A stretch of DNA of 64,000 bases. Origin: Clostridia bacterium (GTDB lineage Bacteria; Bacillota; Clostridia; Christensenellales; Aristaeellaceae). The position numbers were made by a program, and so were the translations under genes. This document shows, piece by piece, positions 1-64,000 of this stretch. The DNA is taken from assembly GCA_017463245.1 (NCBI GenBank), contig JAFTPN010000082.1, forward strand, positions 32,012 through 96,011. Direction: 5' to 3'. The first letter of the stretch is position 1, and each line of letters begins with the position of its first letter. Below the pieces are notes generated by a model, which saw only the letters and a list, made by a program, of their open reading frames with translations, was not told where the DNA came from and searched no databases.

Positions 1-2
1 AG

Positions 3-236
3 GGCAACTCCTCCAACTTCGTTGGCACCGGCATCGAGGTCAACAAGTACATGGGTCGCGGCAAGAACGGCCACATCGCCATCGGCACCAACAGCGTGAA
101 GCGCGCTAAGTGGCACCTGGAGCAGCGCGGCTTCAAGTTCATCGAGGATTCCGCCGTCGTGAAGAACGGCAAGCTCATCGCCATCTACCTCGAAGACGAA
201 ATCGGCGGCTTCGCCTGCCACCTGGTGCAGAAGTAA
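3..236 (+). CDS. eda: 2-keto-3-deoxy-6-phosphogluconate / 4-hydroxy-2-oxoglutarate aldolase, C-terminal part
   Basis: The gene is cut by the left window edge; only the last 77 codons are present (reading phase begins at base 3). The visible part matches the C-terminal extension found on clostridial KHG/KDPG aldolases, with the run NGHIAIGTNS followed by a conserved stretch ending in GFACHLVQK. The aldolase barrel itself, with its Schiff-base lysine, lies outside the window. The full enzyme would split KDPG into pyruvate and glyceraldehyde 3-phosphate in the cytoplasm. The next gene, 119 nt downstream on the same strand, is KDG kinase, which makes its substrate, so the two are probably one transcription unit. 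The call rests on recognising the tail and on this neighbour. Confidence 0.8.
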   Translation, partial: GNSSNFVGTGIEVNKYMGRGKNGHIAIGTNSVKRAKWHLEQRGFKFIEDSAVVKNGKLIAIYLEDEIGGFACHLVQK

Positions 237-263
237 CAGATACCAAGAAGTGCGGCCGAAGGA

Positions 264-308
264 GTGCAGAGGGCGATCGGAAAGCCCTCTGCACGCGCCC
301 GCAGGCGC
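264..308 (+). other. Intergenic hairpin pair between eda and kdgK
   Basis: An 11-bp perfect inverted repeat (264-274 with 284-294, 9-nt loop) is followed at once by a 5-bp stem (295-299 with 304-308). No T-tract follows, so this is not a normal intrinsic terminator. It may stabilise the mRNA or set different levels for the two genes. Its arm GCAGAGGGC recurs in the hairpin array near 50453. Confidence 0.5.
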
Positions 309-355
309 GGAATCCTTTTGATTTGACTAAACTTGATTGCAAGGAGGAATTACCA

Positions 356-1390
356 ATGGCTAAGGTTATTACTTTCGGTGAAATCATGCTCCGTCTGAAG
401 TCCCCCGCTTACGAGCGTTTCTTCCAGTCCCCCGCCCTGGAGGCCACCTTCGGCGGCGGCGAGGCCAACGTGTCTGTGTCCCTGGCCAACTATGGCATGG
501 ATACCAGCTTCGTGACCGTGCTGCCCAAGAACGACATTGCTGAGGCTTGCATCCGCGAGCTGCGCGGCTTTGGCGTGGACACCACCAAGATCGTCCGCGG
601 CGGCAACCGCGTGGGCATCTACTACCTGGAGACCGGCGCTGTGCAGCGTCCCTCCAAGGTGATCTACGACCGTGCTGGTTCCGCTATCGCTGAAGCCAAG
701 CCCGGCGACATCGACTGGGACAAGACCCTGGAAGGCGCCACCTGGTTCCACTTCACCGGCATCACTCCCGCCATTTCCCAGGGCGCTGCCGACCTGTGCC
801 TGGAAGCCCTGAAGGCCTGCAAGGAGCGCGGCATCCACGTTTCCTGCGACCTGAACTACCGCAAGAACCTGTGGAAGTACGGCAAGCGTGCCGACGAAGT
901 GATGACCGAGCTGGTGAAGTACGTTGATACCGTGATCGCCAACGAGGAAGACTTCCAGAAGGCTCTGTGCCTGAAGGCCGAGTCCCAGGCCGACGTGGAA
1001 GAAGGCGAGCTGAACATCGACAACTACAAGGCCATCGCCTCCCTGGCCATGGAGACCTATCCCAACATCAAGCGCGTGGCCATCACCCTGCGCGAAAGCA
1101 AGTCCGCCAACCACAACGACTGGCGCGCCTGCCTGTACAATGGCAAGGACTTCTTCCTCTCCCGCAAGTACAGCATCACCGATATCGTTGACCGCGTGGG
1201 CGGCGGCGACTCCTTCGGCGGCGGCCTGATCTACGGCCTGAACAACTACGACAACGAGCAGGACGCCCTGGAGTATGCCGTGGCTGCTTCCTGCCTGAAG
1301 CACACCATCATCGGCGACTACAACCGTGTGTCCGTTGCCGAAGTGGAATCCCTGATGAAGGGTTCCGGCAATGGCCGCGTGCAGCGCTAA
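356..1390 (+). CDS. kdgK: 2-keto-3-deoxygluconate kinase, PfkB family
   Basis: This 344-residue protein is a PfkB/ribokinase-family sugar kinase that phosphorylates 2-keto-3-deoxygluconate, the common intermediate of glucuronate and galacturonate breakdown. The N-terminal substrate-binding glycines are visible (FGGGEANVSVSLA), as is the C-terminal ATP/anion-hole motif with the catalytic aspartate (VGGGDSFGGG near residue 285). The ATG at 356 is chosen because AAGGAGG lies 8 nt upstream; an in-frame extension further upstream overlaps the aldolase gene and is not credible. Context with eda supports the substrate: uxuA and uxuB, which make KDG from fructuronate, lie at 34-37 kb. A strong terminator follows at 1421. 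Confidence 0.88.
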   Translation: MAKVITFGEIMLRLKSPAYERFFQSPALEATFGGGEANVSVSLANYGMDTSFVTVLPKNDIAEACIRELRGFGVDTTKIVRGGNRVGIYYLETGAVQRPSKVIYDRAGSAIAEAKPGDIDWDKTLEGATWFHFTGITPAISQGAADLCLEALKACKERGIHVSCDLNYRKNLWKYGKRADEVMTELVKYVDTVIANEEDFQKALCLKAESQADVEEGELNIDNYKAIASLAMETYPNIKRVAITLRESKSANHNDWRACLYNGKDFFLSRKYSITDIVDRVGGGDSFGGGLIYGLNNYDNEQDALEYAVAASCLKHTIIGDYNRVSVAEVESLMKGSGNGRVQR

Positions 1391-1420
1391 GTTTCAGAAG
1401 TAATCCCTTCATATATCAGC

Positions 1421-1448
1421 AGGAGCCTCCCAGCCATGGGAGGCTCCT
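1421..1448. terminator. Intrinsic terminator after kdgK, possibly bidirectional
   Basis: A 12-bp perfect stem (1421-1432 with 1437-1448) with a 4-nt loop lies between the convergent kdgK and hydrolase genes. The T-tract on the plus side is weak (GTGTTTGTG). Confidence 0.65.
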
Positions 1449-1461
1449 GTGTTTGTGAAGT

Positions 1462-2439
1462 TCAATTTGCATGAAGGACATGCTGCTCCATTACCATCGG
1501 AAACTCCACCAGCGCCTCCCCATCCAGGTTGGCATTGTGCAAATGCACCGCCGTCAGCTGGTTATTCCCATAGGTCTTGTAGTAATACACACCCTCGTCC
1601 GCATTCACGCAGCAGGAATACAGCGTGCTTTCCCACTCCCCGCAGGGGGCCATCACGCTGCCTTTCGTCATAGCTACGCTGTCCAGCAGGTGAAAGAAAT
1701 GCGCCACGCTGGCATCCTCCTCTTCCTCGCATTCCGAGTTCAGCATCAGGAATGCCGCCCGCACGAACCGCGATGCAGGCGAGGCATCCCCCGGCAGGCC
1801 AATGGCGCCCATGCCCCGGCCAAAGGGGCGCAGCTCCACCTCATCCGCAAAGCGATTGTCCGGCTGCAGCGCAGTGAGGTTTATGTACTGGCTCAGGTTG
1901 TGCAGGTGGAAATCAAAGGGTGGGTTGTTGGTCAGCACGCCCACGGGATTCTCGTGAATGTGCATCCCATCCTCCATGCACTCCACCGCCAGGCTTCCCT
2001 GCCCGTCCGCAATGTGCCAATGCAGCGGCGAGAGCGGCACACCTTCGCCAAAGGAGATCCCCACCACCTGCGTCCCTTCCAGCAGCGCTTTGGCCTCCTG
2101 CAAGGTGGCACATTGTCCCAGCAGCCACCAGGGCAGCTCAAAGGGCGCAATGTGCGCCTTGTCCGCCACTTCCTCCACCGGGTAATACGCATTCCCCGGA
2201 AAGTTCAGCCCGGCGATGCACAGCCCCTTCTCGTTCACCGCCTCGGCATACAAGGGGCAGCCGTCCATCACCGCAGCCATGCCGATCATGGCATAGTGCT
2301 GCGCCATGGGCTTCTCCCTGCGCAGGTTCAGGCAATGCCTTCGCGGTGTGATCACCACCCGCTGGCCAAAGTCCGTTTCCAGATCCAGGTTCCTGCCGAA
2401 GTAAAAGTCCCCGTTCGTCCACGCGATGCTGGTGCACAT
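1462..2439 (-). CDS. Choloylglycine hydrolase family protein (bile salt hydrolase / penicillin V acylase type)
   Basis: This is a 325-residue N-terminal nucleophile hydrolase of the Ntn/choloylglycine family, close to the usual length of bile salt hydrolases. After Met removal Cys2 becomes the catalytic nucleophile. The other family residues are in register: Arg16, Asp19, Asn79, the NNP motif at 171-173 and Arg224. No signal peptide is seen, so the enzyme is cytoplasmic. Family members cleave glycine or taurine from bile acids, or related amides such as penicillin V or N-acyl homoserine lactones; sequence alone does not settle which. The ATG at 2439 has GGAGG 8 nt upstream. It is divergent from the GGDEF gene and appears monocistronic. 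Confidence 0.85.
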   Translation of the reverse strand: MCTSIAWTNGDFYFGRNLDLETDFGQRVVITPRRHCLNLRREKPMAQHYAMIGMAAVMDGCPLYAEAVNEKGLCIAGLNFPGNAYYPVEEVADKAHIAPFELPWWLLGQCATLQEAKALLEGTQVVGISFGEGVPLSPLHWHIADGQGSLAVECMEDGMHIHENPVGVLTNNPPFDFHLHNLSQYINLTALQPDNRFADEVELRPFGRGMGAIGLPGDASPASRFVRAAFLMLNSECEEEEDASVAHFFHLLDSVAMTKGSVMAPCGEWESTLYSCCVNADEGVYYYKTYGNNQLTAVHLHNANLDGEALVEFPMVMEQHVLHAN

Positions 2440-2540
2440 GATTCATTCCTCCACTCCCATCATTGCGGCTTTACCACCATAGGATGCCCTTTCGCCCGGA
2501 AAACCGCCCCGCTTTTTTTGCAAATTCTGTGCACATTTCA

Positions 2541-2569
2541 TTGAATAACAGCGCCGATAGGTGTATAAT
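2541..2569 (+). promoter_or_regulatory. Sigma-A-type promoter of the GGDEF gene
   Basis: TTGAAT (2541-2546), a 17-nt spacer, then a perfect TATAAT (2564-2569). This promoter excludes the upstream GTG at 2561 as translation start, because that codon lies before the predicted transcription start. Confidence 0.75.
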
Positions 2570-2611
2570 TTCTCGCGGGAAACCCTATCTTATTTGATTC
2601 AGGTGATTTCG

Positions 2612-4921
2612 TTGAAGCAGGAAAAGCTTTCACTTTCCGTTGGTCTGCGCTGGAAGCGCATTCTGGCGGTCATTCTTTTGATTGTTTATCAGGTCACAGG
2701 CCAGCTTGTTCTATCTTCTCTGATGATCCGCCACGCCGAAGAGCAATGCATCGACCGCCTGCGGGACGCCACCGCCGAGTTCAGCAGCAACTATTATGAG
2801 CACGCCATGAGCGACCGCGAGCAGCTGCGCGTGGTGGCCGATATGCTGGCTGTGCTGATGAATGAGGGCACCCACGACCTGCACACCCACCTGGCCTCCT
2901 TTGAGCAGCGCGGTATGCTGGACTGGCTGCAGGTGCTGCTGCCCGATGGCTCGCTGATCACCGGCTCCGGCACCTATGACCTTTCCCAGCAGCTATCCTT
3001 CCGGGAGGAGGCTGCCCGTCTGCCCTTCATTTCCAACGTGTCCTCCGGCTATGTGGATACTGGCAAGCAGGTCATCCGCAGCGCAGTTCCCATCACCTAC
3101 AACGGCGAAACCATCGGCGTCCTCTACGGTGTATACGATCTCACCGCCGGTCACTCCATCGACGGCGTGAATGCCTATGACGGCCAGGCCTATACCTTCA
3201 TCCTTGAATCCGATACCGGCAACTATATTCTGGATGGTCTGCGCGGCCACCAGAATGTGGCGTTCACCAACGGCCAGTATGACCCCAAGCCCGGCTATAA
3301 CCTGGAAAGCCTGGCCGCCGACCTGGCTGCCTGCCGGGAGGGTTTCTCTGCCTTCCGTTCCCGCACCGTGGATGGCTATATGTACATCTACTATGCTCCC
3401 ATCGGCATCAACAACTGGATGGCCATGGTCTCCGTTCAGGAAAGCGTTGCCCTGGCCTATGCCCGCGAGTCCCTGCACCTGGCGCTGCTTTCCATCATCT
3501 ACATCTCCCTGGGCGTGGTGATCTACTTCATCATCACCCACTTCATCGAGCAGAAGGTGCAAAGCAAAAACCGCTTTGTTTCCGGCATCCAGTCCCAACT
3601 GCTGGAGGTCTATCACGACCCGGAGAACTTCACCAGCGCCCTGCTTGCCGTGGCCGACCGCGCCCAGTCCGGCGCCGTTTTTCTGCTGGACAGCCAGGCC
3701 AAGCAGCCCTCCACCCTCGTCGGCCGGAGCGAGAGCCTCATTTCCGCTTTCCAGCAGTCCCCTGCCCTGATGGACGAGCTTTTCGCCCTGTGCCGCCCGC
3801 AGCCCAAGGTGCAGCGCCTGCGCGTCAACAGCCGCGCCTTGCAGCAATTCCCTGCGCTGAATGACTTCCTGCAAGCGAATCAGCAGCACTCCCTGGTGCT
3901 GGCGCCCCTCATCACTCCCGAGGGCGATGTTCACCAGGTCATGGGTGCCTTCGCCCCTGACAATCAGGATGCCCCCGTGCTGCTGAACGCCATGGCCGTG
4001 GACTTCTTCATGGCCGCCAGCAACATCGATTATCTCCACCGGCTGGAGATCGCCAGCACCATGGATGCCCTCACCGGCGTATTGAACCGCACCAGCTACC
4101 ACCTGCGGCTGGATCAGCTGGGCAAGCGTCCGCCGGAAAACTTCGCCTGCGTGTATGTGGATGTCAACGACCTCCACGCCATCAACAACCGCTTTGGCCA
4201 CGAGAAGGGCGATGCCATGCTGTGCACCATCGCCTCCGCCCTACGGGATGCCTTCGGCCTGCGCAATGTGTACCGCTTTGGCGGCGACGAATTCGTGGTG
4301 CTTGCAGAGGGTGTGACCAGCCAATGGGTGGATGAAAAGATCGCCCAGGCCGATGCCGCCATCCGAGCCGAGGGCTATACCGTGTCCATCGGCAGCGACT
4401 GGGCGCAGCAGCCCGACGATGTAGACGAGATGATCCGCAACGCCGAAAGCCGCATGTACAAAGCCAAGTACCTCTTCTACCAGCAGAAGGAAAAGCAGAA
4501 TGCCACCCTGCACCTGGAAAACAAGTCCGTCCGCCGCCTTCTGACCGAGAATGCCGACGTGGACGCCTTCCTGCAGGTGGCCGAGCATCACTACCACGGC
4601 GTGTACTTTGTGGATCTTGCCACCGATGCCGTGCGCGAGGTGCTTGCCCACGGCTACTTCCACACCGCCCTGCAGCACACCGGGCACAAGTTCTCCCCCG
4701 CCTTCCAGGCCTACATCAGCGAGGCGGTGGATAAGCAGTCCCGCCGCAACCTGCAAAACTTCTTCGTCATCCAGCACATCCTCGCCCAGCTGCAAGCGGG
4801 CATTGCCCCCGTGGTGGAATATGCCAAGGTCAATGGCGACCGCATCCGCCTCACGGTGTATCCCTCGCCCCGTTTCACCCCGGAGCAGCCCGAATCCATC
4901 TGGGTATTCGAAATCAAATAA
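2612..4921 (+). CDS. Membrane-anchored diguanylate cyclase-type (GGDEF) signalling protein
   Basis: The 769-residue protein has a membrane segment near residues 16-38, an extracytoplasmic sensor domain of about 250 residues (Cache-like by layout), a second membrane segment near 288-312, a cytoplasmic linker of about 170 residues, and a GGDEF domain with an intact GGDEF motif at 557-561. Diguanylate cyclases make c-di-GMP from two GTP; the intact motif suggests activity. A further C-terminal region of about 170 residues is not recognised. The start is taken as TTG at 2612, with AGGTGA 5 nt upstream; the longer GTG start at 2561 overlaps the -10 box. No EAL or HD-GYP domain is present. The gene is monocistronic and ends at a strong terminator. 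Confidence 0.87.
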   Translation: MKQEKLSLSVGLRWKRILAVILLIVYQVTGQLVLSSLMIRHAEEQCIDRLRDATAEFSSNYYEHAMSDREQLRVVADMLAVLMNEGTHDLHTHLASFEQRGMLDWLQVLLPDGSLITGSGTYDLSQQLSFREEAARLPFISNVSSGYVDTGKQVIRSAVPITYNGETIGVLYGVYDLTAGHSIDGVNAYDGQAYTFILESDTGNYILDGLRGHQNVAFTNGQYDPKPGYNLESLAADLAACREGFSAFRSRTVDGYMYIYYAPIGINNWMAMVSVQESVALAYARESLHLALLSIIYISLGVVIYFIITHFIEQKVQSKNRFVSGIQSQLLEVYHDPENFTSALLAVADRAQSGAVFLLDSQAKQPSTLVGRSESLISAFQQSPALMDELFALCRPQPKVQRLRVNSRALQQFPALNDFLQANQQHSLVLAPLITPEGDVHQVMGAFAPDNQDAPVLLNAMAVDFFMAASNIDYLHRLEIASTMDALTGVLNRTSYHLRLDQLGKRPPENFACVYVDVNDLHAINNRFGHEKGDAMLCTIASALRDAFGLRNVYRFGGDEFVVLAEGVTSQWVDEKIAQADAAIRAEGYTVSIGSDWAQQPDDVDEMIRNAESRMYKAKYLFYQQKEKQNATLHLENKSVRRLLTENADVDAFLQVAEHHYHGVYFVDLATDAVREVLAHGYFHTALQHTGHKFSPAFQAYISEAVDKQSRRNLQNFFVIQHILAQLQAGIAPVVEYAKVNGDRIRLTVYPSPRFTPEQPESIWVFEIK

Positions 4922-4932
4922 GCATCACAAAA

Positions 4933-4965
4933 GACCCGGCAGCACTTTTTCCACGCTGCCGGGTC
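4933..4965. terminator. Bidirectional intrinsic terminator
   Basis: An 11-bp GC-rich stem (4933-4943 with 4955-4965) has T-rich flanks on both strands. It serves the convergent GGDEF and glycosyltransferase genes. Confidence 0.85.
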
Positions 4966-4971
4966 ATTTTG

Positions 4972-5934
4972 TTATTCCGTTTTGTTCAGCACCCGCTCAA
5001 TAATGAACCGCGGCCGCCGCTTGGTTTCGCTGTAGATCTTGCCGATGTATTCGCCGATCACGCCCAGGCTCAGCAGCTGAATGCCGCCAATGAGCCAAAT
5101 GGAGCCCATCATGGATGTCCAGCCCGCCGTGGTGCCGCCGCTGAGCTTGCTGATCAGCGCATAGAGCAGCATCAGGATGCTCACCGCAAACACCACCACG
5201 CCCAGCAGCAGGATCAGCCGCATGGGCTTGATGCTGAAGGAGGTGATGCCGTCGAAGGCAAAGGCCAGCATCTTCTTCAGGGGGTATTTGCTCTCCCCGG
5301 CAAAGCGCTCGTGGCGCTCGTATTCCACCGTGGTCCAGGGGTAGCCGATCTGCGGCACAATGCCCCGCAGGAACAGGTTCACCTCGCCGAATTCGGCCAG
5401 GCCTTCCAGGGCACGCTTGCTCATCAGCCGGTAATCCGCATGGTTGAACACAATGTCCACGCCCAGACCCTTCATCAGTTTGTAAAAGCCCTCTGCCGTG
5501 AACCGCTTGAAGAAGGTATCCGTCTTGCGGGAGGAGCGCACCCCATACACCACGTCGTAGCCCTTGTGGTAGGCATCCACCATGGCGTCCACCGCGTCCA
5601 CATCGTCCTGCAGGTCGGCGTCCATGGAGATCACCATGTCCGCGTGGTTCACCGCCGTCATCAGGCCTGCCAGCAGCGCATTCTGATGCCCGCGGTTCCT
5701 GGCCAGGTTCACGCCAGAGAACAACTTGGGCTCATCCTCATGCAGCTGGCTGATGATCTCCCAGGTGCGATCCCTGGAGCCATCGTTGACAAACATCACC
5801 CGGCTCTTATCGGAGATCTTCCCCGCCGCCAGCAGCGTTTGCACTTTCTTCTTCAGCCGCTTGGCCGTTTCCGGCAGCACCGCCTCCTCCTTGTAGCAGG
5901 GTACAACGATGTACAGCGTCCTTTCGTCCTTCAT
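4972..5934 (-). CDS. Family 2 glycosyltransferase (GtrB / dolichol-phosphate mannosyltransferase-like)
   Basis: The 320-residue protein has the GT-A fold typical of polyprenyl-phosphate sugar transferases. It shows an N-terminal nucleotide-binding start (VVPCYKEEAVLP), the acidic motif MDADLQDD near residue 100 that binds the metal-nucleotide, and the conserved YGVRSSRKTDTFFKR stretch. Two membrane helices follow near residues 230-255 and 265-290. Such enzymes move a sugar from UDP or GDP onto undecaprenyl phosphate for later transfer to a surface polymer. The ATG at 5934 has AAGGAGG 9 nt upstream; a GTG one codon earlier is the alternative. No polymer biosynthesis cluster surrounds it, so the acceptor is unknown. 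Confidence 0.85.
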   Translation of the reverse strand: MKDERTLYIVVPCYKEEAVLPETAKRLKKKVQTLLAAGKISDKSRVMFVNDGSRDRTWEIISQLHEDEPKLFSGVNLARNRGHQNALLAGLMTAVNHADMVISMDADLQDDVDAVDAMVDAYHKGYDVVYGVRSSRKTDTFFKRFTAEGFYKLMKGLGVDIVFNHADYRLMSKRALEGLAEFGEVNLFLRGIVPQIGYPWTTVEYERHERFAGESKYPLKKMLAFAFDGITSFSIKPMRLILLLGVVVFAVSILMLLYALISKLSGGTTAGWTSMMGSIWLIGGIQLLSLGVIGEYIGKIYSETKRRPRFIIERVLNKTE

Positions 5935-6002
5935 CACGCAAGGCCTCCTTGGCTCGTAAACTCAACACCATTTCTTCTGAAAGGTATTCTATCCAATAAA
6001 CG

Positions 6003-6035
6003 AAAAATCCTCCATGATTCTTCCATCATGGAGGA
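6003..6035 (-). terminator. Intrinsic terminator of the ABC exporter operon
   Basis: An 11-bp stem (6008-6018 with 6025-6035) is followed on the minus strand by five Ts (6003-6007), just after the permease stop codon. Confidence 0.8.
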
Positions 6036-6055
6036 CTGAAATATCATGCTTCGGC

Positions 6056-7729
6056 TTATGCCGTGGGTTCCAGCCGTGCAAAGCGCTTCTCAGCCACCAG
6101 GCGCAGCAGCACCGCACCCAGCACCACTTCCAGCACCAGCACACCGCCAGCGGCGGCAAAGCGCACCCAGGGCGCGCTGCCCAGCAGCAAAATCGGCGGG
6201 ATGATGGGCAGCGCGAACAGCGCCATGCCGATCAGCATACCAAAGGCCACATTGGCGCCCTGCTTCACCACCTGGGCTTCGTTTGTCCAATGCAGGTTGG
6301 GGCGCACAGCGTCCAGCGTCAGGTTCATGGCGGAGCTGGCATAGCACAGCATCAGCGCCAGCGCACCGCCCAGCAGGATCGCCCCGCTCAGCTGGGGCAG
6401 CAGCACCAGCAGCAGGATCACCGAGATGCCCACCGCCAGCACGTCGATCAGCATGCCCACCATCAGCTTGGCGGTCATCTGCGTCCGGGCGGAAACGGGG
6501 ATCATCCGGCTGATGTCCAGCCTGCTGCCCTCGCGGGAGACCGCCGTGGCCACCGCCGGGTTGATAAAGCTGGCAAAGCCCACCGCCGCAGCCAGGATCA
6601 GCGCCAGATCCAGCGTGCTGATCTGCTCCACCATGCCCATCATTTCGCCCATGAATTCATTCATATCCATCATGGAGCTGATGCTCACGATGAACATGAT
6701 CACCATCAGCGGGAACATGAAGATGCTGGGCAGGCAGTTGAAGGCCACCGTGGGGCTCTTCACCACAGCCTTCCATTCCTTGTTGAACATGGCCATCAGC
6801 GGGCTGCGCTGCTTCCAGGTACCCGCATGGGTCTTTACGTGCTTCTTGCGGGTGCCCTGCTCGCTCTGCTTCAGGCTGACGCCCAGGTAGCTCTTGCCCA
6901 GGAGCAGCAGCATCAGCACCACACAGGCCATGCAGCAGCCCACAAACAGCAGGAACTCCGTCCAGTTGCCCTGCAGGCCATGCACCGCCCACAATACCGG
7001 CGGGAAGGCGCTGGTAAGCATGGTCAGGATGCCCTCGTTGTCCAGCATCAGGCGGACAAAGAACATGGCGTCCGCATCATCGGGGATCTTGGGCAGCAGA
7101 ATGCCTTCCAGCAGCAGCACGCCCACCAGCAGCACCAGGGACAGCACCACCGTGATGGCTTCCTTGTTCCGCACCAGCGTGGTCGCCCGCGCCAATAGCG
7201 AGGTCAGCAGCGCCACGATGCACAGGGGCATCACCGGCGCCAGCAGGGAGATCACCGCCATGCGCACATAATACAGCACATCGGCGTTCAGGTGCATGCC
7301 ATAGAGGATGTTCACCGGCAGCAGCATGGCCAGGGCAAACAGCACCTCGCCCATCCAGACTTCCGTCATTTTGGCGGCCATCACCGCGCCGGAACGCACC
7401 GGCAGATAGGCCATCCACACCGTATCCTTGCTGAAATACAAGCCGCTCAGCACGTGGAAAAAGCTCAAAAGCAGCGTAGAGAGCATGCTCAGCAGCATGG
7501 CCACGGCAGGCAGCAGCGCCTCCTGCCGGAGCATCTTCAGCACATCAAAGAGCTTGATCTCCGCATAGATGATGCAGCCAGCCAGCAGCGCAATGGACAG
7601 CACCACCACAATGCTGCCGATGATGCGGCCAAAGTCGATCTTGCCATTGTCCTTGCGCCAGCTGCCGGAGCGCAGCGCCGCCAGGCGATTGCGCAGCGTC
7701 AGGCCAAGGAGCAGTCCATAGTCTCTCAT
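6056..7729 (-). CDS. ABC exporter permease subunit
   Basis: This 557-residue integral membrane protein has many hydrophobic helices spread over its whole length, as in ABC-2-like permeases whose two halves are fused. It overlaps the ATPase gene upstream by 4 nt (ATGA), so the two are translationally coupled. No conserved substrate motif is recognised. The pair could export a peptide, lipid or drug, or act in self-protection; nothing nearby decides this. A terminator follows at 6003-6035. Confidence 0.78.
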   Translation of the reverse strand: MRDYGLLLGLTLRNRLAALRSGSWRKDNGKIDFGRIIGSIVVVLSIALLAGCIIYAEIKLFDVLKMLRQEALLPAVAMLLSMLSTLLLSFFHVLSGLYFSKDTVWMAYLPVRSGAVMAAKMTEVWMGEVLFALAMLLPVNILYGMHLNADVLYYVRMAVISLLAPVMPLCIVALLTSLLARATTLVRNKEAITVVLSLVLLVGVLLLEGILLPKIPDDADAMFFVRLMLDNEGILTMLTSAFPPVLWAVHGLQGNWTEFLLFVGCCMACVVLMLLLLGKSYLGVSLKQSEQGTRKKHVKTHAGTWKQRSPLMAMFNKEWKAVVKSPTVAFNCLPSIFMFPLMVIMFIVSISSMMDMNEFMGEMMGMVEQISTLDLALILAAAVGFASFINPAVATAVSREGSRLDISRMIPVSARTQMTAKLMVGMLIDVLAVGISVILLLVLLPQLSGAILLGGALALMLCYASSAMNLTLDAVRPNLHWTNEAQVVKQGANVAFGMLIGMALFALPIIPPILLLGSAPWVRFAAAGGVLVLEVVLGAVLLRLVAEKRFARLEPTA

Positions 7730-8463
7730 GCGTCCTCGCCCTCCGCCTCAGTCAGCTGCAGGAACAGTTCCTCCAGGCTGGAGCCAGTCTCGCCAGAGCG
7801 CAGCTCCTCCATGGTGCCGCGAGCCAGCACCTTGCCCTTGTCGATGATGGCTATCTCGTCGCACAGCTTCTCGGCCACCTCCAGCACGTGGGTGGAGAAG
7901 AACACCGTGTTGCCCGCATCGCAATGTCGGCGCATTTCCTCCTTCAGCACATGGGAGGACTTGGGGTCAAGACCCACCATGGGTTCGTCCAGTACCCACA
8001 CGGGAGGATTGTGGATCAGCGCGCCAATGATGGTCAGCTTCTGCTTCATGCCGCGGGAATAGGAACGGATCTGCTCCCCCGCCGCGTCCTCCAGTTCAAA
8101 CAGGTTCAGATACTTTTCGATATGCACCTTGCGCTTGGCGGAATCCACCTGATACACGTCGGCCATAAAGTTCAGGTATTCCATGCCAGTCAGCCGATCG
8201 TAAAGCTCGTGGGCGTCCGGCACAAAGCCAATGTGACGCTTGGCGGCCAGGGGATCCTTGGCCATGTCGTGCCCGCCGATCACCACCCGGCCGCTGGTGG
8301 GCGCCAGGATGCCGGTCATCAGGCGGATGGTGGTGCTTTTGCCCGCACCATTGGGGCCGATGTAACCAAACACCTTGCCGGATTCCACCGTCATATTCAG
8401 GTCATCCACCGCCAGGGTGGCGCTTTTGCCGTATTGCTTGGAAACGTGGTCAAATACAATCAT
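7726..8463 (-). CDS. ABC transporter ATP-binding protein
   Basis: A 245-residue ATPase of the ABC-2 exporter type. Visible are Walker A (GPNGAGKST near residue 39), the signature in the form YSRGMKQKL, Walker B ending in VLDEPMVGLDP, and the switch histidine in FFSTHVLE. The start is the ATG at 8463, with AAGGAGG 9 nt upstream; a TTG seven codons earlier lies inside the ribosome-binding region. It drives the permease encoded immediately downstream, with a 4-nt overlap. Confidence 0.9.
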   Translation of the reverse strand: MIVFDHVSKQYGKSATLAVDDLNMTVESGKVFGYIGPNGAGKSTTIRLMTGILAPTSGRVVIGGHDMAKDPLAAKRHIGFVPDAHELYDRLTGMEYLNFMADVYQVDSAKRKVHIEKYLNLFELEDAAGEQIRSYSRGMKQKLTIIGALIHNPPVWVLDEPMVGLDPKSSHVLKEEMRRHCDAGNTVFFSTHVLEVAEKLCDEIAIIDKGKVLARGTMEELRSGETGSSLEELFLQLTEAEGEDA

Positions 8464-8531
8464 CGTTCCTTCCCTCCTTGACAAAAGAATAACACACTTG
8501 GTTACATCTGTCTACGAAAATACGCGAAAAA

Positions 8532-8562
8532 GACGGGTTCCATGTCTGAAACCCGCCTTTTT
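8532..8562. terminator. Probable bidirectional terminator between tex and the ABC operon
   Basis: A stem (8532-8539 with 8550-8557; one A-C mismatch on the plus strand, a G-U pair on the minus strand) carries T-runs on both sides (8558-8562 on plus; 8527-8531 on minus). Confidence 0.65.
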
Positions 8563-8587
8563 GCGTTCAAATTCTCAGGAGGTGTCG

Positions 8588-8753
8588 GAGGCGCCGCAGC
8601 GCCTCTGACTGAAATCGTATCGCCCGGCTCTGCCGGGCGGGCGGGTCGTTTTCGCCTATGGCGAAAACATTCCTTACGCGGAGGAACGACCGTGGGCTTT
8701 AGCCCACAGTGACGTAGCGCAAACTCACAAAAGTGACTTCGTCACTTTTGTGA
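8588..8753. repeat. Intergenic array of five consecutive hairpins
   Basis: Within 166 nt there are five inverted repeats: 8588-8605 (7 bp), 8621-8639 (8 bp), 8648-8668 (9 bp, inside an outer 7-bp stem joining 8644-8650 to 8685-8691 by an alternative fold), 8692-8707 (7 bp) and 8725-8753 (13 bp, loop TTC). The last overlaps the stop codon of tex. Similar arrays occur near 35784 and 50422. Confidence 0.8.
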
Positions 8754-10898
8754 TGCGTTTCGCATTGTCAGGCTGATGCGATTCTTCTTCGCATCCACCT
8801 CCAGCACCCATACCGTCACCACATCGCCCACGCGCACAGCCTCGCTGGGGTGGTTGATGCGCCGCCCGCCGAACTGGCTGATATGCACCAGCCCGTCCCG
8901 ATGCACGCCAATGTCCACAAAGGCGCCGAAGTCCGTCACATTGCGCACGGTACCCTTCAGCTCCATGCCCTGCACCAGGTCGTTCATGTCCATCACATCC
9001 GTGCGCAAAAGCGGCGGCGGCAGCTCATCACGAGGGTCGCGTCCGGGCTTGGAAAGCTCTGCCACAATGTCCCTGATGGTGGGTTCGCCCACATCCAGCT
9101 CCTTGGCCAGCTTGTCATAGCCCGCAAGTTCCGCCATGGGGCGCAGCTGACCCTCCGCGGCCTCCTTGGCGGTCATACCAAAGCGCTTGAGCAGCGCCTT
9201 GGCCGCGGCATAGCTCTCGGGATGCACGCCGGTGTTCTCCATCAAATCCTTGCCGCCAGGGATGCGCAGGAAGCCCGCGCATTGCTCAAAGGCCTTGGGA
9301 CCCAGCTTGGGCACCTTCTTCAGCTGCGCACGGGTCTGGAAAGCACCGTTCTCCTCGCGATAGGCCACGATGTTCTTCGCCACCGTGCTGTTGATGCCCG
9401 CCACATGACTCAAAAGCGACGGGCTGGCGGTGTTCACATCCACGCCCACAGCGTTCACGCAGTCCTCCACCACGCCGTCCAGCGCTTCGTCCAGCTCGCT
9501 CTCCTTCAGGTCGTGCTGATACTGCCCCACGCCAATGGCCTTGGGGTCGATCTTCACCAGCTCCGCCAGGGGATCCTGCAAGCGCCGGGCAATGGACACC
9601 GCCGAGCGCAGACTCACGTCAAACTGGGGGAATTCCTCCGCCGCCAGCTTGGAGGCCGAGTACACCGACGCACCCGCCTCGCTGACCACCATGTAGCTCA
9701 AATCGCCGCCCATATCCATTTCGTGCATCACATCCACGAAGAACTGCTCCGTCTCCCGGCTGGCGGTGCCGTTGCCGATGGCCACAATGCTCACGCCGTG
9801 CTTGCGGATCAGGCTCTTCACCGTCGCCTTGGCCTGGGCAACCTTGCCATGGCTGGGCAGGGGGAAGATCACCCCGGTATCCAGCACGCGGCCGGTGGCA
9901 TCCACCACGGCCACCTTGCAGCCCGTGCGGATGCCCGGGTCGAGACCCATGGCCACCTTTCCGCGCACCGGCGGCTGCATCAGCAGAGGCTTCAAATTCA
10001 TGGCAAACACGCGGATGGCCGCCGTCTGCGCCTTGGCTGTCAGGTCGTTGCGCAGCTCCGTGTCCAGGGAGGGGGCGATCAGCCGGGTGTAGGCGTCCTC
10101 GCAGGCCTTCACCACATAGTCCGTGGCCAGGCTGCCGGTGTGCGCCACATAGTCCGACTGGATGATCCGCTGCACGCCCCCCTCGTTCACGTCCAGCCCA
10201 ACCTTCAGGAAGCCTTCCTTCTCTCCCCGGTTCATGGCCAGCACCCGGTGCGATGGCATCAGCCGCAGCGGCTCCTGGTAGTCGTAATACATCCGATAAA
10301 CGCTGTCCTCTTCGCCGCTCTGCCTGGTTTTCACCATGCAGTCCCGGTGATACAGCTGCTTGAGCTTGGTGCGCACCTGGGGATCATCGCTGATGCGCTC
10401 GGCAATGATGTCCATGGCGCCCTGCAAGGCCGCCTCCGCGTCCTCCACGCCCTTCTCCGCATCAATGTATCCCTCCGCCAGCTCTTCCGGCGTTTTCGCC
10501 TTGCTTAGCTGGAGCAGCAGCACATCCGCAAGAGGCTCCAACCCCTTTTCCCTGGCGATCATGGCGCGGGTGCGGCGCTTGGGGCGATAAGGCCGGTAGA
10601 TATCATCCAACTGCCCCATGGTAGCGGCCTTGTCCAGCGCGGCTTGCAGTTCCTCCGTCCACACGCCCAGCTTTTTCAGCGATTCGCTGATCTCCCCGCG
10701 CCGCGTTTCAATGGCACGCAGGCTGGTGAGCCGCTCGGAAATCTCGCGCAGCTTCTGGTCGTCCAGGGAGCCGTGCTGCTCCTTGCGGTAGCGGGCGATA
10801 AAGGGCAGGGTGCAGCCCTCGTCCAGCAGGCGGATCACCGCCTCGGCCTGCCAGGGCGCGATTTTGAATTCCACACATAGAGTCTCGATAATGGTCAT
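8742..10898 (-). CDS. tex: Tex family RNA-binding transcription accessory protein
   Basis: The 718-residue protein has the full Tex layout: an N-terminal helical region (WQAEAVIRLLDEGCTLPFIARYRKE), a YqgF/RNase H-like domain (GLDPGIRTGCKVAV), a helix-hairpin-helix segment (GVDVNTAS...) and a C-terminal S1 RNA-binding domain at about residues 645-712 (GTVRNVTDFGAFVDIGVHRD). Tex proteins bind nucleic acid in the cytoplasm and affect transcription and gene expression broadly. The ATG at 10898 has GGAGG 6 nt upstream and lies one base after the stop codon of the flavoprotein gene, so the two genes are coupled. The 3' end overlaps a 13-bp hairpin. Confidence 0.93.
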   Translation of the reverse strand: MTIIETLCVEFKIAPWQAEAVIRLLDEGCTLPFIARYRKEQHGSLDDQKLREISERLTSLRAIETRRGEISESLKKLGVWTEELQAALDKAATMGQLDDIYRPYRPKRRTRAMIAREKGLEPLADVLLLQLSKAKTPEELAEGYIDAEKGVEDAEAALQGAMDIIAERISDDPQVRTKLKQLYHRDCMVKTRQSGEEDSVYRMYYDYQEPLRLMPSHRVLAMNRGEKEGFLKVGLDVNEGGVQRIIQSDYVAHTGSLATDYVVKACEDAYTRLIAPSLDTELRNDLTAKAQTAAIRVFAMNLKPLLMQPPVRGKVAMGLDPGIRTGCKVAVVDATGRVLDTGVIFPLPSHGKVAQAKATVKSLIRKHGVSIVAIGNGTASRETEQFFVDVMHEMDMGGDLSYMVVSEAGASVYSASKLAAEEFPQFDVSLRSAVSIARRLQDPLAELVKIDPKAIGVGQYQHDLKESELDEALDGVVEDCVNAVGVDVNTASPSLLSHVAGINSTVAKNIVAYREENGAFQTRAQLKKVPKLGPKAFEQCAGFLRIPGGKDLMENTGVHPESYAAAKALLKRFGMTAKEAAEGQLRPMAELAGYDKLAKELDVGEPTIRDIVAELSKPGRDPRDELPPPLLRTDVMDMNDLVQGMELKGTVRNVTDFGAFVDIGVHRDGLVHISQFGGRRINHPSEAVRVGDVVTVWVLEVDAKKNRISLTMRNASQK

Positions 10899-10899
10899 G

Positions 10900-12105
10900 T
10901 CATTCCTCCACACAAGCCTTGGCCGCCAATAAGCCGCTGCCAAAGGCAAACATCAGGTTGAAGCCGCCGCAGGTGCCGTCCACGTCCAACATTTCTCCCG
11001 CAGCATACAAGCCCGGCACCAGCCTGGAGGCCATGGTTTCCGGGTCAAATTCATTCACGTTCAGGCCGCCAGCCGTCACCTGGGCGCTGTCGAAGCCCTT
11101 CACGCCCTTCACGCTCAGGTCAAAGGCACCCAGCACCTGCGCCAGCGCCGCCACCTCGCCATTTTTCAGCGAGCCGATGTGCCTGTCCCGGAAGCGGATC
11201 CCCGCCTCCATGCACAGGCTGCCCGCCAACCGAGGTACGCACAGCCCCGTGAGCAGCTTCTCCATGGGCTGACTCCCCCATGCAGCTTTGCGGCGCAGCA
11301 GCTCCTGCTCGGCCTGCTGCACGCTCTCAAAGCCCATGCCGTGGAGCAGATTCAGGCGCATCACGCTGCCCTTCTCCGCAAAGCGGGCGCATTGCATCAC
11401 GCACACGCCGCTGATGCCATAATCGGCAAACAGCACCTCGCCGCTTTCCTCATGCAGCACCTGTTTGCCCTTCACCGCCGCCACTTCCGCCTTCACGCGG
11501 ATGCCGCTCAGCCCCTTGATGGGCAGCGTGTCCGTCATGATCTGCGTCAGCGCGGGTTTTGGCTGCACCAGCGTGTGACCCAGCTTTTCCATCACCGGCC
11601 ACAGGCTGCCATCGCTGCCCAGCTTGGGCTGGGCGCAGCCGCCGCCAGCCAGGATCACCTTGTCGCCGCGCCAGCTTCCCGCGTCAGACACCACCGCAAA
11701 GCCATGCTTCCCCGGACGAATATCCTTCACCGCTACGCCAGTCAAGATCTCCACGCCCAGGTTGTCCATGGCCAGGCGCAGGGCGTCCAGCACCGTGGAG
11801 GCCTGGCCGCTGGCAGGGTAAACCCGCCCGCCGTCCTCCACGCGAAGGCGCAGGCCAAGCTCCTGCCAGAAGGCCGTTTGCTCCGCCACGCCGCATTTAT
11901 CCAGCACAGATCGCGCAAAAGTGCTGCCGCCGGGATAACAAGCCTCCCCCACATTCATCAGGTTGCAGCGGCCATTGCCGGTGGCCAGCAGCTTTTTGCC
12001 CACTCTGTCCATGCGTTCCAGCAGCGTAACCTTCGCGCCATGCCGCGCCGCCTCAATGGCCGCCGCCATGCCTGCAGCACCGCCGCCGATCACAATGATC
12101 TCCAC
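10900..12105 (-). CDS. HI0933/BaiN-like FAD-dependent oxidoreductase
   Basis: A 401-residue flavoprotein of the HI0933/YhiN family, also called aminoacetone oxidase or BaiN-like. The N-terminal dinucleotide-binding motif is present (IGGGAAGMAAAIEAA), followed by the family signature KKLLATGNGRCN and, near the C-terminus, DGTCGGFNLMFAFGSG. Known BaiN takes part in bile acid 7-dehydroxylation, but most family members have unknown substrates, and no bai genes are seen here, so no bile acid role is claimed. The GTG start at 12105 has GAGGTG 5 nt upstream. The gene is co-transcribed with tex from the promoter at 12130-12159. Confidence 0.85.
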   Translation of the reverse strand: MEIIVIGGGAAGMAAAIEAARHGAKVTLLERMDRVGKKLLATGNGRCNLMNVGEACYPGGSTFARSVLDKCGVAEQTAFWQELGLRLRVEDGGRVYPASGQASTVLDALRLAMDNLGVEILTGVAVKDIRPGKHGFAVVSDAGSWRGDKVILAGGGCAQPKLGSDGSLWPVMEKLGHTLVQPKPALTQIMTDTLPIKGLSGIRVKAEVAAVKGKQVLHEESGEVLFADYGISGVCVMQCARFAEKGSVMRLNLLHGMGFESVQQAEQELLRRKAAWGSQPMEKLLTGLCVPRLAGSLCMEAGIRFRDRHIGSLKNGEVAALAQVLGAFDLSVKGVKGFDSAQVTAGGLNVNEFDPETMASRLVPGLYAAGEMLDVDGTCGGFNLMFAFGSGLLAAKACVEE

Positions 12106-12129
12106 GCCAACACCTCATTTCTTCCCTCT

Positions 12130-12159
12130 ATTATACCAGCCGCATAAACCATCCGTCAA
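12130..12159 (-). promoter_or_regulatory. Promoter of the flavoprotein-tex unit
   Basis: On the minus strand, TTGACG (12154-12159), an 18-nt spacer and TATAAT (12130-12135), with an extended TGG before the -10. Confidence 0.75.
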
Positions 12160-12187
12160 CGCCGTACACTATGGCGAGGTGATTTGC

Positions 12188-12667
12188 ATGACAGAGCTCC
12201 CCCTTCGCAAACGCTGGCCGACCCTGGTGCTGATCCTCGCCTGCACCCTGGGCGGCGGCGCGCTGGTGGGGTTCCTCACCCGCGATTCCATGTCCGTATA
12301 CAGCGATATCGTCAAGCCGTCCTTTGCGCCGCCCAGCTGGGTTTTCCCCGTGGCCTGGTCGATCCTCTACGCCGCCATGAGCGTCTCCCTGTGGCTGATG
12401 ATCCGCAAGGACGTGCCCAGCCGCGCCACCATTGTGCTGTATGTGGTGCAGCTGCTGGTGAACCTGGCCTGGCCGTTCATTTTCTTCACCATGCAGGCCT
12501 TTGGGCTGGCCTTCTGGTGGCTGCTGCTCCTGCTGACGCTGGTCATCTGGCTGATGATCCGCGCCTTCCGCACCGGTCCCGTGGCCGGCTGGCTGCTGGT
12601 GCCCTATGCCGCCTGGACGGCCTTCGCCGCCGTGCTGAGCTTCGCCGTTGCCCGGTTGAATCCGTGA
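12188..12667 (+). CDS. tspO: TspO/MBR family tryptophan-rich sensory protein
   Basis: The 159-residue protein has five predicted membrane helices and the family hallmarks: a conserved KPSFAPPSWVFPVAWSILY stretch near residues 43-61, an N-L-A-W-P-F region, and many tryptophans. TspO proteins bind tetrapyrroles and related ligands in the membrane. The ATG at 12188 is chosen because GAGGTG lies 7 nt upstream; the longer in-frame extension overlaps the divergent gene. It is a single gene closed by a strong hairpin. Confidence 0.9.
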   Translation: MTELPLRKRWPTLVLILACTLGGGALVGFLTRDSMSVYSDIVKPSFAPPSWVFPVAWSILYAAMSVSLWLMIRKDVPSRATIVLYVVQLLVNLAWPFIFFTMQAFGLAFWWLLLLLTLVIWLMIRAFRTGPVAGWLLVPYAAWTAFAAVLSFAVARLNP

Positions 12668-12698
12668 GAAAAGGAAGTCTGCAACAGACTTCCTTTTC
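12668..12698. terminator. Bidirectional terminator, tspO / methyltransferase
   Basis: A 14-bp perfect stem (12668-12681 with 12685-12698), loop CAA, with A/T-rich outer pairs. It lies just after tspO and just before the end of the convergent methyltransferase gene. Confidence 0.8.
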
Positions 12699-12699
12699 A

Positions 12700-13437
12700 T
12701 TATTCCAGATGATAGATCCTTTTCAGCTCCGGCGTCATGCTGCCGTCGGGTTCGTACACGATCAGCGGCGGCTCCGGGTGCAGCATGGGCTTGGCGTCCT
12801 TCACCGCCTCCACCAGCACCAGATTGGCCGCCTTGTGCGCCATGGGGTAGATCAGCCGAAAGCGCTTGGGCGTCAGGTGCGCCTGCTCCATGGCTTGCAT
12901 CAATTCCAGCATCCGTGGCGCCGGGTACACCATGGCCAACTTGCCCTTGCCCTTCAAAAGCCGGAACGCGGTGACCAGCCAGGCCTTCAGGCCATCCTCT
13001 GTCTGATGCCGTGCCAGGCGCAGCGTGTCCGAGGGATTTTGCAGGGTGGTGCCGGGCGTGCCGTAGGGCGGGTTGCAGATGATGGCGTCCACGCTGCAAG
13101 GTTCCAGCACCGTCAGCGCCTGCTCCACCGGCAGGGCGTGGACGGTCACGCAGCTCTCCAGGCCGTTGAGCGCCATGGTGCGGCTGGCCATTTCGGCCAT
13201 GTCCGGCTGAATTTCAAAGGCGTGGATGATCTTCCCCTTCCCCCGCCCCCGCAGCAGCACCGGCAGGATGCCCGTGCCCGTGCCAAAGTCGGCCACAGTG
13301 TCCCGCGCCTCCACCCGGGCGAAGTCCGCCAGCAGCACCGCGTCCATGCCAAAGCGGAAGCCCGCCTCCTTTTGCAGGATGCGCATACCTGCCAGCTGCA
13401 GGTCGTCCAGGCGTTCGCCGGGGTGGATCAGCTCCAT
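12700..13437 (-). CDS. tRNA1(Val) A37 N6-methyltransferase-like protein
   Basis: A 245-residue class I SAM-dependent methyltransferase of the TrmN6/YfiC family. The SAM-binding motif is DFGTGTGILPVLL (near residues 50-62), and the adenine-N6 catalytic motif is NPPYG near residue 122, typical of enzymes that methylate N6 of adenine in nucleic acid. Family knowledge points to tRNA as substrate, but this is not proven here. The ATG at 13437 overlaps nothing and has AAGGAG upstream. It lies 4 nt after the stop of the SpoIID-like gene, so the two are probably co-transcribed. Confidence 0.85.
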   Translation of the reverse strand: MELIHPGERLDDLQLAGMRILQKEAGFRFGMDAVLLADFARVEARDTVADFGTGTGILPVLLRGRGKGKIIHAFEIQPDMAEMASRTMALNGLESCVTVHALPVEQALTVLEPCSVDAIICNPPYGTPGTTLQNPSDTLRLARHQTEDGLKAWLVTAFRLLKGKGKLAMVYPAPRMLELMQAMEQAHLTPKRFRLIYPMAHKAANLVLVEAVKDAKPMLHPEPPLIVYEPDGSMTPELKRIYHLE

Positions 13438-13441
13438 CGTG

Positions 13442-16400
13442 TCACTCCTTGCTGAGGAATTTGGTCATCACATAGCCGATGTGCTCGTTGTACTGTATCT
13501 TGCACCACTCCTCGCCCTCGGCCAGCAGCGTCACCGCCGTGCCCTTGGGGATGCTCAGCAGCACCCGCGCCTCGGCAGAGGGCATCTCCCGCAGGTTCAG
13601 CCCGCCGAAGGTGGTGTTCACATAGCGCACGCCGCTGTCGCTTTCCGGCGGGGTGGTGGTCAGGAATCGGCTCATCACATAGCCTGTCACGCTGTCATAG
13701 CGCACCTTGCACCAGTTGTCGCCCTCCATCAGCAGCTCCACCTGGGCATATTGGGGAATGGTGATCAGCACCAGCGCGTTGGCGTCCGCGGTCTCCCGCA
13801 GGTTCAGCGAGCCGGAGGCGGTGTTCACCCACGCAACCGCAGGAGCCGTACTGCCGCCATTCTCCGGCTTTTCATCGGTAAAGGTCAGGAACTTGTCCAT
13901 CACATATCCGGTGGCTCCGGCATAGCTGACCTTCGCCCAGCCGTTTGCGTGGCTCGTCACCTCCAGCACCTCGCCCTGGGGGATGCTCAGCAGCACCCGG
14001 GCATCGGCAGAGGCCGTCTCCCGCAGGTTCAGCCCGCCGCCGGAGGTGGTCACCGTGGCATACTTCCCGGTGACCTCCGGTTCCGTCGTGCCGCCTTCTG
14101 CCCGCAGGTAGGAGCTCATCACATAGCCGGTCGAGCCATTGTAGGTCACCTGGCTCCACTCCCCGCTCTGGCCGATCACGCCCACCCGGGTTCCCTTGGG
14201 GAGCTGCATCACCACGCTGGAGCCCGTGGTGGGCTGCCTGCGCATGTTCAGCGAGCCGGAGTGCGTGGCCACAATGGCGTAGCTTGTGGGGGCAGCATCT
14301 TCATCCGCAGGGAAAGAAAGGTACTTGGTCATCACATAACCGCTGATGCCCGCATACCGCACCGCGCACCACTCCGTGCCGCGGTTGGTCACCACAATGC
14401 TCTCGCCTCTGGGTATGGTCATCAGCACTCCGGAAGCCGTGGTGGGCTGCTGGCGCAGGTTCAGCGTGCCGCTGGCCGTTTTGACAATGGCCTCCTGCTC
14501 GCCATTGCCCAGCGTGGGCGCATCCTCCTGGGGAGGTGTCACCACCTCGCCATTCATGGCCAGGAACTTGGTCATCATGTAGCCTTCGTAGCCGTCGGCC
14601 TGCACATAGCACCAGCTGCCGTCGTTGGCCAGCACCGTCACCGGGCTGCCATGGCGGATGGCCGTCAGCACCCGGCTGGTGGTGGAAGCGGTTTCCCGCA
14701 GGTTCACCGTTCCGGAGCCCGAGGGAACGTTCACCACCGCGGGCGTGCTGCCCTGCCCGGTGATCTGCATGGGATAGCTGCTGCTCATGCGCAGGAAGTC
14801 CATGCTTGCCCAGCCCACAGAAGCGCCGTATTGCACATTTGCCCAGCCGTTTTCCGTGCGGAACACGCACAGCACCGCCCCATCGGGGATAGAGGCCTGC
14901 ACCCCGGCGCTCAGGCTGGGGCTGGTGCGCAGGTTCAGGGTGCCGTTGCATTGCACCGTTGCCCATTGGCTGATGGTGGAGGGCGTTTCCGAAGAAGAAG
15001 TGGGCGGAGTGCCGTCAAAGCGCAGCGCGGAGGTGGGCGCATAGCCCACGATCTGCCCCAGGCGCACCAGCGTCCAGCTGTCGCCCTTGGCCAGCACCGT
15101 CACCAGCCCGCCGTTCACCACGCTGGTCTGCACCGAGGCATTCTCATTCGCGCCGCTGCGGATGGCCAGCCTGTCGCTGACGCCGGAGAGCCGCACCGCT
15201 GCGGTATACCCGCTGCCGGTGGTGATCTCCGCCGGTTCCTCCGTGTTCACAATGGTGTCCTGGCCACCGCTCTCCACGGAGGAGAGGATGGTGTGGGTAA
15301 AGGCATACCGCACCCGGCGGCAGCCCTCGTAGTAAAAGCCCAGAATCTGATCGTAGGTATAGCCCATGGAGCCCATCTGCATAGCGCCGCGCTGGCTCAT
15401 GCCCACGCCGTGACCAAAGCGCCGCGACACCAGCTTGAAGGAATCGTTGTAGGTTTCCACCGTCCACAATTCGTTCTCCCGGCTGTTGATGCTCATGCCC
15501 AGCGCCTTTTCCAGCTCGGAAAAGATGTCCAGGGTCAGCGTGGCGCTTCGGGTGCTGCTGCCGGATTGGATGGACACGTCAAAGTCCAGCTTGGTGTACA
15601 GGCGGCTGGGCGATGCATACATGGGCGTGTGGGGCGTGATGGCGTTGATCCGCGTCACGCTGGCATTGCTGCCATAGGCCGCCCGCGCCCTGCTATTCAG
15701 CAGGCTCCTGATGGTGGCATCCTGGCTGCCGGAGGTGTTGTCCTTATACACCGTCACGCTGCGCTTCACCGCAGCAGAGTTCATCAGGTCGAAGGGGTCG
15801 TCCTTGATGCCCAGGTACTCATATCCGCTGGCGTTGAAGCGGTTGGCGGCCGATTCCGTCTGGCCGCCGTTGGAAGCGGTGTAATAGGTGCTGGTCAGCG
15901 CCTCGCCATTCATCACCACAATGCCTCGGGTGGCGTCCACCGCTGCGGTGCAGTTGGCCGTGGTATCGGAATTGCCGTAGTACACCTGATCGTTCGTGGT
16001 GTCCACCACATCGTAGAGGCTGTTCTTGCGCAGGTTCATCTTGTTCAGCGTGTAGGTACGCGCCGCCACCGCCTGGGCCTTCAGCGCCTCGATGTTGGCA
16101 GAGTTGCCCATCTCATAGGGCACCACGCCATAGAGATAATACTCAATATACACATGCACAATGGCATACAGCCGCCAGCTGCTGCCGGACTTCTGCGCCG
16201 TGAGGTGCAGGTCTCCGGGGTAGAGGTTGTCTGGCATTCTGGTCTGGGCAATGCGCAGGCCGTTGCTGCCCTTGGCAGCATGGCGGCGCAGCGCCATGGC
16301 CTGACCCATGGCATAGCGCTGTCCATTGCGCACCATGGTGATCTGCCCGGTAGACTGATCAAAATCAATATGCAGCGTTTCGCCGCTGGTAAGTGTCATG

Positions 16401-16612
16401 TCGTGGTTGCCATCGGCGGTATAGCTGCCCGCCACGGTGATGTCCATTTCCTTGGGGTTCCCCATAGAAGACAGGTACACCCTCACCATACCATTTTTCG
16501 TGCTGGCCTGTACCAGGGGTGCAGCCTGGATCTCTGTTGCTTGTGCAAAGGAGGCAGTCCAGCCGGTCATCAGCAGTACAAAGCACAGTAGCAGGCATAT
16601 TCTGCGGTGCAA
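13442..16612 (-). CDS. SpoIID/LytB domain protein with eight SH3b repeats
   Basis: A 1056-residue secreted protein. It begins with a signal peptide (about residues 1-27). A SpoIID/LytB domain follows in the first half, recognisable by Y-L-Y-G-V-V-P-Y-E-M-G, the glutamate of the lytic site, and VGMSQRGAMQMG. SpoIID is a lytic transglycosylase that cuts peptidoglycan glycan strands during engulfment. The C-terminal half carries eight bacterial SH3 domains of about 60 residues, most with the pattern G-x-LN-(L/M)-R and a G-Y-V-M-x-(K/S)-(F/Y)-L end; such domains bind cell wall. The start is TTG at 16612, with AGGAG 9 nt upstream. Classical SpoIID is about 340 residues and lacks these repeats, so the protein may act on the vegetative or spore wall. 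Confidence 0.88.
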   Translation of the reverse strand: MHRRICLLLCFVLLMTGWTASFAQATEIQAAPLVQASTKNGMVRVYLSSMGNPKEMDITVAGSYTADGNHDMTLTSGETLHIDFDQSTGQITMVRNGQRYAMGQAMALRRHAAKGSNGLRIAQTRMPDNLYPGDLHLTAQKSGSSWRLYAIVHVYIEYYLYGVVPYEMGNSANIEALKAQAVAARTYTLNKMNLRKNSLYDVVDTTNDQVYYGNSDTTANCTAAVDATRGIVVMNGEALTSTYYTASNGGQTESAANRFNASGYEYLGIKDDPFDLMNSAAVKRSVTVYKDNTSGSQDATIRSLLNSRARAAYGSNASVTRINAITPHTPMYASPSRLYTKLDFDVSIQSGSSTRSATLTLDIFSELEKALGMSINSRENELWTVETYNDSFKLVSRRFGHGVGMSQRGAMQMGSMGYTYDQILGFYYEGCRRVRYAFTHTILSSVESGGQDTIVNTEEPAEITTGSGYTAAVRLSGVSDRLAIRSGANENASVQTSVVNGGLVTVLAKGDSWTLVRLGQIVGYAPTSALRFDGTPPTSSSETPSTISQWATVQCNGTLNLRTSPSLSAGVQASIPDGAVLCVFRTENGWANVQYGASVGWASMDFLRMSSSYPMQITGQGSTPAVVNVPSGSGTVNLRETASTTSRVLTAIRHGSPVTVLANDGSWCYVQADGYEGYMMTKFLAMNGEVVTPPQEDAPTLGNGEQEAIVKTASGTLNLRQQPTTASGVLMTIPRGESIVVTNRGTEWCAVRYAGISGYVMTKYLSFPADEDAAPTSYAIVATHSGSLNMRRQPTTGSSVVMQLPKGTRVGVIGQSGEWSQVTYNGSTGYVMSSYLRAEGGTTEPEVTGKYATVTTSGGGLNLRETASADARVLLSIPQGEVLEVTSHANGWAKVSYAGATGYVMDKFLTFTDEKPENGGSTAPAVAWVNTASGSLNLRETADANALVLITIPQYAQVELLMEGDNWCKVRYDSVTGYVMSRFLTTTPPESDSGVRYVNTTFGGLNLREMPSAEARVLLSIPKGTAVTLLAEGEEWCKIQYNEHIGYVMTKFLSKE

Positions 16613-16733
16613 GCAAGATCGCTCCTTTCGATGCTATTCGACGTTTTTTACGTTCGTAACGATTGTACCACACATCTTGCTTCACCGCCATAGTGCAACC
16701 ACGGATTTTCCACGGAAATACTTGTCTTTTCAC

Positions 16734-16768
16734 AAAAATTCGGCACACCCAGCGCGGATGTGCCGAAT
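16734..16768 (-). terminator. Intrinsic terminator of the AraC-family gene
   Basis: A 10-bp stem (16738-16747 with 16759-16768) is followed on the minus strand by TTTTTGTG. Confidence 0.8.
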
Positions 16769-16772
16769 CGCC

Positions 16773-17684
16773 TTATTTCATTTTCACCGGGCGCAGCACC
16801 TCATAGCCGCGCCCTTCGGGATAGTGCCGCTGATAGCACGGCCGTGCCTGTTCGTCCCACACGAACTTTCCATGGTATTCCCCTTCCAGGTCGAAGTTCC
16901 ACGCCAGCTGCTCCACCCGGGTCATGACCTCCACGTTCTCCTTCAAAAAATCAAAGGGTGGATGGCAGAACACGATGTAATACCCTTCCGGCACGTCCCG
17001 CAGTTCAAAGCCCTCCGGCACCTCTCCGGCGTAATCCAGCCGCATACCGGAGCCGTACAGATACCGCCTTTCTCCCTTTTCATTCAGATACCAGCCCGCG
17101 GTGTGGGGCGTCACGATGGGGTCGCTCACATGCCCCAGGCTGTCGATGATCCCGCAGATCCTGTCGCAGTCCTTTCCATCCCAGAAGGAGCAGTAGTCCT
17201 TCGCTTCCTTGTCCCATATGCCCATGTACTTGTGCGCCGGAATATACTCCAGCCGCCAGCTTGCTTCCGTGATCATATCCCCATTCTCCTCTCCTTGATG
17301 CAATGCACAATAGTGCTCCGGGAAGAAGATCACCTTGTAGATGGGCAGCGGCACCGGCACCGGCTTGCGCCGATACGCCCCAGGCGTACACCCGAAGGTC
17401 TGCCGAAACGCCCGCGTCAGCGCCTCCTGGGACGAAAAGCCATACTTCACCGCAATGTCCAGAATGCGCTCGTCCGTGTCCCGCAACTCGATGGCCGCGC
17501 GCGCCAGCCTTCGTCCTGCCACATAGGATTTCATGGTCACCCCGCACACCCGGTGGAACTGCATGGAGCAGTAGCTGGGCGAATAGCCGATCTGCCGGGA
17601 CATTTCCATCAGCGTGGGTTCCTCGGTCAGATGCGCTTCGATCCAGTCGATCATTCTCTGCACAGCCTCGTTCCATTCATACAT
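16773..17684 (-). CDS. AraC family transcriptional regulator with effector-binding domain
   Basis: The 303-residue protein carries the two AraC helix-turn-helix motifs at its N-terminus (residues 8-107: MSRQIGYSPSYCSMQFHRVC and AVKYGFSSQEALTRAFRQTF). A GyrI/Rob-like effector-binding domain follows (about 115-303). This reversed order is known in SoxS/Rob-type regulators that bind small hydrophobic molecules. AAAGGAGG lies upstream of the ATG at 17684. The target is not evident; neighbours are a SpoIID-like gene and the glycogen operon, each separated by a terminator. Confidence 0.87.
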   Translation of the reverse strand: MYEWNEAVQRMIDWIEAHLTEEPTLMEMSRQIGYSPSYCSMQFHRVCGVTMKSYVAGRRLARAAIELRDTDERILDIAVKYGFSSQEALTRAFRQTFGCTPGAYRRKPVPVPLPIYKVIFFPEHYCALHQGEENGDMITEASWRLEYIPAHKYMGIWDKEAKDYCSFWDGKDCDRICGIIDSLGHVSDPIVTPHTAGWYLNEKGERRYLYGSGMRLDYAGEVPEGFELRDVPEGYYIVFCHPPFDFLKENVEVMTRVEQLAWNFDLEGEYHGKFVWDEQARPCYQRHYPEGRGYEVLRPVKMK

Positions 17685-17751
17685 GGCGACTCCCTCCTTT
17701 CTGCACCATCATACCACCAAGGCGGCACGGAATGCTTGATGTCACTTACAC

Positions 17752-17780
17752 AAAAGGCGCACCCTGTTGCAGGTGCGCCT
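17752..17780 (-). terminator. Terminator of the glycogen operon
   Basis: A 9-bp stem (17755-17763 with 17772-17780) is followed on the minus strand by TTTTGTG, just after the glgA stop. Confidence 0.75.
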
Positions 17781-17796
17781 GATTGGTCATGTGGGA

Positions 17797-19509
17797 TTAT
17801 TCAGCCTTGGGTTCCTCGACCTTCTTCTTGCGGGAAGCACGGGGCTTCTTCACAGGAGCCTCGGCGGTCTCGGCAGGAGCTTCCTCGGCCTTGGCCTTCT
17901 TGGCACGGGTCTTCTTCACGGGAGCCTCGGCAGCCTCTTCCTTCACCTCAGCCTTCTTGGCGCGGGGCTTGCGGGCGGGCTTGGCTTCGGCTTCACCCTC
18001 GGCCTTCACCTTGCGGGTGCGGGGCTTCTTGGCGGGCTTGGGTTCCTCAGCAGGAACTTCCTCCTTCACCACGGAGGCGCACAGCTCCTCATACATGGCC
18101 AGGTACTTGCCAGCAGAGTTGGTCCAGCTGTAGTCGCCGGTCATGCCGCGCTGCTGCAGCTTCTGCCACACGTCCTTGCGGTCGTTGTAGAAGTCGATGG
18201 CGCGCTGGATGGTGTTGAGCATGTCGTGGGCATTGTAGTTGAAGAAGGAGAAGCCGTTGCCCTCGTCGGTGTACTCGTTGTAGGACAGCACGGTGTCGCG
18301 CAGGCCGCCGGTCTCGCGGACGATCGGCACGGTGCCGTAGCGCAGGGCGATCAGCTGGCTCAGGCCGCAGGGCTCGAACTGGCTGGGCATCAGGAACATA
18401 TCGCAGCCGGCGTAGATCTGGTGCGCCAGGGCGTGATCCATGGTGAAGCGGGCGGCAACCTTGCCCTTGTACTCACCCTCAGCCCAGGAGAACAGGTTCA
18501 CATAGCGGCTTTCGCCCATGCCCAGAACCACCAGCTGCACATTCTTCTGCATCAGGTCGCCCATGATGTAGTCCACCAGGTCCAGGCCCTTCTGGTTGCT
18601 CAGGCGGCCCACCATGCCGATGACGGGGATATCCGGGTTCACTTCCAGACCCAGCTTCTGCTGCAGGTCAGCCTTACAGGCGGCCTTGCCCTCCAGGGTC
18701 TCGAAGGTGTAGGTCTGAGCAATGCGGTTGTCGATGGCAGGATCATAGTCCACCATGTCGATGCCGTTCAGGATGCCATGCACGCTCTCCTTGCGGGCGC
18801 GGAGCAGGCCATCCAGACGCTCGCCGTAGTAGGCGGTCTGGATCTCCTCGGAGTAAGAGGGGCTCACGGTGGTGATCACATCAGCATACACCAGGGCAGC
18901 CTTCATGAAGTTGGCGCAGCCGTAGCACTCCAGCTTGTCATCCGTCCACAGGCTGTCGCCCAGACCCAGCACGTCCTGCACCTCACGGATGCCGAAGATG
19001 CCCTGGTACTGCAGGTTGTGAATGGTGTACATGGTCTTCATGTTGGCGAAGAAGGGCAGGTGCGCATACTGGATCTTCAGCAGCGCAGGGATCATGCCGC
19101 TCTGCCAGTCGTGGGCGTGGATCACATCGGGCTGGAAGTCCAGCATGGGCAGGGCGTTCAGCGCGCCGCGGCAGAAGAAGCCAAAGCGCTCGTACTCATC
19201 GCCGCCCAGACCATAAATATAGGGACGGCCAAAGTAGAACTTATTGTCCATGAAGTACCAGGTCACGCCGTCCTGCTGCAGCATTTCAATGCCGCAGTAC
19301 TGGCGGCGCCAGCCCAGCTGCACTTCAAAGTCGCACACATGGGTCATCTGCTGGGTATACTTCTCGGGAATGGAAGCATACAGGGGCAGGATGACGCGCA
19401 CGTCATGGCCCTGCTTGGCCAGCACGGGAGCCAGAGCGCCCACCACGTCAGCCAGGCCGCCGGTCTTTACAAAAGGTACGCATTCGCTTGCGGTAAAAAG
19501 AATCTTCAC
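17797..19509 (-). CDS. glgA: Glycogen synthase with a basic C-terminal tail
   Basis: A 570-residue GT5 enzyme that adds glucose from ADP-glucose to glycogen. The N-terminal ADP-glucose motif is KTGGLADVVGALAP, and the C-terminal GT-B part shows EPCGLSQLIALRYGT and ETGGL. Family enzymes end near residue 477, which here is MYEELC. A further 93 residues follow, made of Lys, Ala, Glu, Pro and Arg with four motifs of the KPRTRK/KPRAKK/KTRAKK/KPRASR type. The tail resembles a histone H1-like low-complexity region, and its base composition is like the rest of the gene. The GTG start at 19509 has AGGAGG 9 nt upstream. It is the last gene of the operon. Confidence 0.93.
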   Translation of the reverse strand: MKILFTASECVPFVKTGGLADVVGALAPVLAKQGHDVRVILPLYASIPEKYTQQMTHVCDFEVQLGWRRQYCGIEMLQQDGVTWYFMDNKFYFGRPYIYGLGGDEYERFGFFCRGALNALPMLDFQPDVIHAHDWQSGMIPALLKIQYAHLPFFANMKTMYTIHNLQYQGIFGIREVQDVLGLGDSLWTDDKLECYGCANFMKAALVYADVITTVSPSYSEEIQTAYYGERLDGLLRARKESVHGILNGIDMVDYDPAIDNRIAQTYTFETLEGKAACKADLQQKLGLEVNPDIPVIGMVGRLSNQKGLDLVDYIMGDLMQKNVQLVVLGMGESRYVNLFSWAEGEYKGKVAARFTMDHALAHQIYAGCDMFLMPSQFEPCGLSQLIALRYGTVPIVRETGGLRDTVLSYNEYTDEGNGFSFFNYNAHDMLNTIQRAIDFYNDRKDVWQKLQQRGMTGDYSWTNSAGKYLAMYEELCASVVKEEVPAEEPKPAKKPRTRKVKAEGEAEAKPARKPRAKKAEVKEEAAEAPVKKTRAKKAKAEEAPAETAEAPVKKPRASRKKKVEEPKAE

Positions 19510-19632
19510 AGTCAGTTGCCTCCTAAAGGTATTGCGGTGCGGGGTCTCCCCCGCAGCTGCGGCGCAGCATCATGAAAGGCCGCGCCAACGGCTCTTATCA
19601 TAACCGAATGGCGCGGCAATTGCAAGTATTTT

Positions 19633-20754
19633 TTAGATGACCACGTTCTTGGCGATCACAATGGGATACACAGCCGGGCCGATCAGGCGGGCATTGCGCT
19701 TGATGGTGGCCTGCTTATCCAGGATGCAGTTCTCGATGTAGGCGTCAGCCTGCACATAGCCGTCCTGCATGATGATGCAGTTCTTCACGTGGGCGCCGGG
19801 GGCGATATGCACGCCGCGGAACAGCACGCTGTTCTCCACCGTGCCTTCGATCACGCAGCCGTCGGCCACCAGGGAGTTCACCACATTGGCGCTCTCGGTG
19901 TAGCGGGCGGGCATTTCGTCGCGCACCTTGGTGAATACGGGCAGAGCGGGGTGGAACAGCTCGCGGCGCTTGGCAGCGTCCAGCACGTCCATGTTGAACT
20001 TGAAGTAGCTCTGCACGGAGTCCATGCGCCAGCAGGGACCCTTGTACTCATAGGCATTCACGCGAGCCTTGCCCTCGGCCACCAGGCGGATCAGCACGTC
20101 GCGGTTCATGTCGTGGTGGCCGTGAGCCACGCCCTTGTCCACCAGCTGGCGGAGCAGTTCGCGCTTCATCACCAGCACGTCCATGGAGGTGTTCTCGTAG
20201 CTGGGATGGGTGGGATCCACTTCCACGTCGGTCACGTTGCCGGTCTCGTCGATGGAAATGTAGCAGCCATACTCGTCGCGCTGCATGGAGGGATCCTTGG
20301 TGTACATCATGGTGATGTCAGCACCGGATTCCTGGTGGAAGCGCACCAGCTCGGCGATCTTGGCATTGTAGATGATGTTGGAGCCGCTCAGCACCAGGTA
20401 TTCCTGCTTGGAGCGGGTGAGGTAATTGGTGTTGGAGCGCAGGGCGTCCAGCATGCCGGAGTACACGCCCACGTTCTCGCGGGTCAGGAAGGGAGGCAGC
20501 ACATACATGCCGTCGTTCTTGCCGTGGAGGTCCCATTCCTTGCCGGAGCCCAGGTGATCCATCAGGGAGTGGTAGTTCTTCTGCATGATAACGCCCACGT
20601 TCTTCACGCCGCCGTTCACCATGGAGGAAACCAGGAAGTCGATCACGCGATAGCGGCCCAGCACAGGCAGAGCGGCGATGGCGCGGGTCATGGTCAATTC
20701 GCGCAGGCGGGCGTCGTTTTCACCGGTGTAGATTACACCCATAACGTTTTTCAT
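19633..20754 (-). CDS. glgD: Glucose-1-phosphate adenylyltransferase, GlgD subunit
   Basis: The 373-residue protein is the GlgD-type partner of ADP-glucose pyrophosphorylase in Gram-positive bacteria. The nucleotidyltransferase domain is recognisable (MGVIYTGENDARLRELT, RAIAALPVLGRYRVIDF), followed by a left-handed beta-helix with isoleucine-rich turns. The usual GxG-xR nucleotide-binding loop of GlgC is replaced (no AGGQGSRLG), as expected for the regulatory GlgD subunit. The start is the ATG at 20754, with AAAGGA 9 nt upstream; a TTG three codons earlier is less likely. It lies between glgC (33 nt) and glgA (123 nt). Confidence 0.92.
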   Translation of the reverse strand: MKNVMGVIYTGENDARLRELTMTRAIAALPVLGRYRVIDFLVSSMVNGGVKNVGVIMQKNYHSLMDHLGSGKEWDLHGKNDGMYVLPPFLTRENVGVYSGMLDALRSNTNYLTRSKQEYLVLSGSNIIYNAKIAELVRFHQESGADITMMYTKDPSMQRDEYGCYISIDETGNVTDVEVDPTHPSYENTSMDVLVMKRELLRQLVDKGVAHGHHDMNRDVLIRLVAEGKARVNAYEYKGPCWRMDSVQSYFKFNMDVLDAAKRRELFHPALPVFTKVRDEMPARYTESANVVNSLVADGCVIEGTVENSVLFRGVHIAPGAHVKNCIIMQDGYVQADAYIENCILDKQATIKRNARLIGPAVYPIVIAKNVVI

Positions 20755-20787
20755 GGAATTCAATCCTTTCGCTGCATGATGAAGGGG

Positions 20788-21972
20788 TTAATACTCGGTG
20801 TTCTCGTCCACCTGCACACCGGCGGCAACCTTCACGCCGGCAGGCACGGTGATACCGGTGCCGACCACGGCAATGTTGCCGGTCTCTTCGCCAACAAAAC
20901 TGCCCGCGCCCACAACGGCGTTTTCGGACACGATGGCACGACGGACGACCGCGCCACGCTTGATGACGGAACCGGGCATGATCACACTATCCTGCACGCA
21001 GGCGCCCTCTTCGATGGTGACGCCGGCGAAGATCACAGAGTGCTTCACATTGCCAAACACTTCGCAGCCTTCGGTCACCAGGCTGTCCTCGACCACAGCG
21101 CCCTTGGCGATGTAGTGGGGAGCCAGGCCGGGGTTGCGGGCGTAGATGCGCCACTTCTTGTCATGCAGATCCACGGGCATGGGGGTCTCCAGCAGATCCA
21201 TGTTGGCTTCCCACAGGGATTCGATGGTGCCAACGTCCTTCCAGTAGCCATCGAAGTTGTAGGCGCACATCACCTGCTTGTCGGCCAGCATGGTGGGGAT
21301 GATGTTCTTGCCGAAGTCGTTGGAGGACTTCTTGTCCGCCTCGTCGTCGGTCAGGTACTTGCGCAGCTTTTCCCAGGTGAAGATGTACACGCCCATGGAA
21401 GCCTTGTTGCTCTTGGGGTTCTTGGGCTTCTCTTCGAATTCGATGATGTTGTCCTCGGCATCGGTGTTCATGATGCCAAAGCGGCTGGCCTCCTCCCACG
21501 GCACAGGACGCACGGCGATGGTGGCATCGGCGCCATGGCGGATGTGGAAGTTCAGCATGGCGTTGTAGTCCATCTTGTAGATGTGGTCGCCAGAGAGGAT
21601 CAGCACGTAATCGGGGTTGTACTGCTCGATGAAGGCCATGTTCTGATAGATGGCGTTGGCGGTACCACGGTACCACTCGCCCACCTTGCCCTTCTGGTAG
21701 GGGGGCAGCACGAACACGCCGCCGTTGGACAGGTCAAGGTCCCAGGGCGCGCCGGAGCCGATGTAGGCGTTCAGTTCCAGGGGCTGATACTGGGTCAGAA
21801 CGCCCACGGTATCAATGCCGCTGTTGGTGCAGTTGCTCAGGGGGAAGTCGATGATGCGATACTTGCCGCCATAGGGCACAGCCGGCTTGGCGACGTTCTT
21901 GGTCAGGATGCCGAGACGGCTGCCCTGGCCGCCCGCCAGAAGCATGGCAATACAAGTCTTCTTTCTCATCAT
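20788..21972 (-). CDS. glgC: Glucose-1-phosphate adenylyltransferase, catalytic subunit
   Basis: A 394-residue ADP-glucose pyrophosphorylase, which makes ADP-glucose from ATP and glucose 1-phosphate and is the committed step of glycogen synthesis. Motifs seen are the nucleotide loop ([14 protein letters not shown]), [19 protein letters not shown], the sugar-phosphate site ([12 protein letters not shown]) and the C-terminal beta-helix. The ATG at 21972 is followed by a second ATG one codon on; AAGGAG lies 11-14 nt upstream. The protein is expected to pair with GlgD from the next gene. Confidence 0.95.
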
Positions 21973-21999
21973 GGGGAAACACGCTCCTTACAATTGTTC

Positions 22000-22041
22000 C
22001 TTTTGCGGAAACCACCATGGGGTATCGGCCATCCGCAAAAG
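22000..22041 (-). other. Intercistronic hairpin between glgB and glgC
   Basis: A 10-bp perfect inverted repeat (22000-22009 with 22032-22041) has a 22-nt loop that can pair further. No T-tract follows. It may be an mRNA-stability or partial-attenuation element inside the operon. Confidence 0.5.
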
Positions 22042-22064
22042 CGAATAGCACAGTATGCAAAGGC

Positions 22065-24194
22065 TTATTCAGCCGTTTTGCCTTGGTTTTCGGTGACCTC
22101 GGTCACCTTTTTGCAGGTGCGGCGGACGGGCTTCTTCTCCCCTTCCGGCGCAGCCTCCTTGGGTTTGCGGGTACGCTTGGGCTTGTCAGGCGCAGGGGCA
22201 GCCTTGGGCTTCACCTTGTCGTACTTGAAGTACACGGTGGCCAGCGGCGGCACCACGATCTCGGCGCTGTACTGGAACTCGCCCTGGGGGATCTCCTCCA
22301 CCTTGATGGGCTTGGGGTTCCCCTTGCCGGAGCCCGCATAGGCCTGGCTGTCGGTGTTCATGATCTCGGTGATCTTGCCGCCCATGGGCAGACCCAGCCG
22401 ATACACGGGAATGTACTGGGGCGTGAAGTTGGTCACACACAGCACAGACTTGCCCTTCTTGTCCGTGCGGATAAAGGCCACCACGCTGTTGTTCTGGTCG
22501 TTGGCCTGGCTCCACTGGAAGCCGTCCCATCCGCCATCCACCTCGTACATGGCCGGGGTATTCTTGTAGAAGAAGTTCAATTCCCGCACGCACTTCTGCA
22601 GTTCGGGATGCTTCTCATAGAGCAGCAGGAACCAGTCCAGCTGGTCGTCGAAGCGCCACTCCATGAACTGGCCGAACTCCCCGCCCATGAACAATAGCTT
22701 CTTGCCCGGGTGCGCCATGGTGTAGCCATACAGGGCGCGCAGGCCTGCAAATTTCTGCCACAGGTCACCGGGCTGCTTGTCGATCATGGAGAGCTTGCCA
22801 TGCACCACCTCATCGTGGGAGAAGGGCAGGATAAAGTTCTCCGAGAAGGCGTAGAACAGCGAGAAGGTCAGCTTGTCGTGGTGCCACTTGCGGTCAATGG
22901 GATCGTTCTTGATGTAGGCCAGGGTGTCGTTCATCCAGCCCATGTTCCACTTGAAGGTGAAGCCCAGGCCGCCTTCCCAGGCAGGCCGGGTCACATTGGG
23001 GAAGTTATGGGATTCCTCCGCAATGGTCATCACGCCGGGGAAATCGTGGCGCACGGTGGCGTTCAGCTTCTGGAAGAAGGAGATGGCCTCCAGGTTTTCC
23101 CGCCCGCCAAACTGATTGGGCAGCCATTCCATGCCATCACGGCAGAAATCGTAATACAGCATGGAGCTCACAGCATCCACCCGCAGGCCGTCGGCATGGT
23201 ACCAGTCCAGCCAGAAGCAGGCGTTGCTCAGCAGGAAGGAGCGCACCTCGCCCCGGGCAAAGTCGAACAGGTAGGTGCCCCATTGGGGCATTTCGCCCCG
23301 GCGGGGATCGGGATGCTCAAAGCAGCAGGTGCCATCAAACCGCCCCAGGCCGAATGCATCCTTGGGGAAATGAGCAGGCACCCAGTCCAGGATCACGCCA
23401 ATGCCTGCCTGATGGCAGCGGTCGATCAGCGCCATCAGCGCCTGAGGTTCGCCATAGCGGGCTGTGGCAGCGTAGTAGCCGCTCACCTGATAGCCCCAGG
23501 ACATGTCCAGGGGATGCTCCATCACCGGCAGGAATTCCACATGGGTGTAGCCCATTTCCAGCACATAGGGGATCAGCTTGTCGCCGATCTCCTCATAGGT
23601 GAGCATACGCCCCTTGTCGTCCTTGCCCTCGCCCACCAGGCCGCCACCCTGCTTGGTGGAGCCTTCGCGCATCCAGGATCCCAGATGCACCTCATACACA
23701 TTCATGGGCGTGGTGAAAACGTCCTTATCCTGGCGGCGCTCCATCCATTGGGCGTCCTGCCAGCGGTAGCTTTCCAGGTCACACAGCACCGAGGCGGTGT
23801 TGGGGCGGTTCTGCATGGCAAAACCGAAGGGATCGGCCTTCTCACGCCATACGCCGTCAGCACCTTCGATCGCATATTTATAGGTTTTCAGCTTCTTCTC
23901 CGCATCCTCATAGTTATAACGCTCCGGATCAGATGCGGGGTCAAACATGGAGGCCGGAAGGCGAATCTCCCATATGCCGTCATACTGCTTGACCATCGGG
24001 CAAACGTTCTTGTCCCATCGGCAGAATTCGCCGATCAGCGAAACCTGCCTGGCGTTGGGCGCCCACACGGCAAAATGCCACATGGCCTGTCCATCCTGCT
24101 CCACCGTATGCGCGCCCAGCATTTCATAAGCGCGTCGGCTTTCTCCCTGGTGAAACCATTCCCGTACTTCCGCATTGGGCGCGACATAGCGCAT
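22065..24194 (-). CDS. glgB: 1,4-alpha-glucan branching enzyme with basic tail
   Basis: A 709-residue GH13 branching enzyme that makes the alpha-1,6 branches of glycogen. An N-terminal CBM48-type domain (FAVWAPNARQVSLIGEF) is followed by the GH13 barrel with its conserved regions (DWVPAHF, GLRVDAVSSMLYYDF with the nucleophile Asp, AEESHNFP with the acid/base Glu, PFSHDEVVHG). After the C-terminal beta domain comes a tail of about 48 residues rich in Lys, Arg and Pro, including KPKRTRK, that resembles the tail of GlgA. The ATG at 24194 has AGGTG 5 nt upstream; an in-frame ATG six codons earlier is less well placed. It is the first gene of the operon. Confidence 0.94.
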   Translation of the reverse strand: MRYVAPNAEVREWFHQGESRRAYEMLGAHTVEQDGQAMWHFAVWAPNARQVSLIGEFCRWDKNVCPMVKQYDGIWEIRLPASMFDPASDPERYNYEDAEKKLKTYKYAIEGADGVWREKADPFGFAMQNRPNTASVLCDLESYRWQDAQWMERRQDKDVFTTPMNVYEVHLGSWMREGSTKQGGGLVGEGKDDKGRMLTYEEIGDKLIPYVLEMGYTHVEFLPVMEHPLDMSWGYQVSGYYAATARYGEPQALMALIDRCHQAGIGVILDWVPAHFPKDAFGLGRFDGTCCFEHPDPRRGEMPQWGTYLFDFARGEVRSFLLSNACFWLDWYHADGLRVDAVSSMLYYDFCRDGMEWLPNQFGGRENLEAISFFQKLNATVRHDFPGVMTIAEESHNFPNVTRPAWEGGLGFTFKWNMGWMNDTLAYIKNDPIDRKWHHDKLTFSLFYAFSENFILPFSHDEVVHGKLSMIDKQPGDLWQKFAGLRALYGYTMAHPGKKLLFMGGEFGQFMEWRFDDQLDWFLLLYEKHPELQKCVRELNFFYKNTPAMYEVDGGWDGFQWSQANDQNNSVVAFIRTDKKGKSVLCVTNFTPQYIPVYRLGLPMGGKITEIMNTDSQAYAGSGKGNPKPIKVEEIPQGEFQYSAEIVVPPLATVYFKYDKVKPKAAPAPDKPKRTRKPKEAAPEGEKKPVRRTCKKVTEVTENQGKTAE

Positions 24195-24262
24195 GGCTGC
24201 ACCTGCTTTCAACTTTACTATTGCTTGACTGGCAAAATTCCGTCACATATTCCACATTTGTT

Positions 24263-24291
24263 ATTGTCCCACATTTATGCACTTTCGTCAA
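24263..24291 (-). promoter_or_regulatory. Likely promoter of the glgBCDA operon
   Basis: On the minus strand, TTGACG (24286-24291), a 17-nt spacer and GACAAT (24263-24268). The -10 is imperfect, so regulation by an activator is possible. Confidence 0.5.
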
Positions 24292-24451
24292 GGTATTAGA
24301 TGAAATTTGTCAAGATTCTTTCAAAAAGCAAAACATTTTTACAGCCATTTGCCGATGCATTTGGAAACATTTCCACCATATGGGACAAAAACATAATCAA
24401 AACCCGTCATGCATAGGCTCCTGCATCCCTCTTTGGAAAGGAGCCTTCGCC

Positions 24452-24631
24452 GTGAAGGACGCCTTCATCAACCGACTCTACGCCTTCGTGCTGCTTGCGG
24501 CGCTGCTATGGGTGCTGCTGGGTGCGCCGCTCCTCCCCGCAGAGTGGCAGGATGTCCCCCACCGCATCGCCCTCATGGTGCGGCAGCTGCCCGGCCGCAT
24601 GGCCACCCTGCTTGCCCATTGGCTTGCATGA
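24452..24631 (+). CDS. Small membrane protein of unknown function
   Basis: A 59-residue reading frame with a GTG start at 24452 and AAAGGAG 8 nt upstream. One clear membrane helix lies at about residues 10-29 (YAFVLLAALLWVLLGAPLL), followed by an amphipathic segment. It lies 43 nt upstream of the M23 peptidase gene on the same strand, so the two are probably co-expressed. I recognise no family. The good ribosome site and location support a real gene, but it is short. Confidence 0.5.
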   Translation: MKDAFINRLYAFVLLAALLWVLLGAPLLPAEWQDVPHRIALMVRQLPGRMATLLAHWLA

Positions 24632-24674
24632 AAACCGCGCCCGCTGGTCAACCTACCCTTCCGGGGGTGAAGGT

Positions 24675-25337
24675 ATGGCTTCCATCAAGTCAGCGTGGAG
24701 AGCATTTGCGGCGGGGTACACCCGCTTTGTGGAGCGGCAGGGCTTCCTGATCATTCTCATGGCCTGCATCGGCGTCATTGCCGGAACCGCCGCGTGGACG
24801 AACCAGGCGCAGCCGCCCCTTGTGCAGCCTACGCCGCCCGTGGGGGACGCCGCCTCCGTGGCGCAGCTCCAGCAGCAATCCCTGCGGGATGCCGCCACGC
24901 CCACGCCTGCCCCCACCGCCGTGCCCCAGGTGTTTCAGCCGCCGCTGGAGACCATCTCCGTGCTGCGCAACTTCGATGCCACCCGCATGGTACAGTCCGG
25001 CGTCACCGGGCTGTGGCAGCTCCACGATGCCCTCGACCTCCGCTGTGCTGCGGGCGACCCCGTCCGCGCCATGGCAGACGGTACCGTGACCGCCGCCAGC
25101 AGCAAGGGGCTGATGGGCGCCACCGTCACCATCGACCACGGCGAGGGCGTCACCGCCCAATATGCTGGTATGGCCATGCTCTCTGGTCTGCGGGAAGGTG
25201 ATCCCGTGGAGGCCGGGCAGACCATCGGCTTTGGCGGCAATACGGTGCTGGATGAAAGCGATCTGGAACCCCACCTGCATCTGCGTGTCACCCGCAACGG
25301 TGCAGCGGTGGATCCCCTCTCCCTTCTTCGTGATTAA
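24675..25337 (+). CDS. Membrane-anchored M23 (LytM-type) metallopeptidase
   Basis: A 220-residue protein with an N-terminal membrane anchor (about residues 22-41), a Pro/Ala/Gln-rich linker and a C-terminal M23 domain from about residue 92. The zinc site appears complete: HxxxD at 117-121 and HLH at 200-202. SpoIIQ of Bacillus, a related membrane M23 protein in engulfment, lacks part of this site, so an active endopeptidase that cuts peptide cross-links of peptidoglycan is expected, on the outer face of the membrane. A SpoIIQ-like role is possible by size and layout but is not shown. The ATG at 24675 follows a GGGGGTGAAGG ribosome site. It lies 18 nt before glmS. Confidence 0.8.
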   Translation: MASIKSAWRAFAAGYTRFVERQGFLIILMACIGVIAGTAAWTNQAQPPLVQPTPPVGDAASVAQLQQQSLRDAATPTPAPTAVPQVFQPPLETISVLRNFDATRMVQSGVTGLWQLHDALDLRCAAGDPVRAMADGTVTAASSKGLMGATVTIDHGEGVTAQYAGMAMLSGLREGDPVEAGQTIGFGGNTVLDESDLEPHLHLRVTRNGAAVDPLSLLRD

Positions 25338-25355
25338 GCCTGTGGAGGTGCAGCT

Positions 25356-27190
<1,835 letters not shown>

Positions 27191-27191
<1 letters not shown>

Positions 27192-27223
27192 GAGGGCTGC
27201 TGGTTCATCGCCAGCAGCCCTCT
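27191..27223. terminator. Bidirectional terminator, glmS / GH3
   Basis: A 13-bp perfect stem (27191-27203 with 27211-27223), loop of 7 nt, between two convergent genes whose stops lie within a few bases. Confidence 0.8.
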
Positions 27224-27229
27224 TCTGCC

Positions 27230-28996
27230 TTACAGCTTCGTGTCAAACAGGCCGCAGAAGCTGTCAATGGGATCCTTGCCCTTAAATGCCTCGGGGCCGC
27301 CCACCAGACCCTCCACTAGCGCGTCAAGGGTGCTGGGCTTGGCATCGTAGGCATTGATGTAGGTGCGCAGCTGGGGCGCATCCGCCAGCATGGTGGGCGC
27401 ATTCACGCTCACGCCCACCACGGGCAGCTCGTACACATACCACGGGATCTCGCCGCCGCCCTTGCTCATGCCGAAGGCGGGACGGCCGTTGGCTACGTCA
27501 AACAGGGTGATCACCAGATCCTGCTGGCTCTTGAAGTCCTCAATGGCGTTCTTGCCGGCGAAATACAGGTTCAGGCTGGGCTTTTCGCCCTTGGCAAGCT
27601 GCTCCTTGATCTTCTCCAGCGGGCTGACGTAGATGAAAGCATCAAAGCCCTTTTCGATCAGGCGATCCCGCAGCTCTTCCGCGGGCGTCTTGCGAGCACC
27701 AGCGCCGCCCATGGCCATCTGCACCAGGAAATCCATGGGGCCAGCCGCGCCCTTCACCGGCACGATCATGATGCGCTTGTACTTTTCAGGGGTCAGGGGC
27801 AGCACGCCCTCGTCCTTGTACTTCACCAGGGTCACAGCGTCGCGGCTGATGGCCTCGCTGGCAGCCTTGTATTCATCCTTGCCCAGCACGGGAGCTTCCG
27901 CAGGCACGATGTCTTCCTTGGCCTTCTTGTTCAGACCCATGTGCGCCTTCAGACCCAGGATGCGGCTCAGCGCCTCCACCATGCGCTCTTCGCTGATGAC
28001 GCCGGTCTTGTAGGCGTCCAGCATGGTGTTGAAATCCTCCTCGGGATCGTTGAAGAACAGGAACATATCGCAGCCAGCGTTGATGGAAGCGGGCAGCATT
28101 TCCTTGCGGGTCATGCGGTTGGTCATGCCCACCATGTGGGAGGCGTCGGTCACCACCATGCCATTGAAGCCCAGCTTGTCGCGCAAAAGACCGGTCATGA
28201 TCTCCGGGCAGAGGGTAGCGGGCATCATTTCATCATCGGTGATGCTGGGCTTCACCTCGCGCATATAAGTGGGCATCATGATGTGGCCGCCCATAATGGC
28301 GTCCAGGTCAGCGTCGATCAGAGTCTTGTACACCTTGCCGTAGGTGGCCATCCACTCTTCTTCGCCGAAGTAGTTCACATTGTTGGACAGGTGGGCATCG
28401 CGGAAGTCCTGGCCGTTGCCGGGGAAATGCTTGGCCGCGCAGGCATAGCCGGGAATGGTGTGGGCGCCCTCCAGGTAGGCCTTGCTCATGTCGGCCACCT
28501 GGTCAGCGTCGGTGCCGAAGGCGCGAGCCACCACCTCGGTGTTCTCCCAGTTGTAGTGGATGTCGCACACGGGGGCAAAGGCCATGTTGCAGCCGATGGA
28601 GGCAGCCTCCTCGTTGGACATGCGACCCAGGTCATGGGCATACTGGCGGTTGCCGGTGGCGCCGATCTTGATGCCGCTGGCAATGAAGGTGCCATCGGAG
28701 CAGGCGCCGTTGCCGCCGGTCTCGGTATTGCAGGCAATGATCACCGGCACCTTGGCATACTTCTGCAGGATGCGGTTCTGCATCTGCACGGCCGCGCCGG
28801 GCATATTGTTGTAGCGGCAGCCGCCCAGGTGATACTTCTCCATCAGTTCACGCAGATAGTTCTCGTCCACGCCCGCCGTGAGCTGGAAAAACAGCTGACC
28901 CACCTTTTCCTCGGCAGTCATACCGGCGATGGTGTCATTCACCCATTGGATATCTTCGTCAGACAGATAATAGGGCTTGGCCTTCAAATTCACCAT
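27230..28996 (-). CDS. Glycoside hydrolase family 3 protein (beta-N-acetylhexosaminidase type)
   Basis: A 588-residue GH3 enzyme with no signal peptide, so cytoplasmic. The N-terminal barrel contains KHFPGNGQDFRDAH near residue 187, matching the NagZ-type loop in which an Asp-His pair serves as acid/base, and VVTDASHM with the nucleophile Asp284. A C-terminal alpha/beta domain follows. NagZ-type enzymes release N-acetylglucosamine during wall recycling or use chitin-type sugars; the KHFPGHG motif of classical NagZ reads KHFPGNG here. The start at 28996 has AGGAG 9 nt upstream; an ATG two codons earlier is too close to that site. It follows the HAD gene by 19 nt. Confidence 0.85.
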   Translation of the reverse strand: MVNLKAKPYYLSDEDIQWVNDTIAGMTAEEKVGQLFFQLTAGVDENYLRELMEKYHLGGCRYNNMPGAAVQMQNRILQKYAKVPVIIACNTETGGNGACSDGTFIASGIKIGATGNRQYAHDLGRMSNEEAASIGCNMAFAPVCDIHYNWENTEVVARAFGTDADQVADMSKAYLEGAHTIPGYACAAKHFPGNGQDFRDAHLSNNVNYFGEEEWMATYGKVYKTLIDADLDAIMGGHIMMPTYMREVKPSITDDEMMPATLCPEIMTGLLRDKLGFNGMVVTDASHMVGMTNRMTRKEMLPASINAGCDMFLFFNDPEEDFNTMLDAYKTGVISEERMVEALSRILGLKAHMGLNKKAKEDIVPAEAPVLGKDEYKAASEAISRDAVTLVKYKDEGVLPLTPEKYKRIMIVPVKGAAGPMDFLVQMAMGGAGARKTPAEELRDRLIEKGFDAFIYVSPLEKIKEQLAKGEKPSLNLYFAGKNAIEDFKSQQDLVITLFDVANGRPAFGMSKGGGEIPWYVYELPVVGVSVNAPTMLADAPQLRTYINAYDAKPSTLDALVEGLVGGPEAFKGKDPIDSFCGLFDTKL

Positions 28997-29015
28997 AATC
29001 ATCTTCTCCTTTCTA

Positions 29016-29864
29016 TCACGCGCCGAGGTTCTTCAGAAACTCGGTCTTTTTCTTTTCCTGATAGGCTCCCGCATAGCTGCCGTCCAGCAGGTGCTGGAAG
29101 CCCTCGTCCATGAACTCCTGCCAGCTTTCCTTTTCCCGGCGCACCAGAATGGGATAATACCCCACCCCGTTCTTTTCCGCCGCAGCCAGGTCGCCGGGGG
29201 CGTCGCCGCACATCAGCACCTTGGCGGGATCGTAGCCCTTCTTCAGCAGCTCCGCAATGCAATGCGCCTTGCTGCCCGCATCCTGCGCCAGCACGATGTC
29301 CGTATGGGGCAGCAGACCATACATCTCCCACTCCTCCAGCACCGCACCCAGGTTGGCGCTGCTCACGATGGCCACATCCGCCTTCTCGTGGGCAAAGGCC
29401 AGAGCCTCCTTAGCCAGGGGGAAGGGAAGCTTCACATCATCCGGCAGGGCGGTAATGGAGCTATTCACCGCCTTGCTCCAGTTGAGCGCCTTGCGCAGGG
29501 ACACGCTCTCCGGGCTGGCCTCAATGGCGCGGGTCAGCGCATCGTTGGACAGCTCCGGGCTTTCCTCTGCCCACTTGAGCAGCGCGGCGATATCCTCAAT
29601 GGCCGTATACTGCCCGTTGATTTCCTTAAGCGCCATGGCCAACCCCTTAAAGCGGTTGATGCCCCGGGTCATGGTGTAGAGGTTGATATCGTTCCACCGT
29701 GCCAAAATGGGTTCAGCCCACTGCTGCAAGCCCCATTCCTCCACCATGCAGGGACCAAAGCACCGGAAGTGCTTCACGTCCATGGTGTCCATGGCGCAGC
29801 CGTCGCTGTCCACGCACACAAGATAATCATGCTTTTTCTGATATTGTTCCAGGTTCTTTGCCAT
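29016..29864 (-). CDS. HAD superfamily hydrolase
   Basis: A 282-residue phosphatase-like protein. The catalytic HAD motif I is CVDSDGCAMD near residues 17-26, with nucleophile Asp and general acid Asp two apart. Motif II (VSSANL) lies in the middle, and motif III/IV is MCGDAPGDLAAAEKNG. The substrate is unknown. Its position just before the GH3 gene suggests removal of phosphate from a sugar phosphate released or imported with the glycosidase substrate, but this is inference. The ATG at 29864 follows GGGGA by 7 nt. Confidence 0.82.
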   Translation of the reverse strand: MAKNLEQYQKKHDYLVCVDSDGCAMDTMDVKHFRCFGPCMVEEWGLQQWAEPILARWNDINLYTMTRGINRFKGLAMALKEINGQYTAIEDIAALLKWAEESPELSNDALTRAIEASPESVSLRKALNWSKAVNSSITALPDDVKLPFPLAKEALAFAHEKADVAIVSSANLGAVLEEWEMYGLLPHTDIVLAQDAGSKAHCIAELLKKGYDPAKVLMCGDAPGDLAAAEKNGVGYYPILVRREKESWQEFMDEGFQHLLDGSYAGAYQEKKKTEFLKNLGA

Positions 29865-30030
29865 CAAGCAGTCCCCTTTCGGTTGCTATCATATAAAATA
29901 AGTATAGTTTTTCTTTTTCCAGTTTGGTAGAGCGCATTTCTGTTTTCTTTCGTAGAATTTTTACCAAATCGGCCAATTATGCAGTATCCAGGCTGTATTT
30001 TCCTTGGCGCAGCATCTTCCACAGGCCGAC

Positions 30031-30045
30031 AAATCATGCTATAAT
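30031..30045 (+). promoter_or_regulatory. Extended -10 promoter of cimA
   Basis: TGCTATAAT with a perfect TATAAT at 30040-30045 preceded by TG; the -35 region (TTCCAC at 30017-30022, 17 nt away) is weak. Confidence 0.65.
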
Positions 30046-30079
30046 ACTTGTAACATTGCAGATTTCGGAGGGATGGAAG

Positions 30080-31660
30080 ATGATCAGGCTCCTGGACACG
30101 ACCCTGCGCGACGGCGCGCAGGCGGAGGGCGTCACCTTCTCCCTGGAGGATAAAAAGCGCATCGCCCTGGCGCTGGACGACCTGGGCGTGCAATACATCG
30201 AGGGCGGCAACCCCGCCGCCAATCCCAAGGACGCAGCCTTCTTTGCCGAATTCCGCGGCAAGCGCCTGCGCCATGCAAAGCTGGTAGCCTTCGGCTCCAC
30301 CATCCGTCCCGGCGAACAGGCCAAGGGCGATGCCGGGCTGGCCGCACTTCTTTCCTGCGGCGTGGATACGGTGACCATCTTCGGCAAAAGCTCTATCCTG
30401 CACGTGGAGCAGGTGCTGCGCTGCACCCGGGAGGAAAACCTGCGCCTCATCCGCGAAAGCATTGCCTACCTCACCGAGCGCGGCCTGCGGGTCTGGTTCG
30501 ATGCAGAGCATTTCTTCGATGGCTACAAGGCCGACAGCGCCTACGCCCTCTCCACCCTGCAGGCCGCCATGGAGGGCGGTGCCGAGTGCCTCACCCTCTG
30601 CGATACCAACGGCGGTTCCCTGCCCGATGAAGTAGCAGAGATCGTCTGCACCGTGTGCCAGCAGTTCGATATCCCCGTGGGCATCCATTGCCATAACGAC
30701 TGCGGCCTGGCCACCGCCTGTTCTCTGGCGGCGGTGCAGTCCGGTGCCACCAGCGTGCAGGGCACCATGGGCGGCATCGGCGAGCGCTGCGGCAATGCAG
30801 ACCTGACCACCATCATCCCCCTGCTGGAAATGAAGCTGAACCTCCCCTGCCTGCCGGAAGGCCACCTGCCCATGCTGACCCACACCGCCCGCTTTGTGGC
30901 CGAGGTGATGAACCTCTCCCTCAACGAGCGTGCGCCCTTCGTGGGCCACACCGCCTTTGCCCACAAGGGCGGTATGCACATCGACGGGGTGATCAAGCAC
31001 TCCGCCACCTTCGAGCAGATCCCCCCGGAGAGCGTGGGCAACCAGCGCCGCTTTCTCATCAGCGATCAGGCTGGCCGCGCCGGGGTGTACGCCCGCCTCA
31101 GCCGCATCCTGCCCGATGTGAACCGGGACAGCACCGAGATGGCGCAGGTCATTGCCCGGCTGAAGGAAAAGGAAGCCCGCGGCTATACCTACGAGAACGC
31201 GGATGGTTCCTTTGCCCTCATGGCGCTGGACACCCTTGGCCGCCGCCCGAAGTTCTTCCAGGTGGTGGACTTCCATGTGCTGTGCCACAGCCCCATGAAC
31301 ATGCAGGCCGTGGACAAGAGCGCCCAGGCCTATGTGAAGGTGGAGGTGGGCGGCAAGGAGGGCATCAACGCCGGTGAAGGCGACGGCCCCGTGAACGCCC
31401 TGGACATCGCCCTGCGCAAGACCCTGGCAGACTTCTACCCAGCCATCAACAACATGCGCCTGAAGGACTTCAAGGTGCGCGTGCTGGACATGGGCGGCAC
31501 CGCCTCCACCGTGCGCGTGTCCATCGAATCCACCGATGGGCAGCACGTCTGGAGTACCGTGGGCGTATCCAGCAACATCATCCAGGCCTGCTTCAAGGCG
31601 CTGGTGGACTCCATCGACTTCATGCTCACCTATCATGTCGATAATCGTCCGAAATTGTAA
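30080..31660 (+). CDS. cimA: Citramalate synthase
   Basis: A 526-residue enzyme of the DRE-TIM metallolyase family. The N-terminal [13 protein letters not shown] motif binds the metal and catalyses; [11 protein letters not shown] carries metal-binding His residues. The C-terminal third is the LeuA-type allosteric domain, expected to respond to isoleucine. Citramalate synthase condenses pyruvate and acetyl-CoA, giving the threonine-independent route to 2-oxobutyrate and isoleucine. The reading GAQAEG rather than the GxQxxG of isopropylmalate synthases, and the total length, favour CimA over LeuA. The ATG at 30080 has GGAGG 8 nt upstream. The stop codon lies in the foot of a long hairpin. Confidence 0.9.
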
Positions 31661-31698
31661 CAAACAGTTCTTCAAACTTATTGAAAACGTTACAATTT
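31652..31698 (+). terminator. Hairpin overlapping the cimA stop codon
   Basis: A 10-bp A/T-rich inverted repeat (31652-31661 with 31689-31698) encloses a second stem (31666-31674 with 31681-31688, one bulged base). TCTT follows. It can act as terminator of cimA, but the sigma factor promoter would lie within or just after it. Confidence 0.55.
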
Positions 31699-31731
31699 TC
31701 TTGGAATAAAACCGGGAGGGACATCGTTTAT

Positions 31732-32331
31732 ATGGATGGAAGAACCATCATGGCGGCTCTGCGCCGCTTGCAGGGCTTGTGCATCCGCTCCGCCCTGGCA
31801 GAGGAGGACGACGATGTGCAGGCAGCTGCCACCACCCGCGACCCCATGGCATACTTTGAAGACCTATACGAAAAGTATGCCACCGATGTTCTGCGGGTAT
31901 GCTACTTCTACCTGGGTGACCGCCACAAGGCCGAGGACGTGTGCCAGGACGTGTTCGTCCGGCTGATCACCAACGCCCCCGACCTGCAGGAGGGCCGCGA
32001 AAAGGCCTGGCTTTTGAAGGTCGCCCTGAACCGCTGCCGCGATCTGTGGCGCGGCGCCTGGCTCAAGCGTGTGGTGCTTGGCTCCCCCGCCTTCGAGCTG
32101 GTTCCTGCTCCGGATGAATTCGGCAAGCTGGCCGAGCAGCAGGAGATCATGCAGGCCATCAACCAGCTGCCTTCCACCTTCAAGGAGGTCATTCTCCTGC
32201 ACTACTATCAGGGCTTCGGCATCGCCGAGATTGCCGAGATGATGGATCTCCCCGAAGGCACCATATCCTCCCGCCTCAGCCGCGGGCGCAAAAAGCTTGA
32301 AATCATTTTGAAAGGAGGCGATGCCCGGTGA
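31732..32331 (+). CDS. Sigma-70 family (ECF-type) RNA polymerase sigma factor
   Basis: The 199-residue protein has sigma region 2 (MAYFEDLYEKYATDVLRVCY and AEDVCQDVFVRLI) and region 4 (INQLPSTFKEVILLHYYQGF, IAEIAEMMDLPEGTISSRLS), without regions 1.1 or 3, as in ECF sigma factors. The ATG at 31732 is preceded by GGGAGG at a rather long spacing of 11 nt; an upstream TTG at 31681 in the same frame overlaps the hairpin and is less likely. It ends in a 4-nt overlap with the next gene (GTGA), which is expected to encode its anti-sigma factor. The inducing signal is unknown. Confidence 0.88.
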   Translation: MDGRTIMAALRRLQGLCIRSALAEEDDDVQAAATTRDPMAYFEDLYEKYATDVLRVCYFYLGDRHKAEDVCQDVFVRLITNAPDLQEGREKAWLLKVALNRCRDLWRGAWLKRVVLGSPAFELVPAPDEFGKLAEQQEIMQAINQLPSTFKEVILLHYYQGFGIAEIAEMMDLPEGTISSRLSRGRKKLEIILKGGDAR

Positions 32332-33251
32332 AGCGTCTTGAACAACTGCCGGAGATCACCGATAAGGCTCTGGGAGGCCTGACGGCCGGGCAACACCTGA
32401 AGCTCCGTATCGAGAAAGCCGCCGTCAATCCTGCTCCCCAGCGCCGCCGCACCTCAGCCTGGGTGCCTGCGCTATCCTTCGCGCTGGTGCTGGCGCTGGC
32501 TCTGGGCATTGGCATTCCCGCCCTCAACGCCCAGCCCGATCAGCCCCTGATCACCACCCAGGCCGCCGGTACCAATGGCGTGGGCAACGAGATCAGCCTG
32601 CTGGATCTGAACAACGGCGTCAACATCCGTCAAAGCGGCGAAAAGCCCAGCTATCGCAGCCTGTGGGCCAATGGCGATGGCGGCAGCTTCCCCCTCATCG
32701 GCATTCAGGGGCGCTACTACCGCATGATGTCCAGCCCGGATTCCGTCAGCAGCAAGCAGCTGGGCAGCAGCCTGGGCACCGTGGCCGAGTTCACCACCGA
32801 GCCTTCCCTCTCCGGCACCGATATCGTTTTGTCCAACAAGGTTTCCCAGGGCAGCGAGGTCTATGCCATCAAGGGTATGGACACCACCCTGGTGGCCGCC
32901 GAGGTGGGTGGCAGCTATCGCCTGTTCCAGCGCGTGAGCTTCAACGGCAGCGCCCTGCGCGGCAGCGAAGACCTGGCCGATACCCTGCAGGTCGCCGGCC
33001 GCATCCAGAGCATGGAGCTGAGCGACGTGGGCGTCATTACCGACAGCGCCACCTGCGAAGCCCTCTTCTCCACGCTGACCTCCTGCGCCAGCTATGAGAG
33101 CAGCGGCTCCATCAGCGCCAAGCAGTCCCTGCTGATCCACCTGAACAATGGCCTCACCGTGCAGCTGGCCGTGAAAAACGACAAGCTGGCCGCCTGCGGC
33201 ACCTGGAGCTGTCCGGAATTCTTCGAGGAATTCGAAGCAGCAGTGAACTAA
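32328..33251 (+). CDS. Probable membrane anti-sigma factor
   Basis: A 307-residue protein with a short cytoplasmic N-terminus of about 45 residues, one membrane helix (about residues 46-66, WVPALSFALVLALALGIGIP) and an extracytoplasmic domain of about 240 residues. It overlaps the sigma gene by 4 nt and has AAAGGAGG upstream of its GTG start, so the two are co-translated. Role is inferred from this arrangement. The zinc-binding HxxxCxxC motif of many anti-sigma factors is absent, and no known sensor domain is recognised. Confidence 0.7.
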   Translation: MKRLEQLPEITDKALGGLTAGQHLKLRIEKAAVNPAPQRRRTSAWVPALSFALVLALALGIGIPALNAQPDQPLITTQAAGTNGVGNEISLLDLNNGVNIRQSGEKPSYRSLWANGDGGSFPLIGIQGRYYRMMSSPDSVSSKQLGSSLGTVAEFTTEPSLSGTDIVLSNKVSQGSEVYAIKGMDTTLVAAEVGGSYRLFQRVSFNGSALRGSEDLADTLQVAGRIQSMELSDVGVITDSATCEALFSTLTSCASYESSGSISAKQSLLIHLNNGLTVQLAVKNDKLAACGTWSCPEFFEEFEAAVN

Positions 33252-33289
33252 CAAAAATGGAGTGACCTGAAGGTCACTCCATTTTTGTT
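33250..33289. terminator. Strong bidirectional terminator
   Basis: An 18-bp perfect stem (33250-33267 with 33272-33289), loop TGAA, ending in a run of five Ts. Confidence 0.9.
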
Positions 33290-33290
33290 A

Positions 33291-33326
33291 GAATTCGGAA
33301 TTCGGAATGCGGAATTCGGAATTGAG
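33291..33326 (-). repeat. GAATTCGGAAT-type repeat, inverted copy
   Basis: The reverse complement of this stretch contains ATTCCGCATTCCGAATTC, the core of the 31-bp repeats at 33363 and 34051. With the copy at 33363 it can form a hairpin. Confidence 0.75.
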
Positions 33327-33362
33327 TTACCGTACCGATTCACACACCGGAACACAAACTAC

Positions 33363-33393
33363 ATTCCGCATTCCGAATTCATAATTCCGAATT
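33363..33393 (+). repeat. 31-bp direct repeat, left copy
   Basis: Begins ATTCCGCATTCCGAATTCAT and continues for 31 bases. It matches the copy at 34051-34081 with a single mismatch and overlaps the stop codon of the acetyltransferase gene. Confidence 0.85.
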
Positions 33394-33829
33394 ACTTTAC
33401 GTACACCGGCGTTTTGTTCTTCGCCACCATGCCATCCTCCCTTCGGTAGCCATGCTTCAGGTAGAAGCGTTCCGCCGTGTCGCTAGTCAGGATCATCTTG
33501 TGGATGCCCTGCCGGGCGAAGAACGCCTCCGCCTGCGCCAGCAGTTCCGCACCAATGCCCTTGTTCCGCTGTTCCGGTGCCACCCAGAACTCCCGGATGA
33601 AACCGTACCTGTCCTCAAAGAACCAGCTGGTCATTTCAATTCTGCTGAACATGATGAACCCGATCACCTGCCCGCTTTCATCCTCCCGCAGCAGGGTAGG
33701 CACACCCTCGTCCGTCATTCCTGCAAAGAGGCCTTCCCAGTTGCTTACCTGTATGCCCATTTCCGTAAAATACGCCCGGAACGCCTGCTGAAATGCCTGA
33801 TCGTTGTACTCTCTGATCAACTTATCCAT
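33392..33829 (-). CDS. GNAT family N-acetyltransferase under leader control
   Basis: A 145-residue Gcn5-related acetyltransferase that moves an acetyl group from acetyl-CoA to an unknown amine. The acetyl-CoA loop is visible as APEQRNKGIGAELLAQ near residue 90, followed by the C-terminal FYLKHGYRRE motif. The ATG at 33829 has AAAGGAG 7 nt upstream. Transcription starts near 33995, passes through an 18-codon leader peptide, and must cross an intrinsic terminator (33853-33883) before reaching this gene. That design is known for drug-resistance and amino acid genes, so an antibiotic or other translation-affecting compound may be the inducer; this is inference. The whole unit is enclosed by a 31-bp direct repeat. 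Confidence 0.85.
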   Translation of the reverse strand: MDKLIREYNDQAFQQAFRAYFTEMGIQVSNWEGLFAGMTDEGVPTLLREDESGQVIGFIMFSRIEMTSWFFEDRYGFIREFWVAPEQRNKGIGAELLAQAEAFFARQGIHKMILTSDTAERFYLKHGYRREDGMVAKNKTPVYVK

Positions 33830-33852
33830 ATGTTATCTCCTTTTGCGGCAAC

Positions 33853-33883
33853 AAAAAAGTATGCTCCGGCAAAAGAGCATACT
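33853..33883 (-). terminator. Intrinsic terminator (attenuator) in the acetyltransferase leader
   Basis: On the minus strand a 9-bp perfect stem (33875-33883 with 33858-33866), 8-nt loop, is followed by six Ts. It lies 24 nt upstream of the acetyltransferase ATG and after the leader peptide, so it would stop read-through transcription unless disrupted. Confidence 0.85.
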
Positions 33884-33915
33884 GAATTTCTCCCGTCACA
33901 AAAGGCCGTGCTGCC

Positions 33916-33972
33916 TTATGCAGCCCTGTGTGAACGGCAGATCGCTCCCTCCCGGATGAAACCAACAACCAT
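33916..33972 (-). CDS. Leader peptide (18 residues)
   Basis: A short frame, MVVGFIREGAICRSHRAA, with an exceptional ribosome site: AAGGAGGTGA (33978-33987), a ten-base match to the 16S anti-Shine-Dalgarno, 5 nt before the ATG at 33972. It begins about 23 nt after the predicted transcription start and ends in TAA at 33916, 33 nt before the attenuator stem. Sequences around and after it can pair (CCGT-T-CACA, within the peptide frame, with TGTGACGG near 33892-33899), so ribosome position could change the fold. No run of one amino acid codon is seen, which argues for drug- or stall-mediated sensing rather than amino acid attenuation. Confidence 0.65.
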   Translation of the reverse strand: MVVGFIREGAICRSHRAA

Positions 33973-34001
33973 ACCGCTCACCTCCTTCATATGATGGTAT
34001 G

Positions 34002-34030
34002 ATTATACAACAAAAAAGAATTCACGTCAA
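34002..34030 (-). promoter_or_regulatory. Promoter of the leader-acetyltransferase unit
   Basis: On the minus strand, TTGACG (34025-34030), a 17-nt spacer and a perfect TATAAT (34002-34007). One of the strongest promoters in the window, which fits control by attenuation rather than initiation. Confidence 0.85.
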
Positions 34031-34050
34031 CCCATGGAGCCACACTCTCA

Positions 34051-34081
34051 ATTCCGCATTCCGAATTCATCATTCCGAATT
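34051..34081 (+). repeat. 31-bp direct repeat, right copy
   Basis: Identical to 33363-33393 except one base (C for A at position 21 of the repeat). The two copies enclose the leader and acetyltransferase gene, about 690 bp apart. Confidence 0.85.
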
Positions 34082-34091
34082 CAAAAAAATC

Positions 34092-34118
34092 GCCGTCCTT
34101 TCGGACGGCAATTTTTTT
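34092..34118 (-). terminator. Terminator of uxuB
   Basis: A 7-bp GC stem (34092-34098 with 34103-34109) with long A/T flanks on both sides gives seven As and Ts on the minus strand, just after the uxuB stop. Confidence 0.85.
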
Positions 34119-34119
34119 A

Positions 34120-35730
34120 TCAAAGATATTTCTTCAGAGTGGCACGCACAGCGCCCACGCCAGCCAGCTCTTCGGCCAGCAGGGCCTCGACCTTCTCAGC
34201 CAGACCGGCTTCGTACAGGTTCACGCCGAAGATCACCGGGTTGGACAGGATGCCCTGCAGCTTGCCCTTCACGGATTCCGGCTCGCCCACCTTCACGTCG
34301 GCCAGGTCGGATTGCATCTGCGCCAGCATGGGATCGGAGGAGCAGGTCATTTCCTTGCCCTCGTCGTCCACAGCCTTCAGGTAGCGCAGCCAGCCGGCCA
34401 GCACCAGCGGAATGGCGTTCAGGCTGGCGGGATCCTTGGCAGGATCGGCCATGTAGCTCTTGATGGTCTCGCCAAAGCGGATGGCGATCTTCTGGGAGGT
34501 ATCGGTGGCAATGCGCTGGGGGGTGTCCGGGATGAAGGGGTTGGGCAGGCGCTGCTCCACCACTTCGTCAATGAACGCCTTGGGGCTGATGATGCCGGGG
34601 TCGGTCACCACGGGCAGGCCTTCCACATAGCCGATGGTCTTCACCAGCTTCACCAGCTGCTCATCCTTCATTTCGGCGGCGATGGACTCATAGCCCAGCA
34701 GGCAGCCGTACACAGCCAGGGCGGTGTGCAGGGGGTTCAGGCAGGTGGTGACCTTCATGCGCTCGGTCATGTTCACAATGTCGCGGGTGGTCATGTACAC
34801 GCCAGCCTTCTCCAGGGCGGGGCGGCCATTGGGGAAGCGATCCTCCACCACCAGGTACTGGGGAATTTCAGCATTCACGAAAGGCGCAATGTATGTGTTC
34901 TTGCTGGTGATGACGGGTGCCATGTCCTCCACGCCAGCATCATTGAGCTGCTTCTCGATCACTTCCGCAGGGCGGGGGGTGATCTTGTCGATCATGCTCC
35001 AGGGGAAGGAGACCTTGCTCTCGTCCTCCACATAGGCCACGAAATCAGCCGTGACATAGCCCTTCTCAGCCCAGCCCTTGGCGATGGTCAGTACGGAGGA
35101 GCGCAGCTTTTCGCCGTTGTGGGAGCAGTTGTCCATGCTCACCATGGCGATGGGGGCAGCGCCAGCCTGGAAGCGAGCCCACAGCATGGCAGCCACGCAG
35201 CTCATGGCATGGCGAGCCTTTTCAGGGCCTTCGTCGATGTCAGCCAGCACCACGGGCATCATTTCGCCCTTGATGTTGGTGAGGGCATAGCCCTTCTCGG
35301 TAATGGTGAAGGAAGCCATCTGCAGCTCGGCGCTTTCAAAGCATTTCTTCAGCTGGTTCCACTTCTCCGCGTTGGCGGAATTGGCAGGCACACCCTTGGC
35401 AATGGAAGCGATGACCTCCTTGTCGGTGCTGCCGTCGGGCTTCAGCGCCACCATGAGGGTCATGGAGTCGTGAGGCTCGTAGATCTTCTCAATGATGTCA
35501 TAGTCGAAGGTCTCCGCCGCGATGATGCCGCTGCGAGCCATGCCATTGTTCAGCAGGCGCTGCTGCAGTCCGGCGATGAAGCCGCGGAAGATGTTGCCGG
35601 CACCGAAGTGCACCCACACGGGATGCTCCTCGGTGTATTCGGCCATCTGCTTCCAATCATACTTAGGCAGGACGATACCGGCAGCTTCAAAGGCAGCCTT
35701 GTCCTGCAAGCCGATATAGGACAGTTTCAT
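34120..35730 (-). CDS. uxuB: D-mannonate oxidoreductase / fructuronate reductase
   Basis: A 536-residue member of the mannitol dehydrogenase family (long-chain, zinc-independent polyol dehydrogenases). The N-terminal nucleotide-binding region reads VHFGAGNIFRGF (about residues 41-52), and the catalytic region is MDNCSHNGEKL (about residue 205). Fructuronate reductase converts fructuronate to mannonate with NADH. The neighbour uxuA, 163 nt upstream on the same strand, uses that product, which selects this function over mannitol dehydrogenase. The start is the ATG at 35730, with AAGGAG 8 nt upstream; a GTG three codons earlier is in the ribosome site. Confidence 0.9.
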   Translation of the reverse strand: MKLSYIGLQDKAAFEAAGIVLPKYDWKQMAEYTEEHPVWVHFGAGNIFRGFIAGLQQRLLNNGMARSGIIAAETFDYDIIEKIYEPHDSMTLMVALKPDGSTDKEVIASIAKGVPANSANAEKWNQLKKCFESAELQMASFTITEKGYALTNIKGEMMPVVLADIDEGPEKARHAMSCVAAMLWARFQAGAAPIAMVSMDNCSHNGEKLRSSVLTIAKGWAEKGYVTADFVAYVEDESKVSFPWSMIDKITPRPAEVIEKQLNDAGVEDMAPVITSKNTYIAPFVNAEIPQYLVVEDRFPNGRPALEKAGVYMTTRDIVNMTERMKVTTCLNPLHTALAVYGCLLGYESIAAEMKDEQLVKLVKTIGYVEGLPVVTDPGIISPKAFIDEVVEQRLPNPFIPDTPQRIATDTSQKIAIRFGETIKSYMADPAKDPASLNAIPLVLAGWLRYLKAVDDEGKEMTCSSDPMLAQMQSDLADVKVGEPESVKGKLQGILSNPVIFGVNLYEAGLAEKVEALLAEELAGVGAVRATLKKYL

Positions 35731-35783
35731 AAAACGCACTCCTTAAAAAGGGTTTCGAAAGAGCCGATGGCCCTTCGCAGAAT

Positions 35784-35858
35784 CCAAGGGCAGCGCCCTT
35801 GGTGGGGTATGGGGCGACGCCCCATTGCTGCATCCGGGGCAGCGCAGCGCCTCCCCGG
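35784..35858. repeat. Hairpin array between uxuA and uxuB
   Basis: Three consecutive inverted repeats: 35784-35802 (8 bp, loop AGC), 35809-35825 (7 bp, loop GAC) and 35834-35858 (6 bp outer arms CCGGGG/CCCCGG). They resemble the arrays near 8588 and 50422 in tightness and short loops. Confidence 0.75.
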
Positions 35859-35893
35859 TCAGCCAAGCAACAAAGGAACCGCACTCAGCCCGC

Positions 35894-36973
35894 TTACTTC
35901 TCGCCGCGGGTCTTGCACAGCGCTTCCCAAATACCGTTCAGGTAGGTAGCGCCCAGCGCACGGTCGAACAGGCCATAGCCAGGACGGCCTTCCTCGTCCC
36001 AGATCATGCGGCCATGGTCGGGGCGGATGTAGGTATCGGGGCAGGTATCATAGATGGCCTCCATGATGGCGAACATATCCAGGTCGCCGGTGGAGGACAG
36101 GTGAGCCGCCTCGCGGAAGTGGCGGTGACCCAGATACTTCACGTTGCGCACGTGCATAGCGCCGATGCGGTTCATCTCGCCGAAGTGACGGATGATGGAG
36201 GGGATGTCGTTTTCCGGGTTGGAGCCCAGGGAGCCGGTGCACAGGCACAGGGTGTTGGCAGGGCTGTCGTGGAGCTTCACGATCTTGTCGTAGTCCTCCT
36301 GGCTGTGGGCGATGCGGGGCAGGCCGAAGATGGGCCAGGCGGGATCGTCGGGATGGCAGGCCATCTTCACGCCCACTTCCTCGCATACCGGGATCACGCG
36401 ATCCAGGAAGTACTTGTAGTTCTCACGCAGCATATCGGGGGTGATGCCCTCGTACTGCTTCAGGGTCGTTTCCAGCAGGGCCAGGCGCTCAGGCTCCCAG
36501 CCGGGCAGGGTGAAGCCCTTGGAATCCTCGGCCGTGCGGCGCACGATCTCCATGGGGCCCATTTCGCCCAAATCTTCCTCGTTGAAGTACAGGCTGTTGG
36601 AGCCATCCTCTTCGATGACGCGAGCCAGGTCGGTACGCAGCCAGTCGAACACGGGCATGAAGTTGTACACAATGACCTTCACGCCGTACTTGGCCAGGGT
36701 GCGGATGGTGGAGCAGTAGTTCTTGATGTATTCATCACGGGTGGGCAGACCCATCTTGATGTCCTCGTGAACGTTCACGCTCTCGATGACCTCCAGCTCC
36801 AGGCCGCAGGAATGGACGTAGTCCACCAGCTCCTTGACCTCTTCCTCAGGCCAGTCCACACCGGCGGGCTTGTCCAGCAGACCCATCAGGCCGGACATAC
36901 CGGGAATCTGCTTCACATACTTCAGCGGGATCGGATCGGATTCCTTGCCATACCAGCGGAAAGTCATTTTCAT
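35894..36973 (-). CDS. uxuA: Mannonate dehydratase
   Basis: A 359-residue UxuA enzyme that dehydrates D-mannonate to 2-keto-3-deoxygluconate. It has the xylose isomerase-like barrel: an opening [20 protein letters not shown], the central [28 protein letters not shown] with metal-binding residues, and [19 protein letters not shown] near the end. The length is slightly below that of the E. coli enzyme and fits the Firmicutes type. GGAGG lies 10 nt before the ATG at 36973. The gene is first in the uxuA-uxuB unit, behind a strong promoter at 37046-37074. Confidence 0.94.
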
Positions 36974-37045
36974 TTGGATGCAACCTCCAAAGCTTATTTT
37001 TCATTTTCATCAAAGCCCGCAAAATCACAGGCTTCCCTATGTTGT

Positions 37046-37074
37046 ATTATACAAAACGCGACAAAGGAAGTCAA
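37046..37074 (-). promoter_or_regulatory. uxuAB promoter with overlapping palindrome
   Basis: On the minus strand, TTGACT (37069-37074), a 17-nt spacer and TATAAT (37046-37051). The -10 lies inside the palindrome TTGTAT-A-ATACAA, a likely operator for a GntR-type uronate regulator; the regulator gene is not in the window. Confidence 0.75.
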
Positions 37075-37163
37075 CGCCGCCACTTTCCTCAAAATCATTT
37101 TGACCAGAAATCAAACGGTTCTTTCTGAAAATGTTACGACTTGTACCATTTCTGTTCAGAGCG

Positions 37164-37192
37164 TTTTCTTTTAGGCTGGCATGTGATATAAT
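37164..37192 (+). promoter_or_regulatory. Promoter of the trkA-trkH unit
   Basis: A perfect TATAAT (37187-37192) preceded by TGA (extended -10); the -35 (TTTTCT at 37164-37169) is weak. Confidence 0.65.
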
Positions 37193-37231
37193 ACGCCTGT
37201 ATCCAATTGTACCACATGGAGGTAATTCCCT

Positions 37232-38596
37232 ATGCGCATTCTTGTTGTGGGCGATGGCAAGGTCGGCCACACGCTGGCTGAAAGCCTCACCGCCGAAGGC
37301 CACGATGTGGTGATGATCGACCGGGATGAAGAGACCCTTCAGCATTGCGAGGACACGCTGGACGTGATGTGCGTCCGCGGCAATGGCGCCAATGCCAAAA
37401 CGCTGATCGAGGCCGACGTGTCCACCGCCGATATCGTTATTTCCGCCACCACCAGCGATGAGACCAATATGCTCTGCTGCCTCATCGCCAAGCGTCTGGG
37501 CGCCAAGTACACCATCGCCCGTATCCGCGACCCCGAATACAACGAGAGCCTCACCCTCCTGCAGCGGGAGCTGGGCATTGACCTGACCATCAATCCCGAG
37601 CGCGCCACCGCCATGGAGATCAGCCGCCTTTTGCGCTTCCCCTTCGCCAGCAACATCGAGCCCTTTGCCAAGGGTCTGGTGGAAATGGTGGAGTTCCGCG
37701 CCCAGGAGCACGACAAGATCCTTGATGCGCCCCTCAAGGAGATCGCTATCCGTATGCCCGGCATCCCCAGGGTGCTCTACGCTGCCGTGGAGCGGGATGG
37801 CGAGGTGTTCATCCCCAATGGCGATTTCATCATCCGCGCTGGCGACCGTGTGCATGTGGCTGGCGAAATGGCCACCATCACGGAGTTTTTCCGCTTCCTT
37901 GGCCGCAATACCATCCGAATCAAAAAGGTCATGCTGCTGGGCGGCGGCCGCATCAGCTACTACCTGGCCAAGATGATCGTCCCCATGGGCATCCATGTTT
38001 CCATCATCGAGATCGACCCCGAAAAGGCCGCCGACCTCAGCGAGATGCTCCCCAATGTGGACGTGATCCTGGGCGACGGCACCGATCAGGAGCTGCTGGA
38101 GCAGGAAGGCCTGCAGGAGTCCGACGCCTTTGTGACCCTGTGCGACCGCGACGAGGAAAACCTGATGACCGGCCTCTATGCCGCCCGCCAGGGTGTGCCG
38201 AAGATCATCGTGAAAAACACCCGCGTGGCCTATGAGGAGATCCTTTCCGAGCTGGGACTGGACAGCATGGTCTCCCCCCGCGCCATCACCTGCGACAGCC
38301 TGCTGCGCTATGTCCGCGCCCGTGCCAATGGCGACGGTGCCTCCGTGGAGCGCCTCTACCGCCTGGTGGATGGCAAGGCCGAGGCGCTGGAGTTCATCGC
38401 CCGCGCAGGCGACCCCTATATCGGCATCCCGCTGAAAAACCTGAAGGTGCGCCGCAATACTCTGGTGGCCGTCATCGTCCGGGGCAGCAAGGTCATCGTT
38501 CCCTTCGGCAACGACCACATCGAGGATGGCGACCGCGTGGTCATCATGGCCTGCGAAAGCGGCATCAGCGATCTGAACGAGGTCATCCGGCAATGA
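37232..38596 (+). CDS. trkA: Trk potassium uptake regulatory protein
   Basis: The 454-residue cytoplasmic protein has two RCK units, each an NAD-binding Rossmann fold plus a TrkA-C domain. The first begins MRILVVGDGKVGHTLAESL, the second around residue 230 (MLLGGGRISYYLAKMI). TrkA binds NAD(H) or ATP and gates the TrkH channel. The start has TGGAGG 9 nt upstream. It overlaps trkH by 4 nt (ATGA), so the two are made in fixed proportion. Confidence 0.95.
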   Translation: MRILVVGDGKVGHTLAESLTAEGHDVVMIDRDEETLQHCEDTLDVMCVRGNGANAKTLIEADVSTADIVISATTSDETNMLCCLIAKRLGAKYTIARIRDPEYNESLTLLQRELGIDLTINPERATAMEISRLLRFPFASNIEPFAKGLVEMVEFRAQEHDKILDAPLKEIAIRMPGIPRVLYAAVERDGEVFIPNGDFIIRAGDRVHVAGEMATITEFFRFLGRNTIRIKKVMLLGGGRISYYLAKMIVPMGIHVSIIEIDPEKAADLSEMLPNVDVILGDGTDQELLEQEGLQESDAFVTLCDRDEENLMTGLYAARQGVPKIIVKNTRVAYEEILSELGLDSMVSPRAITCDSLLRYVRARANGDGASVERLYRLVDGKAEALEFIARAGDPYIGIPLKNLKVRRNTLVAVIVRGSKVIVPFGNDHIEDGDRVVIMACESGISDLNEVIRQ

Positions 38597-40035
38597 ACAG
38601 ACGACTTGTGATCCGCCTGCTGGGCTCCATCCTGATCATCGAGGCCGCCTCCATGGTTCCCTCGCTGCTGGTGGCCCTGTACTTTGGCGATGGCGATGCC
38701 CTCTCCTTTGTGTACACCATGGGGCTGATGCTTGTGCTGGGCATCCCCATGCACTGCCTTTCCCGCCCGCAGATGACCAACCTCCGCGCCCGCGAGGGCT
38801 TTCTGGTGGTGCCGCTGGCGTGGCTGCTCATGTCCCTGTTCGGGGCGCTGCCCTTCATGTTCAGCGGCATGATCCCCAATTTCTTCGATGCCTTCTTCGA
38901 GGCCGTGTCCGGCTTCACCACCACCGGCGCCACCATCATGACGCAGCTCGAGGGTCAGCCCCGGGGCATGATGTTCTGGCGCGCCTTCACCCATTGGATC
39001 GGCGGCATGGGCGTGCTGGTGCTGACGCTGGCCATCCTGCCCAAGATGAGCGGCCGCACCTCCCACCTGGTTCGTGCCGAAAGTCCCGGCCCCACCCTGA
39101 GCAAGATCCTCCCCCGCATGGGCGATACCGCCAAGGTGCTTTACCTGATCTACGGCGCGCTCACCGCCATCATGCTGGTGGTGCTGATGCTCTGCGGCAT
39201 GAACTTCTACGAAGCCTCCATCCACGCCATGAGTACCGCTGGCACCGGCGGCTTCAACAACTACGCCGCCAGCGTGGGCGCCTTCAACTCTCCGCTCATC
39301 GAGTGGGTCATTGCCTTCTTCATGGTGCTGTTCGGCGTCAACTTCGCCCTGTTCTATAAGCTGCTCAGGGGCGACTGGCGCGAGGTGAAAAACAACGAGG
39401 AGCTGCGCTGGTTCCTGTGCATCGTGGCAGGTTCCTCGCTGCTCATCACCCTCGTTATCCTGCCGAATTACCAAAACGATTTCTTCACCGCCCTGCGCTA
39501 TGCGACCTTCCAGGTGGCCAGCATCATTTCCACCACCGGCTATGCCACAGCGGATATCAACCTGTGGCCTGTAGCCGCGCAGATGCTCATCGTGCTGCTG
39601 CTGTTCTTCGGCTCCTGCGCAGGCTCCACCGCCGGCGGCATGAAGATCTGCCGCGTAGCCATGCTGAGCAAGCAAGGCCTGCGCGAGGTGCGCCGTGTGT
39701 TCCAGCCCCGCAAGGTGCAAACTGTGCGCTTCGAGGGCAAGGCCGTGGAGGAAAGCATCCTCCGGCAGGTGGCCGTGTTCTTCTTCGCCTACATTGCGCT
39801 GATCATCCTCGGCGCGCTGCTGGTCTCCTTCGAAGGCCTGTACGATTTTGAAACCAACTTCACCGCTGCTCTCACCTGCGTGAGCAACGTAGGCCCCGGC
39901 CTGGGCGGCGTGGCCAGCGGCTTCAGCGGCTACGGCAGCTTTGCCAAGAGCATCTTCTCCCTGCTGATGCTGGCAGGCCGTCTGGAGATCTTCCCCATTC
40001 TGGCGCTGTTCCACCCGGCTATCTGGAGGAAATGA
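38593..40035 (+). CDS. trkH: Trk potassium uptake channel subunit
   Basis: A 480-residue membrane protein of the TrkH/KtrB family with about ten membrane helices. Selectivity-filter-like loops are visible (SGFTTTGATI near residue 110; a second STAGTGGFNNY near 215; a third STTGYATAD near 315; a fourth SNVGPGLGG). Together with TrkA it takes up potassium. It overlaps both neighbours (4 nt with trkA, 1 nt with the GrpB gene). Confidence 0.95.
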   Translation: MNRRLVIRLLGSILIIEAASMVPSLLVALYFGDGDALSFVYTMGLMLVLGIPMHCLSRPQMTNLRAREGFLVVPLAWLLMSLFGALPFMFSGMIPNFFDAFFEAVSGFTTTGATIMTQLEGQPRGMMFWRAFTHWIGGMGVLVLTLAILPKMSGRTSHLVRAESPGPTLSKILPRMGDTAKVLYLIYGALTAIMLVVLMLCGMNFYEASIHAMSTAGTGGFNNYAASVGAFNSPLIEWVIAFFMVLFGVNFALFYKLLRGDWREVKNNEELRWFLCIVAGSSLLITLVILPNYQNDFFTALRYATFQVASIISTTGYATADINLWPVAAQMLIVLLLFFGSCAGSTAGGMKICRVAMLSKQGLREVRRVFQPRKVQTVRFEGKAVEESILRQVAVFFFAYIALIILGALLVSFEGLYDFETNFTAALTCVSNVGPGLGGVASGFSGYGSFAKSIFSLLMLAGRLEIFPILALFHPAIWRK

Positions 40036-40595
40036 TGAGCAAAAAGCTATCCGAAATGACCCTTGAAGAGCTGTGGCAGCTATTTCCCATCATTCTTACT
40101 GAGCCGCAGCCGCAATGGGCAGAATGGTATTCCGCAAAAGCCCATGAGCTGCACGCAAGCTTCCCGGAATGCCGCGTGCATCACATTGGCAGCACCGCCA
40201 TTCACGGCATTTGGGCCAAGCCCATCATCGATATTTTGATGGAAGCACCCGCTGAAAAAGCATTGTGCGACTACAAGCAGGCGCTTTGTCAGTCCGGCTG
40301 GATCTGTATGGCTCAATCAGAACACAAGCTTTCCTTCAACCAGGGCTATACCGAAAACGGCTTTGCTGAAAGAGTATATCACCTGCATCTTCGCCACGCG
40401 GTCGACCATGACGAGCTGTATTTCCGCGACTACCTGAACGCCCATCCCACCGCTGCGCAGGAATACCAGCAGCTCAAGCTGAGCCTGTGGAAGCAGTTCG
40501 AACACGACCGCGACGGCTACACAGCCGCCAAGGCTGAATTCGTTCAGCGCTGCACACAGCTTGCAAAGCTGGAATATCCCAACCGATACGAATAA
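40035..40595 (+). CDS. GrpB family protein
   Basis: A 186-residue protein of the GrpB (UPF0157) family, related to nucleotidyltransferases. The conserved VHHIGSTAIHGIWAKPIIDIL motif region carries the GS and Asp residues typical of the fold. Its biochemical role is unknown in general. The second ATG (40035) is preferred, 5 nt after GGAGG; the first ATG at 40032 is only 2 nt away. It shares one base with the trkH stop, so it is translationally coupled to potassium uptake, which is unusual and unexplained. Confidence 0.85.
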   Translation: MSKKLSEMTLEELWQLFPIILTEPQPQWAEWYSAKAHELHASFPECRVHHIGSTAIHGIWAKPIIDILMEAPAEKALCDYKQALCQSGWICMAQSEHKLSFNQGYTENGFAERVYHLHLRHAVDHDELYFRDYLNAHPTAAQEYQQLKLSLWKQFEHDRDGYTAAKAEFVQRCTQLAKLEYPNRYE

Positions 40596-40599
40596 CACA

Positions 40600-40633
40600 A
40601 AGGGCAGGCTCCACACTTCCGGAGCCTGCCCTT
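40600..40633. terminator. Bidirectional terminator, GrpB / GH2
   Basis: A 13-bp perfect stem (40600-40612 with 40621-40633) followed by ATTTTATTT. Confidence 0.85.
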
Positions 40634-40636
40634 ATT

Positions 40637-43279
40637 TTATTTGTTCCAGTTCACCAGCGCCGCCGCCAGGCATTGTGCCTCCGGCTCGTCAGCGATCTCC
40701 CACAGCCGGATGGTGCAATGCAGCACCCCATCCCTCACATACAGGATGCCCATGCGGTCGCAGCGTTCCACATTGTCGATCATCTCCACCGCCATCTCCG
40801 CAGGCGCATCCAGCACCTCGCAATGGGCGTGGCGCAGCAGGCGATACCAGGGCGGCGTGGTGTATTCCTCCGCCGGGAAGCCCTGCAAGGCCTGATGCTC
40901 CCTGTCGATGCACAAGCCCATGGTGCCCACCGGCACCGGCCTGCCCATGGACTCGGAAATGGAGCGGAACATGGGGTAGCACCAGAAGTCCGTGCAATAC
41001 TCCGCGGGGCGCTTGCCCTCGCCATCAGGGATCACAATGTCTCCCGGCTGCGCATCCTCCGCCGCTTTCACAAAGCGCACCTTTCTGCCATCCGCCTCAA
41101 TGCCCTCCCGGCTGATCTTCGCCGCCCCCTTGGGGAACACCCACACCGGGTAGCTGTTCCAGGTGCCGTCCTCCAGTTCAAGGCGGATGCACAGCTTGCG
41201 GGGCTGCTGCGCCTTTGCCGCGCCAAGGCTCACCATGCCGCAGTCCGTCAGGCGGCCTTCGGCAGCGGGCACGGGCACGTCCTGGCTTTGCAGCACAGCG
41301 TCATCTTCCAGCAGGGATACCTTCACGCTGGTGTGCCTGCGCTCCGGGTCGGTCTCGGAGACCAGCACCCGCAAGGCGATCTCGTCCCCATCAGCCAGCA
41401 CAAAGCGCTCCATGCAGCCCAGCACCACGCAGGGCGCGCAGAAGCACCGCCATTCCTCTGGCGTGATCAGCCCCTTGCTCTCCATAAAGGCATTCAGCAC
41501 GCCCACCAGCGCCGTGCCCTGGCCGGGGAAATCCTGCAGATCCAGCAGCTGGAAGCCGCTCAGCTCCCTGCTGCGCAGCGCAGTCTCGATCTCCCGTCGA
41601 TAGCATTCCACCGCCAGCTTGCCCGCCGAGCGGAAATAGGCTTCGTGCTTGTCATACAAGCCCTTCTCCTGCAAGCGCCTGGCAAAGGCCTGGAAGTTTC
41701 TCGGCTTCACCGGGCCGGTGTATTTGTCGATCTCGCTGAAATCCGGGTAGAAGGTATACTGACCCACCTCATGGGAGATCACCGGCACCTGGGGCAGCAG
41801 CACGTCGGCCGCCTGCGCCTCCACTTCCTTCACACCGGTGCCATACTGAATCAGCGTTTTGCCCGCCGCCTGCTGGGTCGCCTCCACCACGCCAGGGGCA
41901 ATGATCTCGTCATAGTTGTGCACAGATTCCGGCTCGGTGAGCTGCACATGACCCTGGGGCGCATCGCACATGGCATAGGAGCCGCGGAACAGCCGCTCCC
42001 GGCTCAGCCGCACGCCGCAGAAGAAGTCCTCTTCCTCCAGCACCTGGGGCACAAACTGATAGTTGTTGGAGCCGGAGGTATACAGCTTGTCCCGGCGAAC
42101 CGCCTTGTAGCCCCGCAGCATGTCGTTCAGCCGCTGCTGGCTGCCCCACAGCTCGTTGCCCAGGCTCATCATCACAAAGGAGGGATGATGCCCAAAGCAC
42201 CGCAGGATGTTGAAGCCCTCCTGCACCAGGTAGACCTGCTCCGCCTCGTTGTAGCCCTCTTCCCCCGGCGCCGCCACCGTACCCCAGAAGGGCAGCTCCG
42301 GCTCCATGTAAATGCCCAGCTGATCCGCTGCGGCAAAGGCAGCCTCCGGCGGGCAGCAGGTGTGGAAGCGGTAGTGGTTGATGCCATACGCCTTGGCCGT
42401 CCCCATCACTTTCAGCCAGCTGTCCACATCCGTGGGGGCGTGGCCAGTCAGCGGGAACACCAGCCCATCGTGGGTGCCCCGCAGGAACACCTGCCTGCCG
42501 TTCACCAGCAGCTTGCGGCCGTCGGTGGTCATGCGGCGCATGCCCAAGGTCAGCACGGCTTCAGCCTCGGCGGCCTTCACCCGCAGGGTCAGCAGGTTGG
42601 GGTGGAATTCATCCCACAGGGGCGGCTGCTGGGCAAAGGTGTACACCGCATCGATGCACCCATCCTTCACCGCCACCTCCATGGCCGGATAGCCCTCCAC
42701 CTCCACGGTGGCCGTGCCATCCCGCATGCCCGTCACATCGGCGGTGACCCGCAGGCTCTGCAGATCCTCGCCCGGCATGGCCGTTACGTTCAGCAGCAGC
42801 ACATCCGCCAGCGTCAGGCTCATTTCCCCGGTGATGCCGTTCCAGTTGGTCTGCGTGTCCTGGGAGGTCATGTGGCCGCCCCGGGTGGGGTAATCCACAT
42901 TGCTCACCCGGATGACGATCTCATGCTGGCCAGCCTCAGGCCCTTCAAACAGGTACTGATGCTTCCCGCACAGGCTGTCGCTGCTGCCCAGGCACAGGCC
43001 ATCCAGCCACACGGTGGTCTGACGGGTTCGCTCCAGGGTCAAAAGGGCAAGCTGCTTCTTTTCCGGCACCTGAAAGCTGCGCCTGAACCAGGCATAGCCC
43101 TCAAACTTGTGTTCGTCGGTGAGATACCCCTCCGGGCACTCCTCATTCACCTTGCCCAGTCCCGCCAGCGAGGTGGTGCCGGGCAGCACGATGCTATCCG
43201 CATAAACTGCGGGCTGCGCCTCTGCTTTGCTTTCATCCAGCGCCGCCTGCCACAGTCCGCTCAGGTCGATCTTCGTCAT
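40637..43279 (-). CDS. Glycoside hydrolase family 2 enzyme (beta-galactosidase / beta-glucuronidase type)
   Basis: An 880-residue GH2 protein. The N-terminal jelly-roll sugar-binding domain (IVLPGTTSLAGLG, then YAWFRRSFQVPEKK) is followed by an immunoglobulin-like domain and the TIM barrel. The likely acid/base is Glu376 in LGNELWG and the likely nucleophile Glu504 in SHEVGQY. No signal peptide is seen, so it acts on imported oligosaccharides. The exact sugar cannot be read from sequence; uronate genes nearby make a glucuronidase one possibility. The start is the ATG at 43279, with AGGGG 8 nt upstream, because the longer frame begins without a ribosome site. Confidence 0.82.
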   Translation of the reverse strand: MTKIDLSGLWQAALDESKAEAQPAVYADSIVLPGTTSLAGLGKVNEECPEGYLTDEHKFEGYAWFRRSFQVPEKKQLALLTLERTRQTTVWLDGLCLGSSDSLCGKHQYLFEGPEAGQHEIVIRVSNVDYPTRGGHMTSQDTQTNWNGITGEMSLTLADVLLLNVTAMPGEDLQSLRVTADVTGMRDGTATVEVEGYPAMEVAVKDGCIDAVYTFAQQPPLWDEFHPNLLTLRVKAAEAEAVLTLGMRRMTTDGRKLLVNGRQVFLRGTHDGLVFPLTGHAPTDVDSWLKVMGTAKAYGINHYRFHTCCPPEAAFAAADQLGIYMEPELPFWGTVAAPGEEGYNEAEQVYLVQEGFNILRCFGHHPSFVMMSLGNELWGSQQRLNDMLRGYKAVRRDKLYTSGSNNYQFVPQVLEEEDFFCGVRLSRERLFRGSYAMCDAPQGHVQLTEPESVHNYDEIIAPGVVEATQQAAGKTLIQYGTGVKEVEAQAADVLLPQVPVISHEVGQYTFYPDFSEIDKYTGPVKPRNFQAFARRLQEKGLYDKHEAYFRSAGKLAVECYRREIETALRSRELSGFQLLDLQDFPGQGTALVGVLNAFMESKGLITPEEWRCFCAPCVVLGCMERFVLADGDEIALRVLVSETDPERRHTSVKVSLLEDDAVLQSQDVPVPAAEGRLTDCGMVSLGAAKAQQPRKLCIRLELEDGTWNSYPVWVFPKGAAKISREGIEADGRKVRFVKAAEDAQPGDIVIPDGEGKRPAEYCTDFWCYPMFRSISESMGRPVPVGTMGLCIDREHQALQGFPAEEYTTPPWYRLLRHAHCEVLDAPAEMAVEMIDNVERCDRMGILYVRDGVLHCTIRLWEIADEPEAQCLAAALVNWNK

Positions 43280-43404
43280 GGGACATACCCCTTTTCCTCT
43301 GTTCCTATATGCACAGTTTACCATATTCCCTACTCAGCCGCAACCCGCCCCTTTCATGAAACTTTGATGAGAAATGCACCGCTTCACTGTTCATTTTCGC
43401 TTCA

Positions 43405-43416
43405 TCATGGTATAAT
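43405..43416 (+). promoter_or_regulatory. Promoter -10 of the GNAT / AI-2E pair
   Basis: A perfect TATAAT (43411-43416) with a TGG extension; only a weak -35 is seen. AGGAGG and the ATG of the next gene follow within 30 nt. Confidence 0.55.
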
Positions 43417-43445
43417 ATGCTATGTTATTGAGCAGGAGGTTTCCC

Positions 43446-43952
43446 ATGCTTTACCTGAAAGCCCTCAACCCCGCCGACGCCCGGAAGGAATACGACTTCT
43501 TCCAGCAGATGCCCTCCGAGAACGGCTTCATGAATCCCTATCACGGCATCTCCTACGAGGAATTCTGCACCGTGGCTATCCCCCATCGGCTGGCCGCCAG
43601 CCGGGGTGAGGATCTCGAACCCGGTCATGTGCCGGACACCTACTACTTCCTCTGGCACGGCGATGAGATCGTCGGGCAGTTCAAGCTGCGACCGGTGCTG
43701 AACGACTTCCTGCGCACTGGTTCCGGCCACGTGGGTTATGGCATCCACCCGGCTCACCGCCGCAAGGGCTACGCCACCGAAGGCCTGCGCCTGACCATAG
43801 AACTGCTGAAAACCCTGCCTGAGTTCCAGGACAGCGAGGTCTACTTCTCCTGCAACCTGGACAACGAAGGCTCGCTGAAAACCATGCTGAACAATGGCGG
43901 CTACATCCACCATTCCGATGGGGAGCACCATTATGTCCGCATCAAGGTGTAA
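43446..43952 (+). CDS. GNAT family N-acetyltransferase
   Basis: A 168-residue acetyltransferase of the GNAT fold. The acetyl-CoA motif is HPAHRRKGYATEGL near residue 100, and a beta-bulge YGI precedes it. The substrate is unknown; the size and layout match YesJ/YdfB-type predicted acetyltransferases. AGGAGG lies 6 nt before the ATG at 43446. It lies 37 nt before the AI-2E family transporter gene, on the same strand. Confidence 0.87.
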   Translation: MLYLKALNPADARKEYDFFQQMPSENGFMNPYHGISYEEFCTVAIPHRLAASRGEDLEPGHVPDTYYFLWHGDEIVGQFKLRPVLNDFLRTGSGHVGYGIHPAHRRKGYATEGLRLTIELLKTLPEFQDSEVYFSCNLDNEGSLKTMLNNGGYIHHSDGEHHYVRIKV

Positions 43953-43989
43953 GCCCCAGGATATACTTCTTTGCAAAGGAAGGAATGCT

Positions 43990-45126
43990 ATGAAACTGGA
44001 ACGGAAAACCCTGCTGGAAGTCGGCATTGCGGCGCTGCTCCTGTACCTGGTCATTCACTACTGGGATCAAGCCGTAGGCGTCATCGGGCTGGTCTTCGCC
44101 GCTGCCTCGCCCCTGGTGTTCGGCGCGGTGCTGGCCTTCATCGTCAATATCCTGATGAGCTTTTTTGAGCGCCACCTGGGCAAGCTGTTCCGGCTGAAGA
44201 AGCCCGCCAGCTGGCTGCGGCTGCTGTGCATCCTGCTGGCCATCGTCACCATGCTGCTGGTGATCTTCCTGGTGGTGCGCATGATCGTCCCCGAGCTTTA
44301 TCAATGCCTCACGGTCCTCATCAGCGCCATCCCCAATGCGCTGCGCACCGTGGCTCGCTGGGCTGAGGACACCCTGAACATCTCCGGCCTGTACAGCCGG
44401 GTGATCGGCGAACTGGAAGCCAACCAGGGCAACTTGCAGGAGACCCTCACCAAGGGGCTGAACGCCGTGCTCTATGGCGCTGGCAGTGTGATGAGCGTGG
44501 CCGTTTCCGCCGCCTCCACGGTGGTCTCCAGCGTGGTGACCCTGTTCCTGGGCGTGGTGTTCGCCATCCACCTGCTCACCGGCAAGGAGCGCCTTGCCGC
44601 CCAGATGAACAAGCTCATGGCGCACTTCCTGCCCCAGCGCACCGACCGCCGCGCCCACTATGTGCTGCACGTGCTGCACGAGAGCTTCCACAGCTATATC
44701 GTCTGCCAGGTCACCGAGGCCTGCATCCTTGGCGCCCTGTGCGCCATCGGCATGATGATCCTGCAGCTGGACTATGCGCTGATGATCGGCTGCCTCATCG
44801 GCGTTACCGCGCTGATCCCCATCGCGGGCGCCTACATCGGCGGTGGCATCGGCGCCATCATGCTCTTCTCCGTGGAACCCGCCCAGGCGCTGATCTTCCT
44901 CATCTTCCTGGTGATCCTCCAGCAGGTCGAAGGCAATGTGATCTACCCCCGCGTGGCAGGCTCCTCCCTGGGCTTGCCGGGCATCTGGGTACTGGCGGCC
45001 ATCACCATCGGCGGCGGCCTGCTGGGCATCACGGGCATGCTGATCGGCGTACCGCTGACCACCGCCCTCTACCGCATCCTGAAGGAACACGTTGGCAAAG
45101 AGAATGCACCACTGACCAGCGAATAA
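43990..45126 (+). CDS. AI-2E family transporter (YtvI/PerM-like)
   Basis: A 378-residue membrane protein of the AI-2E transporter (UPF0118, PerM) family with about eight helices. The conserved C-terminal block is visible (LIPIAGAYIGGGIGAIMLF and ...LQQVEGNVIYPRVAGSSLGLP). Members carry signals, ions or unknown solutes; here function is not determined. AAGGAAGGA lies 5 nt before the ATG at 43990. A strong terminator follows. Confidence 0.88.
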   Translation: MKLERKTLLEVGIAALLLYLVIHYWDQAVGVIGLVFAAASPLVFGAVLAFIVNILMSFFERHLGKLFRLKKPASWLRLLCILLAIVTMLLVIFLVVRMIVPELYQCLTVLISAIPNALRTVARWAEDTLNISGLYSRVIGELEANQGNLQETLTKGLNAVLYGAGSVMSVAVSAASTVVSSVVTLFLGVVFAIHLLTGKERLAAQMNKLMAHFLPQRTDRRAHYVLHVLHESFHSYIVCQVTEACILGALCAIGMMILQLDYALMIGCLIGVTALIPIAGAYIGGGIGAIMLFSVEPAQALIFLIFLVILQQVEGNVIYPRVAGSSLGLPGIWVLAAITIGGGLLGITGMLIGVPLTTALYRILKEHVGKENAPLTSE

Positions 45127-45130
45127 GCAA

Positions 45131-45156
45131 AACCCCGCAGAACGCTCTGCGGGGTT
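45131..45156. terminator. Bidirectional terminator
   Basis: An 11-bp stem (45131-45141 with 45146-45156) followed by TCATTTTTT on the plus strand and TTTTG on the minus strand. Confidence 0.85.
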
Positions 45157-45162
45157 CATTTT

Positions 45163-45732
45163 TTAGGTCAGCGGGAATTCTACCACCCTGCACCCCAGCT
45201 TTTCCGCCTGGGTGCGGTCGTGGGTCACCAGGATCAGCAGCCTGTCCCCCACGCTTTGGGCGATCAGCTCCAGCATCTTGTCGGCTGTGGCCTCATCCAG
45301 CTCGCGCACGGGTTCGTCCAGCACCAGCACGTCGCTGTCATGCGCCAGCGCCCGCGCCAGGGACACCCGCCGCCGCATGCCGCCGGAAAGCTCGTCCGGA
45401 TACAGCCTGCCCGCCTCCGGCAGCAGCACCTTATCCAGCCAGGCCTGGGCGTCGATGTTTTCACCCACCAGGCGCAGGTTTTCCTCTGCCGTGTACCAGG
45501 GCAGCAGCCGATCCTCCTGAAAGTGGCAGGAGAACCGCGTCCCCTGCGGCACATACACCCTGCCGCTGTCCGGCTTGTCCAGGCCGCAGATCAGCCGCAG
45601 CAGGGTGGTCTTTCCGCAGCCCGATGGGCCGAAGAAGCACACCGCGCCCCGCTGGGGCAGCTCCATGCTCACGTTTTGCAGCACCTGCCGCCCGTCAAAG
45701 GCGCGGCTCACCTTGTCAAGCGTGATGCACAC
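45163..45732 (-). CDS. NitT/TauT-type ABC transporter ATP-binding protein (short form)
   Basis: A 189-residue ATPase, about 50-60 residues shorter than usual for this subfamily (SsuB, TauB, ThiZ-like). All core motifs are present: Walker A (GPSGCGKTT), Q-loop (CHFQEDRLLPW), signature LSGGMRRRVSLARAL, Walker B (DVLVLDEP) and the switch histidine (LVTHD). The missing part is the C-terminal tail. The start is placed at GTG 45732, with GGGGG 7 nt upstream and a 17-nt overlap with the permease gene. It powers the importer encoded upstream. Solute unknown. Confidence 0.83.
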   Translation of the reverse strand: MCITLDKVSRAFDGRQVLQNVSMELPQRGAVCFFGPSGCGKTTLLRLICGLDKPDSGRVYVPQGTRFSCHFQEDRLLPWYTAEENLRLVGENIDAQAWLDKVLLPEAGRLYPDELSGGMRRRVSLARALAHDSDVLVLDEPVRELDEATADKMLELIAQSVGDRLLILVTHDRTQAEKLGCRVVEFPLT

Positions 45733-46471
45733 GGCGCAGCCCCCTTTCAAATGCAGCCTTCAGCAGCCGCTCGATCACCATGCTCAGCACGATCACCACC
45801 AGCGTCCAGGCCAGCAGCGCGTCGGATTCCAGGTAGATCTTCGCGTTGTACAGCTGGGTGCCGATGGCATTCTTCGGCACACCAATGACCTCCGCCGCAA
45901 TGGTGGCCTTGAAGCACAGACCCACGCAGGCCTGGCACGCCGCCACAAAGGTGGGCAGCACCGTGGGGATCACCACCCGCCGCCAGGTCTTCCAGCGGCT
46001 CCAGCCGAAGAGCTTCGCCATTTCCAGCAGCTGCCTGTCGGTGGAGGCAATGCCCTCCCGCACATTGGCAAACACAACGGGCACCACCATCAGCACACCT
46101 GCCAGGATGGGCACATTGGCCGAGGACAGCCATACCAGCGCCAGGATGATGAAGGACGCCACCGGCGTGGCCCGCACCACCAAGAGCGCCGGGCTGATGA
46201 CCTCGTCCAGCAGCTTTGATGCGTGGCAGATCACCGCCAGCACGCAGGCGATGGCCACGCCCAGCACATAGGCCGCCGCCGTGCGCCACAGGGACATGCC
46301 CACGCAACGCCAAAAGGACGCTTCCGCCACAAACGTGAAGCGCCGCGCCACCTGCAGCGGCGAGGCCAGGAGCAAGTCCTGGCCCACCGCCCGGTAGCAG
46401 GCTGCCCATACCAGCAGCCAGAACACGATGGGAAACGCCTTGCGGAGCATCCCTTTGACCTTTGCGTTCAT
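45716..46471 (-). CDS. NitT/TauT-type ABC transporter permease
   Basis: A 251-residue inner-membrane permease of the BPD type 1 fold with about six helices. The EAA-like cytoplasmic loop is readable as EMAKLFGWSRWKTWRRVVIP around residue 160. The ATG at 46471 comes 7 nt after the stop of the binding-protein gene; the longer reading frame enters that gene and has no ribosome site. It works with the ATPase that overlaps its 3' end. Confidence 0.88.
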   Translation of the reverse strand: MNAKVKGMLRKAFPIVFWLLVWAACYRAVGQDLLLASPLQVARRFTFVAEASFWRCVGMSLWRTAAAYVLGVAIACVLAVICHASKLLDEVISPALLVVRATPVASFIILALVWLSSANVPILAGVLMVVPVVFANVREGIASTDRQLLEMAKLFGWSRWKTWRRVVIPTVLPTFVAACQACVGLCFKATIAAEVIGVPKNAIGTQLYNAKIYLESDALLAWTLVVIVLSMVIERLLKAAFERGLRRVHHA

Positions 46472-46478
46472 AAGCCTC

Positions 46479-47435
46479 TTACTTTGCGATGTAGTAGAAG
46501 TCGTCCACCGGCAGCGCGCCGCCCACGGACTTGGCATTGGCGTTGAACAGCACCTGGAAGAAGGGAGCGATTTGGCTCTTCATTTCTTCGCCGGTGATGA
46601 ACACGATGTGGCAGTTGGGAATAGCCTTCTTGGCCACGGCAGCCTTGGGGATGATGCCCTGGGCTTCCACCATCTGGCTGGCTTCGTCCACGTTGGTGTT
46701 CACGAATTCAACGCTGGCAGCATAGGCCTCCATGAAGGCAGCCAGCTTATCGGCATTATTGGTCGCCCATTCCTTGTTCACGATCACGCAGCCCATGCTC
46801 AGCACAGCGTTCTCGCCCTTGCCGGCAGCAGCCTGATTGAACAGCTCGGTCACGTCCAGGGCAATGCGGAAATCCTTGTTCTGGTTCAGCACGCTGGTCA
46901 CATGGGGTTCGGGCAGCAGCGCCACATCCACCATGCCGGAGGCAGCCTGGGTGGCCAGCTCGGCATGCTCGGCCAGGTACTGCACTTCCACCTTGTCGGC
47001 AAGGCCGTTGGCTTCCAGAATGTAGTTCAGCACATATTCAGGGGTGGAACCCTGGCCGGTAGCCCACAGGGTCTTGCCTTCCAGGTCGCTGAGGCTCTGG
47101 ATGGCCGGGTCGCTGGTCACGATGTGCAAAACGCCCAGCGTGTTCAGCGCCACCAGCTGCACCTTGCCCTGGGTCTTGTTGTACAGGGTGGCAGCCAGGT
47201 TGGTGGGCACGGCAGCGATGTTGGCATCGCCGTTGATCACCGCAGCGGTCACCTCGTCAGGGGCGCCAGCCAGGGTAAAGTTGTAGGTGCCGTCGTTGTC
47301 GTTCATCACCTTCACCAGGCCAATGCCAGTGGGTCCCTTCAGGGCATACACATTGATGGCTTCCTCCGCCACCGCAAACGTGGCCAGGCTCAGCACCAGG
47401 CACAGGGTCATCAGCATAGCTACAAACTTCTTCAT
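46479..47435 (-). CDS. ABC transporter solute-binding protein (NitT/TauT / SsuA-like)
   Basis: A 318-residue exported protein with a signal peptide (about residues 1-23, cleavage after AVA). No lipobox cysteine follows the hydrophobic core, so anchoring by lipid is not evident. The body matches the type 2 periplasmic-binding fold of the NitT/TauT group (GLVKVMNDNDGTYNFTLAG and DANIAAVPTNLAATLYNK). The solute is not deducible from the sequence. The gene starts 3 nt after the stop of a TM1266-type gene, with which it shares a transcript. Confidence 0.85.
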   Translation of the reverse strand: MKKFVAMLMTLCLVLSLATFAVAEEAINVYALKGPTGIGLVKVMNDNDGTYNFTLAGAPDEVTAAVINGDANIAAVPTNLAATLYNKTQGKVQLVALNTLGVLHIVTSDPAIQSLSDLEGKTLWATGQGSTPEYVLNYILEANGLADKVEVQYLAEHAELATQAASGMVDVALLPEPHVTSVLNQNKDFRIALDVTELFNQAAAGKGENAVLSMGCVIVNKEWATNNADKLAAFMEAYAASVEFVNTNVDEASQMVEAQGIIPKAAVAKKAIPNCHIVFITGEEMKSQIAPFFQVLFNANAKSVGGALPVDDFYYIAK

Positions 47436-47438
47436 AAA

Positions 47439-47705
47439 TCAATCTTCCTTTCGAATTTTCTTGGCGGTCAGCGCGCTCTTCACCGTTACGCCGGAGAGGT
47501 TCCCCAGCCGCCCGGTCATGGCGCCCACCTGGTCGTTGGTTCCCTCCACGATCAGGCCAATGACCGCCAGGCCAGTTTCCTGATCGGGAATACCGATGCG
47601 CCCGCGAATGATCTCTCCGAATTGGGAAAGAATGCGGTTCACATCCTCGGCACGGGATCGCTCCTCGATCACCACGCCCACAAAACCCAGTCGAACATCA
47701 TTCAT
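47439..47705 (-). CDS. TM1266 family putative iron-only hydrogenase system regulator
   Basis: An 88-residue protein of the TM1266 type, which has a small ACT/NikR-like fold. The visible pattern is GFVGVVIEERSRAEDVNRIL, then GRIGIPDQETGLAVIGLIV, and a closing GRLGNLSGVTVKS. Members of this family are found beside FeFe-hydrogenase maturation genes and are predicted regulators, with no proven mechanism. Here no hydrogenase gene is near; instead it is the first gene of an ABC importer operon. GGAGG lies 7 nt before the ATG at 47705. Confidence 0.85.
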   Translation of the reverse strand: MNDVRLGFVGVVIEERSRAEDVNRILSQFGEIIRGRIGIPDQETGLAVIGLIVEGTNDQVGAMTGRLGNLSGVTVKSALTAKKIRKED

Positions 47706-47927
47706 GGTGCATCCTCCGTAAAAAAGAATAATCAGGCAATCCAGCGCAAACACGCCTATCGATCGCCTGATGTAAGCAACATATCCATTTCCCCCTTTCC
47801 CATCTCCCGTCAGGGCGCACCCGGACAGTCAATCAGGAGTTAATCCGCCGCGCCTCCCCCGCACGTTTCCGCTAAGGTTTGGCCTTCCGGCTATCATTAT
47901 TATACCCAGCTTTATCCCATTTGAAAA
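47706..47927 (-). promoter_or_regulatory. Promoter and long GC-rich leader of the TM1266-ABC operon
   Basis: On the minus strand a TATAAT (47899-47904) with weak -35 (TTTTCA, 17 nt upstream) would start a leader of about 185 nt. It is rich in G/C and has several short complementary stretches (GCC-GGAA-GGC; GGG-TGC-GCCC). I do not recognise it as a TPP, cobalamin, FMN, THF, Moco, fluoride, guanidine or c-di-GMP riboswitch. A possible coding role was looked for and none was found. Confidence 0.5.
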
Positions 47928-47948
47928 GCCTTTTGACATTTTTCTGAC

Positions 47949-47985
47949 AAAAAAAGTTCGGAGACGCATCTCTGCGCCTCCGAAC
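47949..47985 (-). terminator. Terminator of the CdaR-S41 operon
   Basis: On the minus strand a stem with 8 outer and 4 inner pairs (47978-47985 with 47956-47963; tip loop GAGA) is followed by seven Ts. Confidence 0.9.
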
Positions 47986-47990
47986 ATCAA

Positions 47991-49232
47991 TCACTTCGCC
48001 AGCTTTTCCTGCATGACCTCCAGCGCACGGCTCAGCTGGGGATCAGCCAGGTCAGCAAACTCATACATACCATTGTCGCCCTCCGGCAGCTGGATCTCCA
48101 CATCCGGCGTAATGCCGATCTTATGCACCTTGTTGCCGTTGGGGGTATAATACTGGGCAATGGTCAGCTGCATACCGGAGCCATCGTCGCTGATGGGGAT
48201 CACGCTCTGCACAATGCCCTTGCCGTAGCTCTGCACACCCACGATGGTGGCGTCCGCCCGGTCCTTCAACGCACCGGCCAGGATCTCCGAGGAGGAGGCG
48301 CTGTGCTCGTTCATCAGGATGACCAGCTTCACATCGGTCTTGCCATCCTTGGTGGAATAATACTCACGGGTGCCGTCGCGGTACTCCAGATAGCACAGCG
48401 TACCCTTGTCCAGGAACAGATCGCCGATGGTCTCCGCATCATCCACCCAGCCGCCGGGGTTGTCGCGCAGGTCGATGATCACGCCCTTTGCGCCCTGCTT
48501 CACCACATTGTCCAGCGCTTCCTCAAACTTGGCTGCACAGTCTCCCGCAAATTCATACAGGGCAATGTAGCCAATGCCCTCCGCCAGCATGGTAGATTCC
48601 ACGCGGTTCACGGTGATCTGCGCACGGGTCAGCACAAAGCTCATTTCCTCGCCGTCCCGCAGGAAGGTCACGTTCACATCGGTTCCAGGCGTGCCGCGCA
48701 TGATATCCACCGCGTCCTGCAGGCTGTAAGCATCCACATACAGGTCTTCCACCTTGTAGAGGATATCGCCCTTATGCACGCCCGCCTCCTTGGCAGGGCC
48801 ATTATCGAACACACGGCTGATGGTGCAAAGGCCTGTGGCATAGTTGCCGGAGATCTGGATGCCCACGCCAGCGTACTCGCCCTCGTCATCCTCCCAGTAC
48901 TCGGCATATTCCTCAGGCGAATAATAGAAGGTATAGGGGTCGTCCAGGCCGGACAGCAGACCCAGCGCCGCACCGTCCAGCATGGCCTCGTTGTCCACTT
49001 CCTCAAAGAAGTACATGTCCGCAATTTCCTGAATCTCGATCAGCTTGTCAAACTGCTCATACTTCTCATACAGCTCCTTGGAAATGGTCACCGTGTCGCC
49101 ATGATCAGCCACCTCCGCAGGGGCGACCATGCCAAGCATGTCCGTCAGCCCCGCAAAGGGCAGATAGGCGCAGCTGCTCAACAGGCACAGCGCCAGCACC
49201 AGGGAAAGAGCCAGCAGGATCCTCTTTTTCAT
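47991..49232 (-). CDS. S41 family C-terminal processing peptidase, lipoprotein
   Basis: A 413-residue carboxyl-terminal processing protease. The N-terminus has a lipoprotein signal with the lipobox LLSSC (Cys21), so it is anchored outside the membrane. A PDZ domain follows (about 130-210: YAGVGIQISGN... KEAGVHKGDILYKVEDL), then the S41 protease core with IIDLRDNPGGWV, NEHSASSSEIL (catalytic Ser) and VQSYGKGIVQ (catalytic Lys). Substrates in this family are periplasmic or surface proteins. The gene lies 18 nt behind a CdaR-type regulator. A terminator closes the unit. Confidence 0.93.
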   Translation of the reverse strand: MKKRILLALSLVLALCLLSSCAYLPFAGLTDMLGMVAPAEVADHGDTVTISKELYEKYEQFDKLIEIQEIADMYFFEEVDNEAMLDGAALGLLSGLDDPYTFYYSPEEYAEYWEDDEGEYAGVGIQISGNYATGLCTISRVFDNGPAKEAGVHKGDILYKVEDLYVDAYSLQDAVDIMRGTPGTDVNVTFLRDGEEMSFVLTRAQITVNRVESTMLAEGIGYIALYEFAGDCAAKFEEALDNVVKQGAKGVIIDLRDNPGGWVDDAETIGDLFLDKGTLCYLEYRDGTREYYSTKDGKTDVKLVILMNEHSASSSEILAGALKDRADATIVGVQSYGKGIVQSVIPISDDGSGMQLTIAQYYTPNGNKVHKIGITPDVEIQLPEGDNGMYEFADLADPQLSRALEVMQEKLAK

Positions 49233-49250
49233 TCAAAACACCTTCTACCA

Positions 49251-50303
49251 TCATTTGCGGCCAAGCTTTTCGCCGCCGCATTTTTTCAGTTCCATCAAAA
49301 TTTTGAAGGTCACCGCATCCTCAAAGGAGCGCAGGTCAAGCCCGGTCTGCCGCTGCACCTTGTCCAGGCGATACACCAGCGTGTTGCGGTGGATGTACAG
49401 CTGCCGCGCCGTATCCGACAGGTTCAGATCCTTTTTGAAGAACATGTCGATGGTGTACAGCATTTCCTCGTTGAACAGGCGCATGGTCTTGCGGTTGAAC
49501 AAAAGCGAGTGGTAATACGCGCTGATGTCCTGGGGCAGCTCCATCAGGAAGCGTTCCAATATCAGCTTGCTGAACACATACACGCTGTCCTCCGGCTGGA
49601 AGATGCGCCCCACCTCAATGGCGCGCTTGGCCTCAGCATAGCTTTCCCGAAGCTCGTCGATGGTATGACGGCTCCGGCCGATGCCCACCGTCATCTGATG
49701 CGCGGTTTCGCCCATCAGGGTCTCCTGCAGCGCCTGGGCATACTGCGCCAGGTCGTCCATGGTGTCGGTGTCGGTCATGTCCTTGATCAGCGCCACCGTG
49801 TGCCGATCCATGTCGATCAGCACATCCCTGTCCTGCATGGGGGTAATGTCCCGCAGCAGCTCAAACGCGCGATCCTGCCCCGTTTGCACCATGTGGAACA
49901 CCATCACGCAGCGGTTCATTTCCCGGGGCAGCTGATGCTCGGTGCTCAGCGCCTCCAGCTCAGCGCCCACCAGTTCGCCCCGCAGCGCCCGGCGGTAAAC
50001 GTCATAGCAGTTCTCGCTGTGCTGCTCGCCGCTGCCCAGGCTGGTCACCAGCGCACCGCCCAGGATCAATACATCCCTGGCGCCGGGCAGCTTTTCCGGG
50101 CAATGCAGGATCACCGCAGGCTGCTTCACCGGCATGTACAGCATGCCGTCCATGGCCTGGGGCACACCGTCAGTCATTTCCTTCAGCGATGCCCGCACCT
50201 CCGCCGGCAGATTCGCGCCGCCATCCTTGTCCATCACGCTCACCGGGATCGACAGCCGCGACAGCACACCCTCTATCTGATCCAGCAAATGCTTGTTCAG
50301 CAC
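49251..50303 (-). CDS. CdaR/PucR family sugar diacid-type transcriptional regulator
   Basis: A 350-residue regulator. The N-terminal diacid-recognition domain starts LNKHLLDQIEGVLSRLSIPV, a central GGDEF-like PucR domain follows, and the C-terminal helix-turn-helix is NLSDTARQLYIHRNTLVYRLDKVQ. CdaR proteins respond to glucarate, galactarate or glycerate-type acids. The start is placed at GTG 50303, with AAGGAG 8 nt upstream and a match to the family N-terminus; earlier ATG codons are too near the -10 box at 50351-50356 or lack a ribosome site. It is co-transcribed with the S41 protease. Given the uronate genes in this window a sugar acid ligand is plausible, but unproven. Confidence 0.85.
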   Translation of the reverse strand: MLNKHLLDQIEGVLSRLSIPVSVMDKDGGANLPAEVRASLKEMTDGVPQAMDGMLYMPVKQPAVILHCPEKLPGARDVLILGGALVTSLGSGEQHSENCYDVYRRALRGELVGAELEALSTEHQLPREMNRCVMVFHMVQTGQDRAFELLRDITPMQDRDVLIDMDRHTVALIKDMTDTDTMDDLAQYAQALQETLMGETAHQMTVGIGRSRHTIDELRESYAEAKRAIEVGRIFQPEDSVYVFSKLILERFLMELPQDISAYYHSLLFNRKTMRLFNEEMLYTIDMFFKKDLNLSDTARQLYIHRNTLVYRLDKVQRQTGLDLRSFEDAVTFKILMELKKCGGEKLGRK

Positions 50304-50350
50304 CCAAACCGCTCCTTCCATCCAGAAGCCACGCTTCTCCATCTTCACCC

Positions 50351-50379
50351 ATTATACCACACCCATCCACCCCTGCAAA
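50351..50379 (-). promoter_or_regulatory. Promoter of the CdaR-S41 operon
   Basis: On the minus strand, TTTGCA (50374-50379), a 17-nt spacer and TATAAT (50351-50356) with a TGG extension. Confidence 0.75.
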
Positions 50380-50421
50380 GCGAAAATCCTCCGAAAACTG
50401 CAAACTTTTTGTGAAATATCA

Positions 50422-50680
50422 CCAAAGGGGCGTTGCCCCTTTGGAAACCCCAGCAGAGGGCGCTGCCCTCTGCACTCCCGCTTAAGGGTCTTCGACCCTT
50501 AAGAATCCCATTCGGGGATGGCGCTGCTGGGTGGTCTCCGAGGAGGGGTCACGGCGCGAATACGGTCGCGCCGCGACGCGGAATAGATAGTAGGTTCCCC
50601 TTCGTAGGGGAGCTGTCCCGAAGGGACTGAGGGGTTGAGCCTCCCTTGTGTAAAGGGAGGTGTCAGCCGCTTGCGGCTGA
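50422..50680. repeat. Large intergenic hairpin array
   Basis: Seven inverted repeats with short loops in 260 nt: 50422-50444 (10 bp, loop GTT), 50453-50473 (9 bp, loop GCT), 50481-50503 (10 bp, loop TTC), CCCC/GGGG near 50597-50610, GTCCC-GAAG-GGAC near 50615-50627, CCTCCC/GGGAGG near 50640-50660 and TCAGCCGC-TT-GCGGCTGA at 50663-50680. From memory, the block CCTCCCTT...AAGGGAGG resembles repeats common in gut Clostridia genomes. No coding frame with a ribosome site is seen in this 530-nt gap (50304-50835). Confidence 0.8.
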
Positions 50681-50790
50681 CGGAGGGAGTGGTTCTGCCC
50701 CATCGCTCCACACCTTCCTCAAATTCCGGCCACACTCTCATTCCTTCATTCCTTCATTAGCTGCGCAGCAGCGTCTTCATTCCCTCATTC

Positions 50791-50830
50791 ACAAAAAAAG
50801 AAACCCTCGTAAGAGGGTTTCTTTTTTTGT
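50791..50830 (-). terminator. Terminator of the msmK gene
   Basis: An 18-bp stem (50791-50808 with 50813-50830), loop GTAA, with a seven-T run on the minus strand. Confidence 0.9.
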
Positions 50831-50835
50831 GCAAC

Positions 50836-51957
50836 TTAGCGGGACAGGATGGTCTTCTCGGTCTCCTTGCAGAAGAAGTGCAGGTGGTTGACGTCGAAGG
50901 CAACCTTGATCTTGTCGCCAGCGCGGCTAGCAGTACGGGGATCAACGCGAGCGATGATGTTGCCGTCCTTGCCGGTGGTGGTCAGGTACAGGTAGGTCTC
51001 AGAACCCATCTGCTCGGTCACTTCCACAGACACGTTGATGGTGGCGGTGGCGTAGGTAGCCAGAGCGGCCTCATCGTCGCTGATGTTCTCAGGACGGATG
51101 CCCATCACAACGTCCTTGCCGATGTAGCTCTCGTCGACGAACTTGGCAACCTTGCTGCCGGGAACAACGATCTTGTTGTCGCCGAAGGTAGCAACCACAT
51201 CCTGGCCTTCCTTGGACAGGTGCACGTCGAAGAAGTTCATCTGGGGGCTGCCGATGAAGCCGGCCACGAACTCGTTGGTGGGATAGTCGTACAGGTTCTG
51301 GGGGGTATCCACCTGCTGCACCACGCCGTCCTTCATAACCACGATGCGGGAAGCCATGGTCATAGCTTCGGTCTGGTCATGGGTAACGTAGATGAAGGTG
51401 GTCTGCAGGCGCTGATGCAGCTTGGTGATCTCAGTACGCATGGCAACGCGCAGCTTGGCGTCCAGGTTGGACAGGGGCTCGTCGAACAGGAAGACCTTGG
51501 GCTCACGAACGATGGCACGGCCCAGGGCAACGCGCTGACGCTGGCCGCCGGACAGAGCCTTGGGCTTACGGTTCAGCAGGTGAGCGATGTCCAGGATCTT
51601 GGCAGCTTCTTCCACGCGGCGCTTGATCTCGTCCTTGGGGGTCTTGCGCAGCTTCAGGCCGAAGGCCATGTTGTCATACACGGTCATATGGGGATACAGA
51701 GCGTAGTTCTGGAACACCATGGCGATGTCGCGATCCTTGGGAGCCACGTCGTTCACCAGCTTGTCGCCGATGTACAGCTCGCCGTCGGAGATTTCTTCCA
51801 GACCGGCAACCATGCGCAGGGTGGTGGACTTACCGCAGCCGGAAGGACCGACCAGAACGATGAACTCCTTGTCCTGGATGTCCAGGCAGAAGTCAGACAC
51901 GGCGGTAACGCCGCCCTGATAAACCTTGTAAATGTGCTGCAGAGATACGCTTGCCAT
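50836..51957 (-). CDS. msmK: Carbohydrate ABC importer ATPase (MsmK/UgpC type)
   Basis: A 373-residue MalK-like ATPase. N-terminal motifs: Walker [11 protein letters not shown]-loop [18 protein letters not shown], signature [15 protein letters not shown], Walker [16 protein letters not shown] and switch [11 protein letters not shown]. The C-terminal third is the regulatory TOBE/OB domain ([19 protein letters not shown]). It stands alone, with its own promoter region and terminator and with no permease genes near. In Gram-positive bacteria one such ATPase often serves several sugar importers, which fits here. GGAGG lies 8 nt before the ATG. Confidence 0.9.
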
Positions 51958-52137
51958 AATAAATTCCTCCTCTGAATGTCGGACACAGCCACGATAACCG
52001 ATGTCTGCGCCCTTCGACTGTGATTATTATACCTATTTTCACCCAAAAAGTGAATTGGCCGAATTGACAAGTCTTTTGGGTTTTCTTTGTTCACAATGTT
52101 AGATTCGGTTCCCCTTCAACCGATTATGACATCGTTT

Positions 52138-53268
52138 TCAGTCGGTTTTCAGAGCATCCACCGGCACCATGCCTGCCGCCCGCAGCGCAGGCGCTACGCC
52201 GAACACCACGCCCAGCGCCCCGGCGATCAGCACCGCAGGCACCGCGGTTTGTGCACTTAGCACAGCATCCAGGCCGATCATGGCGCCAAACAGCCGCACC
52301 ATGGCCATGCCCAGCGCCACACCCAGCAGGCCGCCCAGCAGCGCATAGCACACCGCCTCCAGCAAAAACAGCAGCCCCACCTGGCGGGAGGTGCCGCCAA
52401 TGGCCTTCATCAGCCCGATCTCCCGCCTACGCTCCCGCACGCTTACCAGCAGGATGTTCATCACCCCGATGCCGCCGGTGAGCATACACACCGCCGCCAC
52501 GCAGGCCAGCACCATCACAAAAATGCGCACCACCGAGCGCGCCGCGTCGATCTCCGCCTGCAGGGAGCTGGCCTGATAGCCGTCCCCCAGGGCAGCCACC
52601 GCCGCCTCGCCCACCCAGTCAGCCCGCTGGCCTCTGGGGACGCTCACCGTCACCTCGTTCACGCTGGCAGCGGCATAGGTATCCAGAAAGGTTTGCAGCG
52701 GCAGGATGATCATACCATTCGACGCAGACACCGCCTGCACCTTCATGCCGCCCACAATTCCCACAATGCGCACCTTGCGGCTGCCCACGTCCACCCGCTT
52801 GCCCAGCACATCGCCGCCCAGGGTCTCCGCCATGGCCTCGTCCACCAGCGCCACCGCGCTGCCCCGGTATTCCTTCCAGTTGAACAATCGCCCTTCTACG
52901 ATATTTGGCGCATGAACGCTCTCCATGCCCGCATCATAGCCATTCACCTGCGCCAGGGCAGTGTGACCATCCAGCGTCACCGCAGCCATGGTGTAGGCGC
53001 CCGCGCAGGCCGGTGCCCCGGTGGCTGCGGCGATGGTCTTCCCCGCGTCCGCCTCCAGGTGCTGATCATCCTCCGCCGTGACCCACACCTTGTCCACACC
53101 CAGCCGGGCGATCTGGAACTCCACCTGTTCCTCCCCGGCGCTGCCCAGGGTCAGCACTGTCAGCACCGCGCCGATGCCCACCCCCAGCCCCAGAATGGTC
53201 AGCAGTGTGCGCACCGGATTCTTTTGCAGATTGCTGGCCGAAAGTCCCGCCGCATCCCGCAGTTTCAC
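52138..53268 (-). CDS. MacB/FtsX-like ABC transporter permease
   Basis: A 376-residue permease with one N-terminal membrane helix (about 20-43, after LQKNPVRTLLTILGLGVGIG), a large extracytoplasmic domain (about 50-245) and three C-terminal helices with MNILLVSVRERRREIGLMKAIGGTSRQV between the first two. This is the MacB fold. It overlaps the adaptor gene by 4 nt (GTGA). MacB itself has an attached ATPase; here that domain is absent and no ATPase gene is adjacent, so a partner elsewhere is needed or the system is partial. Confidence 0.87.
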   Translation of the reverse strand: MKLRDAAGLSASNLQKNPVRTLLTILGLGVGIGAVLTVLTLGSAGEEQVEFQIARLGVDKVWVTAEDDQHLEADAGKTIAAATGAPACAGAYTMAAVTLDGHTALAQVNGYDAGMESVHAPNIVEGRLFNWKEYRGSAVALVDEAMAETLGGDVLGKRVDVGSRKVRIVGIVGGMKVQAVSASNGMIILPLQTFLDTYAAASVNEVTVSVPRGQRADWVGEAAVAALGDGYQASSLQAEIDAARSVVRIFVMVLACVAAVCMLTGGIGVMNILLVSVRERRREIGLMKAIGGTSRQVGLLFLLEAVCYALLGGLLGVALGMAMVRLFGAMIGLDAVLSAQTAVPAVLIAGALGVVFGVAPALRAAGMVPVDALKTD

Positions 53269-54221
53269 GGCTTCATCTCCTTCACCCGCTGCCCCTGGGT
53301 CACCTCATCCCCGCCGCACACCACGGTGATGCCCTCCGGCAGGTTCACCCAGCAGCACACCTCGTCGGCCATCACCACTTCCGCCGGGATCTCATACCCC
53401 CGGCCATCGCACACCCACCACACGGTGCTGTGCTCGCTCACCGCCTGCAGGGGCAGCACCGGCACGTCCTCCTGCCCGTGGAGGATCACCTCCACCTCCA
53501 CCGTGGCACCCAGCGGCAGGTCGATGGCTCGCTCCGGCTTCAGCCGCGCCTGGCACACCGTTTGCCCCGTGGTGGTGCTGACCTGCGCCGGGGCGATCTC
53601 CTCCACCCGCGCCATGGTCAGCAGTTCATCATCCTTGATGATCCTCGCCTGCAAGCCGGGTGTCAGCTTCTCCGCATCCCGCAGCACCACGCTGCATTGG
53701 ATGCTCTGCTCCTCCCCGCTCAGCGCCACCGCCACGCTGCCCGCCAGCACGCCGCCATGGGGTGATATGCTCACCTGCTGCACCAGCCCGTCCGCCGCCG
53801 CCCGCACCGTGAGGCACTCCAGCGTGGCCGCAGCCTCCTGCAGCTGGCTGGAGGCCAGCTCGTCCGGGATCACCTCCGGCAGGCTTTCCTGCCCTGCCAG
53901 CGCAGCCGATACCGCCATGGCCTGCATGTCGCCATTCAGCCGGAACAGCGGCTGCCCGGCTTTCACCCGGTCTCCCTGGCGCACATACACCTGCTCCACC
54001 ACCCCCGTCACCGGGCTGATGGCGCCATACTCCATCTCATACCGCACCACACCGCTGACTGCCAGCACCTGCTCCACACTCCCGATGGTCACCTGGCAGG
54101 TCTCCACCCGGGCGGCCCGCTCGGTGGGCAGGCTGCCTTTGGCGGCATGGACGCCCAGCAGCGCCGTCACCGCCGCCGCGGTGATCCCCAGCATGGCCAG
54201 GGATGCCTTCACTTTTTTCAT
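53265..54221 (-). CDS. Membrane-fusion-type efflux adaptor (HlyD/MacA-like)
   Basis: A 318-residue protein with an N-terminal signal anchor (about residues 5-28) and barrel-sandwich hybrid segments, recognisable by SGVVRYEMEYGAISPVTGVVEQVYVRQGDRVKAGQPLFRL and a return strand near residue 150 (VRAAADGLVQQVSIS). Adaptors of this kind join an ABC or RND permease. The coiled-coil hairpin is short, as in Gram-positive YknX-type proteins. The start is the ATG at 54221 (GGGAG 9 nt upstream); an ATG six codons earlier is less well placed. It is transcribed before the permease. Confidence 0.8.
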   Translation of the reverse strand: MKKVKASLAMLGITAAAVTALLGVHAAKGSLPTERAARVETCQVTIGSVEQVLAVSGVVRYEMEYGAISPVTGVVEQVYVRQGDRVKAGQPLFRLNGDMQAMAVSAALAGQESLPEVIPDELASSQLQEAAATLECLTVRAAADGLVQQVSISPHGGVLAGSVAVALSGEEQSIQCSVVLRDAEKLTPGLQARIIKDDELLTMARVEEIAPAQVSTTTGQTVCQARLKPERAIDLPLGATVEVEVILHGQEDVPVLPLQAVSEHSTVWWVCDGRGYEIPAEVVMADEVCCWVNLPEGITVVCGGDEVTQGQRVKEMKP

Positions 54222-54301
54222 GCACTTCCACTCCCGCATTTTCCTTCAAACCGTACTATGTCCCGGCGCAGCGGTTCCATCCGCGGGAATCCATGGCATC
54301 A

Positions 54302-54338
54302 CAAAGGCCGCCGGAGCGCGAACAACCGGCGGCCTTTG
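54302..54338. other. Isolated 13-bp hairpin upstream of the adaptor gene
   Basis: A perfect 13-bp stem (54302-54314 with 54326-54338), 11-nt loop. It is terminator-like in strength but has no proper T-run on either strand. It may be left from a deleted gene. Confidence 0.5.
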
Positions 54339-54360
54339 CTTGTATGGAGGATAGGGAGGT

Positions 54361-54382
54361 TGACATTCATAAATGAATGTCA
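54361..54382. repeat. 22-nt palindrome
   Basis: A perfect 10-bp inverted repeat around AA, TGACATTCAT-AA-ATGAATGTCA. A related 12-nt palindrome with ATGAAT half-sites occurs at 54477-54488. Possible operator or recombination site; nothing else in this 520-nt gap except the recombinase remnant. Confidence 0.6.
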
Positions 54383-54537
54383 GGGAAAAAGGAGATTGCT
54401 CTCAGTCAGGTGGTGGCTTCCTTCCTGATTGCATATTCAATGTACCCCACATTTGTGAAGGTAGTATGAACGAACCATGAATATTCATCAGAAAGTTCAA
54501 TTTGTTACATTTGTCAACGGTGATCGCTGCGCATCAA

Positions 54538-54669
54538 AATAGTGGCAAAGCCAACACCAACGAGTTCGCTCCGATCATGAACATCATGAACGAGTGGTGC
54601 ATCCGCGACCTGAGCCGCAAGCAGCGCACCGCCATCCGGGTCAAGGGTGAATCCGGCAATCATTTCTGG
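54538..54669 (+). pseudogene. Remnant of a large serine recombinase gene
   Basis: In frame, this stretch encodes about 44 residues (core EFAPIMNIMNEW, then CIRDLSRKQRTAIRVKGESG) that match the part of large serine recombinases just after the catalytic domain, where functional enzymes read E-F-x-P-x-(R/K)-N-I-x-N-E-W-Y-x-(K/R)-D-(I/T)-S-(R/K)-K. No catalytic serine domain or zinc-ribbon follows, and no ribosome site precedes it, so it is a relic. It indicates a past integrative element at this spot. Confidence 0.7.
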
Positions 54670-54693
54670 TATCGAATAAGGTCGGAGATTGTG

Positions 54694-54718
54694 AAAAGCC
54701 GGACGCATTGCGTCCGGC
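54694..54718 (-). terminator. Terminator of the Cys/His repeat protein gene
   Basis: A 9-bp stem (54698-54706 with 54710-54718) with loop AAT on the minus strand, followed by TTTTCAC. Confidence 0.75.
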
Positions 54719-54761
54719 CGGTTGATTAGGGGGTACATAGATTGGCTTGGATCTTTAACGA

Positions 54762-57700
54762 TTACTCAACCGGAACGAGCAGGAACAGCCCATCAACATG
54801 CGTTTCAAAGGTCAGTCTGCCATTTTCAAAGGTAAAGTCAACCTCCGTCCATACCTCTGTGCGCTCCGTCGTTTCCGTTGCCGGGGTCACATCCACGCGC
54901 ACCAGCTTGAATTCGGCATACTTCTCTGCATCCAGAGGCAGGGAGACGGAAACCTTTCCGTTGAAAGGCTCAACATATCCAGCAAACTCATAAGCCGCTG
55001 TGAAAGCGTACAGCACACCGTCGAAAGGCGCGTCCAGTTCACGCACAATCTGCTCGCCGCGGAGAAGCCTATTGTTGATGTGCACGGCTTTGATCGTGGC
55101 TCCGCTCACTACGCCAAAGATGGCCCTCTCATGATCGCCGCAGACCGGGCAGACCGTCCGAATGGTTTCCGTATCGCCGTCCTTCACGGTCACTTCATAC
55201 AGCGTGCATTCAGCGGTTCTTTCATGGCTGCAGCCATAACGTTTGCATTCTGCACTGTTCGTGCCATCCTGATTGGGATACCACAGATCATACCAATGTT
55301 CGAGCGCAGCAGTCTGATCGGCTTTGTAGCTGTCCTTGCAGCGGGAGCAGGTATAGGTTGTGTAGCCTTGCTTTGTGCAGGTGGGCTTAGTCACAACGGC
55401 AGCATAATCATGTCCCAGCTTTTCAGCCAGCACAGCGCCGCAGCCGTCGCGGGTGCAAAGCTGATCGTTGGTGCAGTCTGCCTCTGCGCCGGGAAGGTGT
55501 CCCAGCACTGCACCATACTCATCGCGGCAGACCTTGCACACAGCCTTGGCGGTGCAAGTCGCCTCGCCGCCGTAGCAGTCCTTGGTTTCCTTGTGGCTTG
55601 CGTCGTTCCGGCACACACGGGTGTGGGTGCCGTCGCCATTGGACACACTCTTGCCCCATTTGTGCCCGGTGGCCGGGATGTAAGCCGCGTCGCAGACCTC
55701 GCACACACCGTCCTCGGTGCAGGTGGCCTCGCCGCCGGTGTGGTAACCAAATACATACCCCTGGCAGGTCTGACAATATTTCCAGTGGCGTCCGCTGTTA
55801 TGCTCCCATTCGGTGGGCAGGCCAGTGTGGTTGTTGTAGTCCATATGCCCGTATTCACTGTTGCAGACGGCGCAGATGGTGCCGGTCACGCAGGTAGCTG
55901 CGGTGCCGGGGCTGTGTTTCTCGAATTCATAATATCCGCAGGCAGAACAAGTGCGCATATGCTCCGCCGCGCCATTAATCACCCATTCACTCATCTGGCC
56001 TATGTGAGCCGTGGTGTCCCGATTGCCGTATTCACCTTCACAGATGGTGCAGACAGGCCCGGACACACAGTTGGCCGTACCGCCCGTGCAGTCGCCGAAC
56101 TCCTCATCGAGACAGGTCTTGCAGTAGCGGGAATGCGTGCCAGTCCCGCCCGCGGGCGTCCACTCCGAGAACGGGCCGGTGTGGGTGCTGGTCGGTTCGG
56201 TATAGGGTGCTTTGCACAGATCGCACACGGCGCCCCAATCACAGTTCGCCTTGCCGCCGTAGCATGTGCCGGTTTCGGTGTGGGTGGAATCGTTGAAGCA
56301 CTCGCGGGTGTGGGTGCCGTCGCCGTTGGACCACCAATCGCCCCAGTTGTGATTGCGGGCCGGGATGTAAGCCGCACCGCAGTCCTTGCACACGCCGTCC
56401 TCGGTGCAAGTCACCGTGCCGCCGTAGCAACCCTCGGTTTCGGTGTGAGCCGCGTCGTTCAGGCACACGCGGGTGTGAGTGCCGTCGCCGTTGGACTTCC
56501 ACTCGCCCCAGTCATGGCCGCCCAGGGAGGAACCATACTCCCTTTTGCAGTCTTCGCAAATGGGGCCGGATTCACAGGTGGCCGTGCCGCCGGTGTGGTC
56601 GGCATAGTCCTCATTCTCCCCGCAATCCTTGCAGTAGCGGTAATGCTGAATGGTGTTGCTGTACGTCCAGTTGGAGAACTCGCCGTGGTTGGTGGTGGAC
56701 AACTCGCCATACGTCTCGTCGCACACCTCGCACACGGCATACTGGTTGCAGGTGGCCGTGCCGCCGGTGTGGGTGCCATATTTCCAATTCAACCCGCAAT
56801 CCTTGCACCAGCGGTAATGCCGAGTTTCGTCGCAGGCAATCCAGTCGGAGAACTCGCCGTGGTTGGTGGTGGAATAATCGCCATACGCCTCGCCGCATTT
56901 CTCGCACTTAGCCTTCTCCGTGCAGGTGGCCGTGCCGCCGGTGTGGTCGGCATATTCCGTATCCCCGCACATCGTGCACCAGCGGTAATGCTGAGTGTCG
57001 TAGTAGGCAATCCAGTCGGAGAACTCGCCGTGGTTGGTGGTGGACAAATCGCCATACGACCGGTTGCACACCTCGCACTTAGCCCTCTGCCAGCAGGTGG
57101 CCGTGCCGCCGGTGTGGTTGCCATATTGCTTATTCTGCCCGCAAACCGTGCAGTAGCGGTAATGCTGAGTCTCGTCGTAGCTAATCCAGTTGGTGAACTC
57201 GCCGTGGGTGGTGGACAAATCGCCATAATCATGGCCGCACACCTCGCACACAGCCAGCGTCGCGCAGGTGGCCGTGCCGCCGGTGTGGTTGGCATATTGC
57301 TTATTCTGCCCGCACTCCGTGCAGTAGCGGTAATGCTGAGTGCCGTCGTATCTTTCCCAGTCGGAGAACTCGCCGTGGGGGGACAACTCGCCATAATCAT
57401 GGCCGCACACCTCGCACATGGCATACCGGCTGCAGGTGGCCGTGCCGCCGGTGTGCTTGCCGTTGGCATTGTAATACTGATCGCCGCATTCAGTGCAGAT
57501 GGGCCCACAGGAGTCGTCGCCGCCGGTGTGGTCGGCATATTCCAAATCCCAGCAAAGCGTACAGTAGCGGATATGCTGAGCGTGATTGTACGGATTCCAG
57601 TCACTGAACTCGCCGTGGTTGCCGTTGGCATTGTAATACTGCGTGTTGCAGACAGAGCAGGTGGGCATACAGGAGTCGTCGCCGCCGGTGTGGTTGCCAT

Positions 57701-57878
57701 ATACCTCCGTACCGCAGTCAGGGCAAATGCCGGAATGCTGCTCCGCGTCAAAGTCCTGCCAAACAACGTTATCGATATTTGGATGCGTACAGGGCTCTGC
57801 ATTTGACGCTAACGCGCTGGTAGCCGCCAGCAGGAGCAGCAGGGTCGTCAGCAGGGCAAGAAACAGTTTCTTCTTCAT
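54762..57878 (-). CDS. Exported Cys/His-rich tandem-repeat protein
   Basis: A 1038-residue protein with a signal peptide (about residues 1-24). From residue 60 it holds 14 tandem units of about 25-60 residues, most starting HTGG-(T/D)-(A/D)-(T/S)-C and containing two CxxC-type pairs, for example C-x-x-C-G near the middle (CEVCG, CTECG) and a YRYC-x-x-C pair. Units from the ninth on begin CYGG. A C-terminal all-beta region of about 120 residues without cysteines closes the protein. The cysteines and histidines look like metal-binding pairs, but I recognise no proven function; similar repeats occur in surface proteins of gut Clostridia by memory. No LPxTG, GW or S-layer motif is seen. The ATG at 57878 was chosen because the signal peptide starts there. 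Confidence 0.85.
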   Translation of the reverse strand: MKKKLFLALLTTLLLLLAATSALASNAEPCTHPNIDNVVWQDFDAEQHSGICPDCGTEVYGNHTGGDDSCMPTCSVCNTQYYNANGNHGEFSDWNPYNHAQHIRYCTLCWDLEYADHTGGDDSCGPICTECGDQYYNANGKHTGGTATCSRYAMCEVCGHDYGELSPHGEFSDWERYDGTQHYRYCTECGQNKQYANHTGGTATCATLAVCEVCGHDYGDLSTTHGEFTNWISYDETQHYRYCTVCGQNKQYGNHTGGTATCWQRAKCEVCNRSYGDLSTTNHGEFSDWIAYYDTQHYRWCTMCGDTEYADHTGGTATCTEKAKCEKCGEAYGDYSTTNHGEFSDWIACDETRHYRWCKDCGLNWKYGTHTGGTATCNQYAVCEVCDETYGELSTTNHGEFSNWTYSNTIQHYRYCKDCGENEDYADHTGGTATCESGPICEDCKREYGSSLGGHDWGEWKSNGDGTHTRVCLNDAAHTETEGCYGGTVTCTEDGVCKDCGAAYIPARNHNWGDWWSNGDGTHTRECFNDSTHTETGTCYGGKANCDWGAVCDLCKAPYTEPTSTHTGPFSEWTPAGGTGTHSRYCKTCLDEEFGDCTGGTANCVSGPVCTICEGEYGNRDTTAHIGQMSEWVINGAAEHMRTCSACGYYEFEKHSPGTAATCVTGTICAVCNSEYGHMDYNNHTGLPTEWEHNSGRHWKYCQTCQGYVFGYHTGGEATCTEDGVCEVCDAAYIPATGHKWGKSVSNGDGTHTRVCRNDASHKETKDCYGGEATCTAKAVCKVCRDEYGAVLGHLPGAEADCTNDQLCTRDGCGAVLAEKLGHDYAAVVTKPTCTKQGYTTYTCSRCKDSYKADQTAALEHWYDLWYPNQDGTNSAECKRYGCSHERTAECTLYEVTVKDGDTETIRTVCPVCGDHERAIFGVVSGATIKAVHINNRLLRGEQIVRELDAPFDGVLYAFTAAYEFAGYVEPFNGKVSVSLPLDAEKYAEFKLVRVDVTPATETTERTEVWTEVDFTFENGRLTFETHVDGLFLLVPVE
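56578..57455 (-). repeat. Six tandem nucleotide repeats of 168-174 bp
   Basis: The 20-mer GTGGCCGTGCCGCCGGTGTG recurs exactly at 56578, 56752, 56926, 57097, 57268 and 57436 (plus strand). It encodes HTGGTAT on the minus strand. The near-identical spacing and sequence allow slippage or recombination that would change repeat number. Confidence 0.85.
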
Positions 57879-57940
57879 GGGAACACCATCCTTCATCACA
57901 TTGGGGATATCAACGCTTTCCAGGATTGACAGGGGCTGCG

Positions 57941-58231
57941 TCAGGCCGTATCCTCGGCTTCCCGCAGCGCATCGTGGTAGCACACGCCGATCAGGTCGCC
58001 GGGCTCCTGCCTGACAAGGTGATCGCAGGAGCCGCAGTCGCCGTGGGGACCTTGGGCATAGGGGCAGCTGTCGTGGGTGATGTTGCGCCATCGTCGGCCC
58101 GAGGGCGTGCGGCGCGGCTCATCCTCGAAGTAGGGATAGTCCCCGATCCAGACGCGGCAGTCCTCATCATAGGTGAAGGCGACATGCAGTGCATCCCCAT
58201 CGATGGTATACACCCTGTGCTTTTGCTCCAT
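57941..58231 (-). CDS. Small Cys-rich protein of unknown function
   Basis: A 96-residue soluble protein whose second half holds four cysteines and several histidines (SCPYAQGPHGDCGSCDHLVR, then GVCYHD), a possible metal or Fe-S site. The first half reads DALHVAFTYDEDCRVWIGDYPYF. GGGAGGTG lies 8 nt before the ATG at 58231 and a promoter lies just upstream, so it is a real gene. It is 62 nt before the Cys/His repeat gene on the same strand, which suggests a shared transcript. No family was recognised. Confidence 0.75.
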   Translation of the reverse strand: MEQKHRVYTIDGDALHVAFTYDEDCRVWIGDYPYFEDEPRRTPSGRRWRNITHDSCPYAQGPHGDCGSCDHLVRQEPGDLIGVCYHDALREAEDTA

Positions 58232-58265
58232 ATCGGGTTCACCTCCCAGTTATTTTTCATGATAG

Positions 58266-58300
58266 TATTATAACTCACCATTCCTTTTCCGTGAAGGGTA
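58266..58300 (-). promoter_or_regulatory. Promoter of the small Cys-rich protein gene
   Basis: On the minus strand a perfect TATAAT (near 58270-58275) with TTCACG 17 nt upstream. It lies 40-70 nt before the gene. Confidence 0.6.
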
Positions 58301-58383
58301 ATGAAAACGTTTACAATGTGCCAATTTTGTCCCAAAACGAAGAAATCCGTTCGTTTTGGCGAACGGATCATGGATAGCGATCA

Positions 58384-59595
58384 TTATTGGAGCATGAAGC
58401 GGTCAAGCATATCCCGGTCATGGATGCCCAGCTTTTCATAGATGGACGCAATGTGGCGGTTCACGGTGCGCACGGACAACTCGAGGTGCCCGGCGATCTC
58501 GCGGATCTTCCAGCCCCGGTTGTACAGCATGGCAATGGTGAACTCCATGGTGGTCAGGTTATCGGCCACATCGCGGTTCGCCTCAAGGTTGTGCACCTTG
58601 CGCCAGCCGCTGCTGTACTTTTCCGTCAGCTTCACGATGCGGCGCAGCACATCGGGCGCAGCCTTGCTGAAGTAGACCTCCACCATGCCCTGCAAAAGCC
58701 CGTGATGCTCCACAAAGGGCTGGAGCAGCCCGTCCGGCTGGGCGATTTTCCACGCCTTGTCCATATGGGCGCGGGCTTCATCGACGCGCTTCATATTGAT
58801 CAGCGCGATGACGGCTGCCACATGGGTGTATACCGCCGCAATGGGATACTGCTCCGGGCTCAGGGCGAGGCTGAGCTCCGCGATGGTCAGGCACTTCCCG
58901 TAATCCTTGGCAAGGTATGCCTTGTGCGCAAGCACGCAGCAGGCATACTGGCGGAAACCGCCCGGCAGCTGGGCAAGGTGCTCCTCCATCGGCGGGACAT
59001 CCGCCAATGGCAGGCGGAAATCCACCGCGATCAGGTTGCTGGCGAAGACGGCAAGCGCCCGAACCTGCGCCGGTGCGCCGGAAGTCAGCGCTGCACTCGA
59101 CTGCTCGCTCAGGTTCAGCATGGCAAACTTCGCCAGGTGGCTGTGTTCACGCCCCAGATTGGCAAAGACGCAGATCAGGTTGGCAGAGAACCGCAATCCG
59201 GGATCATGGCTGACCATGTGGGGTTCGGCAAGCTGCGCGGCCTGCTCTGCATCGCCCGCGAACAGATAGTACTCCGCCAGGGCGATCTGCCGGTCATCTG
59301 CATCGGGCATGGCGTCTGCGGTTTCCCTTGCCCGTCCCACGGGATAGGTACTGTTGAGCAGCGGCATGGCCAGCCGTAAAGGCGTAAGCTGATACGCATC
59401 GGACATGCCATGATGGGCGGCACTGCGCATCTGAGCAGCCGTCAGCGGCTCGGCGTTCCTGGGGATCATCCAGGCGCGCCCGTAGCGCATTGCCCCGGGC
59501 AGCCTTCCCTCAGCGGCCCATTTCTGAATGGCGCGGGTCGTTACGCCCAGGCGCAGCGCCGCTTCCTGCGCGGTCTCAAATTCCGCTTTCATCAT
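58384..59595 (-). CDS. LuxR-type transcriptional regulator with N-terminal excisionase-like HTH
   Basis: A 403-residue protein with two DNA-binding ends. Residues 5-50 form a MerR/excisionase-like helix-turn-helix (TAQEAALRLGVTTRAIQKWAAEGRLPGAMRYGRAWMIP); residues 340-400 form a LuxR/GerE helix-turn-helix (GWKIREIAGHLELSVRTVNRHIASIYEKLGI). The 290 residues between them are helical and TPR-like (repeated AEYYLFAGDAEQAAQLAEP types). The double arrangement is uncommon. It is encoded on the same strand and just upstream of the Cys-rich pair, so it may control them. The ATG at 59595 has AGGTG 7 nt upstream. Confidence 0.85.
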   Translation of the reverse strand: MMKAEFETAQEAALRLGVTTRAIQKWAAEGRLPGAMRYGRAWMIPRNAEPLTAAQMRSAAHHGMSDAYQLTPLRLAMPLLNSTYPVGRARETADAMPDADDRQIALAEYYLFAGDAEQAAQLAEPHMVSHDPGLRFSANLICVFANLGREHSHLAKFAMLNLSEQSSAALTSGAPAQVRALAVFASNLIAVDFRLPLADVPPMEEHLAQLPGGFRQYACCVLAHKAYLAKDYGKCLTIAELSLALSPEQYPIAAVYTHVAAVIALINMKRVDEARAHMDKAWKIAQPDGLLQPFVEHHGLLQGMVEVYFSKAAPDVLRRIVKLTEKYSSGWRKVHNLEANRDVADNLTTMEFTIAMLYNRGWKIREIAGHLELSVRTVNRHIASIYEKLGIHDRDMLDRFMLQ

Positions 59596-59782
59596 CTGGA
59601 TGCACCTGCCTTCATACTTGCATTATACGCTCATTGCAGCTGAAATTGCAAGCGAACCTCCTTGATGTTTTGTCGCGGCTGGGAAATCGAGGGGTAGTCC
59701 TCGTCAGATCGTTCAAGATGTAATTCAGGCAGCACCTCCGCGTTGGCGCGGGCGAGCCACGTGGATGAAACGCAGTTGTTAA

Positions 59783-61456
59783 TCAGAATACAACAGAAAC
59801 AGCCGTGCCCTCCTGCGGCTTGCTTTCCAGCTTCACCTGCGCCTGATGCACCTCCGCCACATGCTTGACGATGGCAAGGCCCAGGCCGGTGCTGCCAGCG
59901 GGGCTCCCGCCGCCGGTCTGCCGGGAGTGGCTCTTGTCCACCCGGTAGAAGCGCTCAAACACATGAGCCTGATGCTTCTCGGGGATGCCAATGCCGGTGT
60001 CCTGCACCGTGCAGCAGACCCTGCCGCCTTCCTGCGCCAGCTGAACGGTCACCTTGCCGCCGCTGGGCGTGTACTTGATGGCGTTGTCGATCAGGTTGTG
60101 GAACAGCTCCCGCAGCAACACAGGGTAGCCCTCCACGGTAGCGTTGCAGCCTTCAACGGCCAGCGCAACGCCCTTTTCCTGTGCGATGGGGTCGAAAGTG
60201 TCCGCCAGCGCATTCAGCATGGGCAGCAGCGGGACAAACTCCTTTGCGCCAAGACCCTGCTTCTCGTCCAGCCGGGACAATTCGAGGATGTCGTTGACCA
60301 GCGCCACCAGACGCTTGGCCTCTGCGCGGATCTTCCCTGCAAAGACGGGCACGTCCTCCTGCTTGGCGATGCCGCTCTCGATGATCTCCGCATAGCCGGA
60401 GATGGACGTGAGCGGCGTTTTCAATTCGTGGGACACGTTGGCGGTAAACTCCCGGCGGCTGGCCTCGGCGGCGTATCGCGCGGAAATATCCAGCGCCAGC
60501 AGCACCACGCCGCGCACCTTGTCCTCCCGCATCACGGGGCTGGCAAAAATGCGGTAGGTGCGGCTGTCACGGGGCAGCACCGCATCGCCGGATTCGCCCT
60601 TCTGCGCAGCCTTGACGATCTCCAGCACGGCGGCCTCCCGGCAGATGGTCAGCAGATCGCTTCCCTCCGCCAACGCGCTGTCTGCCGCGAAAATCGCCGC
60701 CGCGCTGCCGTTGATGGACAGGATGCGGTTGTCCTGGTCGATCAGCACCAGACCCTCGCGCATGTTCTCCATGATGGCATTCATGTCGGCGTGGGCGCGG
60801 GCGAGATCACGCATCTGCTGGCGGATCTGGCTGTACTGCTTGTCCATGCGGCTCAGCAGCGGGGCCAGCTCGTCGTAAACGTCGTTTGCCAGCGGCTCGT
60901 CCAGGTTCAGATCGTTGATGGGCTGCACGATCTGCCGGGAGGAATACCGGGCAATCAGCAGCGACAGCGCCGCGACCATCAGCAGCATCACAATGATCTG
61001 CGGAGCCACGTCCAGGAATATACCCAGCACGGAGGAACGCGTGCTGGCAATGCGCAGCACGTTCCCAGCAGCGGTGCGGCGGGCGTAATAAATGGTCATG
61101 TCGGAGAGCGTGTCGGAGTAACGGGTGCTTTCGCCTATGCCGGTTTCAAGGGCAGACTGCACCTCGGGGCGCTGCGCGTGGCTGTCCATGCGATCCTCGT
61201 CGGCGTCACTGTCGTAGAGCACCGTGCCGTCCGGGGCAATAAGCGTCACGCGGCTGGTGGGCTTCAGGGCGGAAAAGTAGCTCAGATCATCCTGCGTCAC
61301 GTCCAGTGCCCGGACGATGTAGTCCGCCTCCGTCCGCAGCTCAGTGGAGATCCGCGCCTCATACACATTGTACAGCGCGCCCACCAGCAGCGCGGAGGTC
61401 AGCAGCAGCGCCAGCACCGCCGTCAGCAGGATGTTGCGGAAAATGCGTCGCGTCAT
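59783..61456 (-). CDS. phoR: Phosphate regulon sensor histidine kinase
   Basis: A 557-residue membrane kinase. Two helices (about 10-32 and 155-180) flank a small extracytoplasmic sensor region; a PAS domain follows (MENMREGLVLIDQDNRILSINGSA), then HisKA with phospho-acceptor His343 (VSHELKTPLTSISGYAEII) and the HATPase domain (NLIDNAIKYTPSGG, DTGIGIPEKHQ, GSTGLGLAIVKHV). It phosphorylates the PhoB-type regulator encoded just upstream, which it overlaps by 4 nt. With pst genes and phoU in one operon, response to low phosphate is expected. The longer N-terminal frame enters phoB and is rejected. Confidence 0.92.
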   Translation of the reverse strand: MTRRIFRNILLTAVLALLLTSALLVGALYNVYEARISTELRTEADYIVRALDVTQDDLSYFSALKPTSRVTLIAPDGTVLYDSDADEDRMDSHAQRPEVQSALETGIGESTRYSDTLSDMTIYYARRTAAGNVLRIASTRSSVLGIFLDVAPQIIVMLLMVAALSLLIARYSSRQIVQPINDLNLDEPLANDVYDELAPLLSRMDKQYSQIRQQMRDLARAHADMNAIMENMREGLVLIDQDNRILSINGSAAAIFAADSALAEGSDLLTICREAAVLEIVKAAQKGESGDAVLPRDSRTYRIFASPVMREDKVRGVVLLALDISARYAAEASRREFTANVSHELKTPLTSISGYAEIIESGIAKQEDVPVFAGKIRAEAKRLVALVNDILELSRLDEKQGLGAKEFVPLLPMLNALADTFDPIAQEKGVALAVEGCNATVEGYPVLLRELFHNLIDNAIKYTPSGGKVTVQLAQEGGRVCCTVQDTGIGIPEKHQAHVFERFYRVDKSHSRQTGGGSPAGSTGLGLAIVKHVAEVHQAQVKLESKPQEGTAVSVVF

Positions 61457-62130
61457 GATTTTTCGCCTCCGAACCGATAGCCCACGCCGCGCACGGTTTC
61501 GATCATGTGGCCGCAATGTCCCATCTTGGTGCGCAGCGTTTGCACATGCACGTCCACGGTGCGGGTACCGCCGTCGTAGGCCATGTCCCAGATGCGCTCC
61601 AGTAGCTGCTCCCGGGTGAAGGCCGCGCCCGCGTTCTCCATCAGCAGGAGCAGCAGGTCGTACTCCTTGAGGGTCAGCGGCATTTCTGCGCCATCCACAA
61701 AGGCCTTGTGGGCGCGGCGGTCGATGGTCAGCGCGCCGCAGCGGAGGGTGTCAGCGGTTTCCTTGGGAGCCGTGCGGCGCAGGCGCGCCCGGATGCGCGC
61801 CACCAGCTCTGCCATGCCAAAGGGCTTCACCATGTAGTCATCCGCGCCGTAGTCAAGACCCTGCACCTTGTCCATCTCGGTGCCCTTGGCGGTCAGCATG
61901 ATGACCGGCGTTTCCGCCGTGCGGTGGTTCTCCCGCAGGAAGCGCAGCAGGGACAGGCCGTCCTCGCCCGGTAACATAATATCGAGCAGCACAAGGTCGG
62001 GCGTGTCCGCCGCTACGGCCTCGCGGAAGGACGCACCATCGGCGAATCCCTTGCAGGGCAGATTCATCTGCGTGAGGGTGTAGACCACCAGTTCCCGGAT
62101 GTTGTCGTCGTCTTCAACGTAATAGATCAT
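61453..62130 (-). CDS. phoB: PhoB-type response regulator
   Basis: A 225-residue OmpR/PhoB-family regulator. The receiver domain has acidic residues at its start (VEDDDN), the phospho-acceptor Asp50 (LLDIML) and a conserved Lys in MLTAKG. The winged-helix DNA-binding domain lies at about residues 130-225 (LTLKEYDLLLLLMENAGAAF, DVHVQTLRTKMG). It overlaps phoU by 4 nt (ATGA) and phoR by 4 nt. It probably activates the pst operon through pho boxes outside the window. Confidence 0.94.
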   Translation of the reverse strand: MIYYVEDDDNIRELVVYTLTQMNLPCKGFADGASFREAVAADTPDLVLLDIMLPGEDGLSLLRFLRENHRTAETPVIMLTAKGTEMDKVQGLDYGADDYMVKPFGMAELVARIRARLRRTAPKETADTLRCGALTIDRRAHKAFVDGAEMPLTLKEYDLLLLLMENAGAAFTREQLLERIWDMAYDGGTRTVDVHVQTLRTKMGHCGHMIETVRGVGYRFGGEKS

Positions 62131-62783
62131 GTGAGGAACACTCCCTTGTGTCGTCCAGTCAGCGCGTACTCCACCCACTCGGCAATGTTCTGCGCGTGGT
62201 CGCCGATGCGCTCGTAATACTTGGCGATCATCAGCAGGTCAATGGCCTGGGAGCCAGCCGCAGCATCATGGCGGATCGCGGCGATCAGCTCGTCCTTGAC
62301 CGTCACGAACAGCGCGTCAATCGCGTCGTCCATGGCCATGACTTCCTGCGCCAGCGTCAAATCCTTGCGGACATAAGCGTCCAGCGCGCCGGTCACCATG
62401 CGGATGGCGTTCTCCGCCATCTGGGGCAAGTGCGTCAATTCCTTGATATACGGCTCCTTGGACAGGTAGATCACCAGCTCGGCAATGTCGCTGGCCTGAT
62501 CGCCGATGCGCTCCATGTCCGTTATCATTTTAAGCGCGGAGGAGATCAAACGCAAGTCCCTTGCCACAGGTTGCTGCTGCGAGAGCAGCTTCAGGCACAG
62601 GGATTCGATGTCCCGCTCCGCCTGGTCCACCTCCTTATCAGCCGCGATGGCCTGCAAGGCAGCCTCCACATCCTGATTGACCAGCGCTGTGGTGGCATTG
62701 CGGATGGCGCTCTCGATCAGTGCGCCCATCTCCAGCAGCTCATGATTGAGCGTGTGCAGCTGCTCGTCAAAACGGTTTCTCAT
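62127..62783 (-). CDS. phoU: Phosphate transport system regulator PhoU
   Basis: A 218-residue, all-helical protein with two PhoU repeats, each with the conserved D-x-x-RIGDQA/HA motif (DMERIGDQASDIAE, YYERIGDHAQNIAE). PhoU couples the state of the Pst transporter to the PhoR kinase. It shares one base with the pstB stop codon (TGATG). Confidence 0.95.
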   Translation of the reverse strand: MRNRFDEQLHTLNHELLEMGALIESAIRNATTALVNQDVEAALQAIAADKEVDQAERDIESLCLKLLSQQQPVARDLRLISSALKMITDMERIGDQASDIAELVIYLSKEPYIKELTHLPQMAENAIRMVTGALDAYVRKDLTLAQEVMAMDDAIDALFVTVKDELIAAIRHDAAAGSQAIDLLMIAKYYERIGDHAQNIAEWVEYALTGRHKGVFLT

Positions 62784-63529
62784 CAGCCGAACCTCCCTGT
62801 GATGTAGTCCTCCGTGCGCTTATCCTGGGGCACGGAGAAGATCTTCGCCGTCTCATCGTACTCCACCACCTCGCCCAGCAGGAAGAACGCTGTCCTGTCG
62901 GAAATGCGCGCTGCCTGCTGCATGTTGTGGGTCACCATGACGATGGTGTAGTCCTGCTTCAGCTGGAGCGCCAGGTCTTCGATCTTGCTGGTGGAGATGG
63001 GGTCGAGGGCGGAGGTGGGCTCGTCCATGAGCAGCACTTCCGGCTCCACCGCCAGCGCACGGGCGATGCAAAGCCGCTGCTGCTGTCCGCCGGACAGGCC
63101 CAGCGCATCCTTCTTCAACCTGTCTTTCAGCTCGTCCCAGATGGCAGCGTTGCGCAGGCTGCGCTCGATGATGTCGTCCAGCTTGGCCTTGCTGCGGATG
63201 CCGTGGGTGCGCGGCCCGAAGGCGATGTTGTCGTAGATGCTCATGGGGAACGGGTTGGGCTTCTGGAACACCATGCCTACCCGCTTGCGCAGGAGAGCCG
63301 TGTCGATGTCCTTGTACACATCCACGCCGTCCAGCAGGACTTCGCCGGTGATCCTGCAGCCCTCAACGAGGTCGTTCATGCGGTTGAGGGTCTTGAGCAG
63401 GGTCGATTTTCCACAGCCGCTGGGGCCGATGAAGGCGGTAATCTCCTTCTCGCGGAGGGCCAGGTTCACGCCCTTCAAGGCATGGAAAGAACCATAATGT
63501 AAGTCAAGGTTGTTGATCTCTATCTTCAT
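62783..63529 (-). CDS. pstB: Phosphate ABC importer ATPase
   Basis: A 248-residue PstB. Walker [11 protein letters not shown]-loop [15 protein letters not shown], signature [15 protein letters not shown], Walker [14 protein letters not shown] and switch [14 protein letters not shown]. The [11 protein letters not shown] loop is characteristic of PstB. It overlaps pstA by 4 nt and provides energy for phosphate uptake. Confidence 0.97.
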
Positions 63530-64000
63530 GCGTGTTTTCCTCCAACTTTGCGTGCGATCATGGCGGACAGGCTGTTGATGAGCAGCACCATCACCAGCAG
63601 CACCACGGCGGTGGCGTAGCTCTGGTCGATGTACAAGCCCTCGGTGGAGATGGTGTACATGTGCACCGCCAGCGTGCGGGTGGAGTCCAGCAGGGATTCG
63701 GGGACTTCCGCCACAGTGCCTGCGGTGTAGATCAGCGCCGCCGTCTCGCCCACAATGCGCCCGATGGCGAGGATCACGCCGGACAGAATGCCGGGGATTG
63801 CGCTGGGCAGCACCACCTTGAAGGTCGTGCGCAGCCGTCCCGCGCCCAGGCCGAAGCTGCCCTCGCGGAAGCTGTCCGGCACGGCCAGGAGGGCTTCCTC
63901 CGTGGTGCGCATGATGGTGGGCAGAACCATGATGGAAAGGGTCAGCGCGCCGGAAAGCAGAGACAACTTCATCTTCAACGCCACCACGAAGAACAGCGCA
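63526..64000 (-). CDS. pstA: Phosphate ABC importer permease PstA, C-terminal part
   Basis: The gene runs off the right edge; about 158 C-terminal codons are present. It shows the BPD permease loop region ([27 protein letters not shown]) and the closing helices ([15 protein letters not shown], typical of PstA). It is followed by pstB with a 4-nt overlap. The upstream genes pstC and pstS are expected beyond the window. Confidence 0.93.

Follow-up and report, generated by a model that had tools for sequence, protein, structure and literature searches.

What controls the acetyltransferase gene that lies behind a short reading frame and an intrinsic terminator in this clostridial DNA? The original prediction, made on the window (the whole 64,000-nt stretch analysed here), was that a leader peptide governs the gene by attenuation. 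Comparison with other genomes identifies a conserved leader family that is absent from Rfam 15; the family is real, and its kind is already known. Its full terminator/antiterminator logic can be read from the sequence, and it precedes GNAT-family acetyltransferases of three lineages in three clostridial families.

Architecture of the leader

The whole leader-GNAT unit reads on the minus strand, from 34030 to 33392. The promoter, the 18-codon frame, its ten-base Shine-Dalgarno (SD) match and the terminator upstream of the GNAT gene, all named in the original prediction, were located there among the following elements.

34002-34030, minus strand: promoter, TTGACG (34030-34025), 17 nt, TATAAT (34007-34002); 11 of 12 consensus bases
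33987-33978, minus strand: leader SD, AAGGAGGTGA, a 10-nt match
33972-33916, minus strand: leader ORF, 18 codons plus TAA, peptide MVVGFIREGAICRSHRAA
33930-33981, minus strand: P2, proposed anti-antiterminator hairpin, 33981-33964 with 33946-33930
33910-33924, minus strand: P3, small hairpin at the leader stop codon (GCTGC-ATAAG-GCAGC)
33944-33956, minus strand: leader strand of the antiterminator, codons 6-10, including CCGG and GGAGC
33865-33878, minus strand: terminator-side strand of the antiterminator (terminator 5' arm and loop)
33853-33883, minus strand: intrinsic terminator, hairpin 33883-33858 (10 pairs, including a single G-T) and T tract
33887-33905, minus strand: 5' strand of P4a, starting with the anti-SD CCTTTTGTG (33905-33897); partner 33857-33839
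33837-33847, minus strand: end of the P4a 3' strand and GNAT SD AAGGAG (33842-33837)
33392-33829, minus strand: GNAT-family acetyltransferase, 145 aa, ATG at 33829 (PF00583)

The predicted 9-bp stem AGTATGCTC/GAGCATACT is present; the first of the six Ts assigned to its tail belongs to the stem, so five Ts follow it.

Taken singly, these motifs prove nothing, because their counts are at chance level: scans of 6 kb found one consensus promoter (shuffle mean 1.6) and five consensus terminators (shuffle mean 4.9). An ordinary terminator beside a small ORF of chance origin, with no regulation, would agree with these scans, but loci of three GNAT lineages conserve the leader and show covariation in it, which makes that reading scarcely credible. 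Conservation in other genomes settles, at the level of sequence comparison, that leader and terminator are real. The fold of 33820-33995 has a computed energy of -67.5 kcal/mol against a shuffle mean of -47.6 (sd 3.67; z -5.4), and none of 200 shuffles was as good. The promoter recurs as well: in a scan of 15 loci run without a chance control, 14 have a best match of 9-12 of the 12 consensus bases, the -10 element ending 28-31 nt upstream of the leader ATG.

Distribution of the leader family

A DNA search of 308 family genomes returned matches in 64 at E ≤0.1, of which 12, the window's genome included, are the leader; a clear gap separates the leaders (E ≤9.8e-10) from the rest (E ≥0.0027). 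The genome from which the window comes holds a single copy. A degenerate pattern run against a named genome collection found 13 stretches, 11 true and two by chance. The 11 true loci come from MAGs labelled Clostridia or Clostridiales; for ten the label gives the gut of a goat, sheep, roe deer or water deer, and for one it gives no source.

RNA models extended this set. Among 395 genomes of the order, 23 had a match at E ≤0.01, six of them strong, which added L069 and L070; among the 308 family genomes there were 15 strong matches and four weak ones judged to be chance, adding L101; and in 391 genomes there were three strong matches, including the window's own, and one weak, adding L107 and L108, which belong to two further families within the class. 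Searching relatives of G1037 (140 and 1 genomes), G874 (21) and G436 (11) added only L111. The total is 17 loci in 17 genomes, 11 beyond the window's found by DNA search and five by the RNA model; the genome sets overlap. L071 and L111 stand outside the 17. L009, near-identical to L010, was left out of alignments A3 and A5 and of the 15-sequence set, and L011/L068, where the contig ends before the gene, out of every alignment. Further candidates (L037, L042, L072-L088, L103-L106, L109, L110 and L112) were read individually and judged to be chance. In a different family, L071 (match 1113-1257, minus strand) has a small leader ORF, MKTYLSVIGSNAVSRVRTR, a terminator and a possible antiterminator ahead of another GNAT, of 314 aa; from its sequence it looks like a distant cousin, with a weak model score.

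Against Rfam release 15 the window stayed below all gathering thresholds (best 19.9 versus 46 bits), and five homologous loci gave tRNAs only. In the literature text searched, which excludes subscription papers and preprints, no comparable leader upstream of a GNAT appeared among the matches listed, and the string GAICRS was absent. The plasmid and phage collections gave no match to the window leader or the window GNAT, the plasmids none to the L069 leader, and the viral contigs none to two leader patterns; a pattern from the GNAT alignment gave four matches in the viral contigs, none a relative. Carriage on these mobile-element collections was therefore not found.

RNA structure and covariation

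The predicted fold comprises P2, in which the leader SD and AUG pair with codons 9-15, P3 around the stop codon of the leader, and an extended hairpin topped by the terminator, with P4a at its base sequestering the GNAT SD. Folding with the ribosome-covered bases masked revealed the antiterminator, in which leader codons 6-10 (CCGG...GGAGC in the window) pair with the terminator 5' arm and loop. The antiterminator, the covariation of P2 and the SD-sequestering stem go beyond what had been reported for the locus. An alternative antiterminator, built from the leader start and the terminator 3' arm, was rejected by eye, as it fails in L018, where the terminator has changed and the leader has not.

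The antiterminator recurs with altered letters, as UUCGGGAA/UUCCCGAA in L108 and CCAAAAGAGA/UCUCUUUUGG in L107. When pairing partners were swapped between loci, none of 20,000 permutations was as good as the true antiterminator pairing with nine representatives (of 12) and none with 11 (of 15); across the 11 clade representatives the corresponding numbers were 0 for P4a, 0 for the terminator and 13 for P2, against 19983, 7776 and 3012 for three control pairings, counts that are not probabilities because the loci share ancestry. The antiterminator's own partner exceeded the mean of the others in ten of the 11. With shorter segments it ranked only 7th of 12 for L010 and 5th for L014.

The five pairs of the antiterminator core are formed in 96.4% of cases in a MAFFT alignment of 12 sequences, versus at most 58.3% when slid, and their covariation score was reached by one of 500 shuffles; two of five measures did not rise above shuffles (double-change pairs, 64/500; pair types, 90/500). 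For P2 and the terminator together, 97.9% of cells are paired in the 12-sequence MAFFT alignment (0/500 shuffles; slid, at most 47.2%) and 96.9% in a model-fitted alignment of 15 sequences (13 double-change pairs; slid, at most 48.2%), with pair types not above shuffles in either (131/500 and 55/500, respectively). In the 15 sequences, P2 cells are paired at 94.7% and terminator cells at 100%. Support for P3 is weaker: of the 15 rows, 13, 14 and 10 retain its three consensus pairs, respectively. At the level of these alignments, comparison establishes the parts, their conservation and their near-constant geometry, and P2, the terminator, P4a and the antiterminator covary while the three control pairings do not. 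The window's R13 residue is altered in L014, L069, L107 and L108 while the P2 core remains paired; therefore the RNA helix itself is selected.

The leader reading frame

The leader ATG and stop are in place in all 15 aligned sequences (stop TAA in seven, TGA in eight), the ORF spans 17-18 codons in all 15 loci, and the stop lies 59-68 nt from the T tract. The ten-base leader SD is invariant in 11 rows of alignment A1 and shorter (CAGGTGA or CAGGTGG) in L069, L070, L101, L107 and L108. The original interpretation is supported in part; leader-peptide attenuation before a GNAT gene, its core, is well supported by comparison, since start, stop and terminator are conserved, the promoter recurs and the antiterminator covaries.

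One alternative would make the ORF incidental and the RNA a riboswitch, with the loops of P2 and of the terminator joined in a pseudoknot that binds a ligand. The outer stem of P2 and the antiterminator do cross, so that a pseudoknot is possible and the two might partly coexist as one; folding without any ribosome gives at least five expected antiterminator pairs in 11 of 15 truncated leaders; and L111 keeps the RNA despite a broken frame. We nevertheless regard a riboswitch as unlikely, as start and stop are retained, the stop as TAA or TGA though adjoining bases vary, leader lengths change by whole codons, the ten-base SD match persists in those 11 rows, and no Rfam riboswitch matches.

L111 is the exception to the frame's conservation: it retains the RNA shape, but its peptide frame has shifted and lacks the usual stop. 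Decay or mis-assembly of this copy may be the reason, or the peptide may be unimportant; L111 is outside all counts and is entered here as evidence against a peptide-specific reading. The L111 leader precedes a 319-aa two-domain GNAT.

In a codon table of 12 representatives (of the 15 sequences), Cys, encoded by TGC or TGT, always occupies position -7 and Ser always position -5, with R, H or C at -6 and no codon run. Both constant codons are paired in P2, that for Ser with the SD region itself. A motif, R-x-G-A-I-C-R-S, was considered as pure peptide conservation and dropped, being mostly within P2 or antiterminator strands. By the terms of the original prediction, homologous loci without a conserved leader peptide would have refuted it; that check was run and did not overturn it, although much of the conservation lies in RNA-paired strands.

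These constant residues are what favours an amino-acid attenuator, in which scarce charged tRNA for Cys, Arg or Ser would stall the ribosome on the conserved C-R/H-S codons. In the window, however, a ribosome awaiting Cys, Arg or Ser gives 0.0, 0.2 and 0.5 expected antiterminator pairs, an OFF state, and with a wider footprint 0.0, 0.0 and 3.7; some homologues reach 3-6 pairs at the Ser position. The variable -6 residue and the lack of a codon run also argue against it, the leaders do not have several codons for a sensed amino acid at the control position, and the genes controlled are GNATs, not biosynthesis enzymes. Amino-acid starvation is disfavoured as the signal, and we judge an attenuator of this type very improbable. 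The last four leader codons have no amino acid common to the 12 representatives, which supports the earlier idea that the leader does not sense one particular amino acid.

An exact 15-nt repeat (33590-33604 and 33949-33963) was also noted, by which the leader codons for GFIRE recur in frame within the GNAT gene; on sequence grounds it may be chance or a trace of local copying.

Proposed switch mechanism

We consider it probable that the leader acts by ribosome-mediated transcription attenuation, with a layout like that of vmlR, and that a ribosome arrested close to the end of the leader turns it on. The sequence features sought for such an attenuator, namely a leader ORF, a terminator and a covarying, mutually exclusive antiterminator, were all found, as judged by comparison and predicted folds.

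In the proposed scheme, the strong promoter would yield a leader RNA carrying the 18-codon ORF. The default state would be OFF: P2 would cover the leader start and codons 9-15 and tie up codons 6-10 in its upper stem and loop, the terminator would then form and RNA polymerase would stop, and in any read-through RNA the GNAT ribosome site would be concealed in the enclosing P4a. A ribosome early in the leader would cover codons 6-10, leaving the switch OFF again. Codons 6-10 are free only after a ribosome has passed, and P2 is open only if its 3' arm is occupied, so both would happen only with a ribosome arrested at the stop codon or within roughly the final four codons. The freed codons could then seize the terminator 5' arm to form the antiterminator, whereupon transcription would continue and the GNAT site would be released. 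The leader would accordingly have to be translated, P2 would delay the antiterminator and the halted ribosome would be the trigger; we infer that what halts it is a compound acting on ribosomes, or a translation stress, which the GNAT would counter.

Equilibrium folding partly backs the predicted ON state. With transcripts that stop in the terminator loop, 13 of 15 leaders (footprint -12 to +15), or 12 of 15 with a footprint of -15 to +15, are expected to form four or more antiterminator pairs when the P site is at one or more of the final four positions; a P site eight or more codons before the stop leaves at most 1.5 expected pairs. Between these positions the homologues differ: in the window there is no antiterminator until the last four positions (narrower footprint), in L016, L069, L070, L101 and L107 it starts at least five codons before the stop, and in L012 and L017 it appears at no ribosome position. 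An early ribosome prevents the antiterminator in these equilibrium calculations, but leaving the leader free of ribosomes does not. Once the terminator is complete, termination is the favoured outcome at equilibrium in most leaders, the value falling below 0.6 at some late position in only five of 12. Because pairing is expected without a ribosome and the complete terminator is favoured at equilibrium, the ON state needs a particular folding order. Dependence on folding order is common for attenuators. When the antiterminator was enforced, the computed accessibility of the window GNAT SD rose from 0.00 in the OFF state to 0.95; it increased by at least 0.4 in nine of 15 leaders, hardly in L010, L016 and L108, and fell in L018, L070 and L107.

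The same architecture might instead serve as a general switch for translation stress, in which any late slowing of the ribosome turns the gene on without a special compound and the GNAT has a housekeeping or stress role. This is a possibility we take seriously while thinking it the less likely. The last four codons vary freely, and the toiL leader of E. coli is reported to respond to several antibiotic classes (PMC12121999). Against it, early positions are unproductive here, unlike in toiL, where many stall sites work (PMC12121999), and Cys -7 persists while its codon varies between TGC and TGT, which hints at arrest specific to the peptide, although this codon is also P2-paired.

Comparison with known attenuators

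Attenuation triggered by a halted ribosome, the reading we prefer, has several relatives, compared here by parts from excerpts of the source papers. In the vmlR leader of Bacillus subtilis, a ribosome held on the ORF allows the antiterminator to form (PMC9226507). The two leaders share a small ORF in an anti-antiterminator stem, a second small hairpin, an intrinsic terminator and an SD-sequestering stem. As described in that excerpt, vmlR controls an ABC-F protein rather than a GNAT, and uses NusG pausing with TTNTTT, a motif absent from all 15 leaders here; in addition, the SD stem encloses the terminator here, unlike in vmlR (PMC9226507).

In the msrDL leader of the streptococcal mefA/msrD locus, a ribosome halted at the leader stop lets polymerase pass an intrinsic terminator, as proposed here. 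That leader has six codons and is induced by macrolides, and the stalled ribosome itself obstructs the terminator, whereas the present leader has a separate antiterminator strand upstream (PMC10314930).

YjhQ, encoded in the E. coli topAI-yjhQ operon behind the toiL uORF, is presumably annotated as a GNAT, so a uORF before a GNAT-containing operon has precedent. In toiL, as proposed here, a short ORF serves as a ribosome-stalling sensor, but the system is Gram-negative, stalling at many positions unmasks the topAI ribosome site, and the excerpt available describes no terminator/antiterminator pair (PMC12121999). Leaders of amino-acid biosynthesis genes, such as Corynebacterium ilvB, likewise combine a terminator, a complementary antiterminator and a leader ORF; their ORFs are rich in codons specifying the amino acids that they sense (PMC11109978), and no such enrichment is seen here.

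The downstream acetyltransferases

The window GNAT matches Pfam PF00583 with E 7.8e-16 (58.8 bits versus a gathering score of 20.7), and the GNAT domain is also above the gathering score in L069, L107, L108 and L071. Among the 17 loci, Pfam was applied to the window, L069, L107 and L108, and GNATs at the other loci were called by alignment to one of these. A GNAT is the next gene after the leader in 16 of the 17 loci; in the 17th (G102) the contig runs out before any gene is reached, and another contig opens with a GNAT of the same family. Three lineages are represented: the window type at 13 loci (including G102 and L108, whose GNAT is 50% identical to that of the window), a 316-aa two-domain protein (L069, L070 and L101) and a 164-aa protein (L107). 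BLAST finds little similarity between the lineages (E 0.05, 0.010 and 0.007, as single comparisons). The leader is absent in three (L062, L063 and L064) of 15 family genomes with a window-type GNAT (E ≤1e-25), and L063 has two stops in the leader frame.

Seven of these GNATs, scanned as sets of four and three, fall far below the cut-offs of the NCBIfam drug-acetyltransferase models (in the set of four, 38.4 versus 125 for ArsN2 and 20.6 versus 300 for AacA34), L071 has no match to them, and the three GNATs searched against anti-phage defence families gave none.

The leader could, speculatively, be a portable sensor of failing translation termination: a release-blocking compound would hold the ribosome at the leader stop and turn on GNATs of different lineages, each inactivating such a compound from the gut community. 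We hold this to be a long shot. Some GNATs acetylate drugs of the amikacin and blasticidin S kinds, but aminoglycosides enter strict anaerobes poorly, which counts against a termination sensor. Amikacin (PMC10400623) and blasticidin S (PMC8287960) are both peptide-release inhibitors, as excerpts of these papers describe. Since the leader would report where a ribosome halts, a reporter could reveal the natural inducer and thereby the substrate of the GNATs.

Repeats lie around the unit. A perfect 21-bp inverted repeat (33248-33291), between the GNAT gene and a converging plus-strand gene (307 aa, no Pfam match), is probably a terminator for both strands. The leader-GNAT unit is flanked by ATTCCGAATT-type repeats (33284-33393 and 34041-34089), comprising a 41-nt direct pair (88%) and an inverted pair of 43 nt (84%). 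All seven copies of ATTCCGAATT in the window, where 0.02 would be expected, lie around this unit. A 26-nt form of the repeat (up to two mismatches) is dispersed, with 42 matches in the window's own genome and occurrences in nine of 18 genomes of the genus.
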